This document shows, in pieces, positions 1-64,000 of a stretch of 64,000 bases of DNA (position 1 is the stretch's first letter; every line of letters begins with the position of its first letter). A program made the position numbers and the translations under genes. The notes below the pieces were generated by a model. The model was not told where the DNA came from and did not search any database. It was given only the letters and a program-made list of their open reading frames with translations. The DNA lies in NCBI GenBank assembly GCA_030652115.1, contig JAUSBK010000007.1, positions 372,001 through 436,000 on the forward strand, in the 5' to 3' direction. The DNA comes from Coriobacteriia bacterium. Lineage in GTDB: Bacteria > Actinomycetota > Coriobacteriia > Anaerosomatales > Anaerosomataceae.

Positions 1-120
1 TCGGGCATCGCTCAGCAGTATCGTCGCGCGCACCGGCGCGACATTGTGGTTGGGTACGTGAAGGCGCGAATTCCGCCCCGAATCCGACGAACACTCCGTA
101 GAGCGCTGGGGAGGAGCTAG
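1..120 (+). CDS. C-terminal end of a truncated gene, function unknown
   Basis: Frame 1 is open from the window edge and ends at a TAG at 118-120, giving 39 codons. The tail is strongly basic (many Arg, ending in ALGRS). Codon use resembles the polysaccharide genes downstream, so it is probably the end of another glycan gene such as a glycosyltransferase, but nothing visible identifies a family. Most of the gene lies outside the window. Confidence 0.45.
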   Translation, partial: SGIAQQYRRAHRRDIVVGYVKARIPPRIRRTLRRALGRS

Positions 121-267
121 CATGCGGCAGTCTCACCCTCGCTGGTGTGATGGGCCGCTAGTACTGAGGGCAGATTGTGTGGGTCGATGCTTGGCTGACC
201 GTGAAATGCGTACCGTCTGAAATGTTGGGGTCTCCTTGAGACGAAGCAGAGCGTACTGAGGCAAGAT

Positions 268-408
268 AGATTCTTCGAAGGGCAGATCGTGGAATTCCCA
301 GGTTTGGCTGGCCGCGGTGATATTGCGGCCTGCGATGTCTACAACACCCACGGCATCTCCGAGCAGACGCTCTACCGCTGAGAGCGCAAACACGGCGACA
401 TGAGTCGG
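268..408 (+). pseudogene. IS3-family OrfA transposase remnant
   Basis: Read in the frame starting at 268, the DNA encodes RFFEGQIVEF, then DIAACDVYNTHGISEQTLYR, a stop, then ERKHGDM. This matches the N-terminal helix-turn-helix of IS3-family OrfA proteins, whose usual form is RFTEEQIV...CREHGISEQTFYRWKRKYGGM. The stop at 379-381 replaces the family's invariant Trp after YR (TGG to TGA). There is no start codon, no OrfB and no visible terminal repeat, so this is a fossil fragment. It sits in the gene-poor stretch 121-536, in which I see nothing else that is convincing. Confidence 0.7.
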
Positions 409-536
409 CCTGAGATAGGCCATGATTGGTGAGGGAGTGGATTTCAACTCCACGGTGGTCAATCCTTGGATTGACCAGGCTAGTCGTTCGCCGCGATTGT
501 GTTGGTCGGAAAGTCGCGCAGGCTTGGGGGATTAGC

Positions 537-1286
537 ATGGTTCGGGCAAGGACTGTGAATGAGGGTCTCGTATCCAGGCACGGCGCTAGCTCACGGTTCT
601 TGGTGAGACTCGCCAGAGCCATCAAGGGCGACCCCGCATTCGACATTGATCCGTCCATCAAGACCTGGTCGCTGATCGTCTTCGCTGTACGCCGGTCGAT
701 GATGGCCCTTCGAGGTCTCGTCCTCTCCGTTAGGTGTGCAGGTTGCGCGTTTCCCGTGTTCGTCGGTCGCAGAGTGACGGTGACCAATGCCCGCTGGCTT
801 CGGCTGAGCCCTGGTGTCACTATCGGGGACGGTTGCCACCTTGATTGTCTCGGCTCTATCGGAATCGTCCTCGGGAGGGGCGTGACCCTTAGACCCGGCG
901 TCCGTATCGAGGTCACCAGCGTGCTGCGCGAACTTGGTGAAGGTATCGAAATCGGCGATCGGGTGGGAGTGAGCGAGGACTGCTTCCTAGGTGCCAAGGG
1001 TCGCATCGTTATCGGCAACGACAGCATGCTCGGTCCATCTACGAAGCTCATTGCGGAGAATCACTCGTTTGAGCGGACGGACATCCCTATTCGGGAGCAG
1101 GGAGAGACACGGAAGGGCATCGTGATCGGAGCGGATTGTTGGCTCGGTGCGAACGTGGTGATCCTGGACGGCGTCTGCGTCGGCGACCATTCGATCGTCG
1201 CTGCCGGTGCCGTCGTGACCGAGGATGTGGAGAGTCTCACGGTGGTCGGCGGCGTTCCCGCGCGGACGCTTCGCCGGAGGTCGTGA
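537..1286 (+). CDS. Left-handed beta-helix (hexapeptide-repeat) acyltransferase
   Basis: This 249-residue protein probably O- or N-acetylates a sugar during surface glycan synthesis. The C-terminal two thirds is a run of [LIV]-G-x4 hexapeptides (VTIGDGCHLD, IEIGDRVGV, IVIGADCWLGANVVILDG), ending in the typical VVGGVPARTLRRR. The His in the loop AENHSFE matches the catalytic His of the WbbJ/maltose-acetyltransferase class. The N-terminal 60 residues are a basic, amphipathic extension. ATG 537 follows a G-rich stretch (TTGGGGG); an in-frame TTG at 426 would overlap the transposase remnant and is less likely. It starts the first plus-strand glycan gene set. The substrate is not predictable. Confidence 0.8.
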   Translation: MVRARTVNEGLVSRHGASSRFLVRLARAIKGDPAFDIDPSIKTWSLIVFAVRRSMMALRGLVLSVRCAGCAFPVFVGRRVTVTNARWLRLSPGVTIGDGCHLDCLGSIGIVLGRGVTLRPGVRIEVTSVLRELGEGIEIGDRVGVSEDCFLGAKGRIVIGNDSMLGPSTKLIAENHSFERTDIPIREQGETRKGIVIGADCWLGANVVILDGVCVGDHSIVAAGAVVTEDVESLTVVGGVPARTLRRRS

Positions 1287-1349
1287 CTCATTGCACACTG
1301 GAGTCTTTGCGTCGGCCCCAGCGATGAACCTTCCGTTCATGGAGGCCCA

Positions 1350-2600
1350 GTGAAAGTCCTGATGGTCCACTCATATCACTACCTACGCGGCGGCGACATG
1401 TCCCACGTCTTCTCGCTCACGTCGTTGCTTGAGCAGGAGGGTCACGAGGTCCGCCATTTCGCGATGCACCATCCAGAGAACCTTGAGTGCGAAGATTCGC
1501 GGTACTGGGTCGAAGAGATCGACTTCGCGGCGCTGAACGAGCGCAAGACCCTGCGGAGCAGCCTCCGTGTCGCAGGACGTGCCATCTACTCCCCTGAGAC
1601 GGCGCAACAGCTTTCTCGGATGCTTGACGATTGGATGCCAGATGTAGCGCACGTGCATTCCATCCACGGTCATCTGAGCCCCTCTGTACTCCGTACGCTA
1701 CGGCACAGACAAGTGCCCGTCGTCTGGACGCTGCACGACTTCAGGCTGCTGTGTCCCAACAGTACGTTCCTCTCGGGGGACGGCGTGTGTGAGCGGTGCG
1801 CGGGCGGCAATGTCCTGCACTGCATCACTCGTCGCTGCAAGAAGGGCTCGATCGCCGCTAGCACGGTGGCTGCACTGGAGAGCGCGGTTCATCGGCTGCT
1901 GCGCATTCAACGGTGGGTGGATGTATTCGTTGCGCCGAGCATGTTCTTGCAGGGCAAGATGGTGCAGTACGGAGTCACGCCTGATCGGATCGTGTTCGTT
2001 CGCAACGGGCTCGGTTCACAGTGGGTTCCGCATCCTGCAAGCATCGGCGGACCGGCGCTGTTCGTCGGTCGGTTGAGCGTCGAGAAGGGTGTGCACACGG
2101 TGCTCCGGGCTCTCGCGGCACTGCCCGAAGGACGGCTGGAGGTAGCAGGTGGTGGACCCGAAGAGGGCGCGCTGAAGGAGTTGTCGAAGACGCTCGGGCT
2201 AGATGCCCGTGTGAGTTGGCTGGGGCGACTCGGGACGCGTGAGGTCGAAGAGGCTCTGAGCCGTGCTGCGTACGTTGTCGTTCCGTCTCGCTGGTATGAG
2301 AACTGCCCGTATTCGGTGATGGAAGCGCAGGCGAGCGGTCTGCCTGTCATCGCCTCCCGTCTGGGAGGCCTACCCGAGCTGGTCGAAGACGGCGTCTCGG
2401 GCCTGCTTGCCGACGCCGAAGACGTTCAGCAGTGGGCGGAGCATATGCAGCGGCTGTGGGCCGACCGCGAGTTGGCCGAGCGGCTGCACGCCGGAGCGGT
2501 TCGCAAAGCAGCCGAGTACGACCTCGGGCTCTTCTATTCGCGCATCATGGATGTCTACGAGATGGCAATCCGCAGAAGCGAGGCTCGCCGTCGAGGGTGA
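1350..2600 (+). CDS. Glycosyltransferase family 4
   Basis: This 416-residue GT-B enzyme should transfer a sugar from a nucleotide donor to a lipid-linked glycan at the cytoplasmic membrane face. The N-terminal domain begins MKVLMVHSYHYLRGGD, with the glycine-rich acceptor loop typical of GT4. The C-terminal domain has the donor-binding signature: FVGRLSVEKGVHTVLRAL, GGGPEEGALK, then PSRWYENCPYSVMEAQASG with the E-x7-E type motif. Cysteines around 145-165 (CPNS...CERCAGG...CITRRCKKG) match the Cys-rich insert seen in many bacterial GT4 enzymes. GTG 1350 has a GGAGG eight bases upstream. It converges with the reductase gene at 2626. Confidence 0.9.
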   Translation: MKVLMVHSYHYLRGGDMSHVFSLTSLLEQEGHEVRHFAMHHPENLECEDSRYWVEEIDFAALNERKTLRSSLRVAGRAIYSPETAQQLSRMLDDWMPDVAHVHSIHGHLSPSVLRTLRHRQVPVVWTLHDFRLLCPNSTFLSGDGVCERCAGGNVLHCITRRCKKGSIAASTVAALESAVHRLLRIQRWVDVFVAPSMFLQGKMVQYGVTPDRIVFVRNGLGSQWVPHPASIGGPALFVGRLSVEKGVHTVLRALAALPEGRLEVAGGGPEEGALKELSKTLGLDARVSWLGRLGTREVEEALSRAAYVVVPSRWYENCPYSVMEAQASGLPVIASRLGGLPELVEDGVSGLLADAEDVQQWAEHMQRLWADRELAERLHAGAVRKAAEYDLGLFYSRIMDVYEMAIRRSEARRRG

Positions 2601-2625
2601 GCAGGTACTCCGTACCCGACAGGTG

Positions 2626-3534
2626 TCAGTCAGAAGACTCCAGATAGCCGCTGTAGTCGGTGTCGAGATAGTGGCGAAGGGCATCCTGCCAGGGCCGCAT
2701 GGTCTCGAGCTGCCGGAGTTGCAGCTTCCGGTTCATAAGCCGCTCGCAGTCGGGCCGGGGGGCGAAGTATGTCTCTGAGAAGTAGTTCGAATCCACCGGT
2801 GTCACTGTGATCTGATCAGCAAGACCAAGCTCGCCCACGAGCGTCTGCGCCACGTCGAAGCGGCTTGTCATGCCGGGACACACCATGTTGTAGAGCCCCC
2901 AGAACTCCTTCTCCAGCAGCATCCGGGTGTTGTGTGCGAAGTCCCGTGTGTAAGTGGGCGTGCCGAGCTTGTCATCGACCACAAAGAGCTCGGACTTTCC
3001 CTGACGGATCTGGCTCATCATCTTCTGGATGAACTTCTTGTCTTTGCGGGGCCCCCCGCCCATCATCCAGCCCGCGCGGCAGATGAGGTACCTGCGGGCG
3101 TTCTGTAGCACGTACTGCTCTCCGGCCCACTTGGCGCGAGCGTACGCCCCGAGGGGGTTGGGGATGTCCCAGTCGTCGTACTGGTCCTGCTTCCCGTCGA
3201 AGATGCCGGCGGTACCGATGTACAAGACAGGGATATCGAGTTCGTTTGCGATGAGGACGGCGTTCTCGACTGCGATCGCATTCGTTGCATAGGCGTCGTC
3301 CGGATGCGTTTCGCAGTACTCAAGATCGGTGAGTGCGCCGAGATGGAACAGGTAGTCAGGAGCGAATTCGCGAACATCCTCGCGATAGCGATCGAAATCC
3401 CGGAAGTCGAGGTACGTGAGCCAGTCTTCGTTGACGTCTTTGTCGGTGCACTTCAGCTTGAAGGCCGGCTCGAACTCTTCGTAGAAGGCGCTGCCGAGCA
3501 TCCCGCCCGCACCTGCGATGTAGACTCTCTTCAT
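2626..3534 (-). CDS. RmlD-like NAD-dependent sugar reductase/epimerase (extended SDR)
   Basis: The 302-residue protein is an extended short-chain dehydrogenase near the dTDP-4-dehydrorhamnose reductase group. It starts MKRVYIAGAGGMLGSAF, with the GxxGxxG nucleotide-binding loop, followed by HLGALTDLEYCETHPDDAYA, the RmlD pattern around the second strand. The catalytic Tyr-x3-Lys is in GAYARAKWAGE. ATG 3534 has a TAGGAG site just upstream; the open frame extends much further upstream but would run through the divergent gene. Its start lies 36 bases from that of the divergently read glycosyltransferase at 3571, so they share a promoter region. No rmlA, rmlB or rmlC is nearby, so the product need not be dTDP-rhamnose. 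Confidence 0.8.
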   Translation of the reverse strand: MKRVYIAGAGGMLGSAFYEEFEPAFKLKCTDKDVNEDWLTYLDFRDFDRYREDVREFAPDYLFHLGALTDLEYCETHPDDAYATNAIAVENAVLIANELDIPVLYIGTAGIFDGKQDQYDDWDIPNPLGAYARAKWAGEQYVLQNARRYLICRAGWMMGGGPRKDKKFIQKMMSQIRQGKSELFVVDDKLGTPTYTRDFAHNTRMLLEKEFWGLYNMVCPGMTSRFDVAQTLVGELGLADQITVTPVDSNYFSETYFAPRPDCERLMNRKLQLRQLETMRPWQDALRHYLDTDYSGYLESSD

Positions 3535-3570
3535 GTATTCTCCTATCACGCCACCGGCGTGGACCGGCCG

Positions 3571-4725
3571 ATGAAGGGTTTCCAGGTTCAAGTGGACAGA
3601 ATAGCAGAGCAGGCGGAGGGTGCGCCTATACGCGTCGCGTTCATCGGCATGCGCGGTCTCCCGGCAGATCTGCCGAAGGCCGGAGGTGGCGAGCGGGAGA
3701 CGGAAGAGAAGGCCACCAGGCTTGCGGCTATGGGATACGACGTCACCGCCTATTGCAGATGGCACTACAACCGTCGACCGCACAGTCCGTACAGGGGAGT
3801 CCGGCTCATCTCGCTGCCGTCCGTTCCGACCAAGAGCCTCGATACGCTTACCCATTCCCTTCTGGCAACGCTTCATGCCGGCGCCACTCGTGCGAGTGTC
3901 ATCAGCTATCACGGCATGGGCAACGGCTTGTTCGTGCCTCTGGCCAGGCTCCTCCGGAAGAAGAGCGTTGTGTACATGGACGGGGCAGACTGGCTCCGCC
4001 CGAAGTGGGGCGGGTTTGCGCGGCTCACGCTGCGGAGCGCCGCCCGTGCCGCGTGCAGATGGGCCGATGCGGTCTACGTGGACAACGCGACGGCCCAGGA
4101 GACCATCGGCAAGGTCTTCGGCAGAGTGCCCGAGCTGATCACGCTCGCAGCGCAGATTCGCGAGGATCCCGGCGCCGAGGCGCTCGGCAAGTGGGGACTC
4201 GAACCGGAGCAGTACGTTCTCTTCGTTGGTTTGCTCAAACCTGATAAGGGAGTGCATCTACTGCTCGAAGCCTATGAGCGGCTGGAGACAGACCTGCCTC
4301 TCGTCATTGTCGGTGACAGTCCCGACGGAGGACCGTACGTCACTCGTTTGAAGGCGACGGAAGACGGTAGGGTGCGCTTCCTGGGGTACGTGTACGGCCA
4401 GGATGCGCAGCAGCTGTTTGCGAACGCGTTGCTGTACGTGCAGCCGTCGTTGGTGGAGGGCAACTCACCCGCTCTCATGACCGCTATGTCCTACGGACGC
4501 TGTGTGATCTCGAGTGACATACCCGAGAATGCTGAGACTGTAGGCGAGGCAGGGAGAACCTTCGCGTCCGAAGATGCAGCGAGTCTTGCCGCCGAGCTGT
4601 CGCGCCTGCTGCAGGCTCCGGACGAAGTCGAGCTCCTCGGACGCATGGCGAGGGCCAGGATTAAGGCCGTGTACAACTGGGACGTCGTGCTGAGGCAACT
4701 CGACCGTCTGTACCGGCGGCTTTGA
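3571..4725 (+). CDS. Glycosyltransferase family 4 with DUF1972-type N-terminus
   Basis: About 384 residues. The N-terminal part reads RVAFIGMRGLPADLPKAGGG, then ERETEEKATRLAAMGYDVTAY, which is the pattern of the DUF1972 domain found at the front of Cps2T-like rhamnosyltransferases. The C-terminal GT4 domain has YVLFVGLLKPDKGVHLLLEA, IVGDSPDGGPYV and QPSLVEGNSPALMTAMSYG. The start is uncertain: ATG 3571 or in-frame GTG 3592 are both possible and neither has a strong ribosome site. It is transcribed divergently from the RmlD-like gene. A rhamnosyl or related transferase role is an inference from the domain. Confidence 0.82.
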   Translation: MKGFQVQVDRIAEQAEGAPIRVAFIGMRGLPADLPKAGGGERETEEKATRLAAMGYDVTAYCRWHYNRRPHSPYRGVRLISLPSVPTKSLDTLTHSLLATLHAGATRASVISYHGMGNGLFVPLARLLRKKSVVYMDGADWLRPKWGGFARLTLRSAARAACRWADAVYVDNATAQETIGKVFGRVPELITLAAQIREDPGAEALGKWGLEPEQYVLFVGLLKPDKGVHLLLEAYERLETDLPLVIVGDSPDGGPYVTRLKATEDGRVRFLGYVYGQDAQQLFANALLYVQPSLVEGNSPALMTAMSYGRCVISSDIPENAETVGEAGRTFASEDAASLAAELSRLLQAPDEVELLGRMARARIKAVYNWDVVLRQLDRLYRRL

Positions 4726-4841
4726 AGGCCAGAGACAACGGAGATGTCCTGTCTTGCCACCGCCGACTTCTGTACACTAGGCAGCGCTTACCTCTGTCGT
4801 TGCGTCGGCCAATCCAGGCGCGGAAGTGAAGGAAGTGACGC

Positions 4842-5948
4842 GTGCGGGTCCCGTTTGTTGACTTGAAGATGCAGGCCAAGACTCTCGGAGACGAGTATGG
4901 CGCCGTGCTCCATGGAATCGTCGATCGTGCCGCCTATACGCTCGGGCCGGAAGTGGCTGAGTTCGAAAGGGCGTTCGCCGAGTTCTGCAACGCTGACCAT
5001 TGTATCGGCGTCTCGTCGGGCACCGATGCGCTCAAACTGGCGTACCTGGCTGTTGGCGTGGGTCCTGGCGACGAAGTCATCGTTCCAGCGAACACGTTCA
5101 TCGCCACTGCCGAAGCTGTCAGTCACATCGGGGCAGTGCCGGTCTTTGTGGACTGCCTGCAGGACACGGCGAACATGGATCCAGCCAAGATCGAAGCGGC
5201 GATCACGACGCGCACGCGCGCCATTGTCCCGGTTCATCTGTACGGGCAGGTTGCGGCGATGCGGGAGATTCTGGAGGTCGGTCAGCGGCACAACGTCCCG
5301 GTGGTCGAAGACGCATGCCAGGCGCACGGCGCGGAGTACAACGGCCGGCGCGCGGGCTCGCTCGGGGCCGTGTCGGCCTTCAGCTTCTATCCCGGCAAGA
5401 ACCTCGGCGCCCTGGGCGACGGGGGAGCGGTCGTCACCCACGATCCCGATATCGCCGATCGAGTTCGCCTTCTGCGCAACCATGGCCAATCAGACAAGTA
5501 CACACATGCCGTTGTCGGCTACTGCGACCGACTGCACAACCTGCAGGCCGCCTTCCTCAACTGCAAACTGCCCCTGCTTGATGACTGGAACGAATCGCGG
5601 CGGGCCTCTGCCGCGCGCTACCACGATCTACTCTCAGGCGCCGATGGCATCCGCATGATCACCACCGCCGCAGGGTGTCTGCCCGTGTTCCATCTCTTCG
5701 TCGTCGAGATCGATGATCGCGACCGCGTGCGCGACGCTCTGTCCGCGGCCGGTATCGAATCAGGCATCCACTATCCCGTGCCGTTGCACCTCACCCCGGC
5801 GTACAACCATCGCGGCTACTCGGCTGGCGATTTTCCAAATGCAGAACGCCTTGCTGGACGGATTCTCTCTCTGCCGATGTATCCTGGGATGAGTGACGAA
5901 CAGGTCGAGTACGTTGTGCAGCATCTGATGGCCGCTGTGCGGGGCTGA
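4842..5948 (+). CDS. DegT/DnrJ/EryC1/StrS PLP-dependent sugar aminotransferase
   Basis: This 368-residue enzyme should aminate a keto-sugar nucleotide using PLP. The internal aldimine lysine is K186 in FSFYPGKNLGALGDGG, and the PLP-binding Asp is D157 in VVEDACQAHGA. The start MRVPFVDLKMQ and the phrase TDALKLAYLA resemble 3-keto-sugar aminotransferases of the WbpE/WlbC, QdtB and FdtB type. GTG 4842 follows GAAGGAAG. The Gfo/Idh dehydrogenase (7438) and N-acetyltransferase (8439) downstream complete a dehydrogenase-aminotransferase-acetyltransferase set like WbpB-WbpE-WbpD, which makes a 3-acetamido uronic acid sugar nucleotide. That pathway call is inferred from the set. Confidence 0.88.
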   Translation: MRVPFVDLKMQAKTLGDEYGAVLHGIVDRAAYTLGPEVAEFERAFAEFCNADHCIGVSSGTDALKLAYLAVGVGPGDEVIVPANTFIATAEAVSHIGAVPVFVDCLQDTANMDPAKIEAAITTRTRAIVPVHLYGQVAAMREILEVGQRHNVPVVEDACQAHGAEYNGRRAGSLGAVSAFSFYPGKNLGALGDGGAVVTHDPDIADRVRLLRNHGQSDKYTHAVVGYCDRLHNLQAAFLNCKLPLLDDWNESRRASAARYHDLLSGADGIRMITTAAGCLPVFHLFVVEIDDRDRVRDALSAAGIESGIHYPVPLHLTPAYNHRGYSAGDFPNAERLAGRILSLPMYPGMSDEQVEYVVQHLMAAVRG

Positions 5949-5978
5949 TACGCGAGAGCAGGAGGGCGCAGCGGCTTC

Positions 5979-7409
5979 ATGATCTCGAAACGGGCATCCA
6001 CCGCTTTGGGCCTTGCTGCATTGGATGCAGCGACTGCAGTGCTGGCGGGGTTCGCGGCATTCGCCCTGCGCAACAATCCTGGCGTCAAATGGTTCGACCT
6101 CAGCGGTCCGATCTCAGCCGACTGGTCGCTTGCCGTGTTCGCTGTGGCGGTGGTCGTGTCCGGCAGGTTGCTTGGGCTGTACGAGCGCGAAGTGTTCGTC
6201 TCCCGACCGCTCCACCTCTGGACGATCATGCGCAGCACCGGCTTGTCGTTTGTGCTTTCGGCGCTCGGTGTCTATCTTCTCAAGACCTCCGGCGTGGAGC
6301 AGTCTCGCATCATCGCCGGGATCACGTTCGTTCTCTTTCTCGTTCTCGATAGCGTTCTGCGGTTGACGATTCTAGACCACGGGTTTCGCGCGTCTCTGCG
6401 CAATCGTGCTGCCGATCGCGTTGGGGTCGTAGGCAACTCGATATACGCGGACGAACTAGTGAGCAAGCTCGCCGAGTTGCGCGGCTTCGCGCGCGTTGAG
6501 CGTCTCACCGGCTTGGACGTGCAAAGGAATCTCTTCGGCGAAATGGGTGTGGCCAGCGCTGCGGCTGCTCCTGGCTTTGGCGACTTCTGCTGCGTCTTCC
6601 TAGACGCTCCCAGTGTCCCACCCCAGCACGTGTTCGGTGTCATCGAATGGGCTAATCGCATGGGCGCGGACTGCTTCGTCGTATCGCCGCTGCTCCGCGG
6701 TCTCGAAGTCACGCCTATCCTCGCGGAGCTCTTTCAGCAGCCCGTTGCTCGTGTACGGCGCAGTCTCGAGAGTGTCAGAGCGCACATGTTCAAGCGTGCG
6801 TTCGACATCGTGGGCAGCCTGGCGGGAATCATCCTGCTCTCTCCAGTGATCTTGGCTGCGGCGTTGGCAGTTCGCCTGAGCTCCCCAGGGCCGGTCCTGT
6901 TCAGGCAGGAGCGTGTCGGCAGGGATGGCCAAACGTTCTGGTTTCTGAAGCTGCGGTCCATGCGCGTTGACAACGACGATGCAGTCCATCGCGAGTTTGT
7001 GACGTCTCATATCAAGGGTGCGAGAACCGATGCCCAAGAGTCTGAGGAAAGCGAGCTTCTGAAGCTTGAGGTCGACGATCGAATCACACCGGTCGGCCGC
7101 TTCATCAGGAAGTTCTCCTTAGATGAGCTGCCGCAGTTCTTCAATGTCCTCCTCGGAGACATGAGTCTTGTGGGGCCGCGCCCTGCACTACCCTACGAGG
7201 TTGATGTGTACGAGACCTGGCACTGTCAGAGAATGATGGTCACCCCCGGTCTCACGGGGATGTGGCAGGTGGCCGGTCGCAGCACGGTATCTTTCGATGA
7301 GATGATCTTCCAGGATCTGATGTACGCGAAGAACCAGTCATTGATGGTGGATGTCATGCTGTGCCTGAAGACGATTCCCGCCGTCTTGGTGGGGCGTGGA
7401 GCAGCGTAA
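5979..7409 (+). CDS. Polyprenyl-phosphate glycosylphosphotransferase (long, WbaP-like)
   Basis: The 476-residue membrane enzyme transfers a sugar 1-phosphate from a nucleotide to undecaprenyl phosphate and so starts a repeat unit. Residues about 5-135 contain four predicted membrane helices, the middle is a degenerate Rossmann-like domain, and the C-terminal catalytic domain begins near FKRAFDIVGSLAGIILLSP. Catalytic-domain motifs are FWFLKLRSMRVD, DELPQFFNVLLGDMSLVGPR and TPGLTGMWQVAGRS. ATG 5979 lies 30 bases after the aminotransferase. A second, short initiating transferase occurs at 17943, so the region probably initiates two different glycans. Confidence 0.9.
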   Translation: MISKRASTALGLAALDAATAVLAGFAAFALRNNPGVKWFDLSGPISADWSLAVFAVAVVVSGRLLGLYEREVFVSRPLHLWTIMRSTGLSFVLSALGVYLLKTSGVEQSRIIAGITFVLFLVLDSVLRLTILDHGFRASLRNRAADRVGVVGNSIYADELVSKLAELRGFARVERLTGLDVQRNLFGEMGVASAAAAPGFGDFCCVFLDAPSVPPQHVFGVIEWANRMGADCFVVSPLLRGLEVTPILAELFQQPVARVRRSLESVRAHMFKRAFDIVGSLAGIILLSPVILAAALAVRLSSPGPVLFRQERVGRDGQTFWFLKLRSMRVDNDDAVHREFVTSHIKGARTDAQESEESELLKLEVDDRITPVGRFIRKFSLDELPQFFNVLLGDMSLVGPRPALPYEVDVYETWHCQRMMVTPGLTGMWQVAGRSTVSFDEMIFQDLMYAKNQSLMVDVMLCLKTIPAVLVGRGAA

Positions 7410-7437
7410 CCGCATCTGGCGGATGGGAAGGGGACGC

Positions 7438-8442
7438 ATGACTGTCAACGTCGCACTCGTGGGCTTCGGGTACTGGGGACCGAATCTTCTGCGGAACTAC
7501 TGGGCCTTGCCTGACGTCTACGTCTCCTGGTTGTGCGACCTGAACGAGGGACGTCTCGCTGAGGCCAAGACCCGGTATCCCGCACTGGAGACCACGACGT
7601 CGCTCGACGACGTGTTGGGCGACCCAGAAGTGGATGCGGTCGTTATCGCGACGCCGATAACGACTCACCATGCAATTGCCCGTGCCGCGCTGCTTGCGGG
7701 CAAGCACGTATTCGTTGAGAAGCCCATGACCGCATCGGCAGCCGAGGCCGACGACCTCGTGGCACTTGGCGAGTCGAGCGGCAAGGTGCTGATGGTTGGA
7801 CATACGTTCGTCTTCAGTCCGCCGGTTCAGAAGGTGAAGGAGATCATCGCGTCGGGGGAGTTGGGTGACGTGTACTTCATCACCTCCTCACGCGTGAACC
7901 TGGGTCTGCATCAGCGGGACGTCAGCGTCATCTGGGACCTTGCGCCCCACGATCTCTCGATTCTCGAGTACTGGCTCGGAGAGACTCCTTCGAGCGTGGG
8001 TACGGTCGGGCGCGGGTGTGTCGTCAGCAGCATCCCGGATGTCGCGTTCATGAGCCTGGGATACGAATCGGGAATGGTCGCACAGGTCGAAGTCTCGTGG
8101 CTGTCACCCGTGAAGCTTCGCCGGACCGTGATCGTCGGCAGCAAGAAGATGCTCGTCTACGACGACACGGAGAATGTGGAGAAGGTGAAGGTCTTCGACC
8201 ACGGCGTCGACTTCCGCGAGCCGGAGTCCTTCGGCGAGTACCAACTCTCGTACAGGACCGGCGACATAACCTCTCCGAAGTTGGCGTCGACAGAGCCGCT
8301 GTTCATCGAAGCGTCGCACTTCGTTGAGTGCATTCGTACCGGGGCGCGCCCCATGACCGATGCACGTGCAGGCCGCGCGGTAGTCCGAACACTCGAAGCG
8401 GCTGAACGCGCGATGCGCGGTGGTTGCAGGGAGTCGGTATGA
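7438..8442 (+). CDS. Gfo/Idh/MocA-family sugar-nucleotide dehydrogenase
   Basis: This 334-residue protein has an N-terminal NAD-binding fold (VALVGFGYWGPNLLRNYW) and the family's EKP motif in HVFVEKPMTASAAEAD. The C-terminal alpha/beta domain includes the active-site region DLAPHDLSILEYW. ATG 7438 is preceded by GGGAAGGGG; the frame is open further upstream but overlaps the sugar transferase. It ends in an ATGA overlap with the N-acetyltransferase gene, indicating coupled translation. By analogy with WbpB/WlbA it would oxidise C3 of a UDP-HexNAc uronate to feed the aminotransferase at 4842. The UDP-GlcNAc 6-dehydrogenase needed first is not in this window. Confidence 0.87.
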   Translation: MTVNVALVGFGYWGPNLLRNYWALPDVYVSWLCDLNEGRLAEAKTRYPALETTTSLDDVLGDPEVDAVVIATPITTHHAIARAALLAGKHVFVEKPMTASAAEADDLVALGESSGKVLMVGHTFVFSPPVQKVKEIIASGELGDVYFITSSRVNLGLHQRDVSVIWDLAPHDLSILEYWLGETPSSVGTVGRGCVVSSIPDVAFMSLGYESGMVAQVEVSWLSPVKLRRTVIVGSKKMLVYDDTENVEKVKVFDHGVDFREPESFGEYQLSYRTGDITSPKLASTEPLFIEASHFVECIRTGARPMTDARAGRAVVRTLEAAERAMRGGCRESV

Positions 8443-9110
8443 GCGAGTTGGAATGGGCCGGGATTGACCCAATCGTCTACCCCGGAGTTGCCTTCGGTTC
8501 GGGGTGCGATATCCAGGGTCCGTGTATCGTCGGCAAGCCCCCGCGAGGCACCGAGCCAGGGGAAGCATCCCTGTCGATGGGCGATGATTGTGTCGTCAGG
8601 CCGTTCACGACTCTGTACGCCGGATCGACATTTGGGCACCGCCTTCAGACGGGCCAGGGCGCCTCAGTGCGCGAAGACAATGTGGTGGGGGACGATGTGT
8701 CGATCGGGACCACCGCTGTACTGGAGTTCGGCAACCGCATCGGCAATAACGTCCGCATCCACTCGGGATGCTTTCTCGAGATGGTCACTATAGAGGACGA
8801 TGTGTTCATCGGGCCCAACACGGTGTTCACGGACGATCCACATCCGATGGGATGCCCACGGTACAAGGAGTGTGTTGGGGGACCCATCGTCCGCAGGTTT
8901 GCGCGGATAGGGGCGAACTGCACGATCCTTCCAGGCGTGGAGATCGGTGAGAACGCGCTCGTCGGGGCTGGCTCGGTGGTCGTTCACGACGTACCCGCCG
9001 GGGCCGTTGTCGTTGGGAATCCGGCGCGCGTTGTGAAGCGTGTGGAGGATCTGACCTGCCAGATGGAGTACTACGATCGACCGTACGACTGGCCACCGTA
9101 TCGCCGGTAG
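8439..9110 (+). CDS. Hexapeptide-repeat N-acetyltransferase (WbpD/WlbB-like)
   Basis: The 223-residue protein is built almost entirely of hexapeptide turns (VSIGTTAVLEFGNRIGNNVRIH, VFIGPNTVFTDD, IGANCTILPGVEIGENALVGAGSVV) and ends with VVVGNPARVVKRV. Trimeric left-handed beta-helix acetyltransferases use acetyl-CoA. ATG 8439 overlaps the stop of the dehydrogenase by four bases. In known clusters a WbpB-type dehydrogenase is adjacent to a WbpD-type acetyltransferase that acetylates the new 3-amino group, and the overlap here supports that role. It ends eight bases before the convergent minus-strand operon. Confidence 0.85.
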   Translation: MSELEWAGIDPIVYPGVAFGSGCDIQGPCIVGKPPRGTEPGEASLSMGDDCVVRPFTTLYAGSTFGHRLQTGQGASVREDNVVGDDVSIGTTAVLEFGNRIGNNVRIHSGCFLEMVTIEDDVFIGPNTVFTDDPHPMGCPRYKECVGGPIVRRFARIGANCTILPGVEIGENALVGAGSVVVHDVPAGAVVVGNPARVVKRVEDLTCQMEYYDRPYDWPPYRR

Positions 9111-9118
9111 CAGGCTGC

Positions 9119-10255
9119 TCAGGTCTGCGCCTCTAGTGCTTGCGCGAACAGGTCATCGTACGCGTCAAGCACTTTGGCGATTGAGTAGTCCGCTCTCGCT
9201 CGCTCGAGACCGACACGACCCCGGCGGATTCTCTCATCGGGATCAGCGGCAGCAGCATCGATGGCAGCGGATAGGTCCTCGCGGCTGTGCGACTTGGCGA
9301 CCCAGCCTGTCTCATCACGGCCTATGAGGTCGGCGATGCCACGGGTGGGGGTTCCTATGAGGGGGACACCCGAGGCCATGGATTCGAGTAGTGAACGTGA
9401 GAGACCCTCACGTGCAGAGACAAGCATGACCGCATCGCTCGCTCCCAGCAGTGCCGGCACGTCTCGGCGGTAGCCACAGAGCCGTACTCGGTCTTCCAGC
9501 CCGCGCCGAGCCGCATCTCGCCTCACCTCATCGAGTAGCGGTCCGTTCCCGGCGAACGCCACGTACACATTCGGGGTCTCCACCTCGGCGAGCGCAGCCA
9601 GAGCGAGTGCGTGCCGCTTGTTCGGGGTGAACTCCGCGATCATCGTGACCAGAATGGAGTCTGGCGGCACGCCGAGATCGGTCCTCATGCGTGCCCGCTC
9701 GGCTGTCGATGACGGGGCGTAGCCAGTGGGGTCGACCCCGATTCCCGGGAATCGCAAGACGCGCTCGGGGGGAATCGTCCTGAAGCCGCGCGCGGCCGAG
9801 TAGTCCTCGGCGTTGATCGTGACGAGGTAGTCGGTCCACGCTGCAGCCGCGCGCTCAACCGTGCGGTAGACGGCATTCACGAAACTTCGGCCACCCTCGT
9901 AGAAGTGGAAGCCGTGGGCGGTGTAGATCACGACCGGGCGCCCAGCACGCTTCCTGAGGGCGAAGCGAGTGATCATCGCGGCCACCGGCGTGTGAACCCA
10001 CACCAGGTCGTAGCTGCCTTCGGAGACCACCTGGCGCACGCGGCGGATGGCGCCGATGCTTGCGGGTGAGAACGGACTGCGCGTCCAGCCCGCGTCGAAG
10101 CGTGCATCGAAAGCGCTCGCGATGCGGTCGTTGGTCTCGGCGCCGCGGGCGAGCGCGTCCACGCGCCAGCCCGCCTCTCGGAGGTGTGCGGCGAAAGGCA
10201 GCAGGAACGCCTCGAGAGTGATGTCGACGGTGGTGACGAAGAGGGCTGAAGGCAT
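9119..10255 (-). CDS. Glycosyltransferase family 4
   Basis: A 378-residue GT-B protein. It starts MPSALFVTTVDITLEAFLLPFAAHLREAGW and has the long TAHGFHFYEGG loop found in CapM/WcaI-like GT4 enzymes. The donor domain shows MIAEFTPNKRHALALAAL, FAGNGPLLDEVRRDA and SAREGLSRSLLESMASGVPLIGT with its paired Glu residues. The start ATG overlaps the upstream gene's stop as TGATG, so 10255 is used. It is the last gene of the seven-gene minus-strand operon that begins at 17189. Donor and acceptor are unknown. Confidence 0.88.
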   Translation of the reverse strand: MPSALFVTTVDITLEAFLLPFAAHLREAGWRVDALARGAETNDRIASAFDARFDAGWTRSPFSPASIGAIRRVRQVVSEGSYDLVWVHTPVAAMITRFALRKRAGRPVVIYTAHGFHFYEGGRSFVNAVYRTVERAAAAWTDYLVTINAEDYSAARGFRTIPPERVLRFPGIGVDPTGYAPSSTAERARMRTDLGVPPDSILVTMIAEFTPNKRHALALAALAEVETPNVYVAFAGNGPLLDEVRRDAARRGLEDRVRLCGYRRDVPALLGASDAVMLVSAREGLSRSLLESMASGVPLIGTPTRGIADLIGRDETGWVAKSHSREDLSAAIDAAAADPDERIRRGRVGLERARADYSIAKVLDAYDDLFAQALEAQT

Positions 10256-11460
10256 CAGGGTCGCCTCCGTCGGGCGCAAAGCCTGTGCTGCAGCACTGTG
10301 TACGCAGCCACCAGGCGTTCGGCCTCGTTCGGCCAGTTGAGGCTTTCGTGCATCCGCCGGGCGCCCTCGCGCGAACGCTCGAGGAGCCCCGGCTCGGTGA
10401 AGAGCTGCTCGGCCGCGCGGGCGAACGACTCCGGATCGCAGGGAGTGAACGACAGGCCCGGACCGTACTCCTCGAGGTCGCGCTCGACCCCGGGCAGGCT
10501 CGCGGCGAGCACGGGCAGGCCTGCAGCCGCGTAGTCGTGCATCTTGTTCGGCGCACACAGGCTGTTGTTCAGGCAGTCGGGCACGTATGTGACGACCCCC
10601 GCGTCAGCCACAACGAGCCACGAGAGCATCTCGGCGGGCTTGACGGGCGGGAAGACATGGACTCGCCCGTGCTCGGCCGCCACGGCGAGACGTGCGGCCA
10701 GCTGCGGTGCGGGGGGCGGGTTGCCGATGAGCGCGAGGTGATACCGCTCGGGAAGCAGGGCGATCGCATCAACCACGGCGTCAAGACCGCGCGTGTCACT
10801 CAAGGCGCCCTGGTAGATGAGGAGTGTGTCCGCGGCGACGTCAGCTCTCATCTCGGCGGCGAGCGGATCAGGTGCGGGTCGCTGGGGCAGGAGCGGAGGC
10901 ACGTTGCGTATCGCGAGCGGGGGATCTGTCCGGTACGTGTGCGCCATCCGCTGGCTGCGGAGGTCGTTCGCAGCGATGACCAGCCACGCCATGCGAACGG
11001 CGGCCCACTCGAGCATGCGCCAGTTGCGGATGGTTCTGCGGGTGTGTCCTGACGTCTCCGGGTACAGTTCGTGTGCGTCGTAGACGAATGCTATGCGGCG
11101 GAGCGTGCTAAGGAGCATCCCCACCCAGACCGTGAAGATCTCGTGACAGTGGATGATGTCCGGATCGTCAGCGGTGGCGAGACTGATCCAGGCACGAGCC
11201 AACTGCGCGCGCCTGCGAAGCGCACCTACGCGTCGGCCGTTGGCCCCGAGGATCGAGGGAGGCGCGACGGCGCGGATCCGGATGCCGCCGACGGTCTCGG
11301 GTTGCAGCTCCGTCACGAGACAGGCGATCACCACATCGGCGCCGGCGTCCGCAAGTGCGGTTGCCTCGCGCAGAACGCGAGCGTCGAACGTGACGGGACT
11401 CGCAAGCAGCATCGTCACACGGAGTCCGTGGAGCGGACCTGCGGAGTGGGTCCCCATCAT
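10255..11460 (-). CDS. Glycosyltransferase family 4
   Basis: A 401-residue GT-B protein. Near the N-terminus, RVTMLLASPVTFDARVLREATALADAGADV is the pattern of GT4 enzymes with the conserved DARV turn; then come CHEIF and YDAHELYPET. The donor domain has LIYQGALSDTRGLDAVVDAIALL and ends in CAPNKMHDYAAAGLPVLAASLPG. Two adjacent ATGs occur at 11460 and 11457; the first overlaps the flippase stop (ATGA) and lies about 12 bases after a GGAGG. It is translationally coupled to the flippase before it and the glycosyltransferase after it. Confidence 0.87.
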   Translation of the reverse strand: MMGTHSAGPLHGLRVTMLLASPVTFDARVLREATALADAGADVVIACLVTELQPETVGGIRIRAVAPPSILGANGRRVGALRRRAQLARAWISLATADDPDIIHCHEIFTVWVGMLLSTLRRIAFVYDAHELYPETSGHTRRTIRNWRMLEWAAVRMAWLVIAANDLRSQRMAHTYRTDPPLAIRNVPPLLPQRPAPDPLAAEMRADVAADTLLIYQGALSDTRGLDAVVDAIALLPERYHLALIGNPPPAPQLAARLAVAAEHGRVHVFPPVKPAEMLSWLVVADAGVVTYVPDCLNNSLCAPNKMHDYAAAGLPVLAASLPGVERDLEEYGPGLSFTPCDPESFARAAEQLFTEPGLLERSREGARRMHESLNWPNEAERLVAAYTVLQHRLCARRRRP

Positions 11461-12989
11461 CGCTCGCCTGCCTCCTCGGGTGGGGAGGCGTGACTGGTGC
11501 GAGAGGGTAGTGAGCGAAGGACCCGCATCCCGAGTGTCTCGAGCTCGCGTAGCGGCGCTCGCATGGGCGAGTTGCGCATCACGAGCCATGCGAGTCCCAG
11601 TCCGCCGGCGCTCGCGCACGGTAGAAGAATCAGACTGGGTGCACCGACGGCCTCCAGCGCGAGTCGCAATCCCACGGCCACGGCGGCAGCAATCGCGGCT
11701 GTCATCAGCGACGGTACGATCGACGACGCGAACGCGGGGCCGGTGAGTCCGAGCAACCTGGTGGTGTGAGCCTGCATCGCGCCGCGAACGATCACGGTCG
11801 ACACGGTCACTCCAACGGCTATGCCCAGCACGCCCCACCGTGCGCCGAGCGCTGCCCCGGCACCGATCGCGACGAGCATCGCGAGACTCCACCACAGCTC
11901 CAGGTCAGCCCGGGCGAACGCCTTGAAGACGAGTCCAGCGAGTGTGGTCACGGCGATTGCGTATCCCGCAGCGCACAGGACTGTGAAGGGTTGGACTGCG
12001 GCGCTCCATTGCGGGCCGTAGATGACCTCGATCAGTGGACGTGCCAGCACTGCGGCCACCGCGAGGATCGGGCCCGCGATCAGAGCAGAATACGAAACGA
12101 CATCGAGGTATGCGCGACGCAGCCGCTGGACATCATCCTGTAGCGCCGCGAAGCCTGGCAGTGCTGCTTTCGAGACCACAGCGGGCAGTCTCCGGGCGGG
12201 GATGGACATCAGGTTGAACGCGACCGCGTAATGGCCGAGTGATGTAGCACCAAGCAAGCGGCCGACAAGGACATTGTCGACGTTTGCCGAGAAGAAGTTG
12301 GCGACTCCCGCGAGTGTCAGCACGCCGCCATAGGTGGCAAACGAGACTGCTTCGCGCCAGGCGAAGTGGAGGCGAGGGCGCCAACCTGCGCTTACGAACA
12401 TGGTTATCGCTGAGGCAAGCGCGGCTGCGAGGGTGCCAGCGACGATTGCCCATACACCCCAGCCGATAAGCGCCGCAGGAATCGAGACGAGTGCATCCAC
12501 GATGGCGGCCACCACACCGGCCGTGGCGATGGCTCGGAACCTGTACTGCCGCGTTAGCAGCACGCGCGGCACGAGCTCGATTGAGGCGACAAGGAACATG
12601 GCGGACATCGCCATCATCACCGGGCGCGCCTCGGGGGCGCGGTAGAAGGCGGCCACGAGCCCGGCTGCGGCCAGACCCAGCCCGGACACGACTACACCGA
12701 CGAAGATGTTCAGCCAGAACGCCGAGTGGATCTCCTCGTCCGAGAGATGCTGCCGTCTGATGAGGGCAGAGGAGAGTCCGAAGTCGTTCAGGATGGTAGC
12801 GAGTCCGAACACGGTGCCGATCATCGCCATCACCCCGAAGTCGCTCGGCCGGAGGAGGCGGGCTAGCACCACCGTGGTCAGAAACGCGACGGGTTGGCTC
12901 AGCACGAGCCCGAGGGCACTCCATGCCGCGGCCTTCGCCGACTTGTCCCGCAGGCCGCTCTTCGCGATGCCCGAGTCGGCGGATTGCAT
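11457..12989 (-). CDS. Wzx-type lipid-linked oligosaccharide flippase (PST/MOP family)
   Basis: This 510-residue integral membrane protein with about 12-14 helices should flip undecaprenyl-linked repeat units across the membrane. The N-terminal stretch AAAWSALGLVLSQPVAFLTTVVLARLL, then PSDFGVMAMIGTV and LNDFGLSSALIRRQHLSDEE, is the WzxC/PST family signature. The start ATG follows the methyltransferase stop by one base. It sits between a methyltransferase and glycosyltransferases, which fits Wzy-dependent assembly, although no Wzy polymerase was recognised in the window. Confidence 0.88.
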   Translation of the reverse strand: MQSADSGIAKSGLRDKSAKAAAWSALGLVLSQPVAFLTTVVLARLLRPSDFGVMAMIGTVFGLATILNDFGLSSALIRRQHLSDEEIHSAFWLNIFVGVVVSGLGLAAAGLVAAFYRAPEARPVMMAMSAMFLVASIELVPRVLLTRQYRFRAIATAGVVAAIVDALVSIPAALIGWGVWAIVAGTLAAALASAITMFVSAGWRPRLHFAWREAVSFATYGGVLTLAGVANFFSANVDNVLVGRLLGATSLGHYAVAFNLMSIPARRLPAVVSKAALPGFAALQDDVQRLRRAYLDVVSYSALIAGPILAVAAVLARPLIEVIYGPQWSAAVQPFTVLCAAGYAIAVTTLAGLVFKAFARADLELWWSLAMLVAIGAGAALGARWGVLGIAVGVTVSTVIVRGAMQAHTTRLLGLTGPAFASSIVPSLMTAAIAAAVAVGLRLALEAVGAPSLILLPCASAGGLGLAWLVMRNSPMRAPLRELETLGMRVLRSLPSRTSHASPPEEAGER

Positions 12990-12990
12990 C

Positions 12991-13761
12991 CTAACCGCCG
13001 GGGGTGTGCGCGACCGCGATCAGCCACGCACCCTTCGTCCCGAAGCGTCCCGTGACCCGGCGATCCAGCGCGACCCAAGCCTTCGCGGGAAGCGGACGCA
13101 GGGCGAGCCCGCCAAAGGGCCGGGCGTTGACCCGAAGGTAGGTAGGGCGACACTCGGTCACACGCAGCCCATGCGCTTCCATGCGCGCCGCCAGCGCGGC
13201 GCAGTCGAAAGAATGAAGATGGCCGTTCAGCGGCGATGCCTCTCCGCAGTGCATGCAGGTGACCATACGGATGTTCTCCTGGTTCGGCACGGTCACCACA
13301 AGGCGGCCGCCTGGCACCAGGATGCGGCGGGCCTCGGCGATCGCCGCATCGGGTTCGGGGATGTGTTCGAGTACCTCGGACAGGCAGACGGCACTGAACA
13401 TCTCCCGCGCGAACGGGAGTGCCGTGGCACTGCCGGCGTGCAGGGTAGCGCGCGAGCCGTGCGCGGCGATGTTCTGCGACGCGCGCTGCAGTCGGGACTC
13501 GGCAAGATCCACGCCGTGCAACTCGGCCCCGGTGGCTCCGAGCGCGATCAGGAGTCCTCCGAAGCCGCATCCTACGTCGAGGAAGACTTCGCCTGGCTTC
13601 AGTGCGAGCGCGGCCACGATCGTCTGCGTGCGCCGGCGTTCACCGTCCTGCTGCCAGGCTGGAAGGGCAGGGGTGAGGGGTATCCGACCACCTTCGGCTT
13701 CGTTGAGCGCCGCGATTCCGATGGGTGTTGGAGCGTGGTCGCCAGGCGACGCTTCCTGCAT
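12991..13761 (-). CDS. Class I SAM-dependent methyltransferase
   Basis: A 256-residue methyltransferase with the Rossmann core in order: EVFLDVGCGFGGLLIALGA (motif I), LHGVDLAESRLQRA (motif II), then CLSEVLEHIPEPDAAIAEARR and VPGGRLVVTVPN. The HxH-like loop VTCMHCGEASPLNGHLHSF is frequent in sugar and lipid methyltransferases. ATG 13761 has a strong GGGGAGG eight bases upstream, better than the in-frame ATG 13821, which would overlap the previous gene. It probably O-methylates a glycan residue; the target is not visible. Confidence 0.8.
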   Translation of the reverse strand: MQEASPGDHAPTPIGIAALNEAEGGRIPLTPALPAWQQDGERRRTQTIVAALALKPGEVFLDVGCGFGGLLIALGATGAELHGVDLAESRLQRASQNIAAHGSRATLHAGSATALPFAREMFSAVCLSEVLEHIPEPDAAIAEARRILVPGGRLVVTVPNQENIRMVTCMHCGEASPLNGHLHSFDCAALAARMEAHGLRVTECRPTYLRVNARPFGGLALRPLPAKAWVALDRRVTGRFGTKGAWLIAVAHTPGG

Positions 13762-13808
13762 GAGCGATGCCTCCCCTGCGGAGCTCCGGCCCGGTTCGCA
13801 TGATGCGC

Positions 13809-15062
13809 CTACAGTGTACATGCCTGTCCGATGACCCGAAGGAACTCGGAGGTCATGGTGTCACGCGTGAACGGCAACGGACGCGTCTCGAGCGTCCACG
13901 AGAAGCTCGCCCGGGCCCGTGCCATCTCCCAGTACCGCAGCACACACGCATCGAGTTCCTCGGGCGTGTCCGGGCAGTCCACGCCCGGCAGCGGCTCGAG
14001 TATTCGGCGCATCTCGCTCTCAGGGCGCGCGCCGAGCAACAGGATCGTCTTGCCGGCGGCGAGGTAGTGATAGGTCTTGAGTGGCACGCTCGAGACGTCC
14101 TCGGGCCACGCGAGGAGCAGTGCGATGTCGACGGTGCCGACTGCGGCGGGCACATCGGACGGCGGAATCCAGCCGTGGAGGTGGAGTGCGTCCGCGAGGC
14201 CCGTTTCGGTGGCATCGCGCGACACTGTATCGTCGACGTAGCCGTACATGTGCACTTCGGCCCGCGCGGGATCGATGCGTCCGCTGTTCGCCAGCCTGCG
14301 TACCGACTCGAGCAGGGGCCGGATCGTACGCCGTCCTGCGTACCACACGCCGAAATGGCCGAAGCGCAGCGTGCCGTCCGGCATCCGTTCTTCCGGGGTC
14401 TGCCATGGCGCGGTATCGACGCCCGTGTAGACAGTGGTGGCGAGCACACCTGGATAGCGCCGCTCGAGGGTCGCGGTGAAGTCGGGCGCGGCCGACGTCA
14501 ATGCAGATGCCGCGCGGATGAGTCGCCGCTCCAACCATCGGTCGATCGTTCGCCGAATGCCGCGGAAGCGGTACGTTCCGTTGTCAGTCCAGAGGTCGCG
14601 GAAGTCGAGTACAAGGGGCACCCTCAACCGCTGAGCGAGTGCTCGACCCACCACGAGCGCGGTTGCGGGTGAGAACGAAGCGATCACAATGTCGGCATTT
14701 CCCAGCTCCGCCGGAAGCGCACGCAGTTGGCGCCGACAAGCACCAATCCATCCGTGAAACCTATCGGGGTGCTGGAAGAACGTCTCGTAAAACGATGCCC
14801 CGGTGCGTACGATACGCTCGGCGAAGCGACCTCTTGTACGCGCGACCTGGGCGATGTTGTCCTCGGCACCCAAGCCCACCGCTCGTTTCACCCTTCCGCC
14901 AGCACTCTGGAACGGCACGACGATCGTCGCGTAGCAAGGATCGGCCGCCCTGGCCTCCGCGGTCACGTAGACGACCTCGTGTCCGGCCAGGCTCAGGCCC
15001 TCGGCCAGACTGCGGGCCCGCTGCATCCGCGCGAACTCGAGGCAGACGATGATGACCTTCAC
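13809..15062 (-). CDS. Glycosyltransferase family 4
   Basis: A 417-residue GT-B protein starting MKVIIVCLEFARMQRARSLAEGLSLAGHEVVYV. The middle has VLDFRDLWTDNGTY, as in GT4 enzymes with an acceptor-domain DLW motif. The donor domain shows LRFGHFGVWYAG, LHGWIPPSDVPAAV and LKTYHYLAAGKTILLLG, a weaker form of the usual E-x7-E region. GTG 15062 overlaps the upstream stop (GTGA), so it is preferred to a longer frame. Part of the 17189-9119 operon. Confidence 0.82.
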   Translation of the reverse strand: MKVIIVCLEFARMQRARSLAEGLSLAGHEVVYVTAEARAADPCYATIVVPFQSAGGRVKRAVGLGAEDNIAQVARTRGRFAERIVRTGASFYETFFQHPDRFHGWIGACRRQLRALPAELGNADIVIASFSPATALVVGRALAQRLRVPLVLDFRDLWTDNGTYRFRGIRRTIDRWLERRLIRAASALTSAAPDFTATLERRYPGVLATTVYTGVDTAPWQTPEERMPDGTLRFGHFGVWYAGRRTIRPLLESVRRLANSGRIDPARAEVHMYGYVDDTVSRDATETGLADALHLHGWIPPSDVPAAVGTVDIALLLAWPEDVSSVPLKTYHYLAAGKTILLLGARPESEMRRILEPLPGVDCPDTPEELDACVLRYWEMARARASFSWTLETRPLPFTRDTMTSEFLRVIGQACTL

Positions 15063-16039
15063 GCGGCACCTTCTGCGGCGGCACTCCGGAGCCACTCGGC
15101 CAGACGGGGGTAGCAGCGTTCAGGCGAATAGCGTTCGCGCGTTGAGGCAGCGATCACCTCGTTGGCAAGGAGTTCGCCTGTGACATGACGCTCGCAGAGT
15201 GCACGGAGCTCCTTCACGAGTGCGTCCGTGTCACCGAACGGGACGAAGATGACGCCCTCCTGGTCGTACGAGTAGATGACCGGCCGACCATAGGAGAGAG
15301 CCTCGAGCACGGTTCCGCCGCAGCCGTCATGCTCCACCATTCGCACGAGACACGAAGACTCGACGAACCAACGGGCGGGGTCCTCCTGCCAGCCGAGGAA
15401 CTCGATGTTGGATGGCGTCACGCCGCTACCGGTTCCCCCAAGCACCCTGAAGTGGACGTCCGGCAGCTGACGCGCGGCTTCGAATACCGCAGGGGCGCCG
15501 TAGAACTCCGGTCGCGCATCCGGGATGTAGGTGAGAACGGAGAACTGTGCGGGGAGCGGTGCCACGCCGGTGCCCGTCGCGCGATTCATGGGCGGGTGTG
15601 GTAGGAGATCCGCATCCACGCCCACCTGGGCCAGCTCGTCCACGAGGCGCTGGGCGACGGCTCCGTGTCTGGCCGCTGCAAGCTCGCGTTGCAGCCAGCG
15701 CGGCCAGACGTCGGCTTCGGCGTCTCGCGTGAGTCCCTGCACGTCGGTCCCTATCCAGTAGTACGCGGTCTTCTGACCCGGGTGCAGCTGCCGCGCTGCG
15801 CGCAGGGCGGCATCTGCGAGGCGCCCGCGCCATGTTCGCGCGCCTGGTCGGAAGCCGATGCGAACGACGACGTTAGCGCGAGCCAGCGCCAGCCACACGG
15901 ACGATCGGAGCGCGTCTGTCACGCGGTCGAGGGGCGCGACAGTGACCTGAAGCCCTGCGTGGTCGCGGAGTCCCTCTGCGAGGAGCGCAGCCCATCTCCC
16001 CTGGCCGGTGAAGACGATATCGCGAGTGGTCACCGTCAA
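15059..16039 (-). CDS. Divergent glycosyltransferase (GT-B fold)
   Basis: A 326-residue protein. Recognisable pieces are a short N-terminal Rossmann part (IVFTGQGRWAALLAEGLRDH), AYYWIGTDVQG, and a C-terminal donor-binding part with EFLGWQEDPARWFVESSCLV followed by RMVEHDGCGGTVLEALSYG and PVIYSY, equivalent to the GT4 E-x7-E region. It is shorter than typical GT4 enzymes. TTG 16039 is chosen because AAGGAG lies seven bases upstream. Its stop overlaps the start of the next gene. Family assignment is by pattern and is less certain than for its neighbours. Confidence 0.7.
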   Translation of the reverse strand: MTVTTRDIVFTGQGRWAALLAEGLRDHAGLQVTVAPLDRVTDALRSSVWLALARANVVVRIGFRPGARTWRGRLADAALRAARQLHPGQKTAYYWIGTDVQGLTRDAEADVWPRWLQRELAAARHGAVAQRLVDELAQVGVDADLLPHPPMNRATGTGVAPLPAQFSVLTYIPDARPEFYGAPAVFEAARQLPDVHFRVLGGTGSGVTPSNIEFLGWQEDPARWFVESSCLVRMVEHDGCGGTVLEALSYGRPVIYSYDQEGVIFVPFGDTDALVKELRALCERHVTGELLANEVIAASTRERYSPERCYPRLAEWLRSAAAEGAA

Positions 16040-16076
16040 CCTGGTACTCCTTCAAGCCGTGTAGGTCGTGCCGCCA

Positions 16077-17189
16077 CTATACCGTCCGTGTTCGCTCGAG
16101 GACGCGTTCGATGACACGACTTGTCGCAGCGGAACGAGCAGTCCATGTGGCCTCGGCAAGAACCGCGCGGCGACCCCTCGCGCCGCTTTCGGTGGCCGCT
16201 TCCGGCTGCCCGGCCACCTCGGCGACCGTCCTCGCGATTGCGTGGGCGTCACCCTCCGGGACTACGACCCCACAGCTGTGGGCACGGACGATGGCAGCTG
16301 TGCCACTCGCCTCGGACACAATAGCCGGACGTCCGCAGGCGAGTATCTCGAACACCTTCACTGCCGAAGGGAGCGGTCTTCCGGGCACGGCGTCCTGGAC
16401 GCTCAGCCCCGCGACGCTGCCTGTCACCAGCCCGGGGACCTCCCGATAGGGAATGGTGCCGAGGTACACGACCCGGTCCGACAGGCGAGTCGCGCGTTCA
16501 ACCGACGTCCGTAGGGCACCGTCGCCCGCGATCACCAGCGCGACGTCCTTCGGCCACTCGGCGGAGTGCGCCGCCTCGAGCATCGTGTCGACGCCTTGCC
16601 ACGGCGCAAGCGCGCCGAAGAAGGTCACGTAACGAGGGGGAAGGCCCTGACGGGGCGGAGCGTCGGGTGAGAACAGCAGGGTGTTCGCACCGTTGGGGAT
16701 GACCGACACCTCCACGTCCGGCGCCTCGGCGCGAAGCCACTCGGCGAGCGCGTCCGACACGGCGATGAGCGCCGCCGCCCGGCGGTATTGCGTTCGCTGC
16801 CAGTACACGATGAGCGGGCGGAGCGGCCGCACCGCCGGCCATGCAGCGAACACGTCCTGGTAGGGACCGTTGCACTCGTGGATCACCGGGACACCCGCGG
16901 CAGCGGCCGCACGAGCGGCCGGGAAGGCGAACGGGTGGGCGCGAACGTACAAGGCGTCGTAGCGGTCGACTGCGGTCGCTAGCAGACGCTGCACCGTCCG
17001 AAACTCAGCAAGACGCGAGAGCACCCCCGGGTTCGCGTCTGTGTACGTCGGCTCGTACAGATCGACACCCCAGCCGAGGTCGCGGAGCCCGGAAACGATT
17101 TCGTTCACGTGCGCGTGAGCGGCCTGGCCTTCCTGCGTGGCCTGCAGCGTGAGGTATGCGATTCTTCCCGTGTTTCGGCTGTCGACCAC
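16077..17189 (-). CDS. Glycosyltransferase family 4
   Basis: A 370-residue GT-B protein and probably the first gene of the minus-strand operon. It has RIAYLTLQATQEGQAAHAHVNEIV near the start, the GT4 loop IHECNGPYQDVF, and a donor domain with YVTFFGALAPWQGVDTMLEAAH, VIAGDGALRTSVERAT and PSAVKVFEILACGRPAIV. The start is taken as GTG 17189 because a GGAGG lies seven bases before it; the ATG at 17255 is also in frame but has no ribosome site. It diverges from the acyltransferase gene at 17278, leaving 88 bases for two promoters. Confidence 0.85.
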   Translation of the reverse strand: MVDSRNTGRIAYLTLQATQEGQAAHAHVNEIVSGLRDLGWGVDLYEPTYTDANPGVLSRLAEFRTVQRLLATAVDRYDALYVRAHPFAFPAARAAAAAGVPVIHECNGPYQDVFAAWPAVRPLRPLIVYWQRTQYRRAAALIAVSDALAEWLRAEAPDVEVSVIPNGANTLLFSPDAPPRQGLPPRYVTFFGALAPWQGVDTMLEAAHSAEWPKDVALVIAGDGALRTSVERATRLSDRVVYLGTIPYREVPGLVTGSVAGLSVQDAVPGRPLPSAVKVFEILACGRPAIVSEASGTAAIVRAHSCGVVVPEGDAHAIARTVAEVAGQPEAATESGARGRRAVLAEATWTARSAATSRVIERVLERTRTV

Positions 17190-17277
17190 AGCAGAACCTC
17201 CGCGGCTGGTCCCGCTCTGCTGCACGGGGCTCTGGTAGGATTCACTGAACGACATTGTAGCGGGAGGTGACGGGGCC

Positions 17278-17841
17278 GTGGCGTTTCGCTCTGTGCTGCT
17301 GGCTCTTCGGAGCATGTGGGTGGGCGATCCCGCCCTACCCGCTAACCTTCGAGTGGGCCGTGATGTCTATATCGGTCCGCACGTGAACCTAGACTGGAGC
17401 TATGGCCACCTGATTTCGATAGGCGACCAGGCAACCCTGGTCGCCGGTGCACGCATTCTCTGTCATGACGCGTCGAGCAATCGGCGGTTGGGTGTGACCT
17501 GGTGTGCGCCCGTCACCATCGGTGCCAGAGCCTATATTGGTGCGGATTCACTGATCCTCCCCGGTGTTTCTGTGGGCGACGATGCGGTGGTCGCGGCGGG
17601 TGCGGTGGTCAGCAGAGATGTCGCCGCGGGGACCGTCGTTGCCGGAGTGCCCGCACGTCGAATCGGCACGACAGCGGACCTGGACAACAAGCGACGGGAG
17701 CTGCTTAAGTCGAGGCCTGTCTTCAGGCTGGAGGACTCCGGGCGTGATGGTTCGGTGAGTGCTGTGGCAGAGATGATCGAGGCGGCTGAGGAGGGTGGCT
17801 TCTTCGTGGGTGAGGCAACTCAGGGCGTGGACGCCCACTAG
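17278..17841 (+). CDS. Hexapeptide-repeat acyltransferase
   Basis: The 187-residue protein has hexapeptide turns (VYIGPHVNLDW, ISIGDQATLVAGARIL, VTIGARAYIGADSLILPGVSVG) and the common ending TVVAGVPARRIG. The His in ILCHDASS is placed like the catalytic His of the LacA/WbbJ class. An acidic C-terminal tail of about 50 residues follows the helix. It heads a set with a PglC-like transferase, a DegT aminotransferase and a PglF-like dehydratase, so it could supply the N-acetyl step of a bacillosamine-like pathway; it lacks the N-terminal domain of PglD, so O-acetylation is equally possible. Confidence 0.78.
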   Translation: MAFRSVLLALRSMWVGDPALPANLRVGRDVYIGPHVNLDWSYGHLISIGDQATLVAGARILCHDASSNRRLGVTWCAPVTIGARAYIGADSLILPGVSVGDDAVVAAGAVVSRDVAAGTVVAGVPARRIGTTADLDNKRRELLKSRPVFRLEDSGRDGSVSAVAEMIEAAEEGGFFVGEATQGVDAH

Positions 17842-17942
17842 GCGTCCGTATCGCATCGTCCGGCCAGGAACACGTTCCGTGCAACCGCGGCTGCGTCCAG
17901 ACCTCGTTGCCGACAGCCCTGGTTCGGCGCTCGCGTAGACGC

Positions 17943-18560
17943 ATGGAGGCGACGGAGAGTGGTGTGGTGAAGCGCGCATTCGACATTCTGGTCTCGCTGC
18001 TAGCGCTCTCCGTGCTGAGCCCGTTCCTGCTGTTGCTCCTCGGCCTGGTGCGCCTCCAGCTCGGCTCGCCTGCGATCTTCGGTCAAGACCGTCCTGGCAA
18101 GGACGGCCGAGTCTTCCGCCTGTATAAGTTCCGGACGATGACGGATGCCCGTGACTTGAGTGGAGCGCTGCTCCCTGACGCGGAGCGGCTCACCGCCTTC
18201 GGCAGCCTCCTTCGCTCGACGTCGCTCGACGAGCTGCCGGAGTTCTGGAACGTGCTCAAAGGCGATATGAGCCTCGTCGGGCCACGGCCGCTGCTGGTGG
18301 AGTATCTCGATCGCTACACGCCAGAGCAGGCGCGTCGGCACGAGGTTCGCCCAGGTATCACGGGTCTCGCCCAGGTGAGCGGGCGTAACGAGCTCTCCTG
18401 GGAGGAGCGGTTCAAGCTGGACGTGTGGTATGTGGACAACCACTCGCTATGGCTTGATTTGAAGATTCTGGCTATGACAGTGTGGAAGGCGGTTCGGCGG
18501 GAGGGTGTGTCCAGTCCGGGCCATGCCACCATGCCGGAGTTCCTCGGAGATCAGGAATGA
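17943..18560 (+). CDS. Short sugar-phosphate transferase (PglC-type, monotopic)
   Basis: About 205 residues: one membrane-inserted helix (FDILVSLLALSVLSPFLLLLLG) and the minimal catalytic domain, with RVFRLYKFRTMTD, SLDELPEFWNVLKGD, MSLVGPRPLL and RPGITGLAQVSGRNELSW. Enzymes of this size, such as PglC, load a phospho-sugar onto undecaprenyl phosphate from UDP-diNAc-bacillosamine or similar donors. Starts at ATG 17943 and GTG 17964 are both possible. The aminotransferase and dehydratase that would make such a donor follow directly, so the gene likely starts the second glycan made in this region. Confidence 0.87.
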   Translation: MEATESGVVKRAFDILVSLLALSVLSPFLLLLLGLVRLQLGSPAIFGQDRPGKDGRVFRLYKFRTMTDARDLSGALLPDAERLTAFGSLLRSTSLDELPEFWNVLKGDMSLVGPRPLLVEYLDRYTPEQARRHEVRPGITGLAQVSGRNELSWEERFKLDVWYVDNHSLWLDLKILAMTVWKAVRREGVSSPGHATMPEFLGDQE

Positions 18561-18573
18561 TCGGGGAGAGCAG

Positions 18574-19746
18574 ATGACCCGCTGGCCCGTCTTTGCCGAC
18601 GATGAACGTGCAGCCGCGGAGCAGGTGCTGGCCTCCGGCCGTGTGAACTACTGGACCGGCAACGAAGGTCGCGCCTTTGAGGAGGAGTTCGCCGCCTACA
18701 CGGGTGCCCGCCACGCGGTGGCGCTCGCAAACGGCACCGTGGCGCTCGAGCTCGCGCTTCATGCACTCGGCGTGGGGCCGGGCGACGACGTGATCGTCCC
18801 GGCGCGCACGTTCGTGGGAACGGCCACGGCGGTTGTTGCGCGCGGCGCGCGGCCCGTGGTCGCCGACGTGGATCGCGACTCGGGCAACCTCACGGTTGCA
18901 GCGATCGAGGCAGCGCTCACCGATCGCACGCGATGCGTGATCCCCGTGCACATCGGCGGCTGGCCGTGCGATATGGACGAGATCATGGCCTTCGCGGAAG
19001 CCCGTGGGCTCTTCGTGATCGAGGACTGCGCCCAGGCGCACGGCGCGCGCTGGAACGGCCGACACGTGGGGACGTTCGGCCATGTGGGCGCCTTCTCGTT
19101 CTGCCAGGACAAGATCATGACCACCGCGGGCGAGGGCGGGATGGTCATCACAAGCGATGATGACCTCTGGCGCCGTGCCTGGGAGTACAAGGACCACGGT
19201 CGCAGCATGGCGGCGATGGAGCGCGCCGCTGCCGACGGGGGATACGAGTTCAAGTGGGTTGCGGAGAGCTTCGGCACGAACTGGCGCATGACGGAGGTGC
19301 AGGCCGCCGTCGGTCGCGTCCAGATCGGCAAGCTTGACGGGTGGGTGGAGACGCGTCGACGCAATGCAGCAGCGCTCGATCGAGGCCTTGCGGGTGTTCC
19401 CGGTCTGCGCCTCGTGCTGCCGGCGGTGGAGGCCCTGCATGCGTACTACAAGTACTACGCGTACCTGGACCTTGCCGCGCTCGCTCCCGGATGGACGCGG
19501 GCGCGCGTGCTCGAGGAAGTGAACGAGCGTGGGGTGGCGTGCGCGCAGGGCGTCTGCAGCGAGATCTACCGCGAGCGAGCCTTCACCGAGGCCGGGTGGG
19601 CACCCGCAGGCCGACTGCCGGTGGCGGCGGAACTCGGCGATTCAGCGATAATGCTCCTGGTCGATCCCACACTCGATGAGGCGGATATGACAAAGGCAGC
19701 AGATGTGCTTCGGGCAGTGATGACGGAGGCGACCGGTGGAGCCTGA
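18574..19746 (+). CDS. DegT-family sugar aminotransferase (PglE-like)
   Basis: A 390-residue PLP enzyme with the aldimine lysine K180 in FSFCQDKIMTTAGEGG and the PLP-contacting Asp D151 in VIEDCAQAHGARW. The N-terminal SGRVNYWTGNEGRAFEEEFA and the second substrate loop match 4-keto-6-deoxy sugar aminotransferases. ATG 18574 follows GGGGAGAG. It overlaps the dehydratase gene by 11 bases. A PglF-like 4,6-dehydratase supplies the 4-keto-6-deoxy substrate, so UDP-4-amino-4,6-dideoxy-GlcNAc is the likely product; that is inferred from neighbours. Confidence 0.87.
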   Translation: MTRWPVFADDERAAAEQVLASGRVNYWTGNEGRAFEEEFAAYTGARHAVALANGTVALELALHALGVGPGDDVIVPARTFVGTATAVVARGARPVVADVDRDSGNLTVAAIEAALTDRTRCVIPVHIGGWPCDMDEIMAFAEARGLFVIEDCAQAHGARWNGRHVGTFGHVGAFSFCQDKIMTTAGEGGMVITSDDDLWRRAWEYKDHGRSMAAMERAAADGGYEFKWVAESFGTNWRMTEVQAAVGRVQIGKLDGWVETRRRNAAALDRGLAGVPGLRLVLPAVEALHAYYKYYAYLDLAALAPGWTRARVLEEVNERGVACAQGVCSEIYRERAFTEAGWAPAGRLPVAAELGDSAIMLLVDPTLDEADMTKAADVLRAVMTEATGGA

Positions 19747-21667
19747 TCTCGTAGCCGAGCCAAATGGCGATGAGGGCGGGTTCTGGATACGCCTGAAGCG
19801 CCTGTTCTACGAGTCCCACCCCGTGCAGATCGTGAGCATGATGCTCGCGGACGCCGTGATCGTGATCATGGCGCTCTTCCTGGCGTACTTCGCGCGGTTC
19901 GAGGGCGAGGTGCCGCCGGAGTTCCTGCAGTACAGCGTGCCCGCGATGTTCGTGACGATCGTGGTGTTCATTCTTGCGATGTGGTTCGCGCGTCTGTACC
20001 ACATCGTCTTGCGCTACGTGGGCATCCAGGTGATGGGGCGCCTCACCGCGGCGGTGACTGTCGCGCTCGTGGCGCTCACGATAGCGGACGTGGCGCTCTC
20101 GCAGTTCACCGACGGCCGCCCCGTACCCCTTGGCGTCATCCTCGCCACGGGCGCGTTCGCGTTCGTGGGCCTCGCGGCGCTCCGGAGCGTCGGCCGTCTG
20201 TGGGTCGTCATGACCGGCGCCGGACGGCGCGGCGACCACCGCGTCCTCATCATCGGCGCGGGCGACGCAGGCTCGCTCCTCCTGCGCGACATCGAGACGC
20301 AGCCCCAGCTCGGCTACAACGTGATCGGCTTCCTGGATGACCATCGCGCCAAGATCGGCCTCAAGGTGCGCAGCGCCGAAGTCCTCGGCCCCATTGCGGA
20401 CCTGCAGGAGATCGTTGAGTGCGAGGGCGTGGACGAGATCCTCGTGGCCATCCCCTCGATGGGCTCCGACCGCCGTCGGCAGATACTCGAGTTCTGCACC
20501 GCCGCTGGCGTGCCCACGCGCATGATCTCCGGCATCGCGGCCGATGCCGTCTCGACGGGCCTGGCGGACCTCAGGCCGGTCGAGATCGAGGACCTGCTCG
20601 GCCGCGAGCCCAACGAGATCGACGTGGAGCGCATCAGCGAGACGCTGACCGGCAAGGTCGTGGCCGTCACGGGCGCCGCCGGCTCCATCGGCTCGGAGCT
20701 CTGCCGGCAGATCATGCTCATGCGCCCCGCCAAGCTCGTGCTTGCGGAGATCGACGAGTCGCGCCTCTACGAGCTCTACCTCGAGTTGGAGGACATGCAG
20801 CCCGGCATCGCGGTGATGCGCATCTGCGACATCCGCGACGACCGTAAGCTCATGCGCGTGTTCGGTGCCGAGCGCCCGCAGGTGGTCTTTCACGCCGCCG
20901 CCTACAAACACGTGCCGCTCATGGAGGACGAGCCCGAGGAGGCCATCCGCGCAAACGTCCTCGGCACGATGAACGTGCTCCGCGCGTGCGAGGCCGTGAA
21001 CGCCGAGCGCTTCGTGTTCATCTCCACCGATAAGGCCGTGGAGCCGCGCAACGTGATGGGCGCCACCAAGGCGCTCGCCGAGCTCGTGATGCTCTCGGCC
21101 GCGCGCTACGGCATCGGGGCGATCGCGGTGCGCTTTGGCAACGTGCTCGGCAGCCGGGGGAGCGTCATCCCGATCTTTGAGGATCAGCTCCGGCGCGGCG
21201 GCCCCATCAGAGTCACGCATCCCGAGGTGACGCGCTACTTCATGACCATCCCCGAGGCCGCGCGGCTGGTGCTGCAGGCGCAGGCGATGAGCGAAGGCGG
21301 CGACATCTTCGTGCTCGACATGGGGCAGCCGGTGCGCATCGTGGACCTCGCGCAGCGCATGATCGTCCTCTCGGGCGTGCCCACGCACATCGAGTTCACC
21401 GGGCTGCGACCCGGCGAGAAGCTCCACGAGATCCTCGTGCACGAGGGGGAGGACCTCATCCCCACCGAATGCCCCGCGGTGACGCGTCTGAACGCGCTCC
21501 CACGGATTGCCCCTGACTTTGGCGACCAGATCGCCGACCTGCTGATGCAGGCCCGCCTCGGCGACAACCCGGGCATCAAGCAGCTGCTGGCGGAGCTCTC
21601 GGGTGCGTGCTTCGGCCAGCTGGCTGACGCCGGGGAGTGCTCCGAGTCCGAGCTCGAGTGGGAGTAG
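19736..21667 (+). CDS. Membrane nucleoside-diphosphate-sugar 4,6-dehydratase (PglF/CapD-type)
   Basis: A 643-residue enzyme with four N-terminal membrane helices (residues about 30-155), a first Rossmann domain (VLIIGAGDAGSLLLRDI) and a C-terminal extended SDR domain starting at VTGAAGSIGSELCRQI near 311. The catalytic triad region is S430-T-D-K433. As in other large FlaA1/PglF enzymes the usual Tyr is replaced by Met (M441-x3-K445). The C-terminal FTGLRPGEKLHEILV is diagnostic. GTG 19736 lies inside the end of the aminotransferase gene. It is probably the UDP-GlcNAc 4,6-dehydratase feeding that enzyme. A long open frame on the opposite strand here is a coding shadow. Confidence 0.92.
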   Translation: MEPDLVAEPNGDEGGFWIRLKRLFYESHPVQIVSMMLADAVIVIMALFLAYFARFEGEVPPEFLQYSVPAMFVTIVVFILAMWFARLYHIVLRYVGIQVMGRLTAAVTVALVALTIADVALSQFTDGRPVPLGVILATGAFAFVGLAALRSVGRLWVVMTGAGRRGDHRVLIIGAGDAGSLLLRDIETQPQLGYNVIGFLDDHRAKIGLKVRSAEVLGPIADLQEIVECEGVDEILVAIPSMGSDRRRQILEFCTAAGVPTRMISGIAADAVSTGLADLRPVEIEDLLGREPNEIDVERISETLTGKVVAVTGAAGSIGSELCRQIMLMRPAKLVLAEIDESRLYELYLELEDMQPGIAVMRICDIRDDRKLMRVFGAERPQVVFHAAAYKHVPLMEDEPEEAIRANVLGTMNVLRACEAVNAERFVFISTDKAVEPRNVMGATKALAELVMLSAARYGIGAIAVRFGNVLGSRGSVIPIFEDQLRRGGPIRVTHPEVTRYFMTIPEAARLVLQAQAMSEGGDIFVLDMGQPVRIVDLAQRMIVLSGVPTHIEFTGLRPGEKLHEILVHEGEDLIPTECPAVTRLNALPRIAPDFGDQIADLLMQARLGDNPGIKQLLAELSGACFGQLADAGECSESELEWE

Positions 21668-21834
21668 GGCGGGGGCAGGGCTGCACCACCCCTCGATTGG
21701 ATCCGGCTTAGAACGCGGTTGACTCCCATTGCTACGCTGCGAGGCGCGCAGCCTCTACCCGCGCTGGTTCCCCGGATTATCCTAGAAAGGGTATACTTCT
21801 CACGAACGGCGCAGCTCGCAAGGAGGTTGTCTTC

Positions 21835-22015
21835 GTGGCCTCCACCCTCGAAGACCTCCGGGCGTTTCCGGAAGACGTGAGGGTGGTCATGGGTTTCGCG
21901 CTCTATCAGGCGCAATGTGGTGGCAAGCATCTCTCGGCGAAGCCGCTCAAGGGATTCAAGGGCGCAGGTGGCGGCCGCAGATCGACTACATCGGGAGCGC
22001 GGGAGGGACACGTGA
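21835..22015 (+). pseudogene. HigB/Gp49-type toxin with internal deletion
   Basis: From GTG 21835 (AAGGAGG eight bases upstream) the frame reads ASTLEDLRAFPEDVRVVMGFALYQAQ and KHLSAKPLKGFKGAG, the N-terminal half of HigB-like RelE-fold toxins. It then stops matching the family. In another frame, 21968-22015 reads VAAADRLHRERGRDT followed by a TGA that overlaps the antitoxin ATG as TGATG, which resembles a toxin C-terminus. The middle of the toxin, with its catalytic strands, is missing. The frame that continues by chance fuses the N-terminal half to the antitoxin. The toxin should be inactive. Confidence 0.7.
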
Positions 22016-22374
22016 TGACAGTAGCGAGTGAATACACCGCGAGCAGCGGCAATGTCTTCTCCGATCTCGGCTTGCCCCAATCAGACGAGCTTCTGGCTAA
22101 GGCCGCGCTGGCGTCGCAGATTCTCGAGATCGCGCGTAGCCAGCGCCTGACGCAGGTGGAGACGGCGCGGATCCTCGGAACGACCCAGCCCCAAGTCTCA
22201 GACCTCTTCTCCGGCAGACTCGCAGGGTTCTCGCTGGACAGGCTCATCCGGTACCTGAATGCCATGGACCGCGATGTGCGAATCGTCGTGGGCCCCAAGG
22301 CGGAGAGCCGGGCACGTGCCACCGTCGAGGTGACCGGGAAGGTGACCGGTCAGGGGGGAGGCGTTTCGCTGTGA
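22015..22374 (+). CDS. HigA-type XRE antitoxin paired with a broken toxin
   Basis: A 119-residue DNA-binding protein. It starts MTVASEYTASSGNVFSDLGL, the usual N-terminus of antitoxins paired with Gp49-type HigB, then has an XRE helix-turn-helix (RLTQVETARILGTTQPQVSD, LFSGRLAGFSLDRLIRYLNA) and a strand ending VRIVVGPK. ATG 22015 has GGGAGGG about six bases upstream and overlaps the toxin-remnant stop. It looks intact and may still repress its own promoter, which would make it an orphan antitoxin. A start at 21835 would create a fusion and is less likely. Confidence 0.8.
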   Translation: MTVASEYTASSGNVFSDLGLPQSDELLAKAALASQILEIARSQRLTQVETARILGTTQPQVSDLFSGRLAGFSLDRLIRYLNAMDRDVRIVVGPKAESRARATVEVTGKVTGQGGGVSL

Positions 22375-22427
22375 CATTCGACGAACTCAGAAGCGAAGCG
22401 CTGCGGCTGAATGCGCCGCGTGGCTGA
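22371..22427 (+). pseudogene. Stub of an addiction-module component gene
   Basis: GTG 22371 overlaps the HigA stop (GTGA) and is preceded by GGGGGGAGG. It encodes only MTFDELRSEALRLNAPRG before a stop. The first 13 residues match the start of the addiction-module antitoxin family that also includes the gene at 23608; the rest is gone. Read as the relic of another antitoxin. With an 18-codon sequence, a chance resemblance cannot be excluded. Confidence 0.45.
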
Positions 22428-22508
22428 CGTGTCGGCCAGTTGACGCGGCCGTGGCCCGGTGGGCAGAATCTGGTAGCAGATTACCCCCGTGCTTCGGCGC
22501 AGGGCGCG

Positions 22509-22540
22509 AAGCCGCCTTCGGGCGGTTTCTGCTTTCTCGG
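22509..22540 (+). terminator. Rho-independent terminator with a UUCG tetraloop
   Basis: AAGCCGCC, the loop TTCG, then GGCGGTTT form an 8-bp stem with a C(UUCG)G tetraloop, followed by the T-rich stretch TCTGCTTTCT. It lies 80 bases after the antitoxin stub and probably ends its transcript. The rest of the gene-free stretch 22428-22747 contains only the higBA promoter at its end. Confidence 0.65.
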
Positions 22541-22714
22541 GCGAGACTCGGAGCGTGGGCGGTGAGGTTCGGGTGACCTCCCGGCAAGAATCGCCTAGTA
22601 GCCTGCCGGTATCCTGCGGGCGCGTGGACTTCGCGATGACCGTTCACGCGCGAATCTTGGTGAGCACGCGCGAACGTTGAAATCGAGCCCAACCGCTGAG
22701 AGGAGCCATAACGC

Positions 22715-22741
22715 TTGACGCATGACGCGTCGCGTTATACC
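22715..22741 (+). promoter_or_regulatory. higBA promoter, possibly leaderless, with palindromic operator
   Basis: TTGACG at 22715-22720 and TATACC at 22736-22741 look like -35 and -10 boxes, with a short 15-base spacer. The -10 box ends six bases before the higB ATG at 22748, so transcription would begin at or next to the start codon. The spacer holds the perfect palindrome GACGCGTC (22724-22731), a candidate site for autorepression by HigA. No Shine-Dalgarno sequence precedes the ATG, in keeping with a leaderless transcript. Confidence 0.45.
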
Positions 22742-22747
22742 TTAGCC

Positions 22748-23029
22748 ATGATCAAGTCGTTTGCAGATGCGGAGACCGAGAAGGTGTATCGACGGCAGTT
22801 CTCCCGGAAGCTTCCGGGAGACATCCAGCCGATTGCACTGCGGAAGCTCCGGATGCTCGCCAACGCTCACTCGATCAACGACCTGCGAAGCCCGCCGGCC
22901 AACCGGCTTGAGAAGCTGAGTGCGGATCGCGCAGGTCAGCACAGCATCCGCATCAACGACACATGGCGCGTCTGCTTCGTCTGGCAAGACGGTGACGCAT
23001 TCGACATAGAGATCGTGGACTACCACTGA
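22748..23029 (+). CDS. higB: Type II toxin HigB (RelE-fold mRNA interferase)
   Basis: A 93-residue protein starting MIKSFADAETEKVYRRQFSRKLP, with LRKLRMLANAHSINDLRSPP and the C-terminal RINDTWRVCFVWQDGDAFDIEIVDYH, the full HigB pattern. HigB cleaves ribosome-bound mRNA. Length and conserved basic residues are normal, so it is probably active. The antitoxin gene follows after 13 bases, in the toxin-first order usual for higBA. Confidence 0.92.
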   Translation: MIKSFADAETEKVYRRQFSRKLPGDIQPIALRKLRMLANAHSINDLRSPPANRLEKLSADRAGQHSIRINDTWRVCFVWQDGDAFDIEIVDYH

Positions 23030-23042
23030 GACGAGGCCACCC

Positions 23043-23348
23043 ATGACAGCCCCCATGCTCGCACCGGTGCATCCCGGCGAGGTTCTGCTCGAGGAGTTCC
23101 TGAAGCCGCTCGAGCTCAGCCAGAACAGGTTGGCGCTCAGAATCGGCGTGCCCCCGCGCCGAATCAACGAGATCGTTCTCGGCAAGCGCCGCATAACAGC
23201 CGAGACTGCGCTGCGTCTCGCGCGCTACTTCGATACGACACCCCAGTTCTGGCTGGGACTGCAGGCCGACTACGACCTGGATGTTGCCGCAGACGCGCTG
23301 GGCGAGCGACTGGATCGCGAGGTTCACCGTCACGCAGTGGCGGTATAG
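23043..23348 (+). CDS. higA: Type II antitoxin HigA (XRE family)
   Basis: A 101-residue protein with the diagnostic N-terminus APVHPGEVLLEEFLKPLELS, an XRE helix-turn-helix (QNRLALRIGVPPRRINEIV, then LGKRRITAETALRLARYF) and the family phrase TTPQFWLGLQADYDL. It should bind HigB and repress the operon promoter at 22715. ATG 23043 is only 13 bases after higB. Bases 23349-23607 downstream carry no gene or clear signal that I can identify. Confidence 0.93.
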   Translation: MTAPMLAPVHPGEVLLEEFLKPLELSQNRLALRIGVPPRRINEIVLGKRRITAETALRLARYFDTTPQFWLGLQADYDLDVAADALGERLDREVHRHAVAV

Positions 23349-23607
23349 CGACGGATCTTCTCCGCGCTTCGGTGCTGGTGAGGATCACCGACCTCGCGCT
23401 GACATGGTTGCGTGCGGCCCATGCGGCGAACGGCCCTTCGGCTCAGGGCTGCGGTTTGGGCAGGGGCGAGCTGAGCGGGCGGGGCGGCCGCACCACGGTT
23501 CAGGTTTGGTTTACTCCCTCGCGGTAGCCTCGATTCGTCGATGCTCCGGCGGAAGGGCGATCGTGGGCGGTGTTGCGGGGTTTCATGGATTTGGGCACAC
23601 TCCAGTC

Positions 23608-23838
23608 ATGGGTGATTCTCCAATCGATATCAGCTCTCTCTCGGCCTCAGAGCGCATCCAGCTTGCGCAGGACCTCTGGGACAGTGTCGTTGCTGCTGAT
23701 GCGGACATCCCCCTCACGCCAGCGCAGATGCAGGAGCTCGATCGTCGTCTTGACGATGCCAGCGCCCATCCTGATGCGAGCGTGCCCTGGGATACGGTCC
23801 GCGCGCGTCTGGAGGGACAGATCAGGCGCGGGCGATGA
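23608..23838 (+). CDS. Addiction-module antitoxin (ParE-partner type)
   Basis: A 76-residue acidic, helical protein: ISSLSASERIQLAQDLWDSV, then LTPAQMQELDRRLDDASAHP and SVPWDTVRARLEGQIRRGR. This is the standard pattern of the small addiction-module component paired with RelE/ParE toxins. It overlaps its toxin gene by ATGA at 23835. The toxin is frameshifted, so this is probably a surviving antitoxin without a target. Confidence 0.85.
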   Translation: MGDSPIDISSLSASERIQLAQDLWDSVVAADADIPLTPAQMQELDRRLDDASAHPDASVPWDTVRARLEGQIRRGR

Positions 23839-24138
23839 CAGACCGGGTCTTCGTTCGGCCGGCAGCTGAGACCGACATCTTGGAGGGTTCGCGCTGGTAC
23901 GAGCCGCGGTCGGCGGGCCTCGGTGCTGACTTCCTTCGTTCGGTGGATGCTGCACTGGCGGAGATCGCCCGCTCTCCCAGGCGGTTCCCCTGCGTTCACC
24001 GCGACATTCGGCGCGCGGATGCTGCGACGGTTCCCGTACGCGGTGTTCTACGTCGAGCGAGACGACTCTATAGATGTCGTGGCGTGCCTGCACGTCCGTC
24101 GGGATCCGCGGCGGTGGGAGGACCGCATCGAGGGCTGA
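23835..24138 (+). pseudogene. RelE/ParE-type toxin gene with a frameshift
   Basis: The first frame reads VFVRPAAETDILEGSRWYE, then GADFLRSVDAALAEIARSPR, the N-terminal half of a ParE/RelE toxin, up to RRA near 24017. One extra G at 24017-24018 moves the rest into the next frame, which gives MLRRFPYAVFYVERDDSIDV and VACLHVRRDPRRWEDRIEG, the conserved C-terminal half with the toxin's final strand. Removing the extra base restores a complete protein of about 100 residues. It may be genuine inactivation or a sequencing error. It overlaps the antitoxin by four bases. Confidence 0.8.
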
Positions 24139-24273
24139 GCTAGCCTTCGCAATGTCCCTCGTGCGGCGCATGCGTACGACTTGGATTGACGCGGGTTCTT
24201 GCACCAAATAGCGCACCGTGCTAGATTTGCACGCGGCGAGTCCCTCTCGCTGGAAACACGAGAGGGGATTCCT

Positions 24274-24606
24274 GTGCCCGGTGGTTCGCGTGAACGTCGC
24301 TGTCCTGCCTATCCGCTCAACGAAGTGCGGGCGGCGTTCGGGGCGGGGCGCTTCGAGGTGACCGGGCGTGTACGGCGGCATCTTGAGCGCCGGGGGTGGG
24401 GGTTTGAGACGGTACAGAGACGCATCTGCGACCTGTGCCCGGGTGACTTCCACAAGTCCCAGGCCCACCGAACGGAACCGGGGGTCTGGCTGGACATCTA
24501 CAAGCCGTTTGTGAACGGAGAGCGTCTCTACGTGAAGTACATGCCGTTCGGTGATGGCGAGAGCTTCATCGTTCTCTCGTTCTGTGGTGATGGCGAGCAG
24601 CATTAG
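24274..24606 (+). CDS. mqsR: MqsR-family type II toxin
   Basis: A 110-residue RelE-fold protein. The pattern YPLNEVRAAFGAGRFEVTGR near the N-terminus and DFHKSQAHRTEPGVWLDIYK with the C-terminal YVKYMPFGDGESFIVLSF match MqsR mRNA interferases. GTG 24274 follows GAGAGGGG and is chosen because the frame upstream does not match the family. The partner with a two-CxxC zinc domain follows after 12 bases. The upstream region 24139-24273 holds an imperfect inverted repeat around TAGCGCACCGTGCTA (24211-24225), a possible operator. Confidence 0.8.
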   Translation: MPGGSRERRCPAYPLNEVRAAFGAGRFEVTGRVRRHLERRGWGFETVQRRICDLCPGDFHKSQAHRTEPGVWLDIYKPFVNGERLYVKYMPFGDGESFIVLSFCGDGEQH

Positions 24607-24618
24607 GGAGATGCGGAC

Positions 24619-25074
24619 ATGAGGATTCCACAGGCCGAGGCCTTCTGTGCCGAATGTGGCGCTCGCGCTGTGCGCACATGCACGGACGCCATCCCCGTTG
24701 AGATGCGCGAGGGTACGTACCTCGTCGCTGGGTTCGAGCACCGGCACTGCGACGCGTGCGGTGAAGACTACATACGTGCCGAGCACATCGACCCGATCCA
24801 GATTGCTGCTGTTGCGATGGCGCGCGCATCGCTCGGCCGCCTCACCTCCGACGAGGTCCACGAACTCCGCCACTCGCTCGGCCTCAGGCAGTCCGACCTG
24901 GAGCGGCAGCTTGGCGTGAGTGCCGGCACCGTCGGGCGATGGGAGCGCGGGGAGGTGCTGCAGAGCCACATGGCCGACAACTTCATGCGCGTGCTGTGGG
25001 CACACCCGGAGCTGCTCGAGGAAGCCGGCGTGGTCGCGCGCGAGACGCGTGGGCCGTACCGAAAACGGAAGTGA
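24619..25074 (+). CDS. mqsA: MqsA-family antitoxin (zinc ribbon plus XRE HTH)
   Basis: A 151-residue two-domain protein. The N-terminal domain has C10-x2-C13 and C44-x2-C47, the zinc site that binds the toxin. The C-terminal domain is an XRE helix-turn-helix (LRHSLGLRQSDLERQLGVSA, then GTVGRWERGEVLQSHMADNF). Order and spacing relative to the toxin gene fit an mqsRA operon. The protein should neutralise the toxin and repress the shared promoter. Confidence 0.88.
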   Translation: MRIPQAEAFCAECGARAVRTCTDAIPVEMREGTYLVAGFEHRHCDACGEDYIRAEHIDPIQIAAVAMARASLGRLTSDEVHELRHSLGLRQSDLERQLGVSAGTVGRWERGEVLQSHMADNFMRVLWAHPELLEEAGVVARETRGPYRKRK

Positions 25075-25122
25075 ACCCCGCACGTCGGTTGGCGTACCAT
25101 AGGACCGACATTACCGCGGGGT
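25075..25122 (+). terminator. Stem-loop after mqsA, possible terminator
   Basis: ACCCCGC (25075-25081) pairs with GCGGGGT (25116-25122), and an inner GTCGGT/ACCGAC pair extends the structure. It begins at the mqsA stop. There is no T-run, so termination is uncertain. It lies between mqsA and wecB and may separate their transcripts. Confidence 0.35.
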
Positions 25123-25155
25123 CGTTCGCCACCCCCGAACGGGGGGATTCGCAGA

Positions 25156-26244
25156 ATGCGCATCATCATCGTGGTGGGAGCCCGTCCCAACTTCATCAAA
25201 GTCGGGCCCCTCATGCCAGCGCTCAGCCAGGCGGGCATCGACGCGCGCCTCGCGCACACCGGCCAGCACTACGACGCGCTCATGAGCGACGTCTTCTTCG
25301 CCGATCTCGAGATCCCCGCGCCCGCGTGGTTCCTCGGCGTGGGCAGCGGCACGCACGCCGTGCAGACCGGCACCGCCATGATGAAGCTCGAAGAGCTCTT
25401 CGAGGCCGAGCGTCCGGATGCCGTCCTCGTGGTCGGCGACGTGAACTCCACGCTCGCCGGCGCGCTCGCCGCCGTGAAAATCGGCGTGCCGGTCGTGCAC
25501 CTGGAGGCCGGCCTGCGTTCGCGCGACATGTCCATGCCCGAGGAGGTCAACCGCCTCGTGACCGACCAGCTCTCCTCGATGCTGCTCACACCGGTTGCCG
25601 AGGCGGGGGAGAACCTCACAAACGAGGGCGTCGACCCCGCGCACATCCACTTCGTGGGCAACATCATGGCCGAGAGCGTGCTGCGCAATCTGCCGCGTAT
25701 CGACGGTCGTGGCGTAGCCGTCCGCGGCGACCTGCCCGAGAAGGGCTACGTACTCGCCACGATCCACCGGCCGGAGAACACCGACCATCCTGAGAGGCTC
25801 GCCGCCATCGTGGCAGCGCTCTCGGCGTCGCCGCTGCCGGTGCTCTTCCCGGTGCACCCGCGTACTCGTCCGCTGCTGACAGCTGCCGGCCTCGGCGAGA
25901 GCGGTTCGCGCGTGCGGCTCGTGGATCCCGTGGGCTACCTCGACATGCTGTCGCTGCAGCGCTCCGCCGCCGCCATCGCCACCGACTCGGGCGGCGTGCA
26001 GGAAGAGGCGTGCATGCTCGGCACACCGTGTGTGACCGTGCGCCGCAACACCGAACGCGAGATCACCGTGCGCGTGGGCGCGAACCGCCTGGTGGCGGCC
26101 GACGCTGCCGCGATCGCCGCAGGACTCGACGATGCGCTCGAGAGCCCCAACGGCTGGAAGGTGCCCGAGCGCTGGGACCTGAGCGTGGCCGAGCGCGTGG
26201 TGGCGGCGCTCCAGGGCGGCATCCTGCCACTCGCGGGGTGCTGA
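25156..26244 (+). CDS. wecB: UDP-N-acetylglucosamine 2-epimerase (non-hydrolysing)
   Basis: A 362-residue enzyme that interconverts UDP-GlcNAc and UDP-ManNAc, or a 2,3-diacetamido uronic acid form in WbpI-like members. Motifs are IVVGARPNFIKVGPLMPAL, HTGQHYD, HLEAGLRSRDMSMPEEVNR (with the catalytic Asp and Glu region) and ATDSGGVQEEACMLGTP. ATG 25156 follows GGGGGG. It serves glycan synthesis but lies between toxin-antitoxin genes, away from the main cluster. With the WbpB/E/D-like genes at 4842-9110 it could act as WbpI; the sequence alone does not separate the two options. Confidence 0.92.
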   Translation: MRIIIVVGARPNFIKVGPLMPALSQAGIDARLAHTGQHYDALMSDVFFADLEIPAPAWFLGVGSGTHAVQTGTAMMKLEELFEAERPDAVLVVGDVNSTLAGALAAVKIGVPVVHLEAGLRSRDMSMPEEVNRLVTDQLSSMLLTPVAEAGENLTNEGVDPAHIHFVGNIMAESVLRNLPRIDGRGVAVRGDLPEKGYVLATIHRPENTDHPERLAAIVAALSASPLPVLFPVHPRTRPLLTAAGLGESGSRVRLVDPVGYLDMLSLQRSAAAIATDSGGVQEEACMLGTPCVTVRRNTEREITVRVGANRLVAADAAAIAAGLDDALESPNGWKVPERWDLSVAERVVAALQGGILPLAGC

Positions 26245-26251
26245 ACGCCGC

Positions 26252-26276
26252 AGCCGCCGACCCGCGTCGGGCGGCT
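26252..26276 (+). terminator. GC-rich hairpin after wecB
   Basis: AGCCGCC pairs with GGCGGCT around CCCGCG, eight bases after the wecB stop. No T-tract follows, so it may be a weak or Rho-assisted terminator. The remaining bases to 26400 show no gene. Confidence 0.3.
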
Positions 26277-26407
26277 CGCGGGCCTCATACAGCAGGTTGA
26301 GCTTGCGCTTACTTCCGGCTGACAGTCGATCCCTACGATGTGCGCGCTGCACATCTCGGGTCCTCGAAGGCTGGGGGCGCAATACCCACACTGATGATGT
26401 GCCGCCT

Positions 26408-26424
26408 TGTGAAGTGTTATCACA
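26408..26424 (+). promoter_or_regulatory. Inverted repeat TGTGA-N7-TCACA before the DUF4160 gene
   Basis: TGTGA at 26408-26412 and TCACA at 26420-26424 form an inverted repeat that touches the AGGAGG ribosome site of the gene at 26439. A dimeric regulator such as the HTH protein encoded by the next gene could bind here to autoregulate. The spacing is one base longer than CRP or Rex sites. Confidence 0.3.
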
Positions 26425-26438
26425 GGAGGTACTATCTA

Positions 26439-26633
26439 GTGAGTCGCATCAGACGTGGCGGCTACGTGTTCTTGACGTGGTCCGGTGACCATACGCCCAG
26501 GCACGTGCACGTGTATCGCGGCGGGCGGCTCATCGCGAAATGGAACCTTGAGGCGTGGACGCCGATGCAAGGCCGGGTGAACCGGACGCTTGTCCGTCTT
26601 CTGCTTGAGCTTCGAGACGAGGGCCTGCTATGA
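26439..26633 (+). CDS. DUF4160-family small protein
   Basis: A 64-residue protein: SRIRRGGYVFLTWSGDHTPR, then HVHVYRGGRLIAKWNLEAWT and a helical end VRLLLELRDEGLL. The GDHxPRHVHV core is the DUF4160 signature. GTG 26439 has AGGAGG ten bases upstream. It overlaps the next gene (ATGA). DUF4160 genes usually sit beside a small partner gene in a toxin-antitoxin-like layout, but the biochemical function is unknown. Confidence 0.75.
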   Translation: MSRIRRGGYVFLTWSGDHTPRHVHVYRGGRLIAKWNLEAWTPMQGRVNRTLVRLLLELRDEGLL

Positions 26634-27187
26634 GGATCACGGGTGTGAAGCTGAACAACCGAAGGCGCGAGTTCGAGTTGGCCTGCGAACTCGGCACGCT
26701 CTCGTTCCCGTACGCGAAGGCCGAGCCGATGCCCACTCAGGATGACCGCATCGTCGAGGCCTTCATCGATGAGGAGTTGGCGGGAGAGGCGGTCACGTAT
26801 CGCCTGGCCTCCGGCGCCGAGGGATTCGTTCATATCGAGATGGCTCGCGACTACCATCGGGAGCCTGGGTACATGCGCGCGCAGTTGCTGCACAAGCTCA
26901 CTCTGGAGGCGCACACGGCACTCGACCGCAGTCACCTTTCGAAGCGCGAGATCACCAGGCGACTCGACACCTCACCTGCACAGCTCTACCGCCTCTTAGA
27001 CCCGGCGAACTACAGCAAATCGGTCGATGGGATGCTCGAGCTGCTGGCGGCCCTCGGCTGCGAGGTCGACGTTGCCGTACACATGCGCGACCGCGTGAAC
27101 CTCAACGAACTGATCAAGGGCATCCCCAAGGACTACGAGCCCGAGGAAGACCTGTGGGGCGCTCCCGTGGGCAGGGAGGTCCTCTAG
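26630..27187 (+). CDS. HTH-containing partner of DUF4160, function unknown
   Basis: A 185-residue protein in two parts. The N-terminal 80 residues are beta-rich (MRITGVKLNNRRREFELACE, then SFPYAKAEPMPTQDDRIVEA and TYRLASGAEGFVHIEMARDY). The C-terminal part looks like a helix-turn-helix: LSKREITRRLDTSPAQLYRL, then KSVDGMLELLAALGCEVDVA, as in antitoxins that bind DNA. The 4-base overlap with the DUF4160 gene implies tightly coupled expression. A toxin-antitoxin role is suggested by layout and location in a TA island only. Confidence 0.6.
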   Translation: MRITGVKLNNRRREFELACELGTLSFPYAKAEPMPTQDDRIVEAFIDEELAGEAVTYRLASGAEGFVHIEMARDYHREPGYMRAQLLHKLTLEAHTALDRSHLSKREITRRLDTSPAQLYRLLDPANYSKSVDGMLELLAALGCEVDVAVHMRDRVNLNELIKGIPKDYEPEEDLWGAPVGREVL

Positions 27188-27340
27188 CGGGGTTCCGCCA
27201 CCCGACGGCCCTGTCGTCTCACTCCGCCGCACGTAGCCCGCGTCTCACTTGGCCGGCAATTTGCACTGGCTGCTAATGTCCCTGCGCCCGTTTGCCGAAA
27301 CATGCACGGGGACCTGACGGCAAACTGGCCTGGGGAACGC

Positions 27341-28474
27341 ATGTCCGAGGAAACACCTAAGATCCGCATACCGCACGACGACCTCTCGGCACTGCTCGAG
27401 GTCAGCCTCGCACTCACCGAGTCGCTCGACCGTGATGTGGTGCTGCAGACCGCCGTGGACGCTGCTGTGGGACTGCTCGGCGCCGACTCCGGGGCCATCT
27501 TCCTGCTTGAGGGCGACGCTGCCGTGCTCGGCGCTTCCACGCGCGGGCCGGCCGCGGACATGCCCGAAGGTCTCCGCAGGATGCTGCTCTCCGGTCACCC
27601 GCAGATGAACACCGCGATCCATGCGCAGGACCTCATCGTGATTCCCGACGCAAAGGCGGCCTTCCTCTCGCATGCCGAGCGCGTGCTGCTCGCCGACCAC
27701 GACATCTGCGCCGTCCTGTACGTGCCGCTGCGTGTGGACGGAGAGCCGGTCGGCGTCATGGTGCTTTCCGCCGCCGAATGCGAGGCGGAGTTTCAGGAGC
27801 ACGATCTTGATGTGTGCCGCATGCTCGCCGCGCAGATCGCGATGGCGCTCCAGAACGCGCGGCTGTTCGAGGCCGTGCGGACCGCCGCACTCGAGCTGCA
27901 GAGCGCGTACGACGCCACGCTCGAGGGCTGGTCGCTCGCGCTTGAGATGCGCGATGAGGAGACGCTCGGCCACACGTTGCGCGCCGCCGAGATGGCATGC
28001 ACCGTGGCGCGTGCGCTCGGCGTGCCCGAGGCAGACATCGCACACGTCCGCCGGGGAGCACTGCTCCACGACATCGGCAAGATGGCCGTGCCGGACTCGA
28101 TCCTGAAGAAGCCGGGCCCGCTGGACGACCGCGAATGGGCAGTCATGCGCGCGCACCCCGTGGTGGCGCACGAGTTCCTCTCGCGCATCGGTTATCTCGA
28201 GCCGGCCATCGACATCCCGTACTACCATCACGAGCGCTGGGACGGCACCGGCTATCCGCGGGGACTGCGCGGCACCAAGATCCCGCTCTCGGCACGCATC
28301 TTTGCGGTGATCGACGTCTACGATGCGCTGACCTCGGACCGGCCGTACCGCAAGGCATGGAGCATTGACGAGGCGCTGTCGCATATCGTGGCCCAGGCGG
28401 GGGAGCACTTCGACCCGGTTGTGGTGGCCGCGTTCATGGAACAAGTCGAAACGGACGCAGCAGCCGCCAACTAG
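27341..28474 (+). CDS. GAF-HD-GYP response protein (probable c-di-GMP phosphodiesterase)
   Basis: A 377-residue cytoplasmic protein. Residues about 15-185 form a GAF domain (LEVSLALTESLDRDVVLQTA, LLGADSGAIFLLEGD, MVLSAAE). The HD-GYP domain follows: RRGALLHDIGKMAVPDSILK with the HD pair, a conserved downstream His in MRAHPVVAHEFL, HHERWDGTGYPRGLRG with the GYP motif, and DVYDALTSDRPYR. All metal-binding residues are present, so it should hydrolyse cyclic di-GMP in response to a ligand or redox signal at the GAF domain. ATG 27341 follows GGGGA; ATG 27302 is also in frame. Confidence 0.9.
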   Translation: MSEETPKIRIPHDDLSALLEVSLALTESLDRDVVLQTAVDAAVGLLGADSGAIFLLEGDAAVLGASTRGPAADMPEGLRRMLLSGHPQMNTAIHAQDLIVIPDAKAAFLSHAERVLLADHDICAVLYVPLRVDGEPVGVMVLSAAECEAEFQEHDLDVCRMLAAQIAMALQNARLFEAVRTAALELQSAYDATLEGWSLALEMRDEETLGHTLRAAEMACTVARALGVPEADIAHVRRGALLHDIGKMAVPDSILKKPGPLDDREWAVMRAHPVVAHEFLSRIGYLEPAIDIPYYHHERWDGTGYPRGLRGTKIPLSARIFAVIDVYDALTSDRPYRKAWSIDEALSHIVAQAGEHFDPVVVAAFMEQVETDAAAAN

Positions 28475-28673
28475 CAGCTCATCCCCGCCGTTCAGCAGGT
28501 AGGAGGGGCCGCCCGTCTGGCGTGCGCCTTCACACTCCGTTAAGCTGTGCGCAACCTGTTTGCAGCATGTGGCTGCCAGCATCAGACGGGAACGCGCCGT
28601 TGGAATCGGGTCCGTCGCTGCAGGTGGACCCGGCTCATCAGGCGTCCGGCACATCAAAGAAGGGTGGCAGGCT

Positions 28674-29873
28674 ATGAAGCGTATGGCCGCACTACTGGTG
28701 ATCGTTCTGCTCGTGGCTCTCGTCCTGCCCGGTTGCGCTGACAATGGCACCGACGGCGAAGAGACCACCGACGGCGACACGATCATCATCGGCTCGGCAC
28801 TGTGCCAGACCGGTATCCAGGCCCCGCTCGATGAGCCAGCGCTCCGGGGTGCACAGCTCGCCGTGGACGAGCTCAACGCCAATGGCGGCATCCTCGGCAA
28901 GCAAGTCGAGCTCGTTGCCATGGACGGCAAGAGCGATCCCGTGACCGTGGGCAACGTCGCCAAGCAGCTCATCGATGAGGGCGCCGCGGCGATCATCGCC
29001 CCGAGCGACTTCGACTTCGGTGGCCCGGCGGCGCAGGCTGCGCAGGACGCCGGCATCGTCGGCATCTCGCCGTGCGCCAGCTCCCCGCTCTACGGCTCGG
29101 CCGCACTTGGCGACAAGCAGTTCACGATGTCCATGTGGAACACCACGATGGGCGCCGTGACCGCCGAGTACGCGTACAACGAGCTCGGCTACCGCTCGGT
29201 CTACGTCATCACCGACGACTTCATCGACTACACCAAGAGCCTCTCCCGCTACTTCATCGTAGCGTTTGAGGACCTCGGCGGCGAGGTCATCTTCGAGGAC
29301 ACCTACACGCAGGGCCAGGCGGACGTTTCCGCACAGCTCGCGCGCATCAAGGCCCTCGACAAGGCCCCTGACTTCGTCTACGTCTCGTCGTACATGCCCG
29401 ACCTCGCGCTCATCATCCGCACCCTGCGTGAGAGTGGCGTGACCGTGCCGGTCATGGGTGGCGACAGCTACGACGACCCGGCGCTGTTCGAGAGCCTCGG
29501 CACCGAGTACGGCAGCGAGGTCTACTTCGACACGCACGGCTACATGTCCGACGAGGGCAACGCCGGCTACTCGGACTGGGCCGCTGCCTACGAAGAGAAG
29601 TTCGACGAGGCGCCGGACGCAGTGTGGATCATCCCCGGCTACGACGCCGTGATGGTGCTCGCGCAGGCGATGGAAGAGGCCGGCACGACCGATGGCGCCG
29701 AAGTGGCAAAGGCCATGGAGGAGATGACCTTCGATCTCATGACCGGCAAGCTCGACTGGTCGGACGCTGCCAGCGGACACGAGCCCAACAAGGCCGCCGC
29801 TCTGGTCCAGCTCACCGAAGGCAAGCCTGAGTTCCTTGGCTGGAAGATCCCGGAGAAGCTCCCCGAGCCGTAG
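28674..29873 (+). CDS. Lipoprotein substrate-binding protein of a liv-type ABC transporter
   Basis: A 399-residue periplasmic-binding protein of type I fold. It has a lipoprotein signal (MKRMAALLVIVLLVALVLPGC) with the acylated Cys at 21, then IIIGSALCQTGIQAPLDEPA, LRGAQLAVDELNANGGILGK and VTVGNVAKQLIDEGAAAIIA, the branched-chain amino acid and amide-binding family pattern. The four transporter genes follow. The acetamidase at the end of the operon suggests a short amide or urea ligand rather than Leu/Ile/Val. Bases 28475-28673 before it hold no clear promoter that I can defend. Confidence 0.87.
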   Translation: MKRMAALLVIVLLVALVLPGCADNGTDGEETTDGDTIIIGSALCQTGIQAPLDEPALRGAQLAVDELNANGGILGKQVELVAMDGKSDPVTVGNVAKQLIDEGAAAIIAPSDFDFGGPAAQAAQDAGIVGISPCASSPLYGSAALGDKQFTMSMWNTTMGAVTAEYAYNELGYRSVYVITDDFIDYTKSLSRYFIVAFEDLGGEVIFEDTYTQGQADVSAQLARIKALDKAPDFVYVSSYMPDLALIIRTLRESGVTVPVMGGDSYDDPALFESLGTEYGSEVYFDTHGYMSDEGNAGYSDWAAAYEEKFDEAPDAVWIIPGYDAVMVLAQAMEEAGTTDGAEVAKAMEEMTFDLMTGKLDWSDAASGHEPNKAAALVQLTEGKPEFLGWKIPEKLPEP

Positions 29874-29905
29874 GGTCTTCCCGCTTCGCATGACAGTGCT
29901 ATACA

Positions 29906-29938
29906 GGGGGGAGGGCTCGGTATCCGGGCTCTCCCCCC
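29906..29938 (+). terminator. Strong stem-loop between the binding-protein and ATPase genes
   Basis: A 15-bp stem (two G-U pairs) runs from 29906-29920 to 29924-29938 with a 3-base loop; the outer part is six G facing six C. No T-run follows. Such hairpins after binding-protein genes commonly stabilise the upstream mRNA and lower expression of the membrane genes, giving an excess of binding protein. Confidence 0.6.
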
Positions 29939-29986
29939 ACAATGTGAACCGTCCGAGCACTGCCCGTTCGAGCTCTGGAGACGTGC

Positions 29987-30730
29987 ATGGAACCACAGGA
30001 TACGGGTGCCGGAAGCGTGCTCGAGGTAGCGCACCTGTGCAAGTCGTTCGCGGGCCTGAAGGCCGTTGACGACGTGAGTTTCACGGTGAGGACCGGCGAG
30101 ATCCTCGGCCTGATCGGCCCGAACGGATCAGGCAAGACCACACTCGTCAACGTGATCACCGGGCTGCTACCCGCTACGAGCGGGACCGTCTACGTGGACG
30201 GTCAGCGAGTGAGCGGGCGCAAAGCGCACCGCGTGGCCCGGGCCGGGATCGCGCGCACGTTCCAGACGATCCGCCTCTTCCACGAACTCACCGTGCGGGA
30301 GAACGTTGAGGTCGCTTCGGTGGCGATGGGCCGCTCGCGGCGCAAAGCCGTGAAGGTGGCCGACGCGCTGATCACCGGCCTCGGCCTTGAGGCGTACGCC
30401 GACACGCTGGGGAGCGAGATCCCCTTCGGCCACCAGCGCAAGCTCGAGATGGCACGCGCGCTTGCGATGGAGCCCAGGTTCGTCTTCCTCGACGAGCCCG
30501 CCGCCGGCCTCAACGAGGAAGAGTCCGACGAGCTGCACGATCTGCTCAAGGGCATGCCGGCGCGCTTCGACATCGGGCTCATCGTGATCGAGCACGACAT
30601 GCGCCTGATGATGAGCCTGTGCCCGCGTCTGCACGTGCTGAACTACGGCCGCACGATCACCGAGGGCACCCCTGCGGAGGTCCGCACCAACGAAGAAGTC
30701 GTGACCGCCTACCTGGGGAGCAGTGCATAG
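29987..30730 (+). CDS. livG: LivG-type ABC transporter ATP-binding protein
   Basis: A 247-residue ATPase with Walker A GPNGSGKTT, the Q-loop region ARTFQTIRLF, the ABC signature region (FGHQRKLEMARALA, a variant without the usual SGGQ), and Walker B FVFLDEPAAGLN. The spacing and the C-terminal YGRTITEGTPAEVR are typical of LivG. ATG 29987 follows TGGAG. It would pair with the LivF-type ATPase encoded three bases downstream to drive import through the LivH/LivM permease. Confidence 0.9.
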   Translation: MEPQDTGAGSVLEVAHLCKSFAGLKAVDDVSFTVRTGEILGLIGPNGSGKTTLVNVITGLLPATSGTVYVDGQRVSGRKAHRVARAGIARTFQTIRLFHELTVRENVEVASVAMGRSRRKAVKVADALITGLGLEAYADTLGSEIPFGHQRKLEMARALAMEPRFVFLDEPAAGLNEEESDELHDLLKGMPARFDIGLIVIEHDMRLMMSLCPRLHVLNYGRTITEGTPAEVRTNEEVVTAYLGSSA

Positions 30731-30733
30731 ACC

Positions 30734-31474
30734 ATGGCCATGCTCACGGTAGAGAACCTGCAAGCCAGCTACGGCGCCGTGAAGGCGCTCCACGGCATCT
30801 CGCTCGAGGTCGCCGAAGGCGAGCTGGTGGCGCTCCTCGGCGTGAATGGTGCGGGCAAGTCGACCACGCTCAAGTCCATCACGGGCGTGCTGCGCCCGGT
30901 GAAGGGGACGGTCACCTTCAATGGCGAAGTGATCACCAACAAGACGCCCGAGAAGATCGTTCGCCGGGGCCTGTCGCTCGTGCCCGAGGGCCGGGACATC
31001 TTCGGCAACCTCTCGGTGGAGGAGAACCTGCGCCTCGGTGCGTTCTCCTCGTACAAACGCGACACGTATCGGGCGGACCTCGACGAGGTCTTCGGGTTGT
31101 TCCCGATCCTCAAGGAGCGCTACGGCCAGCACGGCGGCCTGCTCTCGGGCGGCGAGCAGCAGATGCTCGCGATCGCGCGGGCGCTCATGTCCCGGCCGAA
31201 GCTCCTGATGCTCGACGAGCCGTCGCTCGGCCTGTCGCCCGCGATGACCGACACGATCTTCAGGCTGATTGCGGCGCTGCGCGAGCGCGGCTCGACGATC
31301 CTTCTCGTGGAGCAGAACGCCGAGCGCGCGCTCGAGATCGTGGACCGCGCGTATCTGCTCGCCAACGGTGAGGTGGAGTTCGCCGGCACCGCCGAGGAAC
31401 TGCGTCGCAAGGTGGACATCGCGTCGGTCTACTTCGGTGGCGAAGGCGCCGACAGCTGCGAGGTGCAATTGTGA
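30734..31474 (+). CDS. livF: LivF-type ABC transporter ATP-binding protein
   Basis: A 246-residue ATPase with Walker A GVNGAGKSTT, LVPEGRDIFGNLSVEENL (characteristic of LivF), signature LSGGEQQMLAIARAL and Walker B LLMLDEPSLGLSP, followed by the switch His/Gln region ILLVEQNAERAL. It starts three bases after livG and overlaps livH by four bases, so the operon is translationally coupled. Confidence 0.92.
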   Translation: MAMLTVENLQASYGAVKALHGISLEVAEGELVALLGVNGAGKSTTLKSITGVLRPVKGTVTFNGEVITNKTPEKIVRRGLSLVPEGRDIFGNLSVEENLRLGAFSSYKRDTYRADLDEVFGLFPILKERYGQHGGLLSGGEQQMLAIARALMSRPKLLMLDEPSLGLSPAMTDTIFRLIAALRERGSTILLVEQNAERALEIVDRAYLLANGEVEFAGTAEELRRKVDIASVYFGGEGADSCEVQL

Positions 31475-32364
31475 TCGATCTCGAATTCGCCATCAACACG
31501 CTGAGCCTCGGCAGCCTGTACGCGCTCCTCGCGCTCGGCCTCGTGCTCGTGTACGGCATCCTGAAGCTCGTCAACTTCGCCTACGGCGAGTACATCATGG
31601 TGGGCGGGTACGCGATGTACCTCTCGGCCACCACGCTCGGCGCACCTTGGTACGTGACGATCTTGCTCGCGGTGGTCGCGGCGGTGGTGACGAGCTATCT
31701 GACCGAGATGGTGGCGTTCCGGCCGGTGCGCACCAAGTCGCCCGCGGCGATGATCATCACCTCGTTCGCGGTGAGCATCTTCCTGCAGAACATCGTGCTC
31801 GTGCTGGTGTCGTCGCGCGCGCGTGCCGTTCCGCTGCCGAGCTTCTTCTCGAGGACGGTGACATTCGCCGACGCCACGGTCCCGCTGCGGAACCTGCTCG
31901 TGATCGGCGTGACGGCCGTGATCTTAGTCTCGCTGTCGCTGGTGATGAAGAAGACGGTCCTCGGTATGGCGATGCGCGCCGCAGCCGACAAGTTCACCAC
32001 AACGCGACTCATGGGCGTGCCAGCGAACCTCGTCATCTCGGCGGCGTTCATCATCAGCGGCCTGCTCGCCGGCATCGCCTCGATCTTCTGGGTGAGCCGC
32101 TCGGCTTCAGTGGATCCGCTTACCGGCGCCGCGCCGCTGCTCATCGCGTTCATCGCGGTCGTCATGGGCGGCATGCACAGCACCACGGGCGCGGTGGTGG
32201 GCGGGTTCGTGTACGGGCTCATCTTCAACCTGCTGAGCATCCTGCTGCCGGCGAGCATGATCAGCTACCGCGACGCGTTCATGTTCGTGATCGTGGTGCT
32301 GTTCCTGCTCTTCAGGCCGGCCGGCATCATCAAGGGCGGTTACACCGAGGAGCGTGTCGGATGA
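31471..32364 (+). CDS. livH: LivH-type ABC transporter permease
   Basis: A 297-residue membrane protein with about eight helices. It starts INTLSLGSLYALLALGLVLV and contains KLVNFAYGEYIMVGGY, the family signature, plus AFRPVRTKSPAAMIITSFAV and the C-terminal FRPAGIIKGGYTEE. GTG 31471 overlaps livF. It forms the membrane channel with the LivM-type protein. Confidence 0.9.
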   Translation: MIDLEFAINTLSLGSLYALLALGLVLVYGILKLVNFAYGEYIMVGGYAMYLSATTLGAPWYVTILLAVVAAVVTSYLTEMVAFRPVRTKSPAAMIITSFAVSIFLQNIVLVLVSSRARAVPLPSFFSRTVTFADATVPLRNLLVIGVTAVILVSLSLVMKKTVLGMAMRAAADKFTTTRLMGVPANLVISAAFIISGLLAGIASIFWVSRSASVDPLTGAAPLLIAFIAVVMGGMHSTTGAVVGGFVYGLIFNLLSILLPASMISYRDAFMFVIVVLFLLFRPAGIIKGGYTEERVG

Positions 32365-33434
32365 GTGCGACGAACAGGTTCACCGGCCTCGCGCTGCGTC
32401 ACTCGACGCTGCCGATACTCATCGTGCCGCTCATCGCGGCAGGCATCCTCGTGAGCGTGTTCGGCTCGCAACTCATTCAGGACATCTTCACGTACTTCTG
32501 CGTGGCGCTGATGATGGTGTTCTCGGTGCAGATGTTCATGGGCAACTCGGGCATCCTGTCGTGGACGCACGTGGGGTTCGTGGGGATCGGTGCGTACACG
32601 GCGGGCATCCTCTCGACCGCGCCGATGGTCAAGGGCATGGGCGTGCCGAACATGTATCCGTTCCTCGTGGAGCTGCAGATACCGGTGCTGCCGGCCATTC
32701 TCGCCGGAGGACTGATCGCGGCGGCTGTTGCGGCGGTGATCGGCTATCCGCTGATGCGCCTTTCGGACTTCGCGGGCGTCATCACGCTGTTCGCCACGCT
32801 GATCGTCATCCATGTCGTGATGACGCAGTGGGACAACGTGACCAACGGCCCCCGCACGTTCTTCGGCGTGCCCGATTGGACCACGCTGACCGCGGCGCTC
32901 ATCGGCGCGGTCGTGGTGATCTTGCTCGCGTACTGGTTCCGGGAGTCCGCGCTCGGCCTGCGCCTGCGCGCGACGCGCGACGACCGCTACGCGGCGGCCG
33001 CGATCGGCATCAACATGGTGTTCGTCCGCTATCTGACGTTCGTGCTCTCGGCGGGCGTGGCTGGCGTGGCGGGCGGCTTCTGGGCCCACTACATCACCTC
33101 CTTCTCGCCGAAGGCTTTCTACATGGCCGAGATGTTCATGCTGCTCTCGATGCTGGTGATCGGCGGCGCGGGCAGCATCTCCGGCGCGTTCACCGGCACG
33201 GTGGTCGTGACACTCGCCCGTGAGGCACTCCGTCAGATCGAGGCCAACATCAACAACGCGCACGTGCTCTCGTTCGAGGTGTTCGGCCTGACCGAGATCG
33301 TGATGGCGATCCTGATGGTGCTGGTGCTCATCTGGCGACCGGGCGGCATCGTGGGCGGCCAGGAGATCCGCTGGCCAGGGTTCGGGCGCAAGGGTAAAGA
33401 CGCAGCGGCCGAGGCGGAAACGCTGGCGGCCTGA
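32361..33434 (+). CDS. livM: LivM-type ABC transporter permease
   Basis: A 357-residue membrane protein. Family signatures include FMGNSGILSWTHVGFVGIGA, the helix DFAGVITLFATLIVIHVV, RATRDDRYAAAAIGINM and VIGGAGSISGAFTGT. The start ATG overlaps the livH stop by four bases. The C-terminal 20 residues are cytoplasmic and rich in Lys and Ala. Together with LivH it makes the permease. Confidence 0.9.
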   Translation: MSATNRFTGLALRHSTLPILIVPLIAAGILVSVFGSQLIQDIFTYFCVALMMVFSVQMFMGNSGILSWTHVGFVGIGAYTAGILSTAPMVKGMGVPNMYPFLVELQIPVLPAILAGGLIAAAVAAVIGYPLMRLSDFAGVITLFATLIVIHVVMTQWDNVTNGPRTFFGVPDWTTLTAALIGAVVVILLAYWFRESALGLRLRATRDDRYAAAAIGINMVFVRYLTFVLSAGVAGVAGGFWAHYITSFSPKAFYMAEMFMLLSMLVIGGAGSISGAFTGTVVVTLAREALRQIEANINNAHVLSFEVFGLTEIVMAILMVLVLIWRPGGIVGGQEIRWPGFGRKGKDAAAEAETLAA

Positions 33435-33473
33435 CGCACTTCAGTATCCGTTCCGGTGCAAGGAGGTCCGACC

Positions 33474-34379
33474 ATGACGTGTGAGCTCACTCGCGACAAG
33501 GCGTTCTTCGGCTTCTCACCCGACACCGAGCCGGTGGCCCGCGTGGCGCAGGGGGAGACGCTCCATCTCACCACGCACGACTGCTTCAGCGGCCAGCTCA
33601 AGACGACCGCCGACACGCTCGACACGCTGGACTGGTCGATCACCAACCCGGCGACCGGTCCCATTTACATCGAGGACACCAAGCCCGGTGACATCCTGCG
33701 TATAGACCTGCACGAGGTGAAAGCGCACGGCCCCTCGGTCATGGTCGCCGTACCCGACGTCGGCGCGCTCGGCCACCTCATCAAGCAGCAGGAAACGGTG
33801 ATCGTGGAACACCGCGGCGACACCGTCGTGTACAAGGACACCGTGGTCGTGAAGCAGAAGCCGATGCTCGGCGTGATCGGTGTGGCGCCCGAGGCGGGCA
33901 CCGTGCCGAACTCAACACCCGGTACGCACGGTGGCAACATGGACTGCACGCTCATCACGAGCGGCGCGAAGCTCTACCTCAAGGTCGCGGTTGAAGGCGC
34001 GCTCTTCGGCTGCGGCGACATGCACGCGGTCATGGGCGACGGCGAGGTCGTGGTGTGCGGCGCCGAGACGCCGGGAGAGGTCACGCTCACCCCGCAGGTG
34101 GTCGACATCCCGAGCCTGCCGACGCCGTTTCTGGAGAACGATGAGATCGTGGCCGTGATCGCCTCGGGCGAGACCACGGATGCCGCCTACAAGCTGGCAC
34201 TCGACATGATGCACGGCTTCCTCACGAACGTTGCGGGGCTTTCGATCAACGATGCGGCGATGCTCATGAGCCTCGTCGGCAACCTGAAGTTCTGCCAGGT
34301 GGTCGATCCGCTGCTGACCGTGCGCTTCGAGTTCCCGAAGAGCGTGCTCGCCGACTACGGGTACCGTTTGCCCGAGTAG
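33474..34379 (+). CDS. Acetamidase/formamidase family amidohydrolase
   Basis: A 301-residue metalloenzyme of the FmdA/AmdA family, which hydrolyses formamide, acetamide or related short amides to ammonia and the acid. Diagnostic segments are PGTHGGNMDCTLI and FGCGDMHAVMGDGEVVVCG, which carry the metal and catalytic residues. ATG 33474 has AAGGAGG just upstream. It follows the liv-type transporter by 39 bases and is probably in the same operon, as in fmd amide-utilisation clusters. The exact amide cannot be predicted. Confidence 0.88.
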   Translation: MTCELTRDKAFFGFSPDTEPVARVAQGETLHLTTHDCFSGQLKTTADTLDTLDWSITNPATGPIYIEDTKPGDILRIDLHEVKAHGPSVMVAVPDVGALGHLIKQQETVIVEHRGDTVVYKDTVVVKQKPMLGVIGVAPEAGTVPNSTPGTHGGNMDCTLITSGAKLYLKVAVEGALFGCGDMHAVMGDGEVVVCGAETPGEVTLTPQVVDIPSLPTPFLENDEIVAVIASGETTDAAYKLALDMMHGFLTNVAGLSINDAAMLMSLVGNLKFCQVVDPLLTVRFEFPKSVLADYGYRLPE

Positions 34380-34481
34380 CGGCGAGAGCCCGGGTGGCGC
34401 TGGCGAAATCTGGTAGGATTCTGACTATATGGGGGGGCGGCGACCGCATCCAGCGGCGTCGGAGAGTGGGGGCGGGCGCTG

Positions 34482-35480
34482 ATGCGCATCCTGGTGACCG
34501 GCGGCGCCGGCTACATCGGCAGCATCACTACGCGCGTGTTGTGTGACGCGGGCCACGAGGTGGTGGTTCTCGACACGCTCGAGCGCGGGCATCGTGGCGC
34601 CGTGGACCAGCGCGCCACGCTTGTGGTGGCATCCGTGGGCGATGGAGATGTGCTCGACTCGATCCTCCCTGGAATCGACGCTGTGCTGCACTTCGCCGGC
34701 TACATTGACGTCGCCGAGGCGCACGCGGATCCCGATCTCTACTACCGGAAGAACCTTGCCGAACCTTCGATGATGCTCGACCGGATGACCTCAAACGGTG
34801 TGCACAGCCTCGTGTTCTCATCGACCGCCGCGGTGTATGGCGAGATTGATCTTCTCCCGATCACGGAGGATGCGCAGGTATGCCCTTCGAATGCGTACGG
34901 TGCATCGAAACTCGCGCTGGAGCGGATGATCAAGATCACGGAAGCAACTGGACTCATCAGTGCGGTGCGCTTCCGCTATTTCAACGCCGCGGGAGCTTGG
35001 CCGGACGGCAGTCTGGGAGAGGCCCACGAGCCGGAGAACCACATCATCCCCCGGGTGCTGGCCGCAGCCGCACGCAGTGAAGAGAGCGCATTCCGCCTCA
35101 ATGGCACGGACTACTCGACCTCTGACGGCACATGCGTTAGGGACTACGTCCATGTGGTCGACCTGGCAGACGCCCACGTTCGAGCGGTGACCTATCTCGA
35201 AGACGGCGGCGACGGCGTGGTGTGCAACCTCGGCAGCGGACAAGGCTACTCGAACCGCGAGATCGTGGAACTCTGCAGCGAGGTAACCGACCGCGAGATC
35301 CGGGTCGTTGAGGGTCCTCGACGCCCTGGCGATGTCCCGACTCTGATTGCCTCCAACGCGCGCGCGCGTGAGGTGCTGGGCTGGCGCCCGGAGCGCGACC
35401 TGAGAATGATGGTCGAGGATGCCTGGCGCTGGCACCAGTTGCACCCCGACGGGTTCGACGACGGTTCCGCGAAGGGGTAG
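34482..35480 (+). CDS. galE: UDP-glucose 4-epimerase
   Basis: A 332-residue extended SDR enzyme interconverting UDP-glucose and UDP-galactose. It starts MRILVTGGAGYIGSITTRVL with the GxxGxxG NAD site, has LHFAGYIDVAEAHADPDLYY, the catalytic Ser region FSSTAAVYGE and Tyr-x3-Lys in NAYGASKLALE, then RYFNAAGAWPDGSLGE and CVRDYVHVVDLADAH, all GalE hallmarks. ATG 34482 has a G-rich ribosome site. It probably supplies UDP-Gal to the polysaccharide genes. Confidence 0.92.
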   Translation: MRILVTGGAGYIGSITTRVLCDAGHEVVVLDTLERGHRGAVDQRATLVVASVGDGDVLDSILPGIDAVLHFAGYIDVAEAHADPDLYYRKNLAEPSMMLDRMTSNGVHSLVFSSTAAVYGEIDLLPITEDAQVCPSNAYGASKLALERMIKITEATGLISAVRFRYFNAAGAWPDGSLGEAHEPENHIIPRVLAAAARSEESAFRLNGTDYSTSDGTCVRDYVHVVDLADAHVRAVTYLEDGGDGVVCNLGSGQGYSNREIVELCSEVTDREIRVVEGPRRPGDVPTLIASNARAREVLGWRPERDLRMMVEDAWRWHQLHPDGFDDGSAKG

Positions 35481-35496
35481 CGCGTACGTGCGAGAC

Positions 35497-35505
35497 TGCT
35501 ACAAT
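35497..35505 (+). promoter_or_regulatory. Extended -10 promoter of the tRNA gene
   Basis: TGCTACAAT contains a -10 box TACAAT with the extended TG motif, 25 bases before the mature tRNA 5' end. The -35 region (GTAGCG near 35477) is poor, as often seen with extended -10 promoters. Confidence 0.5.
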
Positions 35506-35530
35506 GGTCGTCGCCGCTCAGGCGGCATTC

Positions 35531-35605
35531 GGGCGATTAGCTCAGTGGGAGAGCGCTTCCTTCACACGGAAGAAGTCACAGGTTCAAATCCTGTATCGCC
35601 CACCA
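35531..35605 (+). tRNA. tRNA-Val (anticodon CAC)
   Basis: The acceptor stem GGGCGAT pairs with ATCGCCC, followed by A and an encoded CCA (35603-35605). The D-arm has AGCTCAGTGGGAGAGC. The anticodon arm CTTCC-TTCACAC-GGAAG shows anticodon CAC, which reads GUG codons. The T-arm CACAGGTTCAAATCCTGT is normal. Length is 75 bases. It lies alone between galE and a small membrane-protein gene. Confidence 0.97.
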
Positions 35606-35612
35606 ACTACTG

Positions 35613-35644
35613 AAGAGACCTCGGCGCGCACGCTGGGGTCTCTT
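35613..35644 (+). terminator. Stem-loop terminator after tRNA-Val
   Basis: AAGAGACC (35613-35620) pairs with GGTCTCTT (35637-35644), eight bases after the tRNA 3' end. Only a weak TTGT follows, but position and arm symmetry suggest it ends the tRNA transcript. Confidence 0.55.
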
Positions 35645-35694
35645 GTCATATCCCGAAATGCAGACGACAGAGCCCTTGTCAGACAGGATGAACC

Positions 35695-36003
35695 GTGAGA
35701 TGTCCCGCATGTGAGACCGAATTCGATCTGACCGCGCGCATGTACGTGAAGGCGCCCTTTGGTCGTTTCAGCTGTCCGTCGTGCGGGGCGCGGGTCGTGC
35801 TTCGGCACCGATGGACATACTGGGCCTGGATCATCGGGCTGTTCTTGGGCGAGATTCCCATTATGGTTGCGAGCCTGCTGTTGACTCGATCGCTCTGGGC
35901 GGTTCCGGTGACTCTCGGGGTACTCCTGCCGGTCTTCTGGATCATCGACTGGCAGATCGAAGCAAGCACTTCACGGCTGGAACTCCTCGAGCGCAGCCAG
36001 TAG
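35695..36003 (+). CDS. Zinc-ribbon small membrane protein
   Basis: A 102-residue protein. An N-terminal zinc ribbon has CPAC at 3-6 and CPSC at 27-30, followed by two membrane helices (YWAWIIGLFLGEIPIMVASL and LWAVPVTLGVLLPVFWIIDW) and a short acidic tail. GTG 35695 is used. No family name is recognised. The 172 bases up to 36176 show no further gene. Confidence 0.65.
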   Translation: MRCPACETEFDLTARMYVKAPFGRFSCPSCGARVVLRHRWTYWAWIIGLFLGEIPIMVASLLLTRSLWAVPVTLGVLLPVFWIIDWQIEASTSRLELLERSQ

Positions 36004-36175
36004 GAGTCTACCGGTCCACCCCTTCTGGATTAGCAGCGACAACCGATGGGGAAACCCTCATTGGTGATCGTTTGCAGTTGCGCCGGCCGCGCAGCTGCGA
36101 AGCGCCGTTCACGGGGCTGCTCCGGGGGGTCGGGCAGGGCCGGACTCCCTCGAGCCCGAAATGGGAGGAGGGGCT

Positions 36176-38335
36176 GTGGGCGCATCAGCGTGGATTCCGA
36201 CTGCTTGCTACCAATGCAAGGCCGGATGCGCAATCGTGGCGCGGGTTGAAGATGGTGAGGTGAAGGAGATCCGGGGGAACCCGCGGGCGCACGGCAAAGC
36301 GTGCGTCAAGGGCATGTCGGGCACTTCCCTGGAGTACTCACCGGACCGGCTGCTGTACCCCATGAAGCGGGTGGGAAAGCGGGGCGAGGGCACGTTCGAG
36401 CGCATCTCCTGGGACGAGGCGCTCGATATCATCACCGACAAGCTCCGTGATCTGAAAGACCGGGGCGAAGCTCACAAGCTCACGGCCAGCTTCTTCCCCC
36501 ACAGCATCACCGACCCGAAGTGGCGCTTCCTCAACGCCTACGGAGGCTTCATCAACACCGCCCTACCGCACTGCGATTCGGCAAAGATCGTGGCCTGGCT
36601 CAAGACTGCGGGAGGGGTACCCAACCACCACATCCCACCGGCCTGGTTCACGATGCCCAAGGGCGGGATCGTACTCCTGGTGGGGCGGCACGCCTTTGGT
36701 GCCCTGGATAACGCCGCCGTCCCGCGCGATATCCTCGATGCCAAGGAGCGGGGCGCAAAGCTGGTCGTGATCGACCCCCTGTTCACGCCCGATGCCGCTA
36801 AGGCCGACTGGTGGATCCCGATCAAGCCCGGCGGCGACACCGCCTTGTTCCTGGGGATGATCCAGCACATCATCGCCGAGGACCTCTACGACCACGAGTT
36901 CGTGGACAACTGGGTCCGCGAGGGCGACTTCGACAAGCTCAAGGCGTACATCGCTGATAAGACGCCCGAGGCAATGAGCGAGATCTGCGATGTGCCACCC
37001 GAGACGATCAAGCAGCTGGCCGAGGAGTGCGCCAAGGCACCGGCGGTGGGCGTGGATAGCTTCAAGGGCATCATGCTGGGGCAGGCCCTGGACTTCGGCC
37101 ACGCCTGGACGATCTTCTCGGCCATCACCGGCAATATCGATGCCCCCGGTGGGCAGCCGATGCCGGATCTCACGCCTCTGTCGCCGGTGCTGCCCGCCCC
37201 CGATGGGCCAAATCTCGGCGAACTGGGCTGGCACAAGACGGGACCCGATCGCGAAGCTTTCGACCACTACTCCTTCATCATGGAGCCGACCTGGTACGAG
37301 GCCAAGGCGATAACGGATGGCGGGCTCAAAGCCCTGATAGTGGCCGAAGCAAACCCGGCATTGACGGAAATGGGTCAGCAGGCCTGGCAGGATGCCGTCC
37401 GCGAGACCGACGAGAACGGCGACTACAAGCTGGAGCTCCTTGTCTCCATCGAGATCAACCTCTCGGAGACCTCGAAATTCGCCGACCTCGTCCTACCCGA
37501 CCGCACGTACTTCGAGCGATGGGATCTCCTGTACATGCCATGGTGGTACAACTTCGGGCAGGGCATCGTACTGCGCCAGCCGGTGGTCGAAGCGCCCGGC
37601 GAGTGCCGGCACTCCAACTCGGTGTTCATCGAGCTTGGCAAGAGGCTGGTGCCCGAGTACTTCCAGTTCAAAGACGATGTGGAGTACTACGACATCCAGC
37701 TGGCGGGTCTGGGCCTCTCGATCGAGAAGCTGCAGCAGATGGGCGGCATGTGGTCACCGGGCACGCTCGGCTTTCGCAAGTACGAGCAGGCAGGCGGTTT
37801 CGGCACGCCGAGCAAGAAGGCTCACCTGTACTGGGAAGACCTGGAGGATGCTCCCGGCAATCAGGCCCTGCCGAGGCCGGGTCTGCCGGCGGAATACGAC
37901 GTCAACGTGGCAGACTACCCGTTCATCCTGCTCTCCTACCGGACCATCTACCAGGCCGGCACGGGGCAGTGGACGCACAACAACCCTCAACTGCGGGACT
38001 CGGTATCGGGGATGTACGAGAACTTCCTGCTGATCAACCGCGCCGTCGCGAAGGATATGGGCATCACCGACGGGCAGATGGTGCAGGTAGCGGCTCCCAA
38101 CGGAGGAGAGGTCAGCCTGCCGGCCCGATTGACGGAGGGCCTCCGGCCCGATTGCGTCGCTATGGCTCACGGTTTCGGCCAGACGACTGGCCGGGTAGCC
38201 ACTACCGGCGGGGGTGTCAGCGACAACCTCTTGGTGCCGGATTCCGGCACGACGTTGGAGTGGCAAGACGTCATCGGCGCCGAATCGCACGTCTCGACGC
38301 GTGTCCGGATCGGGAATGAGAGGAGGACGTCATGA
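36176..38335 (+). CDS. Molybdopterin (bis-MGD) oxidoreductase catalytic subunit
   Basis: A 719-residue enzyme of the DMSO reductase superfamily. The N-terminal [4Fe-4S] site is C11-x2-C14-x3-C18-x24-C43. Then come RLLYPMKRVGKRGEGTFERI, SWDEALDIITDKL, LVVIDPLFTPDAAKADWWIP, and the C-terminal cofactor domain with NLSETSKFADLVLPDRTYFE and MVQVAAPNGGEVSLPARL. There is no twin-arginine signal, so it is cytoplasmic. GTG 36176 follows GGAGGAGG. It is coupled by ATGA to the iron-sulfur flavoprotein gene. The usual Sec/Cys/Ser ligand to molybdenum could not be assigned; the segment LPHCDSAKIVAWLKTAGG is unusual. The substrate is unknown. Confidence 0.87.
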   Translation: MGASAWIPTACYQCKAGCAIVARVEDGEVKEIRGNPRAHGKACVKGMSGTSLEYSPDRLLYPMKRVGKRGEGTFERISWDEALDIITDKLRDLKDRGEAHKLTASFFPHSITDPKWRFLNAYGGFINTALPHCDSAKIVAWLKTAGGVPNHHIPPAWFTMPKGGIVLLVGRHAFGALDNAAVPRDILDAKERGAKLVVIDPLFTPDAAKADWWIPIKPGGDTALFLGMIQHIIAEDLYDHEFVDNWVREGDFDKLKAYIADKTPEAMSEICDVPPETIKQLAEECAKAPAVGVDSFKGIMLGQALDFGHAWTIFSAITGNIDAPGGQPMPDLTPLSPVLPAPDGPNLGELGWHKTGPDREAFDHYSFIMEPTWYEAKAITDGGLKALIVAEANPALTEMGQQAWQDAVRETDENGDYKLELLVSIEINLSETSKFADLVLPDRTYFERWDLLYMPWWYNFGQGIVLRQPVVEAPGECRHSNSVFIELGKRLVPEYFQFKDDVEYYDIQLAGLGLSIEKLQQMGGMWSPGTLGFRKYEQAGGFGTPSKKAHLYWEDLEDAPGNQALPRPGLPAEYDVNVADYPFILLSYRTIYQAGTGQWTHNNPQLRDSVSGMYENFLLINRAVAKDMGITDGQMVQVAAPNGGEVSLPARLTEGLRPDCVAMAHGFGQTTGRVATTGGGVSDNLLVPDSGTTLEWQDVIGAESHVSTRVRIGNERRTS

Positions 38336-40329
38336 AACAGTTGGGACTGATGATAGATCTCAACCGCTGCATCGGCTGCAAGACGTGCGTCGTGGCCTGC
38401 AGGAACTTCCATGAGCTTGTCGACCATGTCGAAGCGATGCCTAATGAGATTCCCTACTACCTGCGCGTGGAAGATCGCTGGACCGGCGTCTTCCCCAATG
38501 TGGCCGTCGATTCCTGGGTCGTCCCGTGCCAGCACTGCGCGGATCCGTGGTGCGTGACCTCCTGCCCGGAAGACGCCATCAGCCGAGATGAACAGACCGG
38601 TATCGTGCAGATCGACTGGGAGAAGTGCAACGGGTGCAACGCAGTACCAGGCACCCTGGGAGCCGATAAGCGTAAGCACGCGCCGTGTATGGTCGAGTGT
38701 CCCGCTCACATCAACGTAGAGAGCTATGTGGGGCTCGCGGCGAAGGGGAAGTACGCCGAAGCCCTGAAGGTCATCAAGGACGATAACCCTCTGCCAGCCA
38801 TCTGCGGGCGTGTGTGCCACCACCCCTGTGAGGCGGTCTGCAAGCGCGCTGATGTCGATCAGGCCGTGGCCATCAACGCGATCAAGCGCTTTGTGGCCGA
38901 CCAGGACCTCAAGGCGGAGTCGCGCTACGTGCCAAAACTGGAGGACCGCCTCGAGGAGAAGGTGGCCATCATCGGCTCCGGTCCCGCGGGCCTGAGCTGT
39001 GCATACTACCTGGCCCGTGACGGCTATCAGGTGACCATCTTGGAGAAAGCGCCGGTGCTCGGCGGCATGCTCACCCTGGGCATACCCGCCTACCGCATGC
39101 CGCGCGATGTGGTCAACGCCGAGATCGAGGTCATCCGCGACATGGGTGTGACCATGAAGACCGGCGTAGAGCTGGGCAAGGACACCACCATCGCTCAGTT
39201 GCGCAGCGAGGGGTTCGGTGCCTTCCTGATGGCCATCGGAACGCAGGAATGCAAGCAGCTGGGCGCCGAGGGTGAGGACCTGGAGGGTGTCTACGAGGGG
39301 TTGGAGTATCTGCGCCAGACCAACCTGAACGCGTCGCCTCCCCTGGGCAAGAAGGTGGCCGTGATCGGTGGCGGCAACGTAGCCCTCGACGCAGCCCGCA
39401 CGGCCCGTCGGCTGGGAGCCGAAGAGGTTTTCGTCCTCTACCGGCGTGGCCTGGAAGAGATGCCTTCTCATCCCGAAGAGATCGCCGATGCGCAGGATGA
39501 AGGCATCCCCATCCACACGCTTACCCAGCCCGTGGCCTTCCGCGGCAACGACGGTAAGGTGACGACCATCGACTGCATCAAGATGCGCCTGGGCGAGCCA
39601 GATGCCTCGGGCCGGCCGCATCCCGAGCCCGTTCCCGGCTCCGAGTTCACGGTTGACGCGGATGCCGTGATCGTGGCTCTGGGGGAGGAAGCAGACTGGG
39701 CGTGCCTGACGCCCGAGTGCGCCTGCCAGTTGACCCCTGCAGGGGCGATGGAGGTCGACCTGCTGACCCTGCAAAGCGGCGACCCCGACATCTTCGCTGC
39801 GGGTGATGCGATTCGCGGCCCGAGCACCGTCATTGAAGCTATCGCCGACGGCAAGCGAGCGGCCGTATCGATCGACCGCTATTTGAAGGGGCTGGATCTA
39901 CGCCAGGGCCGGGCCAAGGAATGGGTGGCCGTGGACGAGGTGCAGAAAGAGAAGTACAACCCGGCCGATCGAGCGCCCATGCCTCGCGTGGAGCCCGCGG
40001 AGCGCTCCCAGGACTTCGCCGAAGTCGAGCAGGGCCTGGCGGAAGAGATGGTGGTCCAGGAGGGTGATAGGTGCCTCAAGTGCGGTAGCAGCTGCCTGCA
40101 GGCCTGCCCCTACGGGGTTATCCAGTTCAACCCGCAGGAAGGCAAGGCCCACAAGTGCGACCTATGCTGGCCCCGCATCCACCAGGGTGAGGTGCCTGTA
40201 TGTGTCGAGACGTGCCTCACCGATGCCATCAGCTTCGGCGAGATAGACCTGCTCCGGCAGAAGGCAGCCACTCTGGGCCGGTCGATCATCGCTGACCTGA
40301 GCGAGGAGTCCGTCCTGTACATCAAGTAA
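38332..40329 (+). CDS. PsrB-like four-cluster ferredoxin with inserted GltD-type flavoprotein
   Basis: A 665-residue mosaic. Residues 1-102 are the start of a PsrB/HybA-type electron-transfer subunit: C13-x2-C16-x2-C19-x3-C23, then C66-x2-C69-x4-C74-x3-C78, then KCNGC (99-102). At this third motif it switches to a GltD-type module: cysteines 119, 123, 159, 162, 166 and 170, the FAD site IIGSGPAGLSCAYYL (213-227) and the NAD(P) site VIGGGNVALDAARTARRLG (344-362) with a following YRR typical of NADPH binding. From C581 the ferredoxin resumes: C581, C584, C588, C592-P and C609-x2-C612-x11-C624-x3-C628. All 16 cysteines for four clusters remain. It should pass electrons between NADPH and the molybdoenzyme. 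Confidence 0.88.
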   Translation: MKQLGLMIDLNRCIGCKTCVVACRNFHELVDHVEAMPNEIPYYLRVEDRWTGVFPNVAVDSWVVPCQHCADPWCVTSCPEDAISRDEQTGIVQIDWEKCNGCNAVPGTLGADKRKHAPCMVECPAHINVESYVGLAAKGKYAEALKVIKDDNPLPAICGRVCHHPCEAVCKRADVDQAVAINAIKRFVADQDLKAESRYVPKLEDRLEEKVAIIGSGPAGLSCAYYLARDGYQVTILEKAPVLGGMLTLGIPAYRMPRDVVNAEIEVIRDMGVTMKTGVELGKDTTIAQLRSEGFGAFLMAIGTQECKQLGAEGEDLEGVYEGLEYLRQTNLNASPPLGKKVAVIGGGNVALDAARTARRLGAEEVFVLYRRGLEEMPSHPEEIADAQDEGIPIHTLTQPVAFRGNDGKVTTIDCIKMRLGEPDASGRPHPEPVPGSEFTVDADAVIVALGEEADWACLTPECACQLTPAGAMEVDLLTLQSGDPDIFAAGDAIRGPSTVIEAIADGKRAAVSIDRYLKGLDLRQGRAKEWVAVDEVQKEKYNPADRAPMPRVEPAERSQDFAEVEQGLAEEMVVQEGDRCLKCGSSCLQACPYGVIQFNPQEGKAHKCDLCWPRIHQGEVPVCVETCLTDAISFGEIDLLRQKAATLGRSIIADLSEESVLYIK

Positions 40330-40346
40330 GCCCGGTTCCCCAGCTT

Positions 40347-40384
40347 CCGGGAGGCACTGCCTGACGATCGGGAGTGCCTCCCGG
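40347..40384 (+). terminator. Long perfect stem-loop, probable terminator
   Basis: CCGGGAGGCACT (40347-40358) pairs perfectly with AGTGCCTCCCGG (40373-40384) around a 14-base loop, 17 bases after the flavoprotein stop. No T-run follows. It probably protects or ends the molybdoenzyme transcript before the HPP gene. Confidence 0.5.
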
Positions 40385-40442
40385 GCCAGCACAACCGCCC
40401 AGCAGGCCTGGGAGGCCTGCATGACAAGGGGAGCTCATTGGC

Positions 40443-40985
40443 ATGGTGGAAGACAAACCCCAGTTGTCCTATCTGCAGAAGCTCAAGGGTGTGAGAATCC
40501 GATCCGAGGCGCCCCATCCCACATGGCGCGAGTCTGTCGTCGCTGGTCTGGGCGGAGCGCTTGCCATAGCCATCCTCTACGCGCTCACCGTTGATCTCAA
40601 GCTCGTCACCTGTTTCATGGCTCCGCTCGGGGCAACCTGCGCCTTGGTCTTCGGGCTCCCGACCGCTCCCGTATCGCAGCCGCGCAACATCATCGGCGGG
40701 CACGTACTTTCCGCCCTTGTTGGGCTCGTCGTGTTCTCGGTGAGCGGTCAGACCACATGGTGGACAATGGCGCTGGCCGTTGGACTGGCCATGGTGGCCA
40801 TGGCTATGACGCGCACGTATCACCCGCCAGCCGCGGTCACGGCCCTCCTGCCCGTGCTGCAGGAGATCACTGCGTTCACCTGGGTGCTCGCGCCGGTGGG
40901 TCTGGGGGCGATGCTCCTGGTCGTCATCGCTGTGCTGTACAACAACCTCTTCGCCGACCGGCGCTACCCGGTCTCTTGGTGGTGA
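40443..40985 (+). CDS. HPP-family membrane protein
   Basis: A 180-residue protein with four to five membrane helices. The HPP motif is in TRTYHPPAAVTALLPVL, and the upstream helix pair has FMAPLGATCALVFGLPTAPV and SQPRNIIGGHVLSALVGL, all standard for the family. Some HPP proteins, such as plant chloroplast members, transport nitrite; the bacterial role is mostly unknown. ATG 40443 follows GGGGAG. It lies after the molybdoenzyme pair, so an oxyanion-related role is possible but unproven. Confidence 0.85.
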   Translation: MVEDKPQLSYLQKLKGVRIRSEAPHPTWRESVVAGLGGALAIAILYALTVDLKLVTCFMAPLGATCALVFGLPTAPVSQPRNIIGGHVLSALVGLVVFSVSGQTTWWTMALAVGLAMVAMAMTRTYHPPAAVTALLPVLQEITAFTWVLAPVGLGAMLLVVIAVLYNNLFADRRYPVSWW

Positions 40986-41019
40986 GGAACCTTCCGAGAG
41001 GTGCCGTGCAGCGAGGAGC

Positions 41020-41982
41020 CTATTCCGGCGGCCTCAGCGCTTCAATGACACTGGCATCCACCCACCAGATGTCATCGCGCAGAGCGAAGAACAGGTACTT
41101 TCCATCAGGGGAGATGGAGGCGCCGCCGGCCATACGGTCGAAACCGTGCTGCGTCAAATCGATCGCATCGCCCCACGATCCGTCTGCATTTCGGAAGCTG
41201 ACGAAGAGGTACGCCCCGCCCTGGACATCAAACAGGAGGTAGCTCCCGTCGGGAGCGATGCACGGGTGCGCCTGGCTTCCCCGGCCGCTGGTGATGGGCA
41301 GTGTCTCGTACTCTGCGAAGCGATCTCCCTGCAGTGTGATCCTCGCCAGAGAAGTCTGCCCGTTGATGTCTCGCGACGACAAGTCGGTGACGTACATCTG
41401 GCCATCCCGGCTTGAGCTTGGAAACATGCCCCCACCTGCGAACTCCGGTTCCGACCAGCCCGCTTGGGTCCTCTTGAGCACGTAGATGCCGATTTCGGAG
41501 GGAGGACCGGGCTGTCCTTCGGGGGCGGGGTGGCGCCAGCCGAAGTACAGCCTCTGGTTGTCGAAGGTGAGGTGGGGAGTGTACGCGTCGTATCCTGCCG
41601 TTTCCGGTAGCTGCTCGGGGGCGGTCCATTCTCCGTCCACGAGTGTGCTGAACAGGATCGTTGCCGATGAATCAGCCGCGACCCGGTAGAAGTAGTACTC
41701 CGTGCCATCCGGGGAGAAGGTCCCCGAGAACTCGGTGGAATCGGGCCCGGAGACGATTCCCGGGGCGAAGACCTCGGCTGCCATTCCGGGCGGTTCCTGA
41801 CCGAGATAGGGGCCACGCAACGGGGTGGCGGCGGCAGGCGGGGATGCGGTCGGACTGGCCGCTTGGGGTGCACACGACGCCGCGAGCACGGCGAGCACGG
41901 CCAAGGACGAGACGAGCGCTCTGAAAGCAGGTCGGCTGATCGACGTGCCGGATGTCGTGACGGCCTCCGCGAAACGTCGCAT
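41020..41982 (-). CDS. PD40 (TolB-like) beta-propeller lipoprotein
   Basis: A 320-residue exported protein. The N-terminus is basic with a hydrophobic stretch (FRALVSSLAVLAVLAASC) ending in a plausible lipobox Cys, followed by a low-complexity Ala/Pro/Ser linker. The rest has PD40 blades: FSGTFSPDGTEYYFYRV, HLTFDNQRLYFGWRHP, PCIAPDGSYLLFDVQGG and ASISPDGKYLFFALRDDI. The protein is probably anchored outside the membrane and may bind a protein or polymer. ATG 41982 follows GGGGGGAA. It converges with the HPP gene. Confidence 0.8.
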   Translation of the reverse strand: MRRFAEAVTTSGTSISRPAFRALVSSLAVLAVLAASCAPQAASPTASPPAAATPLRGPYLGQEPPGMAAEVFAPGIVSGPDSTEFSGTFSPDGTEYYFYRVAADSSATILFSTLVDGEWTAPEQLPETAGYDAYTPHLTFDNQRLYFGWRHPAPEGQPGPPSEIGIYVLKRTQAGWSEPEFAGGGMFPSSSRDGQMYVTDLSSRDINGQTSLARITLQGDRFAEYETLPITSGRGSQAHPCIAPDGSYLLFDVQGGAYLFVSFRNADGSWGDAIDLTQHGFDRMAGGASISPDGKYLFFALRDDIWWVDASVIEALRPPE

Positions 41983-42018
41983 CTGAGTTCCCCCCGGTCT
42001 TCGCGGGTGTGGTTCTTC

Positions 42019-42912
42019 CTACCTGATATCGAACTTCCGGAGTGGCTCCGGTCCGTGGATCGTTTGGCGTTCGATCGCGAGCAGCCCGTCGTCATTCGGC
42101 ACGACGTGCCAGCGAACGAGCTGGATCGCACCCTCGGCGATCTCGATAGCCGTCATGCTCGTGGGGTAGATGCAGCACCCTGTGTTGAAGTAGGGGAGCT
42201 CGGTGCGGCGCGGGAACTTGAACCGGTGCGTGTGGCCACAGATGAGCATCATGCGGTGCTTCTCGATCCACTTGTTGTAGTTTCTCTCGATCTTGTGCCG
42301 CTTCGTGACGTTCTTGGAGGGGCTGGTCGGATTCTGGAATCCGAAGGCGTGCATGAACCGCCACGTGTACTTCATGGAGAGCATCGTGATGAACCAGAAC
42401 TGGTCGTTGTAGAAGTCGCCCTGGTGTCCGTGTACCACGAGGATTCTCTGGCCGGTTCCGGTGTGCTCGAGAACGAGGGCCTCACGGGGCTCTATCCCCC
42501 GTAGCATCGGGTACGTCAGCTCGGTGTAGTCGTCGTAGTAGGTGAAGAAGTTGCGCTCAACGAATGCCGGGTCTCTGAGCTGGATGTCGTGGTTGCCGTA
42601 CAGCAGGATGAGACGCTCGTCGTCGTGGAAGCGCTGCACCGCATCGAAGGCTTCAGGATGGGCGTTCCTGATGTGTCTGAAATTCGGGTGCTCCCAGAGT
42701 TCGTCGCCATCACCGGCCTCGACGTACACGAAGCCATCCTCGTAGTAGTAGTCGAGGGCGTGCAGGTAGGCGTTCTGGTTCTTGATGAACTCGTCCGAGT
42801 GGCTGCCATCGCCGCGGTGGCAGTCGCTGATGATGACGTAGCGCGAGCTGTCATCGATCTGTGCGACCCGTGCATTCTTGCGGGCCTCGGTCAGACGCTG
42901 GTCCGTGCGCAC
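42019..42912 (-). CDS. Calcineurin-like metallophosphoesterase
   Basis: A protein of about 297 residues with the full set of two-metal motifs: VIISDCHRGD (D-x-H), VEAGDGDELWE (GD), LLYGNHDIQLRD (GNHD), VVHGHQGDFYND and ICGHTHRFKFP (GHTH). The arrangement resembles LpxH-like and YfcE-like hydrolases, but no lipid A genes occur here, so the substrate is unknown. The start is uncertain: GTG 42912 has GGGGG seven bases upstream, while ATG 42930 has none. The intergenic region to 43113 is a divergent promoter region. Confidence 0.82.
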   Translation of the reverse strand: MRTDQRLTEARKNARVAQIDDSSRYVIISDCHRGDGSHSDEFIKNQNAYLHALDYYYEDGFVYVEAGDGDELWEHPNFRHIRNAHPEAFDAVQRFHDDERLILLYGNHDIQLRDPAFVERNFFTYYDDYTELTYPMLRGIEPREALVLEHTGTGQRILVVHGHQGDFYNDQFWFITMLSMKYTWRFMHAFGFQNPTSPSKNVTKRHKIERNYNKWIEKHRMMLICGHTHRFKFPRRTELPYFNTGCCIYPTSMTAIEIAEGAIQLVRWHVVPNDDGLLAIERQTIHGPEPLRKFDIR

Positions 42913-43057
42913 CCAATCACCCCCTCGCATCACTCTACGGCGGTCGCGGCGTCTGCGCCAGGACGGCGGGCGCTGCATCAGGGCCGCCAGGCGGTCTATG
43001 GGTACATGCCCTAGTGGGTATCTATCGTGTGTCTTGTGCAATCTGTCACTAAGTGTC

Positions 43058-43069
43058 CATCGATGGATG
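43058..43069. promoter_or_regulatory. 12-bp perfect palindrome in a divergent intergenic region
   Basis: TCCATCGATGGA is a perfect palindrome between the metallophosphoesterase (minus) and the unknown gene at 43114 (plus). Its place in the shared upstream region makes an operator possible. Twelve-base palindromes can also arise by chance. Confidence 0.25.
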
Positions 43070-43113
43070 CCGATACAGGGACTGGGGGAACGACAGCACG
43101 CCGGAGGCGAGGA

Positions 43114-43515
43114 ATGGACGGCAAAGGTGCTCAAGGCGACGGACCTGGCTGGGAAGTCGATGCGGAGCTAACAGTGATGCACCTTCGCGACAAGGTGATC
43201 GACTGTCTGCTGTCGACCCACGGCGACTACTTTGCGCGTTCCCGCGCGGCTCTCGGGCTCGACAGTAGCGCGGCGGCGGTGCGTTCAACCGCCCAGGGTA
43301 TGGTCGCGCTTGCGTTCCAGTCGGTCGGCGGATCGTACGACGCGCCGACACTGCCTGTGCTGGCCAAGGTCGTGAACCTGCTCTCGGAGCGCGCGCTCGA
43401 CTGGGGTGCTGAGCCCGACTCCATCTTCCATTGCCACTGCGAACTCATGCAAGACGTTGGCAAACTGGAGCTGCTGCAGTCGTCCGAGTCAGACGCCATG
43501 CGGCGGAGGAACTGA
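43114..43515 (+). CDS. Conserved-looking protein of unknown function
   Basis: A 133-residue soluble protein that I do not recognise. It is mostly helical: VMHLRDKVIDCLLSTHGDYF, SRAALGLDSSAAAVRSTAQG and LAKVVNLLSERALDWGAEPD, with a possible metal or redox site in IFHCHCELMQ. ATG 43114 has GGAGGCGAGGA directly upstream, so it is clearly meant to be translated. It precedes the ABC-F gene by 66 bases but that gene appears to have its own promoter. Confidence 0.6.
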   Translation: MDGKGAQGDGPGWEVDAELTVMHLRDKVIDCLLSTHGDYFARSRAALGLDSSAAAVRSTAQGMVALAFQSVGGSYDAPTLPVLAKVVNLLSERALDWGAEPDSIFHCHCELMQDVGKLELLQSSESDAMRRRN

Positions 43516-43565
43516 TCACACACCGCGAATCCCGCTTCACCGGCTGCGGCTGTAGTCTCGGACCC

Positions 43566-43574
43566 TGCTAGACT
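43566..43574 (+). promoter_or_regulatory. Extended -10 promoter of the ABC-F gene, leaderless
   Basis: TGCTAGACT contains TAGACT (43569-43574) with the extended TG. It ends seven bases before the GTG at 43582, and no Shine-Dalgarno is present, so the mRNA probably starts at the start codon. No convincing -35 box is visible. Confidence 0.4.
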
Positions 43575-43581
43575 GTTTCGC

Positions 43582-45582
43582 GTGATCATTACTGTCGACC
43601 ATGTAACCAGATCCATCGGGGAGCGCGTCCTGTTTGCGGACGCGTTCCTTCGCGTGGGTGCGCGCGACCGCGTTGCGCTGGTTGGCGCCAACGGCACCGG
43701 CAAGACGACGCTGCTCGAGGTGATCGCGGGCAACCAGGAGCCTGACGAGGGCTCGGTCATTCGCGCCAAGGGCGCAACGGTGGGCTATCTGCGTCAGGAG
43801 GCCATCGAGATGGCCGGACGCAGCGTTCTCGATGAGGTGCTCTCCGAGGCGGCCGGCGTCCGCGGGCTCGAGCACCGCATCGCGATGCTCGCCGAGGAGC
43901 TCGAGACGGCCGAGGCTGAGCAGGCCGAGGTGTTGCTCGCCGAATACGGTCGGCTGCAGGAGCGCTTCGAGCACCTCGGCGGGTACACAGTGGATGCTGA
44001 GGCGCGCTCGGTGCTGACCGGCCTCGGCTTCAAGGAGCGCGATCTGGGGCGTGACGTGGCCGAGCTCTCGGGCGGGTGGCTCATGCGCGTGGCGCTCGCG
44101 AAGCTGCTGCTCGTGGAGCCTGACGTGCTGCTCCTCGACGAGCCGACCAACCATCTCGATCTTGAGAGCGTGACCTGGCTCGAAGGGTTCTTGAAAAGCT
44201 ACGAGGGAGCGGTCCTCCTCGTGAGTCACGATCGCTCCTTCATGGACGCGCTTGTCGACCGGGTGGCCGAGCTGGAGCGGCGGCGACTCTCCGTCTATCA
44301 CGGCACCTACTCGGAGTATGAGGCGCAGAAGGTCGGCGACCAGGAGCGGCTGGAGACGGCCAAGAAGCAGCAGGACCGCCACATCGAGCAACAGGAGCGC
44401 TTCATCGAGCGCTTCCGCTACAAGAACACCAAGGCGAAGGCCGTACAGAGCCGCATCAAGGCCCTCGACCGCGTGGAACGCATAGAGCTTCCCGAGGCGC
44501 GTCAGAAGGTCAGGTTCGCGTTCCCGCAGCCCGAGCGGACCGGCGATGAGGTGATCCGGCTCGACCACGTCGCCAAAGCCTACGGCGAGAACGTGGTCTA
44601 CCGCGACCTCTCGCTGGCGCTCTACCGGGGCGATAAGGTGGCCCTCGTGGGGCCGAACGGGGCGGGGAAGTCCACACTCCTGCGGATGCTTGCAGGCGAG
44701 CTCGCTGCCGACACGGGGTCGCGCGCCCTCGGCCAGAAGGTCACGGTCGCGTACTTCGCGCAGCACCAGCTCGAGGCGCTCGGACTGCGTAACACGGTGC
44801 TTGACGAGCTGCTCACCGCCGCACCCGATTGGACGCAACAACAGGCGCGCACGCTCCTCGGCACGTTCCTGTTCCACGGTGACGACGTGAAGAAGCTGGT
44901 GCGCGTGCTTTCGGGCGGTGAGCGCGCGCGGCTGGCGCTCGCAAAGATGTTGGTGCGCCCGGCTTCGCTGCTCTGTCTCGACGAGCCGACGAACCATCTC
45001 GACATCCAGGGCCGTGACGTTCTTGAGACTGCGCTCAGGCAGTACACGGGCACGCTGGCGCTGATCACCCACGATCGGCACCTCATCCGCGGGGTCTGCA
45101 ATCGCATCGCAGACGTGCGCGGCGGCGGGGTCACGATCTACGAGGGCGATTACGAGTACTACGCGTACAAGCGCGCCGAGCTCGAGGGAACTCGTGTGCC
45201 GACTGGCGGTGGCGGACGGGGCAGCCTCGGCAAGGCGACCGAGGCCACGGCGAGTCGTGCGGCGGATTCAGACGAGCCGCGCGAGCGGAGGAGCAAGGAT
45301 GCCAAACGAGCCGAGGCCGAGACGCGCAACCGCCTCTACCGTGGGACGAAGGATGCGAAGCGTCGGTTGGCCTCGGTCGACCGGGAGCTCTCCACGGTGA
45401 ACGTCCGTCACGAGGAGTTGCTTGCAGTTCTGGCCGACACCGCGCTTTACGAGGACAAGGAACGCTTCACGGCGGCGATGGAGGAGTATGCTTCAGTCAA
45501 GGGTCGCCTCGCGGCGCTCGAGGCGGAGTGGCTCGATCTCTCCGAACGCATCGAGGCTCTACAAGCCGGAGGTCCGGAATGA
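43582..45582 (+). CDS. ABC-F family ATPase (ribosome-associated)
   Basis: A 666-residue soluble protein with two ABC domains and no membrane segment. Domain 1: Walker [10 protein letters not shown], signature [15 protein letters not shown], Walker [12 protein letters not shown]. The linker after it ([40 protein letters not shown]) is the ABC-F P-site tRNA interaction motif. Domain 2: [25 protein letters not shown] and [11 protein letters not shown]. The C-terminal 110 residues are a charged coiled coil. It likely acts on stalled ribosomes (Uup, EttA or resistance-type); the subtype is not clear. GTG 43582 is the start. Confidence 0.9.
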
Positions 45583-45600
45583 TTGTAACAATGTTTACAA
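45583..45600 (+). promoter_or_regulatory. Rex-like operator overlapping the nuo promoter
   Basis: TTGTAACAATGTTTACAA is an inverted repeat with half-sites TTGTAAC and TTTACAA around four bases, the same 7-4-7 layout as the NADH-sensing repressor Rex site (TTGTGAA-N4-TTCACAA). It starts right after the ABC-F stop and covers the -35 box of the promoter at 45594-45623, where a repressor would block polymerase. nuo operons are known Rex targets in Streptomyces. Assignment to Rex is inferred; the rex gene is not in the window. Confidence 0.55.
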
Positions 45601-45623
45601 ACTATGGGCCGGTCTGATATAAG
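45594..45623 (+). promoter_or_regulatory. Promoter of the nuo operon
   Basis: TTTACA (45594-45599) and TATAAG (45618-45623) with an 18-base spacer resemble a vegetative sigma promoter. The start codon of nuoA is about 100 bases downstream, leaving an untranslated leader in which I see no clear riboswitch. The -35 box lies in the Rex-like palindrome. Confidence 0.5.
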
Positions 45624-45726
45624 GCTACGGAGGCAGAAGCGTGAGGCGGTGCTTCTGCGCCGTGTGGACTGGTTGGGAGTCGCGTCGCGCTGTTCGTACA
45701 CTACGGAATGGTACTGGGGGTGAGCG

Positions 45727-46089
45727 GTGACTTCGAGTGAGACCCTTTTGTTCGTAGTCGGGCTCGCCGCCGGCCCGGTGCTGTTCCTGCTGGTCATGCT
45801 GGGGGCAAACTCGCTGCTAGCGCCCAAGCGCCCAAGCGAGCTCAAGGGCAGTGCGTACGAATGCGGCATCCCGCAGGCCGGATCCCCGTGGCGGGGGGTC
45901 AACATCCGCTTCTCCACCATCGCGCTCCTGTTCGTGATCTTCGACGCCGAGACGGTGCTTCTGTTCGCCGTGGCGTCCAGAGTGCGCGGCTCTCTCACGG
46001 GTGCGGTCGAGGTCGGAGCATTTGCGGCATTCCTCGCACTCGGCCTCTTCTACGCCTGGAAGAAGGGGGCGCTGAAGTGGCCGGCATAG
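45727..46089 (+). CDS. nuoA: NADH-quinone oxidoreductase subunit A
   Basis: A 120-residue membrane subunit with three helices. The conserved loop KGSAYECGIPQAGSPWRGVN contains the invariant Glu-Cys-Gly of NuoA; the second helix RFSTIALLFVIFDAETVLLF has the conserved acidic pair. GTG 45727 follows GGGGGTGAG. It is the first gene of the complex I operon and overlaps nuoB by 13 bases. Confidence 0.95.
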   Translation: MTSSETLLFVVGLAAGPVLFLLVMLGANSLLAPKRPSELKGSAYECGIPQAGSPWRGVNIRFSTIALLFVIFDAETVLLFAVASRVRGSLTGAVEVGAFAAFLALGLFYAWKKGALKWPA

Positions 46090-46652
46090 ACGACGTGGCC
46101 AAGGCACTCGAGCGTGTCCCCGGCGGCGGGATCATCCTCACGAGCATCGACGCTATCGCCGATTGGGCTCGCGGGTACTCGCTGTGGATGATGCCGATGG
46201 GAACCGCGTGCTGCGCGATGGAGCTCATCGCAGCGTCGTTCTCGAAGTTCGACTTCGACCGCCATGGCTCCATCCCGCGTCCGGACCCCCGGCACACCGA
46301 CGTGATGGTTGTGGCCGGCACGATCACCCACAAGATGGCGCCGTCGGTTAAGCTCCTGTGGGCGCAGATGCCAGAGCCGAAGTGGTGTATCGCGATGGGG
46401 AACTGCGCGATCTCCGGCGGCATCTTCTACTACGATACCTACTCTGTCGTGCGCGGCGTGGACGAGTTCCTGCCGGTGGACGTCTACATCGCCGGATGTC
46501 CGCCGCGGCCGGAGGCCTTGCAGGACGCGATCCTGCGCCTACGCGAGAAGGTCCGTGCGGAGTCCGTCTCGCCCGGACGTGCTCGCGAGATCGAGTCGAT
46601 CCTCCCACTGCCCTCAGATGCCCCGCGCGGCTCGGCCGGTGACGACGAGTGA
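46077..46652 (+). CDS. nuoB: NADH-quinone oxidoreductase subunit B (cluster N2)
   Basis: A 191-residue peripheral subunit that binds the terminal [4Fe-4S] cluster N2. The four ligands are the tandem C45-C46 in MGTACCAMELIAAS, C110 in MGNCAISGG and C141 in YIAGCPPRPEAL. GTG 46077 lies inside the end of nuoA. The C-terminal 30 residues are variable. It passes electrons to the quinone. Confidence 0.95.
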   Translation: MAGIDDVAKALERVPGGGIILTSIDAIADWARGYSLWMMPMGTACCAMELIAASFSKFDFDRHGSIPRPDPRHTDVMVVAGTITHKMAPSVKLLWAQMPEPKWCIAMGNCAISGGIFYYDTYSVVRGVDEFLPVDVYIAGCPPRPEALQDAILRLREKVRAESVSPGRAREIESILPLPSDAPRGSAGDDE

Positions 46653-47110
46653 ACATCAACGAGCTTCGGGAGCATCTCTGCGAGTCCTACCCGGACCTGT
46701 GCCCGCTGTTCTCGGTGGAGTTCGGCGACGGCGTGATGCAGGTTGCGTCGTCCGGTCTCCATGAGGCTGCAGCTGACCTTAAGGCGCTCGGATTCGACAT
46801 GCTCGGCATGGTCACTGCAGTCGATTTCGGCGAGGAGTTCGAGCTCATCTATCGTCTCCGGTCGCGGGAAATGCGCGTGGGCATGATCGTGCGTACCCGC
46901 GCGCCGCGCGATAATCCCGCGGTTGCCAGCGTCACGGACCTGTGGCCCGCTGCGAACTGGCACGAGCGCGAAGTCTACGACCTGTTCGGTATCACCTTCG
47001 AGGGCCATCCGGACCTTCGGCGCATACTGCTGCCCGATGACTGGGTCGGCCACCCGCTCCGCAAGGACTACGAGGATCCGGGGATCATCAGGAGGCCTGA
47101 CTACCTGTGA
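46649..47110 (+). CDS. nuoC: NADH-quinone oxidoreductase subunit C
   Basis: A 153-residue subunit of the 30-kDa family. The signature is WHEREVYDLFGITFEGHPDL followed by RRILLPDDWVGHPLRKDY. GTG 46649 overlaps nuoB by four bases. It is separate from NuoD here, unlike the CD fusion of enterobacteria. It forms the connecting part of the peripheral arm. Confidence 0.95.
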   Translation: MNINELREHLCESYPDLCPLFSVEFGDGVMQVASSGLHEAAADLKALGFDMLGMVTAVDFGEEFELIYRLRSREMRVGMIVRTRAPRDNPAVASVTDLWPAANWHEREVYDLFGITFEGHPDLRRILLPDDWVGHPLRKDYEDPGIIRRPDYL

Positions 47111-48267
47111 CCGAGCCCCGAGACATCGACATGGAGCTCGAGACGCCGGTTGCCGTCACAGACGAGAGCGGACACCTCGTCGTGAACATCGGTCCCTCGC
47201 ACCCTTCCACTCACGGGGTCTGCCGCGTGCTCGTGGAGCTCGACGGCGAGATCGTGGTGAAGGCGGAGCCCATCATCGGGCACCTGCACCGCGGCATCGA
47301 GAAGATGGCCGAGAACCGCACGTACCTGCAGGTCGTGCCGCTCACGGACCGGCTGGACTACGTCGGCTCGATGTACGCGAACTGGGCGTACTGCCGGGCG
47401 GTAGAGCGCCTGGCCGGCATCCGCGTGCCTGAGCGTGCCGAGTACATCCGCGTGATCGTCTGCGAGCTGCAGCGCATCGCCAGCCACATGATGGCGATCG
47501 GCCCGGCCGGCGCAGACACGGGCGCCACCAGCGCCTTCATGTACACGTTCTGGCAGCGCGAGATGGTGGTCGACCTGTTCGAGGCGCTGTGCGGCGCACG
47601 GCTTACCTACAACTATGTGCGCCCCGGTGGCGTCGCCTCCGATCTGCCCGAAGGCTGGGTCGAGCGGTGTCGCGCGTTCATCGCGCAGCACCCAGCGGCG
47701 ATGCTCGAGATCGACCGGTTCCTGTTCGGCAACGTCATCTTCCGCGCTCGTACCAAGGGCATCGGCGTGCTTGCTGCCGCCGATGCCGTGGCCTGGGGCG
47801 CGACCGGTCCGGTCGCCCGCGGCTCGGGGGTCTCGTGGGATCTTCGCCGCGATGACCCGTACTCCGTCTACCCGCGCTTCGACTTCGACGTCCCGGTGGG
47901 TTCGCGCGGCGATTCCTACGACAGGGCTCGTGTGCGCGTTTACGAGGCGGTGGAGTCCTGCCGGATCATCGGTCAGGCCCTGGACGGGCTCGCCGAGTTC
48001 AAGCCTGGTGACATCAAGGCCGAGGCGATGCCGCGCCTTCTGGCGCCGCCGCCGGGCGACGCCTACGACCACATCGAAAGCGCCCGAGGGTCCCTCGGCG
48101 TGTACCTCGTGAGCGACGGCAGCGTTCGGCCGTACCGCATGAAGGTGCGTTCGCCCGCTTTCTGCAATCTCGCCCTGCTTCCCCTCGTTGCCGAGGGCCA
48201 CACGCTCTCGGACCTCGTGGTCATCCTTGGATCCCTCGACCCTGTGTTCGGGGAGGTGGACCGGTGA
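47107..48267 (+). CDS. nuoD: NADH-quinone oxidoreductase subunit D (49-kDa, quinone site)
   Basis: A 386-residue subunit with the quinone-site hairpin NIGPSHPSTHGVCRVLVELD, HLHRGIEKMAENRTYLQVVP, the conserved ERAEYIRVIVCELQRIASHM and the C-terminal GSLDPVFGEVDR. It is related to the large subunit of NiFe hydrogenases but has lost the nickel cysteines. GTG 47107 overlaps nuoC by four bases. Confidence 0.96.
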   Translation: MTEPRDIDMELETPVAVTDESGHLVVNIGPSHPSTHGVCRVLVELDGEIVVKAEPIIGHLHRGIEKMAENRTYLQVVPLTDRLDYVGSMYANWAYCRAVERLAGIRVPERAEYIRVIVCELQRIASHMMAIGPAGADTGATSAFMYTFWQREMVVDLFEALCGARLTYNYVRPGGVASDLPEGWVERCRAFIAQHPAAMLEIDRFLFGNVIFRARTKGIGVLAAADAVAWGATGPVARGSGVSWDLRRDDPYSVYPRFDFDVPVGSRGDSYDRARVRVYEAVESCRIIGQALDGLAEFKPGDIKAEAMPRLLAPPPGDAYDHIESARGSLGVYLVSDGSVRPYRMKVRSPAFCNLALLPLVAEGHTLSDLVVILGSLDPVFGEVDR

Positions 48268-49211
48268 CCTTTGTGTGGGGACTCCTCTGGGGCCTTGGCG
48301 CGGTGATGCTGATCGCCGGTGGCGCGGTCATCGGCGTGTGGTGGGAGCGCAAGGTCGCCGGACGTATCCAGCTGCGCTACGGCCCGCAGCAGATCGGCCC
48401 CGCGGGCTCACTGCAAATGATCGCCGACGTGCCCAAGCTGCTCTTCAAGGAGGACATCGTCCCCGATGGGGCGGACAAGCCGGTCTTCCGCTATGCGCCG
48501 CTTGCCGTTTTTGCGCCGATTGCGATGGGCGCCGCGGTCATACCGTTCTGGGCTGGGTGGGCGCCGTTCGATTCGTCGGTGGGCATGCTGTTCTTCCTCG
48601 CTGTCCCTGCCATCGGCGTCATCGGCATACTGCTTTCGGCCTGGGGGTCGCACAACACGCTGTCGACCATCGGTGGTCTGCGCGCCGCCGCGCAGATGAT
48701 CTCCTACGAGGTGCCACGCTCGCTCTCGGTGCTCTCCGTGGTGATCCTGGCGGGTTCGATGCGGCCGATCGAGGTCATGGACGCGTGGCGCTGGTGGTGG
48801 GTGCCGCTCACCTTCGTGGGGTTCCTCATCTACTTCATCGCGTCGATCGCCGAGATGAACCGCGGTCCGTTCGACTTGCCGGAAGCGGAGTCTGAGATCG
48901 TTGCCGGCTACTTCGCCGACTACTCGGGCTTTCGCTGGGCGATCTTCATGATGGGCGAGTACGGAGCGATGATCGTCGCGTCACTGTTTGGAGCGGCGGT
49001 CTTCCTGGGCGGCTTCCGCTGGCTGCCGGGCGTTGGCGGACTCGCGGTCTTCATCCTGCTCGCTTCGCTCCTGATTACCGCAGTGATGTGGATCAAGTGG
49101 ACGTTCCCGCGCTTCCGGCAGGACCATCTGATGACGTTCTGCTGGACGGTGCTGACGCCGCTCGCGCTGCTCCAACTCGTGGTGGCGGGGGTGGTCTCGC
49201 TATGGCTGTGA
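48264..49211 (+). CDS. nuoH: NADH-quinone oxidoreductase subunit H
   Basis: A 315-residue membrane subunit with eight helices that builds the quinone chamber with NuoB and NuoD. Conserved loops are WWERKVAGRIQLRYGPQQIG, AAAQMISYEVPRSLSVLSVV and IAEMNRGPFDLPEAESEIVA followed by GYFADYSGFRWAIFMMGEY. The 4-base overlap with nuoD and 10-base overlap with the next gene show tight coupling. Confidence 0.95.
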   Translation: MTFVWGLLWGLGAVMLIAGGAVIGVWWERKVAGRIQLRYGPQQIGPAGSLQMIADVPKLLFKEDIVPDGADKPVFRYAPLAVFAPIAMGAAVIPFWAGWAPFDSSVGMLFFLAVPAIGVIGILLSAWGSHNTLSTIGGLRAAAQMISYEVPRSLSVLSVVILAGSMRPIEVMDAWRWWWVPLTFVGFLIYFIASIAEMNRGPFDLPEAESEIVAGYFADYSGFRWAIFMMGEYGAMIVASLFGAAVFLGGFRWLPGVGGLAVFILLASLLITAVMWIKWTFPRFRQDHLMTFCWTVLTPLALLQLVVAGVVSLWL

Positions 49212-51250
49212 AGCCTGAGCCCGTCCGCACGCCCGCGACGGTCAGCGACGAGTATCCTGCCGGCATCAAGGGCATGCTCGCGGGTGCACGCTCCATCCTC
49301 ACGGGCTTTGCTGTCACCGTGAGCAAGGTGCGCACGCGCCCGGTCACCGTGCGCTATCCCGCCGAGAAGCTCACGGTGAGCGACCGGTGGCGGGGCGCGC
49401 TCCGGTTGCGTGGCGTGCTCGGTCGCGATGAGGTGCCGCTGCTGAGCTCCATGCCGGGAGAGCACAACTCCGTCATCGACGGCCTGCACCGCTCCTCCCG
49501 CCTGCCCGGATGCGTCGGCAACTGCCCCGCGAACGTGGACGCCCGGGGGCAGTCGTTCCTCATCGCAGACGGCCGCGTTGCCGACGCCTACGCACTGGTT
49601 CGCGAGCGGAACATCATGCCCGGCGTACTCGGCCGAATCTGTCATCATCCCTGCGAGACCGCATGCCGGCGGAACTTCTACGATGAACCCATCGCCATCC
49701 GACCGCTTCACCGGTTCGCATTCGAGGAGTTCCAGAAGATCCGACCGGACGCGCTGCCGGTTCTGCCGAACACGCAGGGCAAGCGCGTGGCGATCATCGG
49801 GTCCGGTCCTTCGGGACTGGCGGCGGCGTACGACCTCATGCGCCTCGGCTACGGTGTTGTGATGTACGAATCGGAGGAGGAGCCAGGCGGCGCACTGCGT
49901 AGCGGCGTCCCGGCGTACCGTCTTCCGCGTGACGTGCTGTCGCGCGAGATCGACGACATAGTCGAGATGGGGTTGGAGCTCCACTGTGGTGTCGAGGTAG
50001 GCAAGGACAAGCCCCTCGCCGCCATCAGGCGGGAGGCCGACGCCCTCTTGCTTGCCGTCGGGCTGCAGCAGAGTCGCATCCTGCCGATCCCGGGCGCCGA
50101 CGCCGAAGGTGTGGTGGGCGCGCTTGAGTTCCTCTGGGCGGGTAATCACACCGGCGAGGCCGGTGTGCGCGGGAAGCGCGTGTTCGTCATCGGCGGCGGC
50201 AACGTAGCCGTGGACGTGGCGCGGGTCGCCCTTCGTGTCGGCGCGAGCGAGGTGCGTCTCGCGTCGCTCGAGTCGGACGAAGAGATGCCGGCGCATCCGT
50301 GGGAGATCGCCGAGGCGCTGGACGAGGGCGTCATCGCAACGTGTTCCGTCGGCCCCGAGCGCGTGCTCGTGGAGCGCCATCGCGTGGTCGGAATGCAGAT
50401 GCGCGAGTGCCTGTCGGTCTTCGACGAAGTCGGCAAGTTCTCGCCCAAGTTCGGCGAAGGCCTGAGCGATTTCGCGTGCGACGTCGTCGTCTTCGCCATC
50501 GGCCAGGCCGCGAAGCTCGACGCGCTGCTCGGCGGCACGGAAGTGATGATGAGCGGGCAGAACCGGCTCGCCGTGGACGGCACGACCTTCAGCACGACCA
50601 CCCCGGGCGTTTTCGCCTGTGGCGAGGTGGTCACGGGTCCCGGCAGCGCCATCGGGTCGATCGCTACGGGACACGAGGCCGCCGAGACGATCCACCGTTA
50701 CTTGCAGGAGCAGCCTGTCGACGAGGAGTCTCGCGTTCGGCGGCCCGTTCCCAAGTACGCCAAGTACGCTCCGGTAGACCTGAGCCTCGTGGAGGACGAC
50801 CGTCTACGCGCAGGCATGCCGTTCTCGGATGCCGAGGAACGGGCGCGGGACTTCCGGCCCGTGGAACTGGGTCTCGCTTACGACGAGGCCATGGCCGAGG
50901 CGACCCGGTGCCTGCGTTGCGAGTCCGAGGTGTGCGTAGGCTGCACCTTCTGTGCGCGGACGTGCCCGGACTTCGCCATCCAGGTCGAACGGGACGACAC
51001 GCCGGGAGAGCGCTGCCTCACGCGCTACGAGCTTGACCTCACGATGTGCTGCTTCTGCGGTCTGTGCGCCGAGCAGTGTCCCACCGGCGCCCTGACGCAC
51101 ACCGGCCAGTACGAGCTCTCGTTCTTCCACCGGGAACTGATGACGTTCGACAAGGGCGAGATGCTGCGAGATGCCGGGGGAGAGCGTGCAACGGGCCGTG
51201 ACGGCATCGTTTCGCCTGCGTGTCCCACGCGCAAGGAGGTCGAGCGATGA
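49202..51250 (+). CDS. nuoI: NuoI with an inserted GltD-type FAD/NAD(P) flavoprotein domain
   Basis: A 682-residue fusion. Residues 20-66 are the NuoI N-terminus (TRPVTVRYPAEKLTVSDRWR). Residues about 75-560 are a GltD-type module: C104 and C108 in LPGCVGNCPA, GRICHHPCETAC (147-155), the FAD site IIGSGPSGLAAAYDLMRLG (198-216), the dinucleotide site VIGGGNVAVDVARVALRVG (329-347) and the second FAD motif TTTPGVFACGEVV. Residues 578-626 are the NuoI ferredoxin: C578-x2-C581-x2-C584-x3-C588-P and C616-x2-C619-x2-C622-x3-C626-P, then the NuoI tail. An extra CLRC precedes it. The first GltD CxxC pair is missing and YRR is replaced by ASLES, favouring NADH. It probably feeds complex I, which lacks NuoEFG. 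Confidence 0.93.
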   Translation: MAVKPEPVRTPATVSDEYPAGIKGMLAGARSILTGFAVTVSKVRTRPVTVRYPAEKLTVSDRWRGALRLRGVLGRDEVPLLSSMPGEHNSVIDGLHRSSRLPGCVGNCPANVDARGQSFLIADGRVADAYALVRERNIMPGVLGRICHHPCETACRRNFYDEPIAIRPLHRFAFEEFQKIRPDALPVLPNTQGKRVAIIGSGPSGLAAAYDLMRLGYGVVMYESEEEPGGALRSGVPAYRLPRDVLSREIDDIVEMGLELHCGVEVGKDKPLAAIRREADALLLAVGLQQSRILPIPGADAEGVVGALEFLWAGNHTGEAGVRGKRVFVIGGGNVAVDVARVALRVGASEVRLASLESDEEMPAHPWEIAEALDEGVIATCSVGPERVLVERHRVVGMQMRECLSVFDEVGKFSPKFGEGLSDFACDVVVFAIGQAAKLDALLGGTEVMMSGQNRLAVDGTTFSTTTPGVFACGEVVTGPGSAIGSIATGHEAAETIHRYLQEQPVDEESRVRRPVPKYAKYAPVDLSLVEDDRLRAGMPFSDAEERARDFRPVELGLAYDEAMAEATRCLRCESEVCVGCTFCARTCPDFAIQVERDDTPGERCLTRYELDLTMCCFCGLCAEQCPTGALTHTGQYELSFFHRELMTFDKGEMLRDAGGERATGRDGIVSPACPTRKEVER

Positions 51251-51738
51251 GCGGTTCGGACATCGCGCTCGCATCGACGATGGTCGCGATGATCGCATGC
51301 GCAGCCGGGGTCGTGTTCGCGCGCGAGGCGGTGCGCCTGTTCGTCTCGCTCGGGGGTTTCCTGCTGGCCGTCGCCGCGGCGTTCCTTGTGCTCGGCCATC
51401 CGCTGGTCGCGGTCGCACAGGTATTCCTCTACGTGGGGGGCGTGCTGGTCCTGCTCCTCTTCGCGCTGATGGTCGTACGCCGGGGCACAGACGAGCGGCT
51501 TGCCGTGCGGTCTCGAAAAGACCCGGGCGCGGCGCTGATCAGCTTCGGTGTGTTCCTGCTGCTGGCGCTTGGTGTGGCTCCCGTTCTCGGGACGTCAGAT
51601 CGTCTGATGGTCGAACCGGCCGACGTAGGGGCGTATCTGCTGGGGCCGGGACTCGTCGTCTTCGAACTGGCGGGCGTGCTTCTGCTGGCTTCGCTCCTTG
51701 CGATTCTCGTGATCGTCAAGGCAGGTGAGGACCGATGA
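51247..51738 (+). CDS. nuoJ: NADH-quinone oxidoreductase subunit J
   Basis: A 163-residue membrane subunit with five helices. The third-helix region VAVAQVFLYVGGVLVLLLFA matches the conserved NuoJ segment that holds the pi-bulge. ATG 51247 overlaps the fusion gene's stop by four bases and is preceded by AAGGAGG. Confidence 0.93.
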   Translation: MSGSDIALASTMVAMIACAAGVVFAREAVRLFVSLGGFLLAVAAAFLVLGHPLVAVAQVFLYVGGVLVLLLFALMVVRRGTDERLAVRSRKDPGAALISFGVFLLLALGVAPVLGTSDRLMVEPADVGAYLLGPGLVVFELAGVLLLASLLAILVIVKAGEDR

Positions 51739-52025
51739 TCGTCGCCGTGGGTTGTGCTGCGGTATTCTCACTCGGCTTCTACGCCGTGCTCGTGCGACGT
51801 GACGTGATCGGCATGCTCGCGGGCGGCGAACTCATGATCGGCGCGGCGAATGTGTTGCTCCTCGCGAGCGGGACACTGGACAACGCTCCGGTCATCGGGG
51901 GCGCCTCGCTGCTCGTTCTGGTGATTGCTGCCGCCGAGGCATCGATCGGCCTGGCGCTTGTGGTGACCGCCTTCCGCGGCACAGGACGCTCGCAGGTCGA
52001 GGAGTTCGGGGAGGTGTCCGGCTAG
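51735..52025 (+). CDS. nuoK: NADH-quinone oxidoreductase subunit K
   Basis: A 96-residue subunit with three helices. The two membrane glutamates of the proton path are present: E32 in AGGELMIGAANVLLL and E68 in VIAAAEASIGLALVV. It overlaps nuoJ by four bases and meets nuoL at a TAGTG junction. Confidence 0.95.
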   Translation: MIVAVGCAAVFSLGFYAVLVRRDVIGMLAGGELMIGAANVLLLASGTLDNAPVIGGASLLVLVIAAAEASIGLALVVTAFRGTGRSQVEEFGEVSG

Positions 52026-53842
52026 TGATGCGGGTCGAGATCCTACTCGTCGTCTCCCTGGTCGTCGCTCTCGGAACGGCGCTTGCGGGTGCGCGTGCGG
52101 TTCGCGTGACACGCTGGCTGGTGCTTGCCGGGCCGGTACTTGCGGTTTGGACGGGGATCCAGCATCTCGCGCAGTCGGCGGACGCAGCCTCGCCGGAGCC
52201 GTTCATCGGTCTCGGGCAGTCCGGGGCGATCGCATGGCTGGCGCCGGGCACCATGGAGGTCGGTCCTGCCCTCGACGCGGTCTCGGCAGTGATGCTGCTG
52301 GTCGTCGGCGTCGTCGCGGCGATGGTCGTCATCTTCTCGGTCGGCTACATGGCCGAGGATCGTTCTCAGGCGCGGTACTTCGCGCTGCTCTCGGCATTCA
52401 CCGCTGCGATGAGCGGACTGGTGGTGGCCCGGTCGCTTCTCGATCTGTTCATCGCCTGGGAGCTTGTAGGCGCCTGCAGCTACCTGCTCATCGGTTTCTG
52501 GTTCCACAAGCCGTCCGCTGCCCGCGCGGCGATGAAGGCGTTCATGGTCACCCGCGTCGGCGATGTGGGTCTGCTGTTTGCCCTTGCGCTGCTATGGCGG
52601 GAGACCGGCACGCTCGGTCTGGCCGAGGTCATGCAAGCGCTTCCGACCCTCGAGGCCGGCACCATCACTACCATCGCGCTCTTGCTCTTCGTGGGAGCGG
52701 CCGGCAAGTCGGCGCAGTTCCCGCTGCACATCTGGCTGCCGGACGCGATGGAGGGACCCACCCCGGTCTCCGCGCTGATCCATGCAGCCACGATGGTCGC
52801 AGCCGGCGTGTTCCTGGTGGTCCGGACGTGGCCCGTATTCGAAGCGTCTCCCACCGCGCGGCTCGTGGTGCTCGTGATCGGGTGCGTGACCGCGCTCGGC
52901 GCAGCGGCAGCTGCCATTCCCCAGACGGATATCAAGCGCGTTCTCGCGTATTCGACCATCAGCCAACTCGGCTTCATGTTCGCGGCTCTCGGCGCCGGCG
53001 CCTGGCAGGCGGCGTTCTTCCATCTCGTCACGCACGCGGCGTTCAAGTCGCTCCTGTTCCTCGGGTCGGGGAGCGTGATCCACGGGGCGGGGACGCAGGA
53101 CCTGCGTGAGATGGGCGGCCTGCGCAAGGCGATGCCTGTCACTGCAGCAACCTGGGTGATCGGCATCGTGGCGCTCACGGGGCTTCCGCCGCTTGCCGGC
53201 TTCTTCTCGAAAGACGCGATCGTTGACTCCGTGCTGTCCGCCGCACCCGCGGCGGGCGTGGCGCTCCTGCTCGCAAGCGCGTGCACCGCACTCTATGCGT
53301 TCCGCGCGACGCGCCTGGCATTCGCCGGGACCTTCCGCGGTGCGGGCCACCCTCACGAGTCGCCGATGACGATGACCGTGCCTCTCGCCGTTCTGGCGGT
53401 GCTCGCAGCCGGCCTCGGCGCCGCGCAGGGGTGGTTCGCCCACATCTTCGGTGGTCACGGGGAGCTCGCGCTCCCCGTGGCGCTCAGCTCAACGGCGATC
53501 GCGATCGTCTTCGCGCTCGTGGGCTGGAAGGTGGGCGTTCCCCAGCAGGCAGACGGTCCGGCGGCGGGTGCCGCACCGTGGTGGCTGTACGTGCGGTCCG
53601 GCTACGGCGTGGACGGTCTGGTGATGCGATTCGCGTCCTGGACCGAGCGAAGCGCGTCTGTCGCGGCCGCCGGTTTCGACCGGGTCGTGGTCGACGGCGC
53701 GGTGATGGGCGTGGCGAAGGCGGTCCGCGCACTCGGCGGGGTGGTCAACGGTATGCAGACCGGAGAAGGGCCGCTGTATGCGTCGCTCACCGCGGTCGGT
53801 GCGGCGCTGCTCGTGGCCATTGCACTCTGGGCGGGGCGGTGA
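52025..53842 (+). CDS. nuoL: NADH-quinone oxidoreductase subunit L (antiporter-like)
   Basis: A 605-residue antiporter-like subunit. Key segments: LFIAWELVGACSYLLIGFWF (conserved membrane Glu), AGKSAQFPLHIWLPDAMEGP (Lys and the discontinuous helix), HAATMVAAGVFLVVR, IPQTDIKRVLAYSTISQLGF and the C-terminal lateral helix region. The start is GTG 52025 or ATG 52028. It is one of the proton-pumping subunits. Confidence 0.95.
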   Translation: MMRVEILLVVSLVVALGTALAGARAVRVTRWLVLAGPVLAVWTGIQHLAQSADAASPEPFIGLGQSGAIAWLAPGTMEVGPALDAVSAVMLLVVGVVAAMVVIFSVGYMAEDRSQARYFALLSAFTAAMSGLVVARSLLDLFIAWELVGACSYLLIGFWFHKPSAARAAMKAFMVTRVGDVGLLFALALLWRETGTLGLAEVMQALPTLEAGTITTIALLLFVGAAGKSAQFPLHIWLPDAMEGPTPVSALIHAATMVAAGVFLVVRTWPVFEASPTARLVVLVIGCVTALGAAAAAIPQTDIKRVLAYSTISQLGFMFAALGAGAWQAAFFHLVTHAAFKSLLFLGSGSVIHGAGTQDLREMGGLRKAMPVTAATWVIGIVALTGLPPLAGFFSKDAIVDSVLSAAPAAGVALLLASACTALYAFRATRLAFAGTFRGAGHPHESPMTMTVPLAVLAVLAAGLGAAQGWFAHIFGGHGELALPVALSSTAIAIVFALVGWKVGVPQQADGPAAGAAPWWLYVRSGYGVDGLVMRFASWTERSASVAAAGFDRVVVDGAVMGVAKAVRALGGVVNGMQTGEGPLYASLTAVGAALLVAIALWAGR

Positions 53843-53846
53843 CGGG

Positions 53847-55313
53847 GTGACGATCGCACTGCTCATCGTGATCCCCCTCGCCGGATGCCTCGCGGTGCTC
53901 GCATTCCGCTCTCCGCCGATGAACCGCGCTGTGGCCCTGGCGTCGACACTCGGTACGGCGGCGCTTGCCGCGCTCGCGGTGCGCGAGTACCTCGCGTCAG
54001 GTGCCCCCCTCACGTTCGCGTTGAGCGGAACCGTGGGTTCGTTCGTGCGCCTTTCGGCAGACGGCATCGCGCTGCCACTCGTGGCGTTGACCGCGGTACT
54101 GAGCGTGGTCGCGATCCTGGTGTCCTGGAATGCCGAGCGACTGAACGCGCACCTCGCCCTGCTGCTCGCGCTGGAGGCGGCCGTGCTGGCTGTATTTCTT
54201 GCCGCGGACCTGGTGCTGTTCTACGTGGCATGGGAGGCCGTGCTCATCCCGATGTTCTTCTTGATCGGGGGATGGGGACACGAGGGTCGCCGGCTGGCCG
54301 CGATGAAGTTCTTCGTCTACACCTTCGCGGGTAGCGCCCTGATGCTGATCGCGCTGGTGATCCTCGTGCTTGCTCAGGGCGGTCACGAGATGGTCCCGGC
54401 GGGCACCGTAGCGCTCGGTCCGCAGGAGCAACTCGTCTTCTGGCTTCTCGCCCTCGGCTTCCTGGTGAAGATCCCCGTGTGGCCGCTGCACACGTGGCTG
54501 CCCGATGCGCATGTTGAAGCCCCGACCTCCGGCTCGCTCATGCTGGCCGGCGTGCTGCTGAAGATGGGTGGCTACGGGATCCTGAGACTCTGCATCCCGT
54601 ACGCCCCGAACGCCTTCTCCGAGGCTGCTCCGCTGCTCGCGGTCCTCGGCGGGATCGGCATCGTGTACGGCGCGGCAGTTGCGTTGGGTCAGAGCGACCT
54701 TAAGCGCTTGGTCGCCTACTCGTCTGTGGCTCACATGGGCTTCGTGGTCCTCGGCCTGGCGAGCGGCACCGAACTTGGTATGCAGGGAGCGATGCTGGCC
54801 ATGGTGAGTCACGGCGTGGTCGCAGCACTGCTGTTCCTGCTGGTCGGAAGCTTGTACGACCGTTCGCACACGCGCGAGATGAGCGCGTTCGGCGGACTCG
54901 GCACATCAATGCCGAAGTGGGCGACGGTCTTCGTCTTCGCCTGTCTGGCGAGCCTTGGTCTTCCGGGGCTCTCCGGGTTCCCGGGCGAGTTTGCGGCGGT
55001 GACCGGCTCGTTCGTGCGCTTCGGCTGGCCCGTGGCGCTCGTGGGCCTGGGCGTGGTGCTTGCCGGCGCATACAACCTGCGTGCGATCCGCACCGTCGTG
55101 CATGGCGAACGCGCCGAGCCGGGCGCAGGTGGATCGCCGTCATCGGAGATGGGTGGCGCGAAGCACCTGTCGGATCTCGTGCCGAGGGAGCTGCTCGCCA
55201 TCGCGCCGCTGGCGATCCTCATCGTCTTGCTCGGGGTCTGGCCCCGCATCGTGACGGATCTCGCGGGATCATCCATAGCCGACCTTCTCGCGACGCTTGC
55301 AGGGGCGAGGTGA
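53847..55313 (+). CDS. nuoM: NADH-quinone oxidoreductase subunit M (antiporter-like)
   Basis: A 488-residue antiporter-like subunit. Motifs include LVLFYVAWEAVLIPMFFLIG, LGFLVKIPVWPLHTWLPDAH (conserved Lys), AHVEAPTSGSLMLAGVLLKM and QSDLKRLVAYSSVAHMGFVV, all characteristic of NuoM. GTG 53847 lies five bases after nuoL. It ends in a TGATG overlap with nuoN. Confidence 0.95.
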   Translation: MTIALLIVIPLAGCLAVLAFRSPPMNRAVALASTLGTAALAALAVREYLASGAPLTFALSGTVGSFVRLSADGIALPLVALTAVLSVVAILVSWNAERLNAHLALLLALEAAVLAVFLAADLVLFYVAWEAVLIPMFFLIGGWGHEGRRLAAMKFFVYTFAGSALMLIALVILVLAQGGHEMVPAGTVALGPQEQLVFWLLALGFLVKIPVWPLHTWLPDAHVEAPTSGSLMLAGVLLKMGGYGILRLCIPYAPNAFSEAAPLLAVLGGIGIVYGAAVALGQSDLKRLVAYSSVAHMGFVVLGLASGTELGMQGAMLAMVSHGVVAALLFLLVGSLYDRSHTREMSAFGGLGTSMPKWATVFVFACLASLGLPGLSGFPGEFAAVTGSFVRFGWPVALVGLGVVLAGAYNLRAIRTVVHGERAEPGAGGSPSSEMGGAKHLSDLVPRELLAIAPLAILIVLLGVWPRIVTDLAGSSIADLLATLAGAR

Positions 55314-56740
55314 TGGCAGTGCAGGTACCCCTCACACTCCTCGTGCCCGCGGCGATCGTGCTCGCAGGGCTGGTGGCGGCGCTGCTTGCCGACGCGTTCG
55401 AGCAGCGCTCGATCGCGCTGTGGCTGCTCGTGGCGTCGTTGCTTGGAGCCGCCCTCACTGCCGTCGTGATGAATCTCGACGCGTCTATGGTCGCGTCACC
55501 GGTCTTCACGGCCTCGGGCGGAGCTGTGGTCATCGGCGGGCTCGGCTACCTGCTGACTGCGGTCGCGATCGCCGCAGGGCATCGGCGCTTTGCCGGGCGT
55601 GCCCGGGGAGTGCCGATGGCGGCGCTCATGGCGCTCGGTGCGCTGTTCGCGGCCGCGCTCGCCGCCACGGTCGACCTGCTCGTGTTCGTCGTGTCGCTCT
55701 CCGGGATGGCGGTAGTCGCCTACGCGCTCGTAGCAGGCGCCGGTACGCGTCGTGCCGAGGAGTCCGCGGTGCGCTACTTCATCCAGGGCATGGTCGCAAG
55801 CGCTCTGACCGTCATAGGCGTCGCCTACCTGCTTGGAGCGGGTTCGGGCCTGACGGGATACGATGCGGTGCTCTCAGGTGTGGGGGTGGGAGAGGGGCGC
55901 GCGGTGCTCATGGCCCTGGGGCTCGTGACGGCAGTGCTCGCGTTCAAGGTGGGCGCTTTCCCGTTCCACTCATGGGTGCCCGATGCGTACGAGACCGCAG
56001 ATCCCCCCGTAGCGGCATACCTCGGCGCAGTACCGAAGATCGCCGGTGTGGTCGCGCTCACGGTGGTCACGCGGGTGACGCTCTTCGAAGCGGTGGACCC
56101 CGCGGCAACCACGGCCGTACTGACGGTGCTTGCGGTGGGCTCGCTGCTGTTCGGCGCGTTCGGGATGGTACGTCAACGTGCAGTGGGACGGATGTTGGGA
56201 TACTCGGCGATCGCTCAGGTGGGCTACGCGCTGACAGCTCTCGCGGCAGGAGCCGGAGGGATTGATGCTGCGGTCGTACACATCGTCATGTACGCGCTTG
56301 CCGCGTCCGCCGCGTTCGTGGGGCTCGAGGCGGTCCTGAGGGTTCGTCCCGAGTGGGACGGCTCGCTCGAGGGCTTGAGGGGGCTCTCGCGTGAGGCACC
56401 ACTGCTTGCCGCGTCGCTCGGCGTGGTGATGCTCTCGCTCACGGGCGTGCCGCTGCTGGCCGGCTTCTGGGGCAAGTTCGCGGTGCTTACCGCTGCCGTG
56501 GAGGCGGACATGGTGTGGCTCGCTCTTCTGGCGGGCGTCGCCGCGGTCGTGTCCTTCGGCGGGTACGGATCTGTCGTCCGGTCCCTGTACTTCGACGAAG
56601 CACCGGAGACGCCGGCGGAGAGACGATCCGGCGGACTGCCCGCGTGGGTGGCAGGCCTCCTTGCGGTCGTGCTCATCGTTCTTGGCATGCTTCCGCTTGC
56701 GCGCGGTCTGGACCCCTTGTTCGCGGCACTGGGTCTCTAA
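55313..56740 (+). CDS. nuoN: NADH-quinone oxidoreductase subunit N (antiporter-like)
   Basis: A 475-residue antiporter-like subunit, the last gene of the operon. Motifs: YFIQGMVASALTVIGVAYLL, LAFKVGAFPFHSWVPDAYET (NuoN-type), PPVAAYLGAVPKIAGVVAL and RQRAVGRMLGYSAIAQVGYA. No nuoE, nuoF or nuoG follows, so the operon encodes an 11-subunit complex. Confidence 0.94.
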   Translation: MAVQVPLTLLVPAAIVLAGLVAALLADAFEQRSIALWLLVASLLGAALTAVVMNLDASMVASPVFTASGGAVVIGGLGYLLTAVAIAAGHRRFAGRARGVPMAALMALGALFAAALAATVDLLVFVVSLSGMAVVAYALVAGAGTRRAEESAVRYFIQGMVASALTVIGVAYLLGAGSGLTGYDAVLSGVGVGEGRAVLMALGLVTAVLAFKVGAFPFHSWVPDAYETADPPVAAYLGAVPKIAGVVALTVVTRVTLFEAVDPAATTAVLTVLAVGSLLFGAFGMVRQRAVGRMLGYSAIAQVGYALTALAAGAGGIDAAVVHIVMYALAASAAFVGLEAVLRVRPEWDGSLEGLRGLSREAPLLAASLGVVMLSLTGVPLLAGFWGKFAVLTAAVEADMVWLALLAGVAAVVSFGGYGSVVRSLYFDEAPETPAERRSGGLPAWVAGLLAVVLIVLGMLPLARGLDPLFAALGL

Positions 56741-56778
56741 AGAGCCGATCGCCCAAAGTGCGTAGTGCCGGTGCTTGA

Positions 56779-56796
56779 TTGTGAACGAGTTCACCC
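56779..56796 (+). promoter_or_regulatory. Rex-like operator downstream of the nuo operon
   Basis: TTGTGAACGAGTTCACCC has a perfect Rex left half (TTGTGAA), four spacer bases and a right half TTCACCC that matches TTCACAA at five of seven positions; the inner 14 bases GTGAACGAGTTCAC are a perfect palindrome. It abuts the -35 box at 56797. The site is the closest match to the Rex consensus in the window. Confidence 0.6.
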
Positions 56797-56825
56797 TTGC
56801 ATGAAGTATTCTTGGCTTGTATAGT
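56797..56825 (+). promoter_or_regulatory. Promoter of a candidate small RNA
   Basis: TTGCAT (56797-56802) and TATAGT (56820-56825) with an ideal 17-base spacer. Transcription would start near 56832, well past the nuoN stop at 56740. The Rex-like palindrome ends one base before the -35 box. Confidence 0.6.
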
Positions 56826-56831
56826 CATTTG

Positions 56832-56901
56832 AGTGAGTTGCTTCGGCAACCCCTTACCCCTGAGCCTCAAGGTGCCGGCCTTGAGGCTCTCCTTCCTTTT
56901 T
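56832..56901 (+). ncRNA. Candidate C-rich small RNA under Rex-like control
   Basis: The predicted transcript of about 70 bases has hairpin GTTGC-TTCG-GCAAC (56837-56850) with a UUCG tetraloop, a single-stranded C-rich stretch CCCCTTACCCCT (56850-56861) and then an 11-bp Rho-independent terminator. It contains no usable open frame. C-rich loops that pair with Shine-Dalgarno sequences under Rex control are known from RoxS/RsaE of Firmicutes, and this has the same logic without visible sequence homology. It could instead be a leader that attenuates the gene at 56971, or simply the nuo terminator. Confidence 0.45.
56862..56901 (+). terminator. Rho-independent terminator
   Basis: GAGCCTCAAGG (56862-56872) pairs perfectly with CCTTGAGGCTC (56879-56889) around TGCCGG, followed by TCCTTCC and five T (56897-56901). 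It is the best intrinsic terminator in the window. It would end the candidate small RNA and any read-through from nuoN. Confidence 0.85.
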
Positions 56902-56970
56902 GTGCGGGAAGTCACGGAGAGCGCCGTCCGTCATCCTGCCCCCCGCGTTTGGTAAAGCCAGCCGTCCACG

Positions 56971-57252
56971 ATGCCGATACTCACCCACGAGATGATGATT
57001 TCAGACGAGCAGGTACGGCGAGCCGTCGACTACCTGCGGAACTCAGATGAATACCCGGTTCCGGTCCGCGCAGACGCGGATCCCGCTGCGCTCGCACTCG
57101 TCGACAGGGTCGTCGAGGCGCTCCGCGAGATCCCGGATGTGCGTGAGGATCGGATCGCGCACGCCAGGGTGCTCGTTGACCAGGCGTTGCCGTCCTCCGA
57201 GGAACTGGCAAGCAAGCTTATCGGACGAGTGGTGTCGGACTCGATCCGCTAA
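56971..57252 (+). CDS. Small FlgM-like (anti-sigma-type) protein
   Basis: A 93-residue, mostly helical acidic protein. The C-terminal half IPDVREDRIAHARVLVDQAL followed by PSSEELASKLIG resembles the sigma-binding end of FlgM anti-sigma-28 factors (PDVREEKV...IAEKL). The N-terminal half MMISDEQVRRAVDYLRNSDE is unfamiliar. Starts at 56971, 56992 and 56995 are all possible; none has a strong ribosome site. No flagellar genes are nearby. It precedes the GspE/PilB gene. The assignment is tentative. Confidence 0.55.
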   Translation: MPILTHEMMISDEQVRRAVDYLRNSDEYPVPVRADADPAALALVDRVVEALREIPDVREDRIAHARVLVDQALPSSEELASKLIGRVVSDSIR

Positions 57253-57384
57253 CAGGCGTCGATGCGGGGTTCGGGCGCGGGCTTCCCCGAGAGGGGGGTC
57301 CGCGCTTCTGCTACGATTGGGCTGGTGGTCGCCGCGCCGACCTCGCGTTCGCGCGTGCGCGCAGCCGCTCGAGAGGGGTCTGGG

Positions 57385-59055
57385 GTGGAGTACACAAGGG
57401 ACAGGCTGGGCCAGCTGCTGCTTCGAGAGGGAGTCGTCACCGACGAGCAGTTGGATGCCGCACTCACGGTGCAGCACGACTCGGGAGGGAAGCTCGGCCG
57501 CACGCTCGTCGCGATGGGCGCCACAAGCGACGAAGATATCGCGCGCACCCTCGCCGAGCAGAAGGGGCTCGAGTACGTCAGCCTCCCGATGTTCCCGATC
57601 GATCGCGATGCCGCCTCGCTTATCCCTGCCAGGGTGGCGCAGCGCTCCATCATCATCCCCATCGGTTTCCGCGACGACGCGCTCGTGCTCGCGATGGCGG
57701 ACCCGCTTGATGTCGAGGCCATCGATGACGTGCATCTGCGTACCAGGCGCAACGTCATCCCGGTCGTCACCACCGAGGCGCAGATCACGTATGCCATCGA
57801 GAAGTACATCACTTCGGCGGACGCATTCGAGAGCCTTGCGATCACCGCCGATACCGAGGAAGCCGAGGAGATCATCGCCGTCGGGGACGAAGACGTCCCG
57901 ATCGTGCGGCTCGTCAACCAGCTGGTTCGCGAAGCGGTCCTCGATCAGGCAAGCGACATCCACATCGAGCCCGGTGCGCACGGCGTGCGTGTCCGCTTCC
58001 GGGTTGACGGCGTGCTCCACGAAGTAATGACGGCGCCATCCTCGGCCCGCGCGGGCATTCTCAGCCGCGTGAAGGTCATGGCCGAGATGGACATCGCCGA
58101 GCGCAGACGTCCGCAGGACGGCCGGATCGGCCTCGTGGTGAACGACCGCGCGGTTGACATGCGCGTGGCGTCGCTGCCCACGCCGTTCGGCGAGCACATC
58201 GTGATCCGGCTTCTGAACCATGAGGCGAATCAGCAGACGCTCGCGGATCTGGGTATGTGCGACGAGCATCTCGCGCTGATGGAGCGGTTCTTGTCCCGCA
58301 GCTACGGGGAGATCCTGATCTCCGGGCCGACGGGCTCGGGCAAGTCCACCACGCTGTACGCGGCCCTCATGCGCATCAACGATCCGGGTCGGAAGATCAT
58401 CACGATCGAGGACCCCATCGAATACCAGATCACCGGCATCACGCAGATGGCGGTGAACGCAGGCATCGGACTCTCGTTCGCGCACCTGCTCCGCACGGTG
58501 CTGCGCTCCGACCCGGATGTGGTGATGGTCGGCGAGATCCGTGACGCGGAGACCGCGCAGATCGCCACGCGCGCCGCGCTCACCGGACATCTCGTGCTGT
58601 CCTCGATCCACACCAACGATGCGCCTTCGGCGCTCACGCGGCTCACCGACATGGAGGTCGCACCGTTCGTGGCCTCGAGCGCGCTCATCGGCGTTGTGGC
58701 GCAGCGGCTCGTGCGCCGACTCTGCCCGTCGTGTAAGGAGTCGGTGCGGCTCAGCAAGGCGATGCTCACGGATCGCGGGTTCGCGTTCGACGAGCTCAGA
58801 GTACGCACCGTCCATCAGAAGCACGAAGGCGGCTGCGATGAGTGCCACGGCACCGGGTTCCACGGCCGCATCGGCGTGTTCGAGATCATGCCGATGGATA
58901 GCGAGCTTGAGCGATTGTTCCTTGCCGAGGCGCCTTCGGAGGCGTTGCGTAGCGCAGCACTCGTCGCGGGAATGAAGACCCTGCGGACAGATGCGCTCGA
59001 AAAGGTGGCTTCCGGCATCACCAGCCTGGACGAGATCGCCCGCGTGGTGCTGTAG
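57385..59055 (+). CDS. GspE/PilB-type secretion or pilus assembly ATPase
   Basis: A 556-residue ATPase. An N-terminal MshEN domain (LGQLLLREGVVTDEQLDAAL, RTLVAMGATSDEDIARTLAE) can bind cyclic di-GMP in related proteins. The C-terminal ATPase has Walker A ISGPTGSGKSTTLYAAL, the Asp box ITIEDPIEYQITGITQMAVN, Walker B RSDPDVVMVGEIRDAETAQI and the tetracysteine zinc site CPSCKE...CDECHG. GTG 57385 follows GAGAGGGG. An extended -10 box TGCTACGAT (57309-57317) lies upstream. Other pilus genes are not in the window. Confidence 0.92.
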   Translation: MEYTRDRLGQLLLREGVVTDEQLDAALTVQHDSGGKLGRTLVAMGATSDEDIARTLAEQKGLEYVSLPMFPIDRDAASLIPARVAQRSIIIPIGFRDDALVLAMADPLDVEAIDDVHLRTRRNVIPVVTTEAQITYAIEKYITSADAFESLAITADTEEAEEIIAVGDEDVPIVRLVNQLVREAVLDQASDIHIEPGAHGVRVRFRVDGVLHEVMTAPSSARAGILSRVKVMAEMDIAERRRPQDGRIGLVVNDRAVDMRVASLPTPFGEHIVIRLLNHEANQQTLADLGMCDEHLALMERFLSRSYGEILISGPTGSGKSTTLYAALMRINDPGRKIITIEDPIEYQITGITQMAVNAGIGLSFAHLLRTVLRSDPDVVMVGEIRDAETAQIATRAALTGHLVLSSIHTNDAPSALTRLTDMEVAPFVASSALIGVVAQRLVRRLCPSCKESVRLSKAMLTDRGFAFDELRVRTVHQKHEGGCDECHGTGFHGRIGVFEIMPMDSELERLFLAEAPSEALRSAALVAGMKTLRTDALEKVASGITSLDEIARVVL

Positions 59056-59079
59056 CCTCGTCGTCACAGGAGGACACAC

Positions 59080-60282
59080 GTGAGTGAGAGTGAGCGCGCC
59101 CCGCGCGCGATCGTACTCGTGCTCGACAGCGTGGGCGCCGGAGCGCTTCCCGACGCCGGGGAGTACGGCGACGAGGGTTCGAACACCCTCGGGAATACCT
59201 CGCGGGCGGTCGGCGGCCTTACCATGCCGGTGCTCGGCGCGATGGGGCTGGGTAACATCACCGACATCGTTGGCGTACCGCCCACGGATGCACCCGTCGC
59301 CTCGTGGGGCCGCAACGCTGAGCGTTCGGCGGGCAAGGACACGACCACGGGGCACTGGGAGATGATGGGTCTCGTGCTCGAGCAGGCGTTCCCGACGTAC
59401 CCGGACGGGTTCCCGCCAGAGGTGATCGACGAGTTCTGCCAGCTGACCGGGTATTCGGGCGTGCTCGGCAACTCGGTGGCGAGCGGGACGGTCATCATCA
59501 ACGAGCTCGGCGACGAGCACATGGCCACCGGTCTGCCGATCGTCTACACCTCGGCGGACTCGGTGTTCCAGATCGCCGCACACGAGGAGCGCTTCGGGCT
59601 CGACAACCTCTACGACGCCTGCGAGATCGCGCGGAAGATGCTTGTCGGAGAACACCTCGTAGGTCGCGTGATCGCGCGACCGTTCGTGGGGCCGGACGAG
59701 CACGGCGTCTACCAGCGTACGCATCGCCGGCGCGACTACGCGGTGAAGCCGCTCGAACCCACCGTGCTCGATCTGCTGCAAGATGCCGGCGTGCCCGTCT
59801 TCGGCGTGGGCAAGATCGGCGACATCTTCGCGTGGCAGGCGGTCACGTCTTCGCCGCACGTGACCGACAACATGGACGGTTTCGACCACCTGCTGTGCGA
59901 AGTTCGCAGGCCAGAGCAGGGCTTCGTGTTCTGCAACCTCGTGGACTTCGACATGCTGTGGGGGCACCGTAACGACGCCGAGGCGTACGCAGCGGGTCTC
60001 GAGGCGGTCGATCGCCGAATGCCGGAACTGCTCGATGCGATGGTCGACGGTGATCTGCTCATCATCACAGCCGACCACGGGTGCGACCCGACGACGGATT
60101 CCACGGATCACAGCCGGGAGTACACGCCTCTCATCGCCAAGGTCAAAGGCGTGGATTCGGGCGTGGCCCTTGGCGCGCGCGCGACCTTCGGCGACATCGG
60201 TGAGACGGTGCTCGACTTCTACGGACTGCGGGACCGCTGCGGGCGTGGGGACTCGTTCCTTCGGGAGGTGCGGGAAGCATGA
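59080..60282 (+). CDS. deoB: Phosphopentomutase
   Basis: A 400-residue enzyme of the alkaline phosphatase superfamily that converts (deoxy)ribose 1-phosphate to 5-phosphate. Signature segments: IVLVLDSVGAGALPDAGEYG with the metal-binding Asp, DEGSNTLGNTSRAV, KDTTTGHWEMMG with the phosphorylated Thr, VGKIGDIFA, and FDMLWGHRNDAEAYA with LIITADHGCDPTTDSTDHSR. GTG 59080 follows AGGAGG. It overlaps the nucleoside phosphorylase gene by four bases, a normal nucleoside salvage pair. Confidence 0.96.
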   Translation: MSESERAPRAIVLVLDSVGAGALPDAGEYGDEGSNTLGNTSRAVGGLTMPVLGAMGLGNITDIVGVPPTDAPVASWGRNAERSAGKDTTTGHWEMMGLVLEQAFPTYPDGFPPEVIDEFCQLTGYSGVLGNSVASGTVIINELGDEHMATGLPIVYTSADSVFQIAAHEERFGLDNLYDACEIARKMLVGEHLVGRVIARPFVGPDEHGVYQRTHRRRDYAVKPLEPTVLDLLQDAGVPVFGVGKIGDIFAWQAVTSSPHVTDNMDGFDHLLCEVRRPEQGFVFCNLVDFDMLWGHRNDAEAYAAGLEAVDRRMPELLDAMVDGDLLIITADHGCDPTTDSTDHSREYTPLIAKVKGVDSGVALGARATFGDIGETVLDFYGLRDRCGRGDSFLREVREA

Positions 60283-61580
60283 GATCGCTCGAGGAGCTCA
60301 TCGAGGTCAAACGCGACGGCGGGACGCACACGCCTGAGGAGCTGCAGCGCCTCGTGGAGGCGTTCGTCTCCGGCGAGATGCCCGACTACCAGATGGCAGC
60401 GTGGCTGATGGCCGCGTTCATTCGCGGCCTGGACAGCGCCGAGACGGCCGCGCTCACCGAAGCGATGGCGCGATCGGGTGAGATGGTGGATCTCTCGAGC
60501 ATCCCCGGCGTCAAGGTGGACAAGCACTCCACCGGCGGCGTTGGCGACACCACCACGCTCGTGCTCGCGCCGCTCGTAGCCAGCTGCGGCGTGCCGGTGG
60601 CCAAGATGAGCGGGCGCGGTCTCGGCTTCACGGGCGGCACCCTCGACAAGCTGGAGTCGATCCCCGGGTTCAGCGTCACGCTCGAGCCGGATGCGTTTCT
60701 CGCGCAGGTGCGCGACGTAGGTGTGGCCGTGATCGGGCAGAGTCCCGACGTGGACCCCGCCGACAAGAAGATGTACGCACTCCGCGACGTGACGGCCACC
60801 GTGCCGTCGATGCCGCTCATCGTGGGCTCGATCATCTCGAAGAAGGTCGCAGGCGGCGCCGACGCGATCGTGCTCGACGTGAAGGTCGGCTCGGGTGCGT
60901 TCATGAAGACCGAGGAGGACGCGAGGGCGCTCGCAGCCGAGCTTGCACGTGTGGGCGAGCTGCTGGGCCGAAAGGTCGTGTGCGTGCTCACCGACATGGA
61001 TCAGCCCCTCGGACGGGCGGTGGGTAACGCGCTCGAGGTCCGCGAAGCGGTGCTCACGCTCAAGGGCGAGGGTCCGGGCGATCTCACAGAGCTGTGTCTC
61101 GTTCTCGGCGCGAAGATGCTCGTCTTAGGCGAAGTGGCCGAAGACGAACGCGAGGGACGCGATCTGCTGCTCGATTCGATCGCGAGCGGAAGGGCACTCG
61201 AGACGTTCCGGGCGTGGGTGAGGGCGCAGGGCGGCGACCCGGGCGTGGCTGACGACCTGGGGCTGCTGCCGATCGGCGCGCACACGCGGGATGTGCCCGC
61301 GCGCGAGGCCGGGTGGGTCGGCGGCTTCGATGCCGAAGGTGTGGGACGCGCGGCGATGGAGCTCGGCGCGGGCCGCGCGCGCAAGGAAGACGCGATCGAC
61401 CCCGGCGCTGGCCTCGAGCTGGACGTGAAGACGGGCGACCGCGTGGAGGCGGGAGACGTACTCGGCACGCTCTACACGAACGACGTGTCGCGTCTCGATG
61501 AGGCCGAGGAGCGGCTGCTCGCTGCGGTGCACATCGGCAAGGAGGAAGCGCCGTCGCCTCCACTGTTCCTCGAGGCATGA
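60279..61580 (+). CDS. Pyrimidine-nucleoside (thymidine) phosphorylase
   Basis: A 433-residue enzyme that releases free base and (deoxy)ribose 1-phosphate, the substrate of DeoB. Signature VDKHSTGGVGDTTTLVLAPL, KMSGRGLGFTGGTLDKLESI, PADKKMYALRDVTATVPS and SKKVAGGADAIVLDVKVGSG are those of the DeoA/Pdp family; the C-terminal barrel-sandwich domain is complete. Whether it is thymidine-specific (DeoA) or broader (Pdp) cannot be told by eye. ATG 60279 overlaps the deoB stop. Confidence 0.94.
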   Translation: MRSLEELIEVKRDGGTHTPEELQRLVEAFVSGEMPDYQMAAWLMAAFIRGLDSAETAALTEAMARSGEMVDLSSIPGVKVDKHSTGGVGDTTTLVLAPLVASCGVPVAKMSGRGLGFTGGTLDKLESIPGFSVTLEPDAFLAQVRDVGVAVIGQSPDVDPADKKMYALRDVTATVPSMPLIVGSIISKKVAGGADAIVLDVKVGSGAFMKTEEDARALAAELARVGELLGRKVVCVLTDMDQPLGRAVGNALEVREAVLTLKGEGPGDLTELCLVLGAKMLVLGEVAEDEREGRDLLLDSIASGRALETFRAWVRAQGGDPGVADDLGLLPIGAHTRDVPAREAGWVGGFDAEGVGRAAMELGAGRARKEDAIDPGAGLELDVKTGDRVEAGDVLGTLYTNDVSRLDEAEERLLAAVHIGKEEAPSPPLFLEA

Positions 61581-61581
61581 C

Positions 61582-64000
61582 ATGACGCGCCGCCAGTCCC
61601 GGCACAGCACGCGCATCACGGGGATCGTGGTGGGGCATGCGAATCCCGACTTCGACGCGTACGCAGCCATGGTGGCGGCCACGAAGCTCTACGAGGACAC
61701 GCGGGCGGTCTACCTCGGCAGCCAGAATGCCAACGTGCGGGAGTTCCACAACCTGCATGAGGACTTCGTGGCGTTCACGGATCTCAAGACGCTCGATCTC
61801 GACGCCATCGAGCGCGTGATCATGGTTGATACGCGCGAGCCGGGGCGTGTGGGGGAGTTGCGCTCGGTCGTGGAGCGGCCCGACGTGGAGGTGATCGTCT
61901 ACGACCATCATCCGCGCCAGCCGGGCGATCTCACGCCCGCAGAGGACTACTCGATGAGCGTGGGCGCCACGACCTCGATACTCGTGCACGAGATTCGCGA
62001 CCGCGGTATTCCGATCACCCCGCTCGAGGCGACCGTGATGCTCCTCGGCATCCACGAGGACACCGGATCGCTGACGTACCCCGGGACGACCGCGTACGAC
62101 GCCGAAGCCGCGGCGTTCCTCATGGCCTCCGGCGCCGAGATGGAGGTCCTCAACCAGTTCCTATCGCGTGCGCTCACGCCCGCGCAGCGCGTCGTCCTCG
62201 ACTTGCTCCTGGACACGCTCGAGGTGTGGGACATCCACGGCCAGGAGGTCGCCGTGGGGTGGGCGAGTGCCGAGGAGTACATCGACTCGGCGTCGGTTCT
62301 CACGCACTACATCTGCGAGGACCTCGGCTATCGCGTGGCGATCGCGCTGGTGGCGATGCCCGAGCGGCTGCAGGTGGTGGGTCGGAGCCGGCTCGCCGAC
62401 GTGAACATCGGAGCGGTCCTCAAGCACATCGGTGGCGGCGGGCACCCCCAGGCGGCGGCCGCGGCGCTGCGCGATGCCACGGTCGCCGATATCCTCCCGC
62501 GCCTGCGCGCTGCCCTCCTCGAGGAAGTCACGCCGCCGATGCGCGCGGCCGACATCGCCTCGGCCCCGGTGCGCTCTATCGACCCGCAGACCCCTATGGC
62601 CGAGGCGGGGCGCATCATGGCGACCTGGGGCCACGGAGGACTGCCGGTTATTGAGGACGGGCGGCTTGTGGGCCTCGTGACGCGCAAGGACGTGGACAAG
62701 GCCGCGCGGCACGGACTCGGACACGCGCCGGCGACCGGCTTCATGGCGCGCGACCCGATAGCCGTGGGGCCGGACGCCGACCTCGCCGACCTCGAGCGGT
62801 TGCTCGTACGCACGGGCATCGGCCGCGTGCCGGTGGTCGATGGCGGCGTGCTCACCGGCATCGTCACGCGCAAGGACCTCCTGCGCGCCGAACACGGCGA
62901 GTCGTACCTGGACCGCAAGCTCACGCGTCAGCACGACGAAGCGTCGCGTCGCTTCCTCGGCTCGCTCGCGCTGCTTCCCGAAGACGCGCAGGAAGCGGTC
63001 CGCACGATCGGGCGCCTTGCCGACGAGGCGGGGCTGCGCGCGCATGCCGTGGGCGGGTTCGTGCGCGACATGCTGCTCGGGCGCGAGAACCTCGATCTCG
63101 ACATCGTGATCGAAGGCGACGGGCTCACGTTTGCGCTCGAGACCGCCGAACGGCTCGGCAAACGCGTGAAGGTGCACCGCAGGTTCGGCACGGCGGTGCT
63201 CGTGTGGTCGCGTACGCTCCACATCGACATCACGAGTGCGCGCACCGAGTACTACCAGCGGCCGGGTGCGCTCCCCACGGTGGAGCGTTCGTCGCTTCGG
63301 CAGGACCTGTTCCGCCGCGACTTCTCCGTGAACGCGATGGCGGTGTGCGTGAACCCCGAGTGCTTCGGGCAGATCGCCGACCCCTTCGGCGGACTGTTCG
63401 ATCTCGAGCGCGGTGCCGTGCGTGCGCTGCACTCGCTCTCGTTCGTTGAGGATCCGACGCGCATCCTGCGGGCTGCGCGATTCGAGAAGAAGTTCGGGTT
63501 CGCCCTCGATCCGTCGAGCGAGGCGCTGGCGCGCCAGGCGGCGGAGATGAGCATGCTCGATGAGGTGAGCGGCGCGCGGATCCGCGAGGAGCTGCTCGAT
63601 GTCATCGACGAGGATGAACCTGCCGGGATCCTCGGGCGCCTCGACGACTTCGGTGCGCTCACCGGGCTGCTGCCCGACGGCGTGCACGCTGCCGATGCGA
63701 TCGCCGGCCTCGATGCGGTCACGCGTGCCGTCGGCGAATTCGGTCCGGCGTTTGTGCGTCCGCCGCGCAGGCGCACGACGCTCGTGGCGGCGCTCGCCGG
63801 AACTGCAGGTCGTGCCGAGGCGGAGCGGTGGTGCCGGTGGCTGCGCTTCGGCCGCGAGTACACCGAGCCGGCCGTGGCCACCGCCGAGCGGGCGCGCGGT
63901 CTGGGAACGCGACTTCAGGACCGGCGGAGGATGCGTGCAAGCCGCCTGTACTACCTCCTGGAGGCGCTGCCCGCCGAGACGCTTGTCTATTTGTGGGCGG
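61582..64000 (+). CDS. DHH-CBS-CBS-tRNA nucleotidyltransferase fusion, 3' end outside window
   Basis: At least 806 residues, continuing past the window edge. The N-terminal DHH phosphoesterase domain has GHANPDFDAYAAMVAA, VDTREPGR, VYDHHPRQPGD and the DHHA1 glycine motif GGGGHPQAAAA. Two CBS domains follow (about residues 330-445; LVGLVTRKDVDKA, LTGIVTRKDLLRA). Then comes a class II poly(A)/CCA polymerase: AVGGFVRDMLLG, LDLDIVIEGDG and RRDFSVNAMAV, with RILRAARFEKKFG. Such proteins in deep-branching bacteria are tRNA A-adding enzymes. ATG 61582 lies one base after the phosphorylase stop. Confidence 0.93.
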   Translation, partial: MTRRQSRHSTRITGIVVGHANPDFDAYAAMVAATKLYEDTRAVYLGSQNANVREFHNLHEDFVAFTDLKTLDLDAIERVIMVDTREPGRVGELRSVVERPDVEVIVYDHHPRQPGDLTPAEDYSMSVGATTSILVHEIRDRGIPITPLEATVMLLGIHEDTGSLTYPGTTAYDAEAAAFLMASGAEMEVLNQFLSRALTPAQRVVLDLLLDTLEVWDIHGQEVAVGWASAEEYIDSASVLTHYICEDLGYRVAIALVAMPERLQVVGRSRLADVNIGAVLKHIGGGGHPQAAAAALRDATVADILPRLRAALLEEVTPPMRAADIASAPVRSIDPQTPMAEAGRIMATWGHGGLPVIEDGRLVGLVTRKDVDKAARHGLGHAPATGFMARDPIAVGPDADLADLERLLVRTGIGRVPVVDGGVLTGIVTRKDLLRAEHGESYLDRKLTRQHDEASRRFLGSLALLPEDAQEAVRTIGRLADEAGLRAHAVGGFVRDMLLGRENLDLDIVIEGDGLTFALETAERLGKRVKVHRRFGTAVLVWSRTLHIDITSARTEYYQRPGALPTVERSSLRQDLFRRDFSVNAMAVCVNPECFGQIADPFGGLFDLERGAVRALHSLSFVEDPTRILRAARFEKKFGFALDPSSEALARQAAEMSMLDEVSGARIREELLDVIDEDEPAGILGRLDDFGALTGLLPDGVHAADAIAGLDAVTRAVGEFGPAFVRPPRRRTTLVAALAGTAGRAEAERWCRWLRFGREYTEPAVATAERARGLGTRLQDRRRMRASRLYYLLEALPAETLVYLWA

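Follow-up and report, generated by a model that had tools for sequence, protein, structure and literature searches.

The window, the whole stretch of 64,000 nucleotides that was analysed, carries nuoN of complex I (54917..56740, + strand) and, behind it on the same strand, a 93-aa open reading frame designated orf93 (56971..57252, +). The assignment of nuoN is based on Pfam PF00361, on a match to NCBIfam TIGR01770 that stays below the cut-off of that model, and on synteny. Between the two genes, sequence reading and fixed offsets in relatives place a palindrome, TTGTGAACGAGTTCACCC (56779..56796, +), that is a putative Rex- or Crp-type operator and is centred ~45 bp 5' of the inferred RNA start. 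It is followed immediately by a promoter, TTGCAT-N17-TATAGT (56797..56825, +), with a -35 box TTGCAT at 56797-56802, a -10 box TATAGT at 56820-56825 and a spacer of 17 nt. Because the -35 box shares only three of six bases with TTGACA, the promoter is not flagged by a consensus scan; the pattern TTG[CA]-N16-18-TAnnnT is present in 44 of 53 loci of relatives.

Transcription from this promoter is predicted to yield a small RNA of ~70 nt (56832..56901, +, with estimated ends), an assignment that draws on a match to covariance model R1 (56835-56899), on the stability of the fold and on conservation. The RNA would begin with a 5' hairpin, GUUGC-UUCG-GCAAC (56837..56850, +), which is backed by compensatory changes in relatives. 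This hairpin is followed by a C-rich linker, CCCTTACCCCT (CCCUUACCCCU in RNA letters; 56851..56861, +), that was delimited in a 51-sequence alignment and is unpaired in the predicted fold, and then by a 3' stem-loop of near-invariant sequence, GAGCCUCAAGG-UGCCGG-CCUUGAGGCUC (56862..56889, +), with an 11/12-bp stem. A C/T-rich tail ending in T5 (56890..56901, +) is, from sequence reading, the presumed termination region. The core of the RNA contains CCTTACCCCTGAGCCTCAAGG, and the predicted transcript folds with z = -4.8, none of 200 shuffles being equally stable. The palindrome, the promoter with its 17-nt spacer, the UUCG hairpin, the C-rich linker and the stem are all found at the positions given in a preliminary description of this DNA.

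Distribution and conservation of the RNA

When 221 bp of this region were used as a BLAST query, a match was obtained in 55 of 61 genomes from the genus, family and order, nearly always at the RNA element and typically over a 47-58-bp core with 90-100% identity. Covariance model R1, built from 51 sequences, was searched against 400 genomes of the class (69 in the order Anaerosomatales and 331 outside it) and 247 genomes of the phylum. The RNA was recovered in 60 of the 69 Anaerosomatales genomes, representing 15 of 16 families, with E values of 1e-11 to 3e-19, and no convincing match was obtained in the 331 other class genomes or the 247 phylum genomes. The sole weak match in the former set (genome G235) proved to be a plain terminator-like stem lacking the RNA core, and the sole weak match in the latter (G577) is partial; both were discarded. 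An exact 36-base pattern searched in 84,980 species genomes identified 46 contigs. By their titles, these come from Coriobacteriia, Anaerosomatales or more broadly designated actinobacteria, except for two (Aeromicrobium sp. and Slackia sp.) that appear to correspond to contigs of Anaerosomatales genomes. No copy of the RNA was found in the viral contigs and plasmids searched, Rfam returned no match at the gathering threshold or at E<=5, and a literature search found no regulatory RNA of Anaerosomatales.

Across the 51 aligned sequences, 34 columns are invariant; the linker UACCCCU and almost all of the 3' stem are among them. Conservation this close to perfect over 15 families speaks for a function that was fixed while neighbouring proteins diverged to ~40% identity, the value observed for NuoN. 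The local character of this conservation was assessed with 20-mers in 34 loci and the 4-8 kb around them. Certain 20-mers from the RNA are shared by 34 of 34 loci, a figure that is inflated because the loci were found through the RNA element itself; outside the RNA, coding sequence included, the most widespread 20-mer reaches at most 10 of 34 loci, a figure that is not inflated in this way.

The 5' hairpin exists in two forms among relatives, one of 5 bp and, in other families, one of 7 bp. Within the 21 long-form sequences three pairs are changed on both sides, compared with none in slid controls, and in a divergent genome (locus L055) the hairpin at this place has an entirely different sequence. 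Nine of the 11 pairs of the 3' stem are constant in the 51 sequences, and the other two vary by wobble or on one side only. Covariation therefore backs the 5' hairpin and is silent on the 3' stem, since the latter hardly varies. A small open reading frame was also considered and was rejected on the variation pattern across relatives, as hairpin lengths differ by 4 nt, single C insertions occur and synonymous change is lacking, which rules out coding. From this pattern, the absence of an open frame noted earlier holds in substance. Conserved structure in relatives, the absence of which the preliminary description had taken as grounds for abandoning its proposal, is present order-wide according to the covariance model. 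As judged from sequence comparison, the element is in all likelihood a real and new small-RNA family, confined to the order Anaerosomatales of the class Coriobacteriia.

The promoter palindrome and Rex-type regulators

The Rex operator consensus of S. coelicolor is TGTGAACNNNTTCACA, and Streptomyces Rex sites span the -35 box at atpI and nuoA1 (PMC5355995). The palindrome TTGTGAACGAGTTCACCC agrees with TGTGAACNNNTTCACA at 12 of 13 specified bases and with TTGTGAANNNNTTCACAA at 12 of 14, and it is the sole match to TTGTGAANNNNTTCACAA with two or fewer mismatches in the 2.38-Mb genome, where the reversed control pattern also gives one. In relatives, a palindrome was called significant if its match to TTGTGAANNNNTTCACAA upstream of the RNA was better than that of 95% of shuffles (p<0.05 per locus). 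Significant palindromes were found in 26 of 53 genomes, compared with ~2.7 expected, and 19 of them were better than 99% of shuffles; the centres of most lie 9.5 or 14.5 nt upstream of the -35 box. About half of the RNA-bearing relatives are without the palindrome, and many of those do have Rex1.

Three Rex-type proteins are encoded in the genome. Rex1 (L103) contains PF06971 and PF02629 and scores above the NCBIfam NF003992 cut-off; both Rex1 and Rex2 pass NCBIfam Rex models, with best scores for NF003992 and NF003995, respectively. By its predicted domains and family matches, Rex1 is a true Rex and the actinobacterial-type paralogue. The genome holds, as would be expected of a Rex regulon, both an operator matching TTGTGAANNNNTTCACAA/TGTGAACNNNTTCACA and an actinobacterial-type Rex. 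The palindrome is present in 22 of 42 genomes with Rex1 versus 2 of 11 without detectable Rex1 (Fisher p = 0.09; p = 0.34 when collapsed by family), so that a loss of the palindrome tracking the loss of Rex1 is suggestive only. No operator of the RNA-palindrome type was found in rex1 upstream regions.

A different motif, TTGTAAC-N4-GTTACAA, occurs 11 times versus 2 in the control and is located upstream of nuo (45583), rex2, a molybdopterin-type oxidoreductase and SDR genes, the gene names at these sites resting on our reading of the sequences. Its copy in the interval separating the ABC-F gene from the nuo operon, TTGTAACAATGTTTACAA (45583..45600, +), is a near-perfect palindrome and a candidate Rex2 operator. 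The motif probably belongs to Rex2, and it is likewise probable that Rex2 controls nuo. Since the operator of the RNA differs from this nuo-type motif, Rex1 is the better candidate for the RNA. The recurrence of TTGTAAC-N4-GTTACAA outlines a second Rex-type regulon.

The same small RNA might instead be under the control of a Crp/Fnr-family protein that recognizes TGTGA-N6-TCACA, in which case it would report a cyclic nucleotide or some other signal. With one mismatch, TTGTGAACGAGTTCACCC fits that pattern, and in some relatives the site takes Crp-like versions, such as GTGTGATTCGAATCACGA (L048). A Crp protein of this genome combines a cNMP domain with a RETASR recognition helix that could read TGTGA, and in C. 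glutamicum the network reported for GlxR, a Crp-family regulator, includes the C-rich 6C RNA (PMC4046766). However, TGTGA-N6-TCACA is not enriched in the genome (30 occurrences versus 22 in the control), and the inner AAC...TT bases in the genus follow the Rex consensus. Crp typically activates from sites centred at -41.5 or -61.5, and the centres near -45 and -50 seen here are at neither position. On this balance we consider control by a Crp/Fnr-family protein unlikely. Tandem copies of TGTGACGCTTGTCACA and TGTGATGATAGTCACA, 6 bp apart at G000:C1:413045-413082, probably form a Crp-type operator pair.

Control of the RNA promoter by Rex, which the preliminary description had proposed from the palindrome, is plausible. 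The palindrome recurs and fits the Streptomyces Rex operator, but roughly every second relative is without it and the motif at nuo and rex2 is a different one, so that Rex control of this promoter may be put at about even.

Linker, 3' stem and mode of action

As the linker is C-rich and is predicted to be unpaired, pairing with G-rich mRNA stretches is a natural guess for its function. The complement of the linker, allowing up to one mismatch, gave 5 non-self matches versus 5 in the control and so no excess, and AGGGGTAA near ATG was rare and unenriched. The start site of ppk2, AGAGGTAAGGGGTTGCGATG (L164:1501-2384; ribosome-binding site AGAGGTAAGGGGTTGC), is able in this genome to pair strongly with the RNA over 15 of 16 nt, with one mismatch. 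Relatives retain this site as a ribosome-binding site that overlaps the upstream stop codon, but not as a pairing site, and ppk2 was found in only 17 of 61 genomes. It was rejected as a conserved target, the pairing being unconserved and lineage-specific at best. For the expected pairing of the C-rich segment with ribosome-binding sites in the manner of RoxS, the seed searches gave no conserved target. An hdrA-like open reading frame in another genome (L218 of G027) has a ribosome-binding site, AAGGGGTAAGCATATG, that is complementary to the linker over 9 nt and constitutes a single lead.

The RNA could also bind a protein, or the ribosome or polymerase, through its invariant 3' stem-loop rather than act as an antisense molecule. 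In the 51 sequences, 9 of the 11 stem pairs keep the same bases in both arms even though termination needs only pairing, and the missing target signal for the linker in the seed searches would fit such a role. Against it, UACCCCU in the linker, which is predicted to be unpaired, is just as invariant, no known binding motif was recognized and Rfam offers no similarity; we regard this mode of action as doubtful. The sequence of the 3' stem nevertheless seems to be under selection, and its invariance is insufficiently explained by linker pairing or by termination alone. Why the sequence of a terminator-like hairpin should be so fixed is a testable question. Action by pairing through the linker, judged from these analyses, may be given somewhat less than an even chance.

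Of the strong intrinsic terminator previously described at this locus, the stem is present, but the T-run is set off from it. The T-run lies ~7-8 mostly C/T bases 3' of the stem, most relatives have 4-5 C at that place, and the common tail among them is CCCC(C)TTTT. With the T-run separated from the stem, the locus is not a textbook terminator, and because the U-tract follows 4-5 C rather than the stem directly, termination at this position is something that we infer. Behind the stem, at 56890-56920 and at the same place in relatives, CCCC-UUUU-NNN-GGGG is seen in about half of the loci. This may represent a third hairpin, whose loop would hold the U-run, although the statistics for it are weak.

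Gene context, proposed model and comparison with known systems

The order nuoN, RNA, orf93, pilB-like gene, phosphopentomutase and pyrimidine phosphorylase is widely kept among relatives. In one genome (locus L029 of G038) the RNA is inverted in place, with nuoN and orf93 on either side. Four further loci (L025, L031, L091 and L101) lack the nuo operon but keep the RNA and the remaining gene order, and in them the ABC-F gene that precedes nuo in the window is found directly or closely upstream of the RNA. These arrangements exclude nuo read-through and a nuo terminator, and they make a leader of orf93 very unlikely. A role of the RNA as leader or attenuator for orf93/pilB downstream would accord with the position of orf93, ~70-250 nt downstream on the same strand in most genomes; however, the RNA of L029 is directed away from orf93, the sequence between the stem and orf93 is unconserved and some loci have no orf93 match, which leaves this reading with very little probability. 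A decorated terminator of the nuo operon with no separate RNA, to which the position of the element might point, since in most genomes it follows nuoN on the same strand at a distance of 124 nt, was rejected and can practically be dismissed, since it is contradicted by the inverted locus and by the loci that keep the RNA without nuo, as well as by the RNA's own conserved promoter and invariant primary sequence. The orf93 product is conserved and ends in a FlgM-like helical stretch; its gene (56971-57252) usually adjoins the pilB-like gene, and searches of Pfam and NCBIfam gave no match.

Comparative evidence shows a conserved, structured, non-coding RNA that has its own promoter and 3' stem-loop and is predicted to be transcribed independently of nuo. 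An independent conserved unit with these features is what is expected of a trans-acting small RNA. Order-wide conservation, hairpin covariation, the conserved promoter and independence from nuo give strong support to the small RNA put forward in the preliminary description.

In the model that we propose for this RNA, a Rex-family sensor, most probably Rex1, would bind TGTGAAC-N3-TTCAC just upstream of the -35 box when NADH is low, thereby repressing the promoter. When NADH rises, Rex1 would release the operator and the RNA would be made, both in the genus of the window and in many other families. Once released, the RNA would act in trans via the invariant unpaired linker UUACCCCU between two protective hairpins, and pairing of this linker with G-rich mRNA stretches would adjust redox metabolism. 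Taken as a whole, an Anaerosomatales RNA family with a Rex1-repressed promoter and trans action by the linker is the best explanation and is, by a little, probably correct. A broader and more tentative possibility is that, in anaerobic Actinomycetota, this order-wide RNA relays the NADH signal from a dedicated Rex paralogue while the second paralogue, with another operator, runs complex I and other redox genes, which would amount to the logic of RoxS in Firmicutes, reached by independent origin with an unrelated RNA. Should Rex control be confirmed, C-rich RNAs under redox control would have evolved convergently in two phyla, and energy regulation could be approached directly in a subsurface lineage that is widespread but poorly cultured.

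The closest parallel in outline is RoxS/RsaE of Bacillus and Staphylococcus, likewise a small RNA with C-rich unpaired segments; it has a Rex site at its promoter (PMC5419742), where the Anaerosomatales RNA has a recurrent candidate site. The Anaerosomatales RNA has no sequence or Rfam match to that family and belongs to Actinomycetota rather than Bacillota. Its single C-rich linker contrasts with four C-rich regions in RoxS/RsaE, and its candidate site is upstream of the -35 box, whereas the Rex site of RoxS is just downstream of the start. Any resemblance to RoxS is limited to the outline, and the RNA falls outside the RoxS/RsaE family. The 6C RNA of Actinomycetales is also actinobacterial, of similar size and rich in cytosine runs, with a reported link to GlxR in C. 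glutamicum (PMC4046766). Its cytosines, about six each, are in two hairpin loops, whereas those of the Anaerosomatales RNA are in the linker and its loops are UUCG and UGCCGG; nor does the latter have an Rfam match to 6C. The Rex regulons of Streptomyces share with the present locus an operator, TGTGAACNNNTTCACA, near the -35 box and an actinobacterial-type Rex (PMC5355995). The targets described there are protein genes (such as nuo, cyd and atp; PMC5355995), whereas the candidate target here is a non-coding RNA, and nuo carries a motif other than the palindrome of the RNA.
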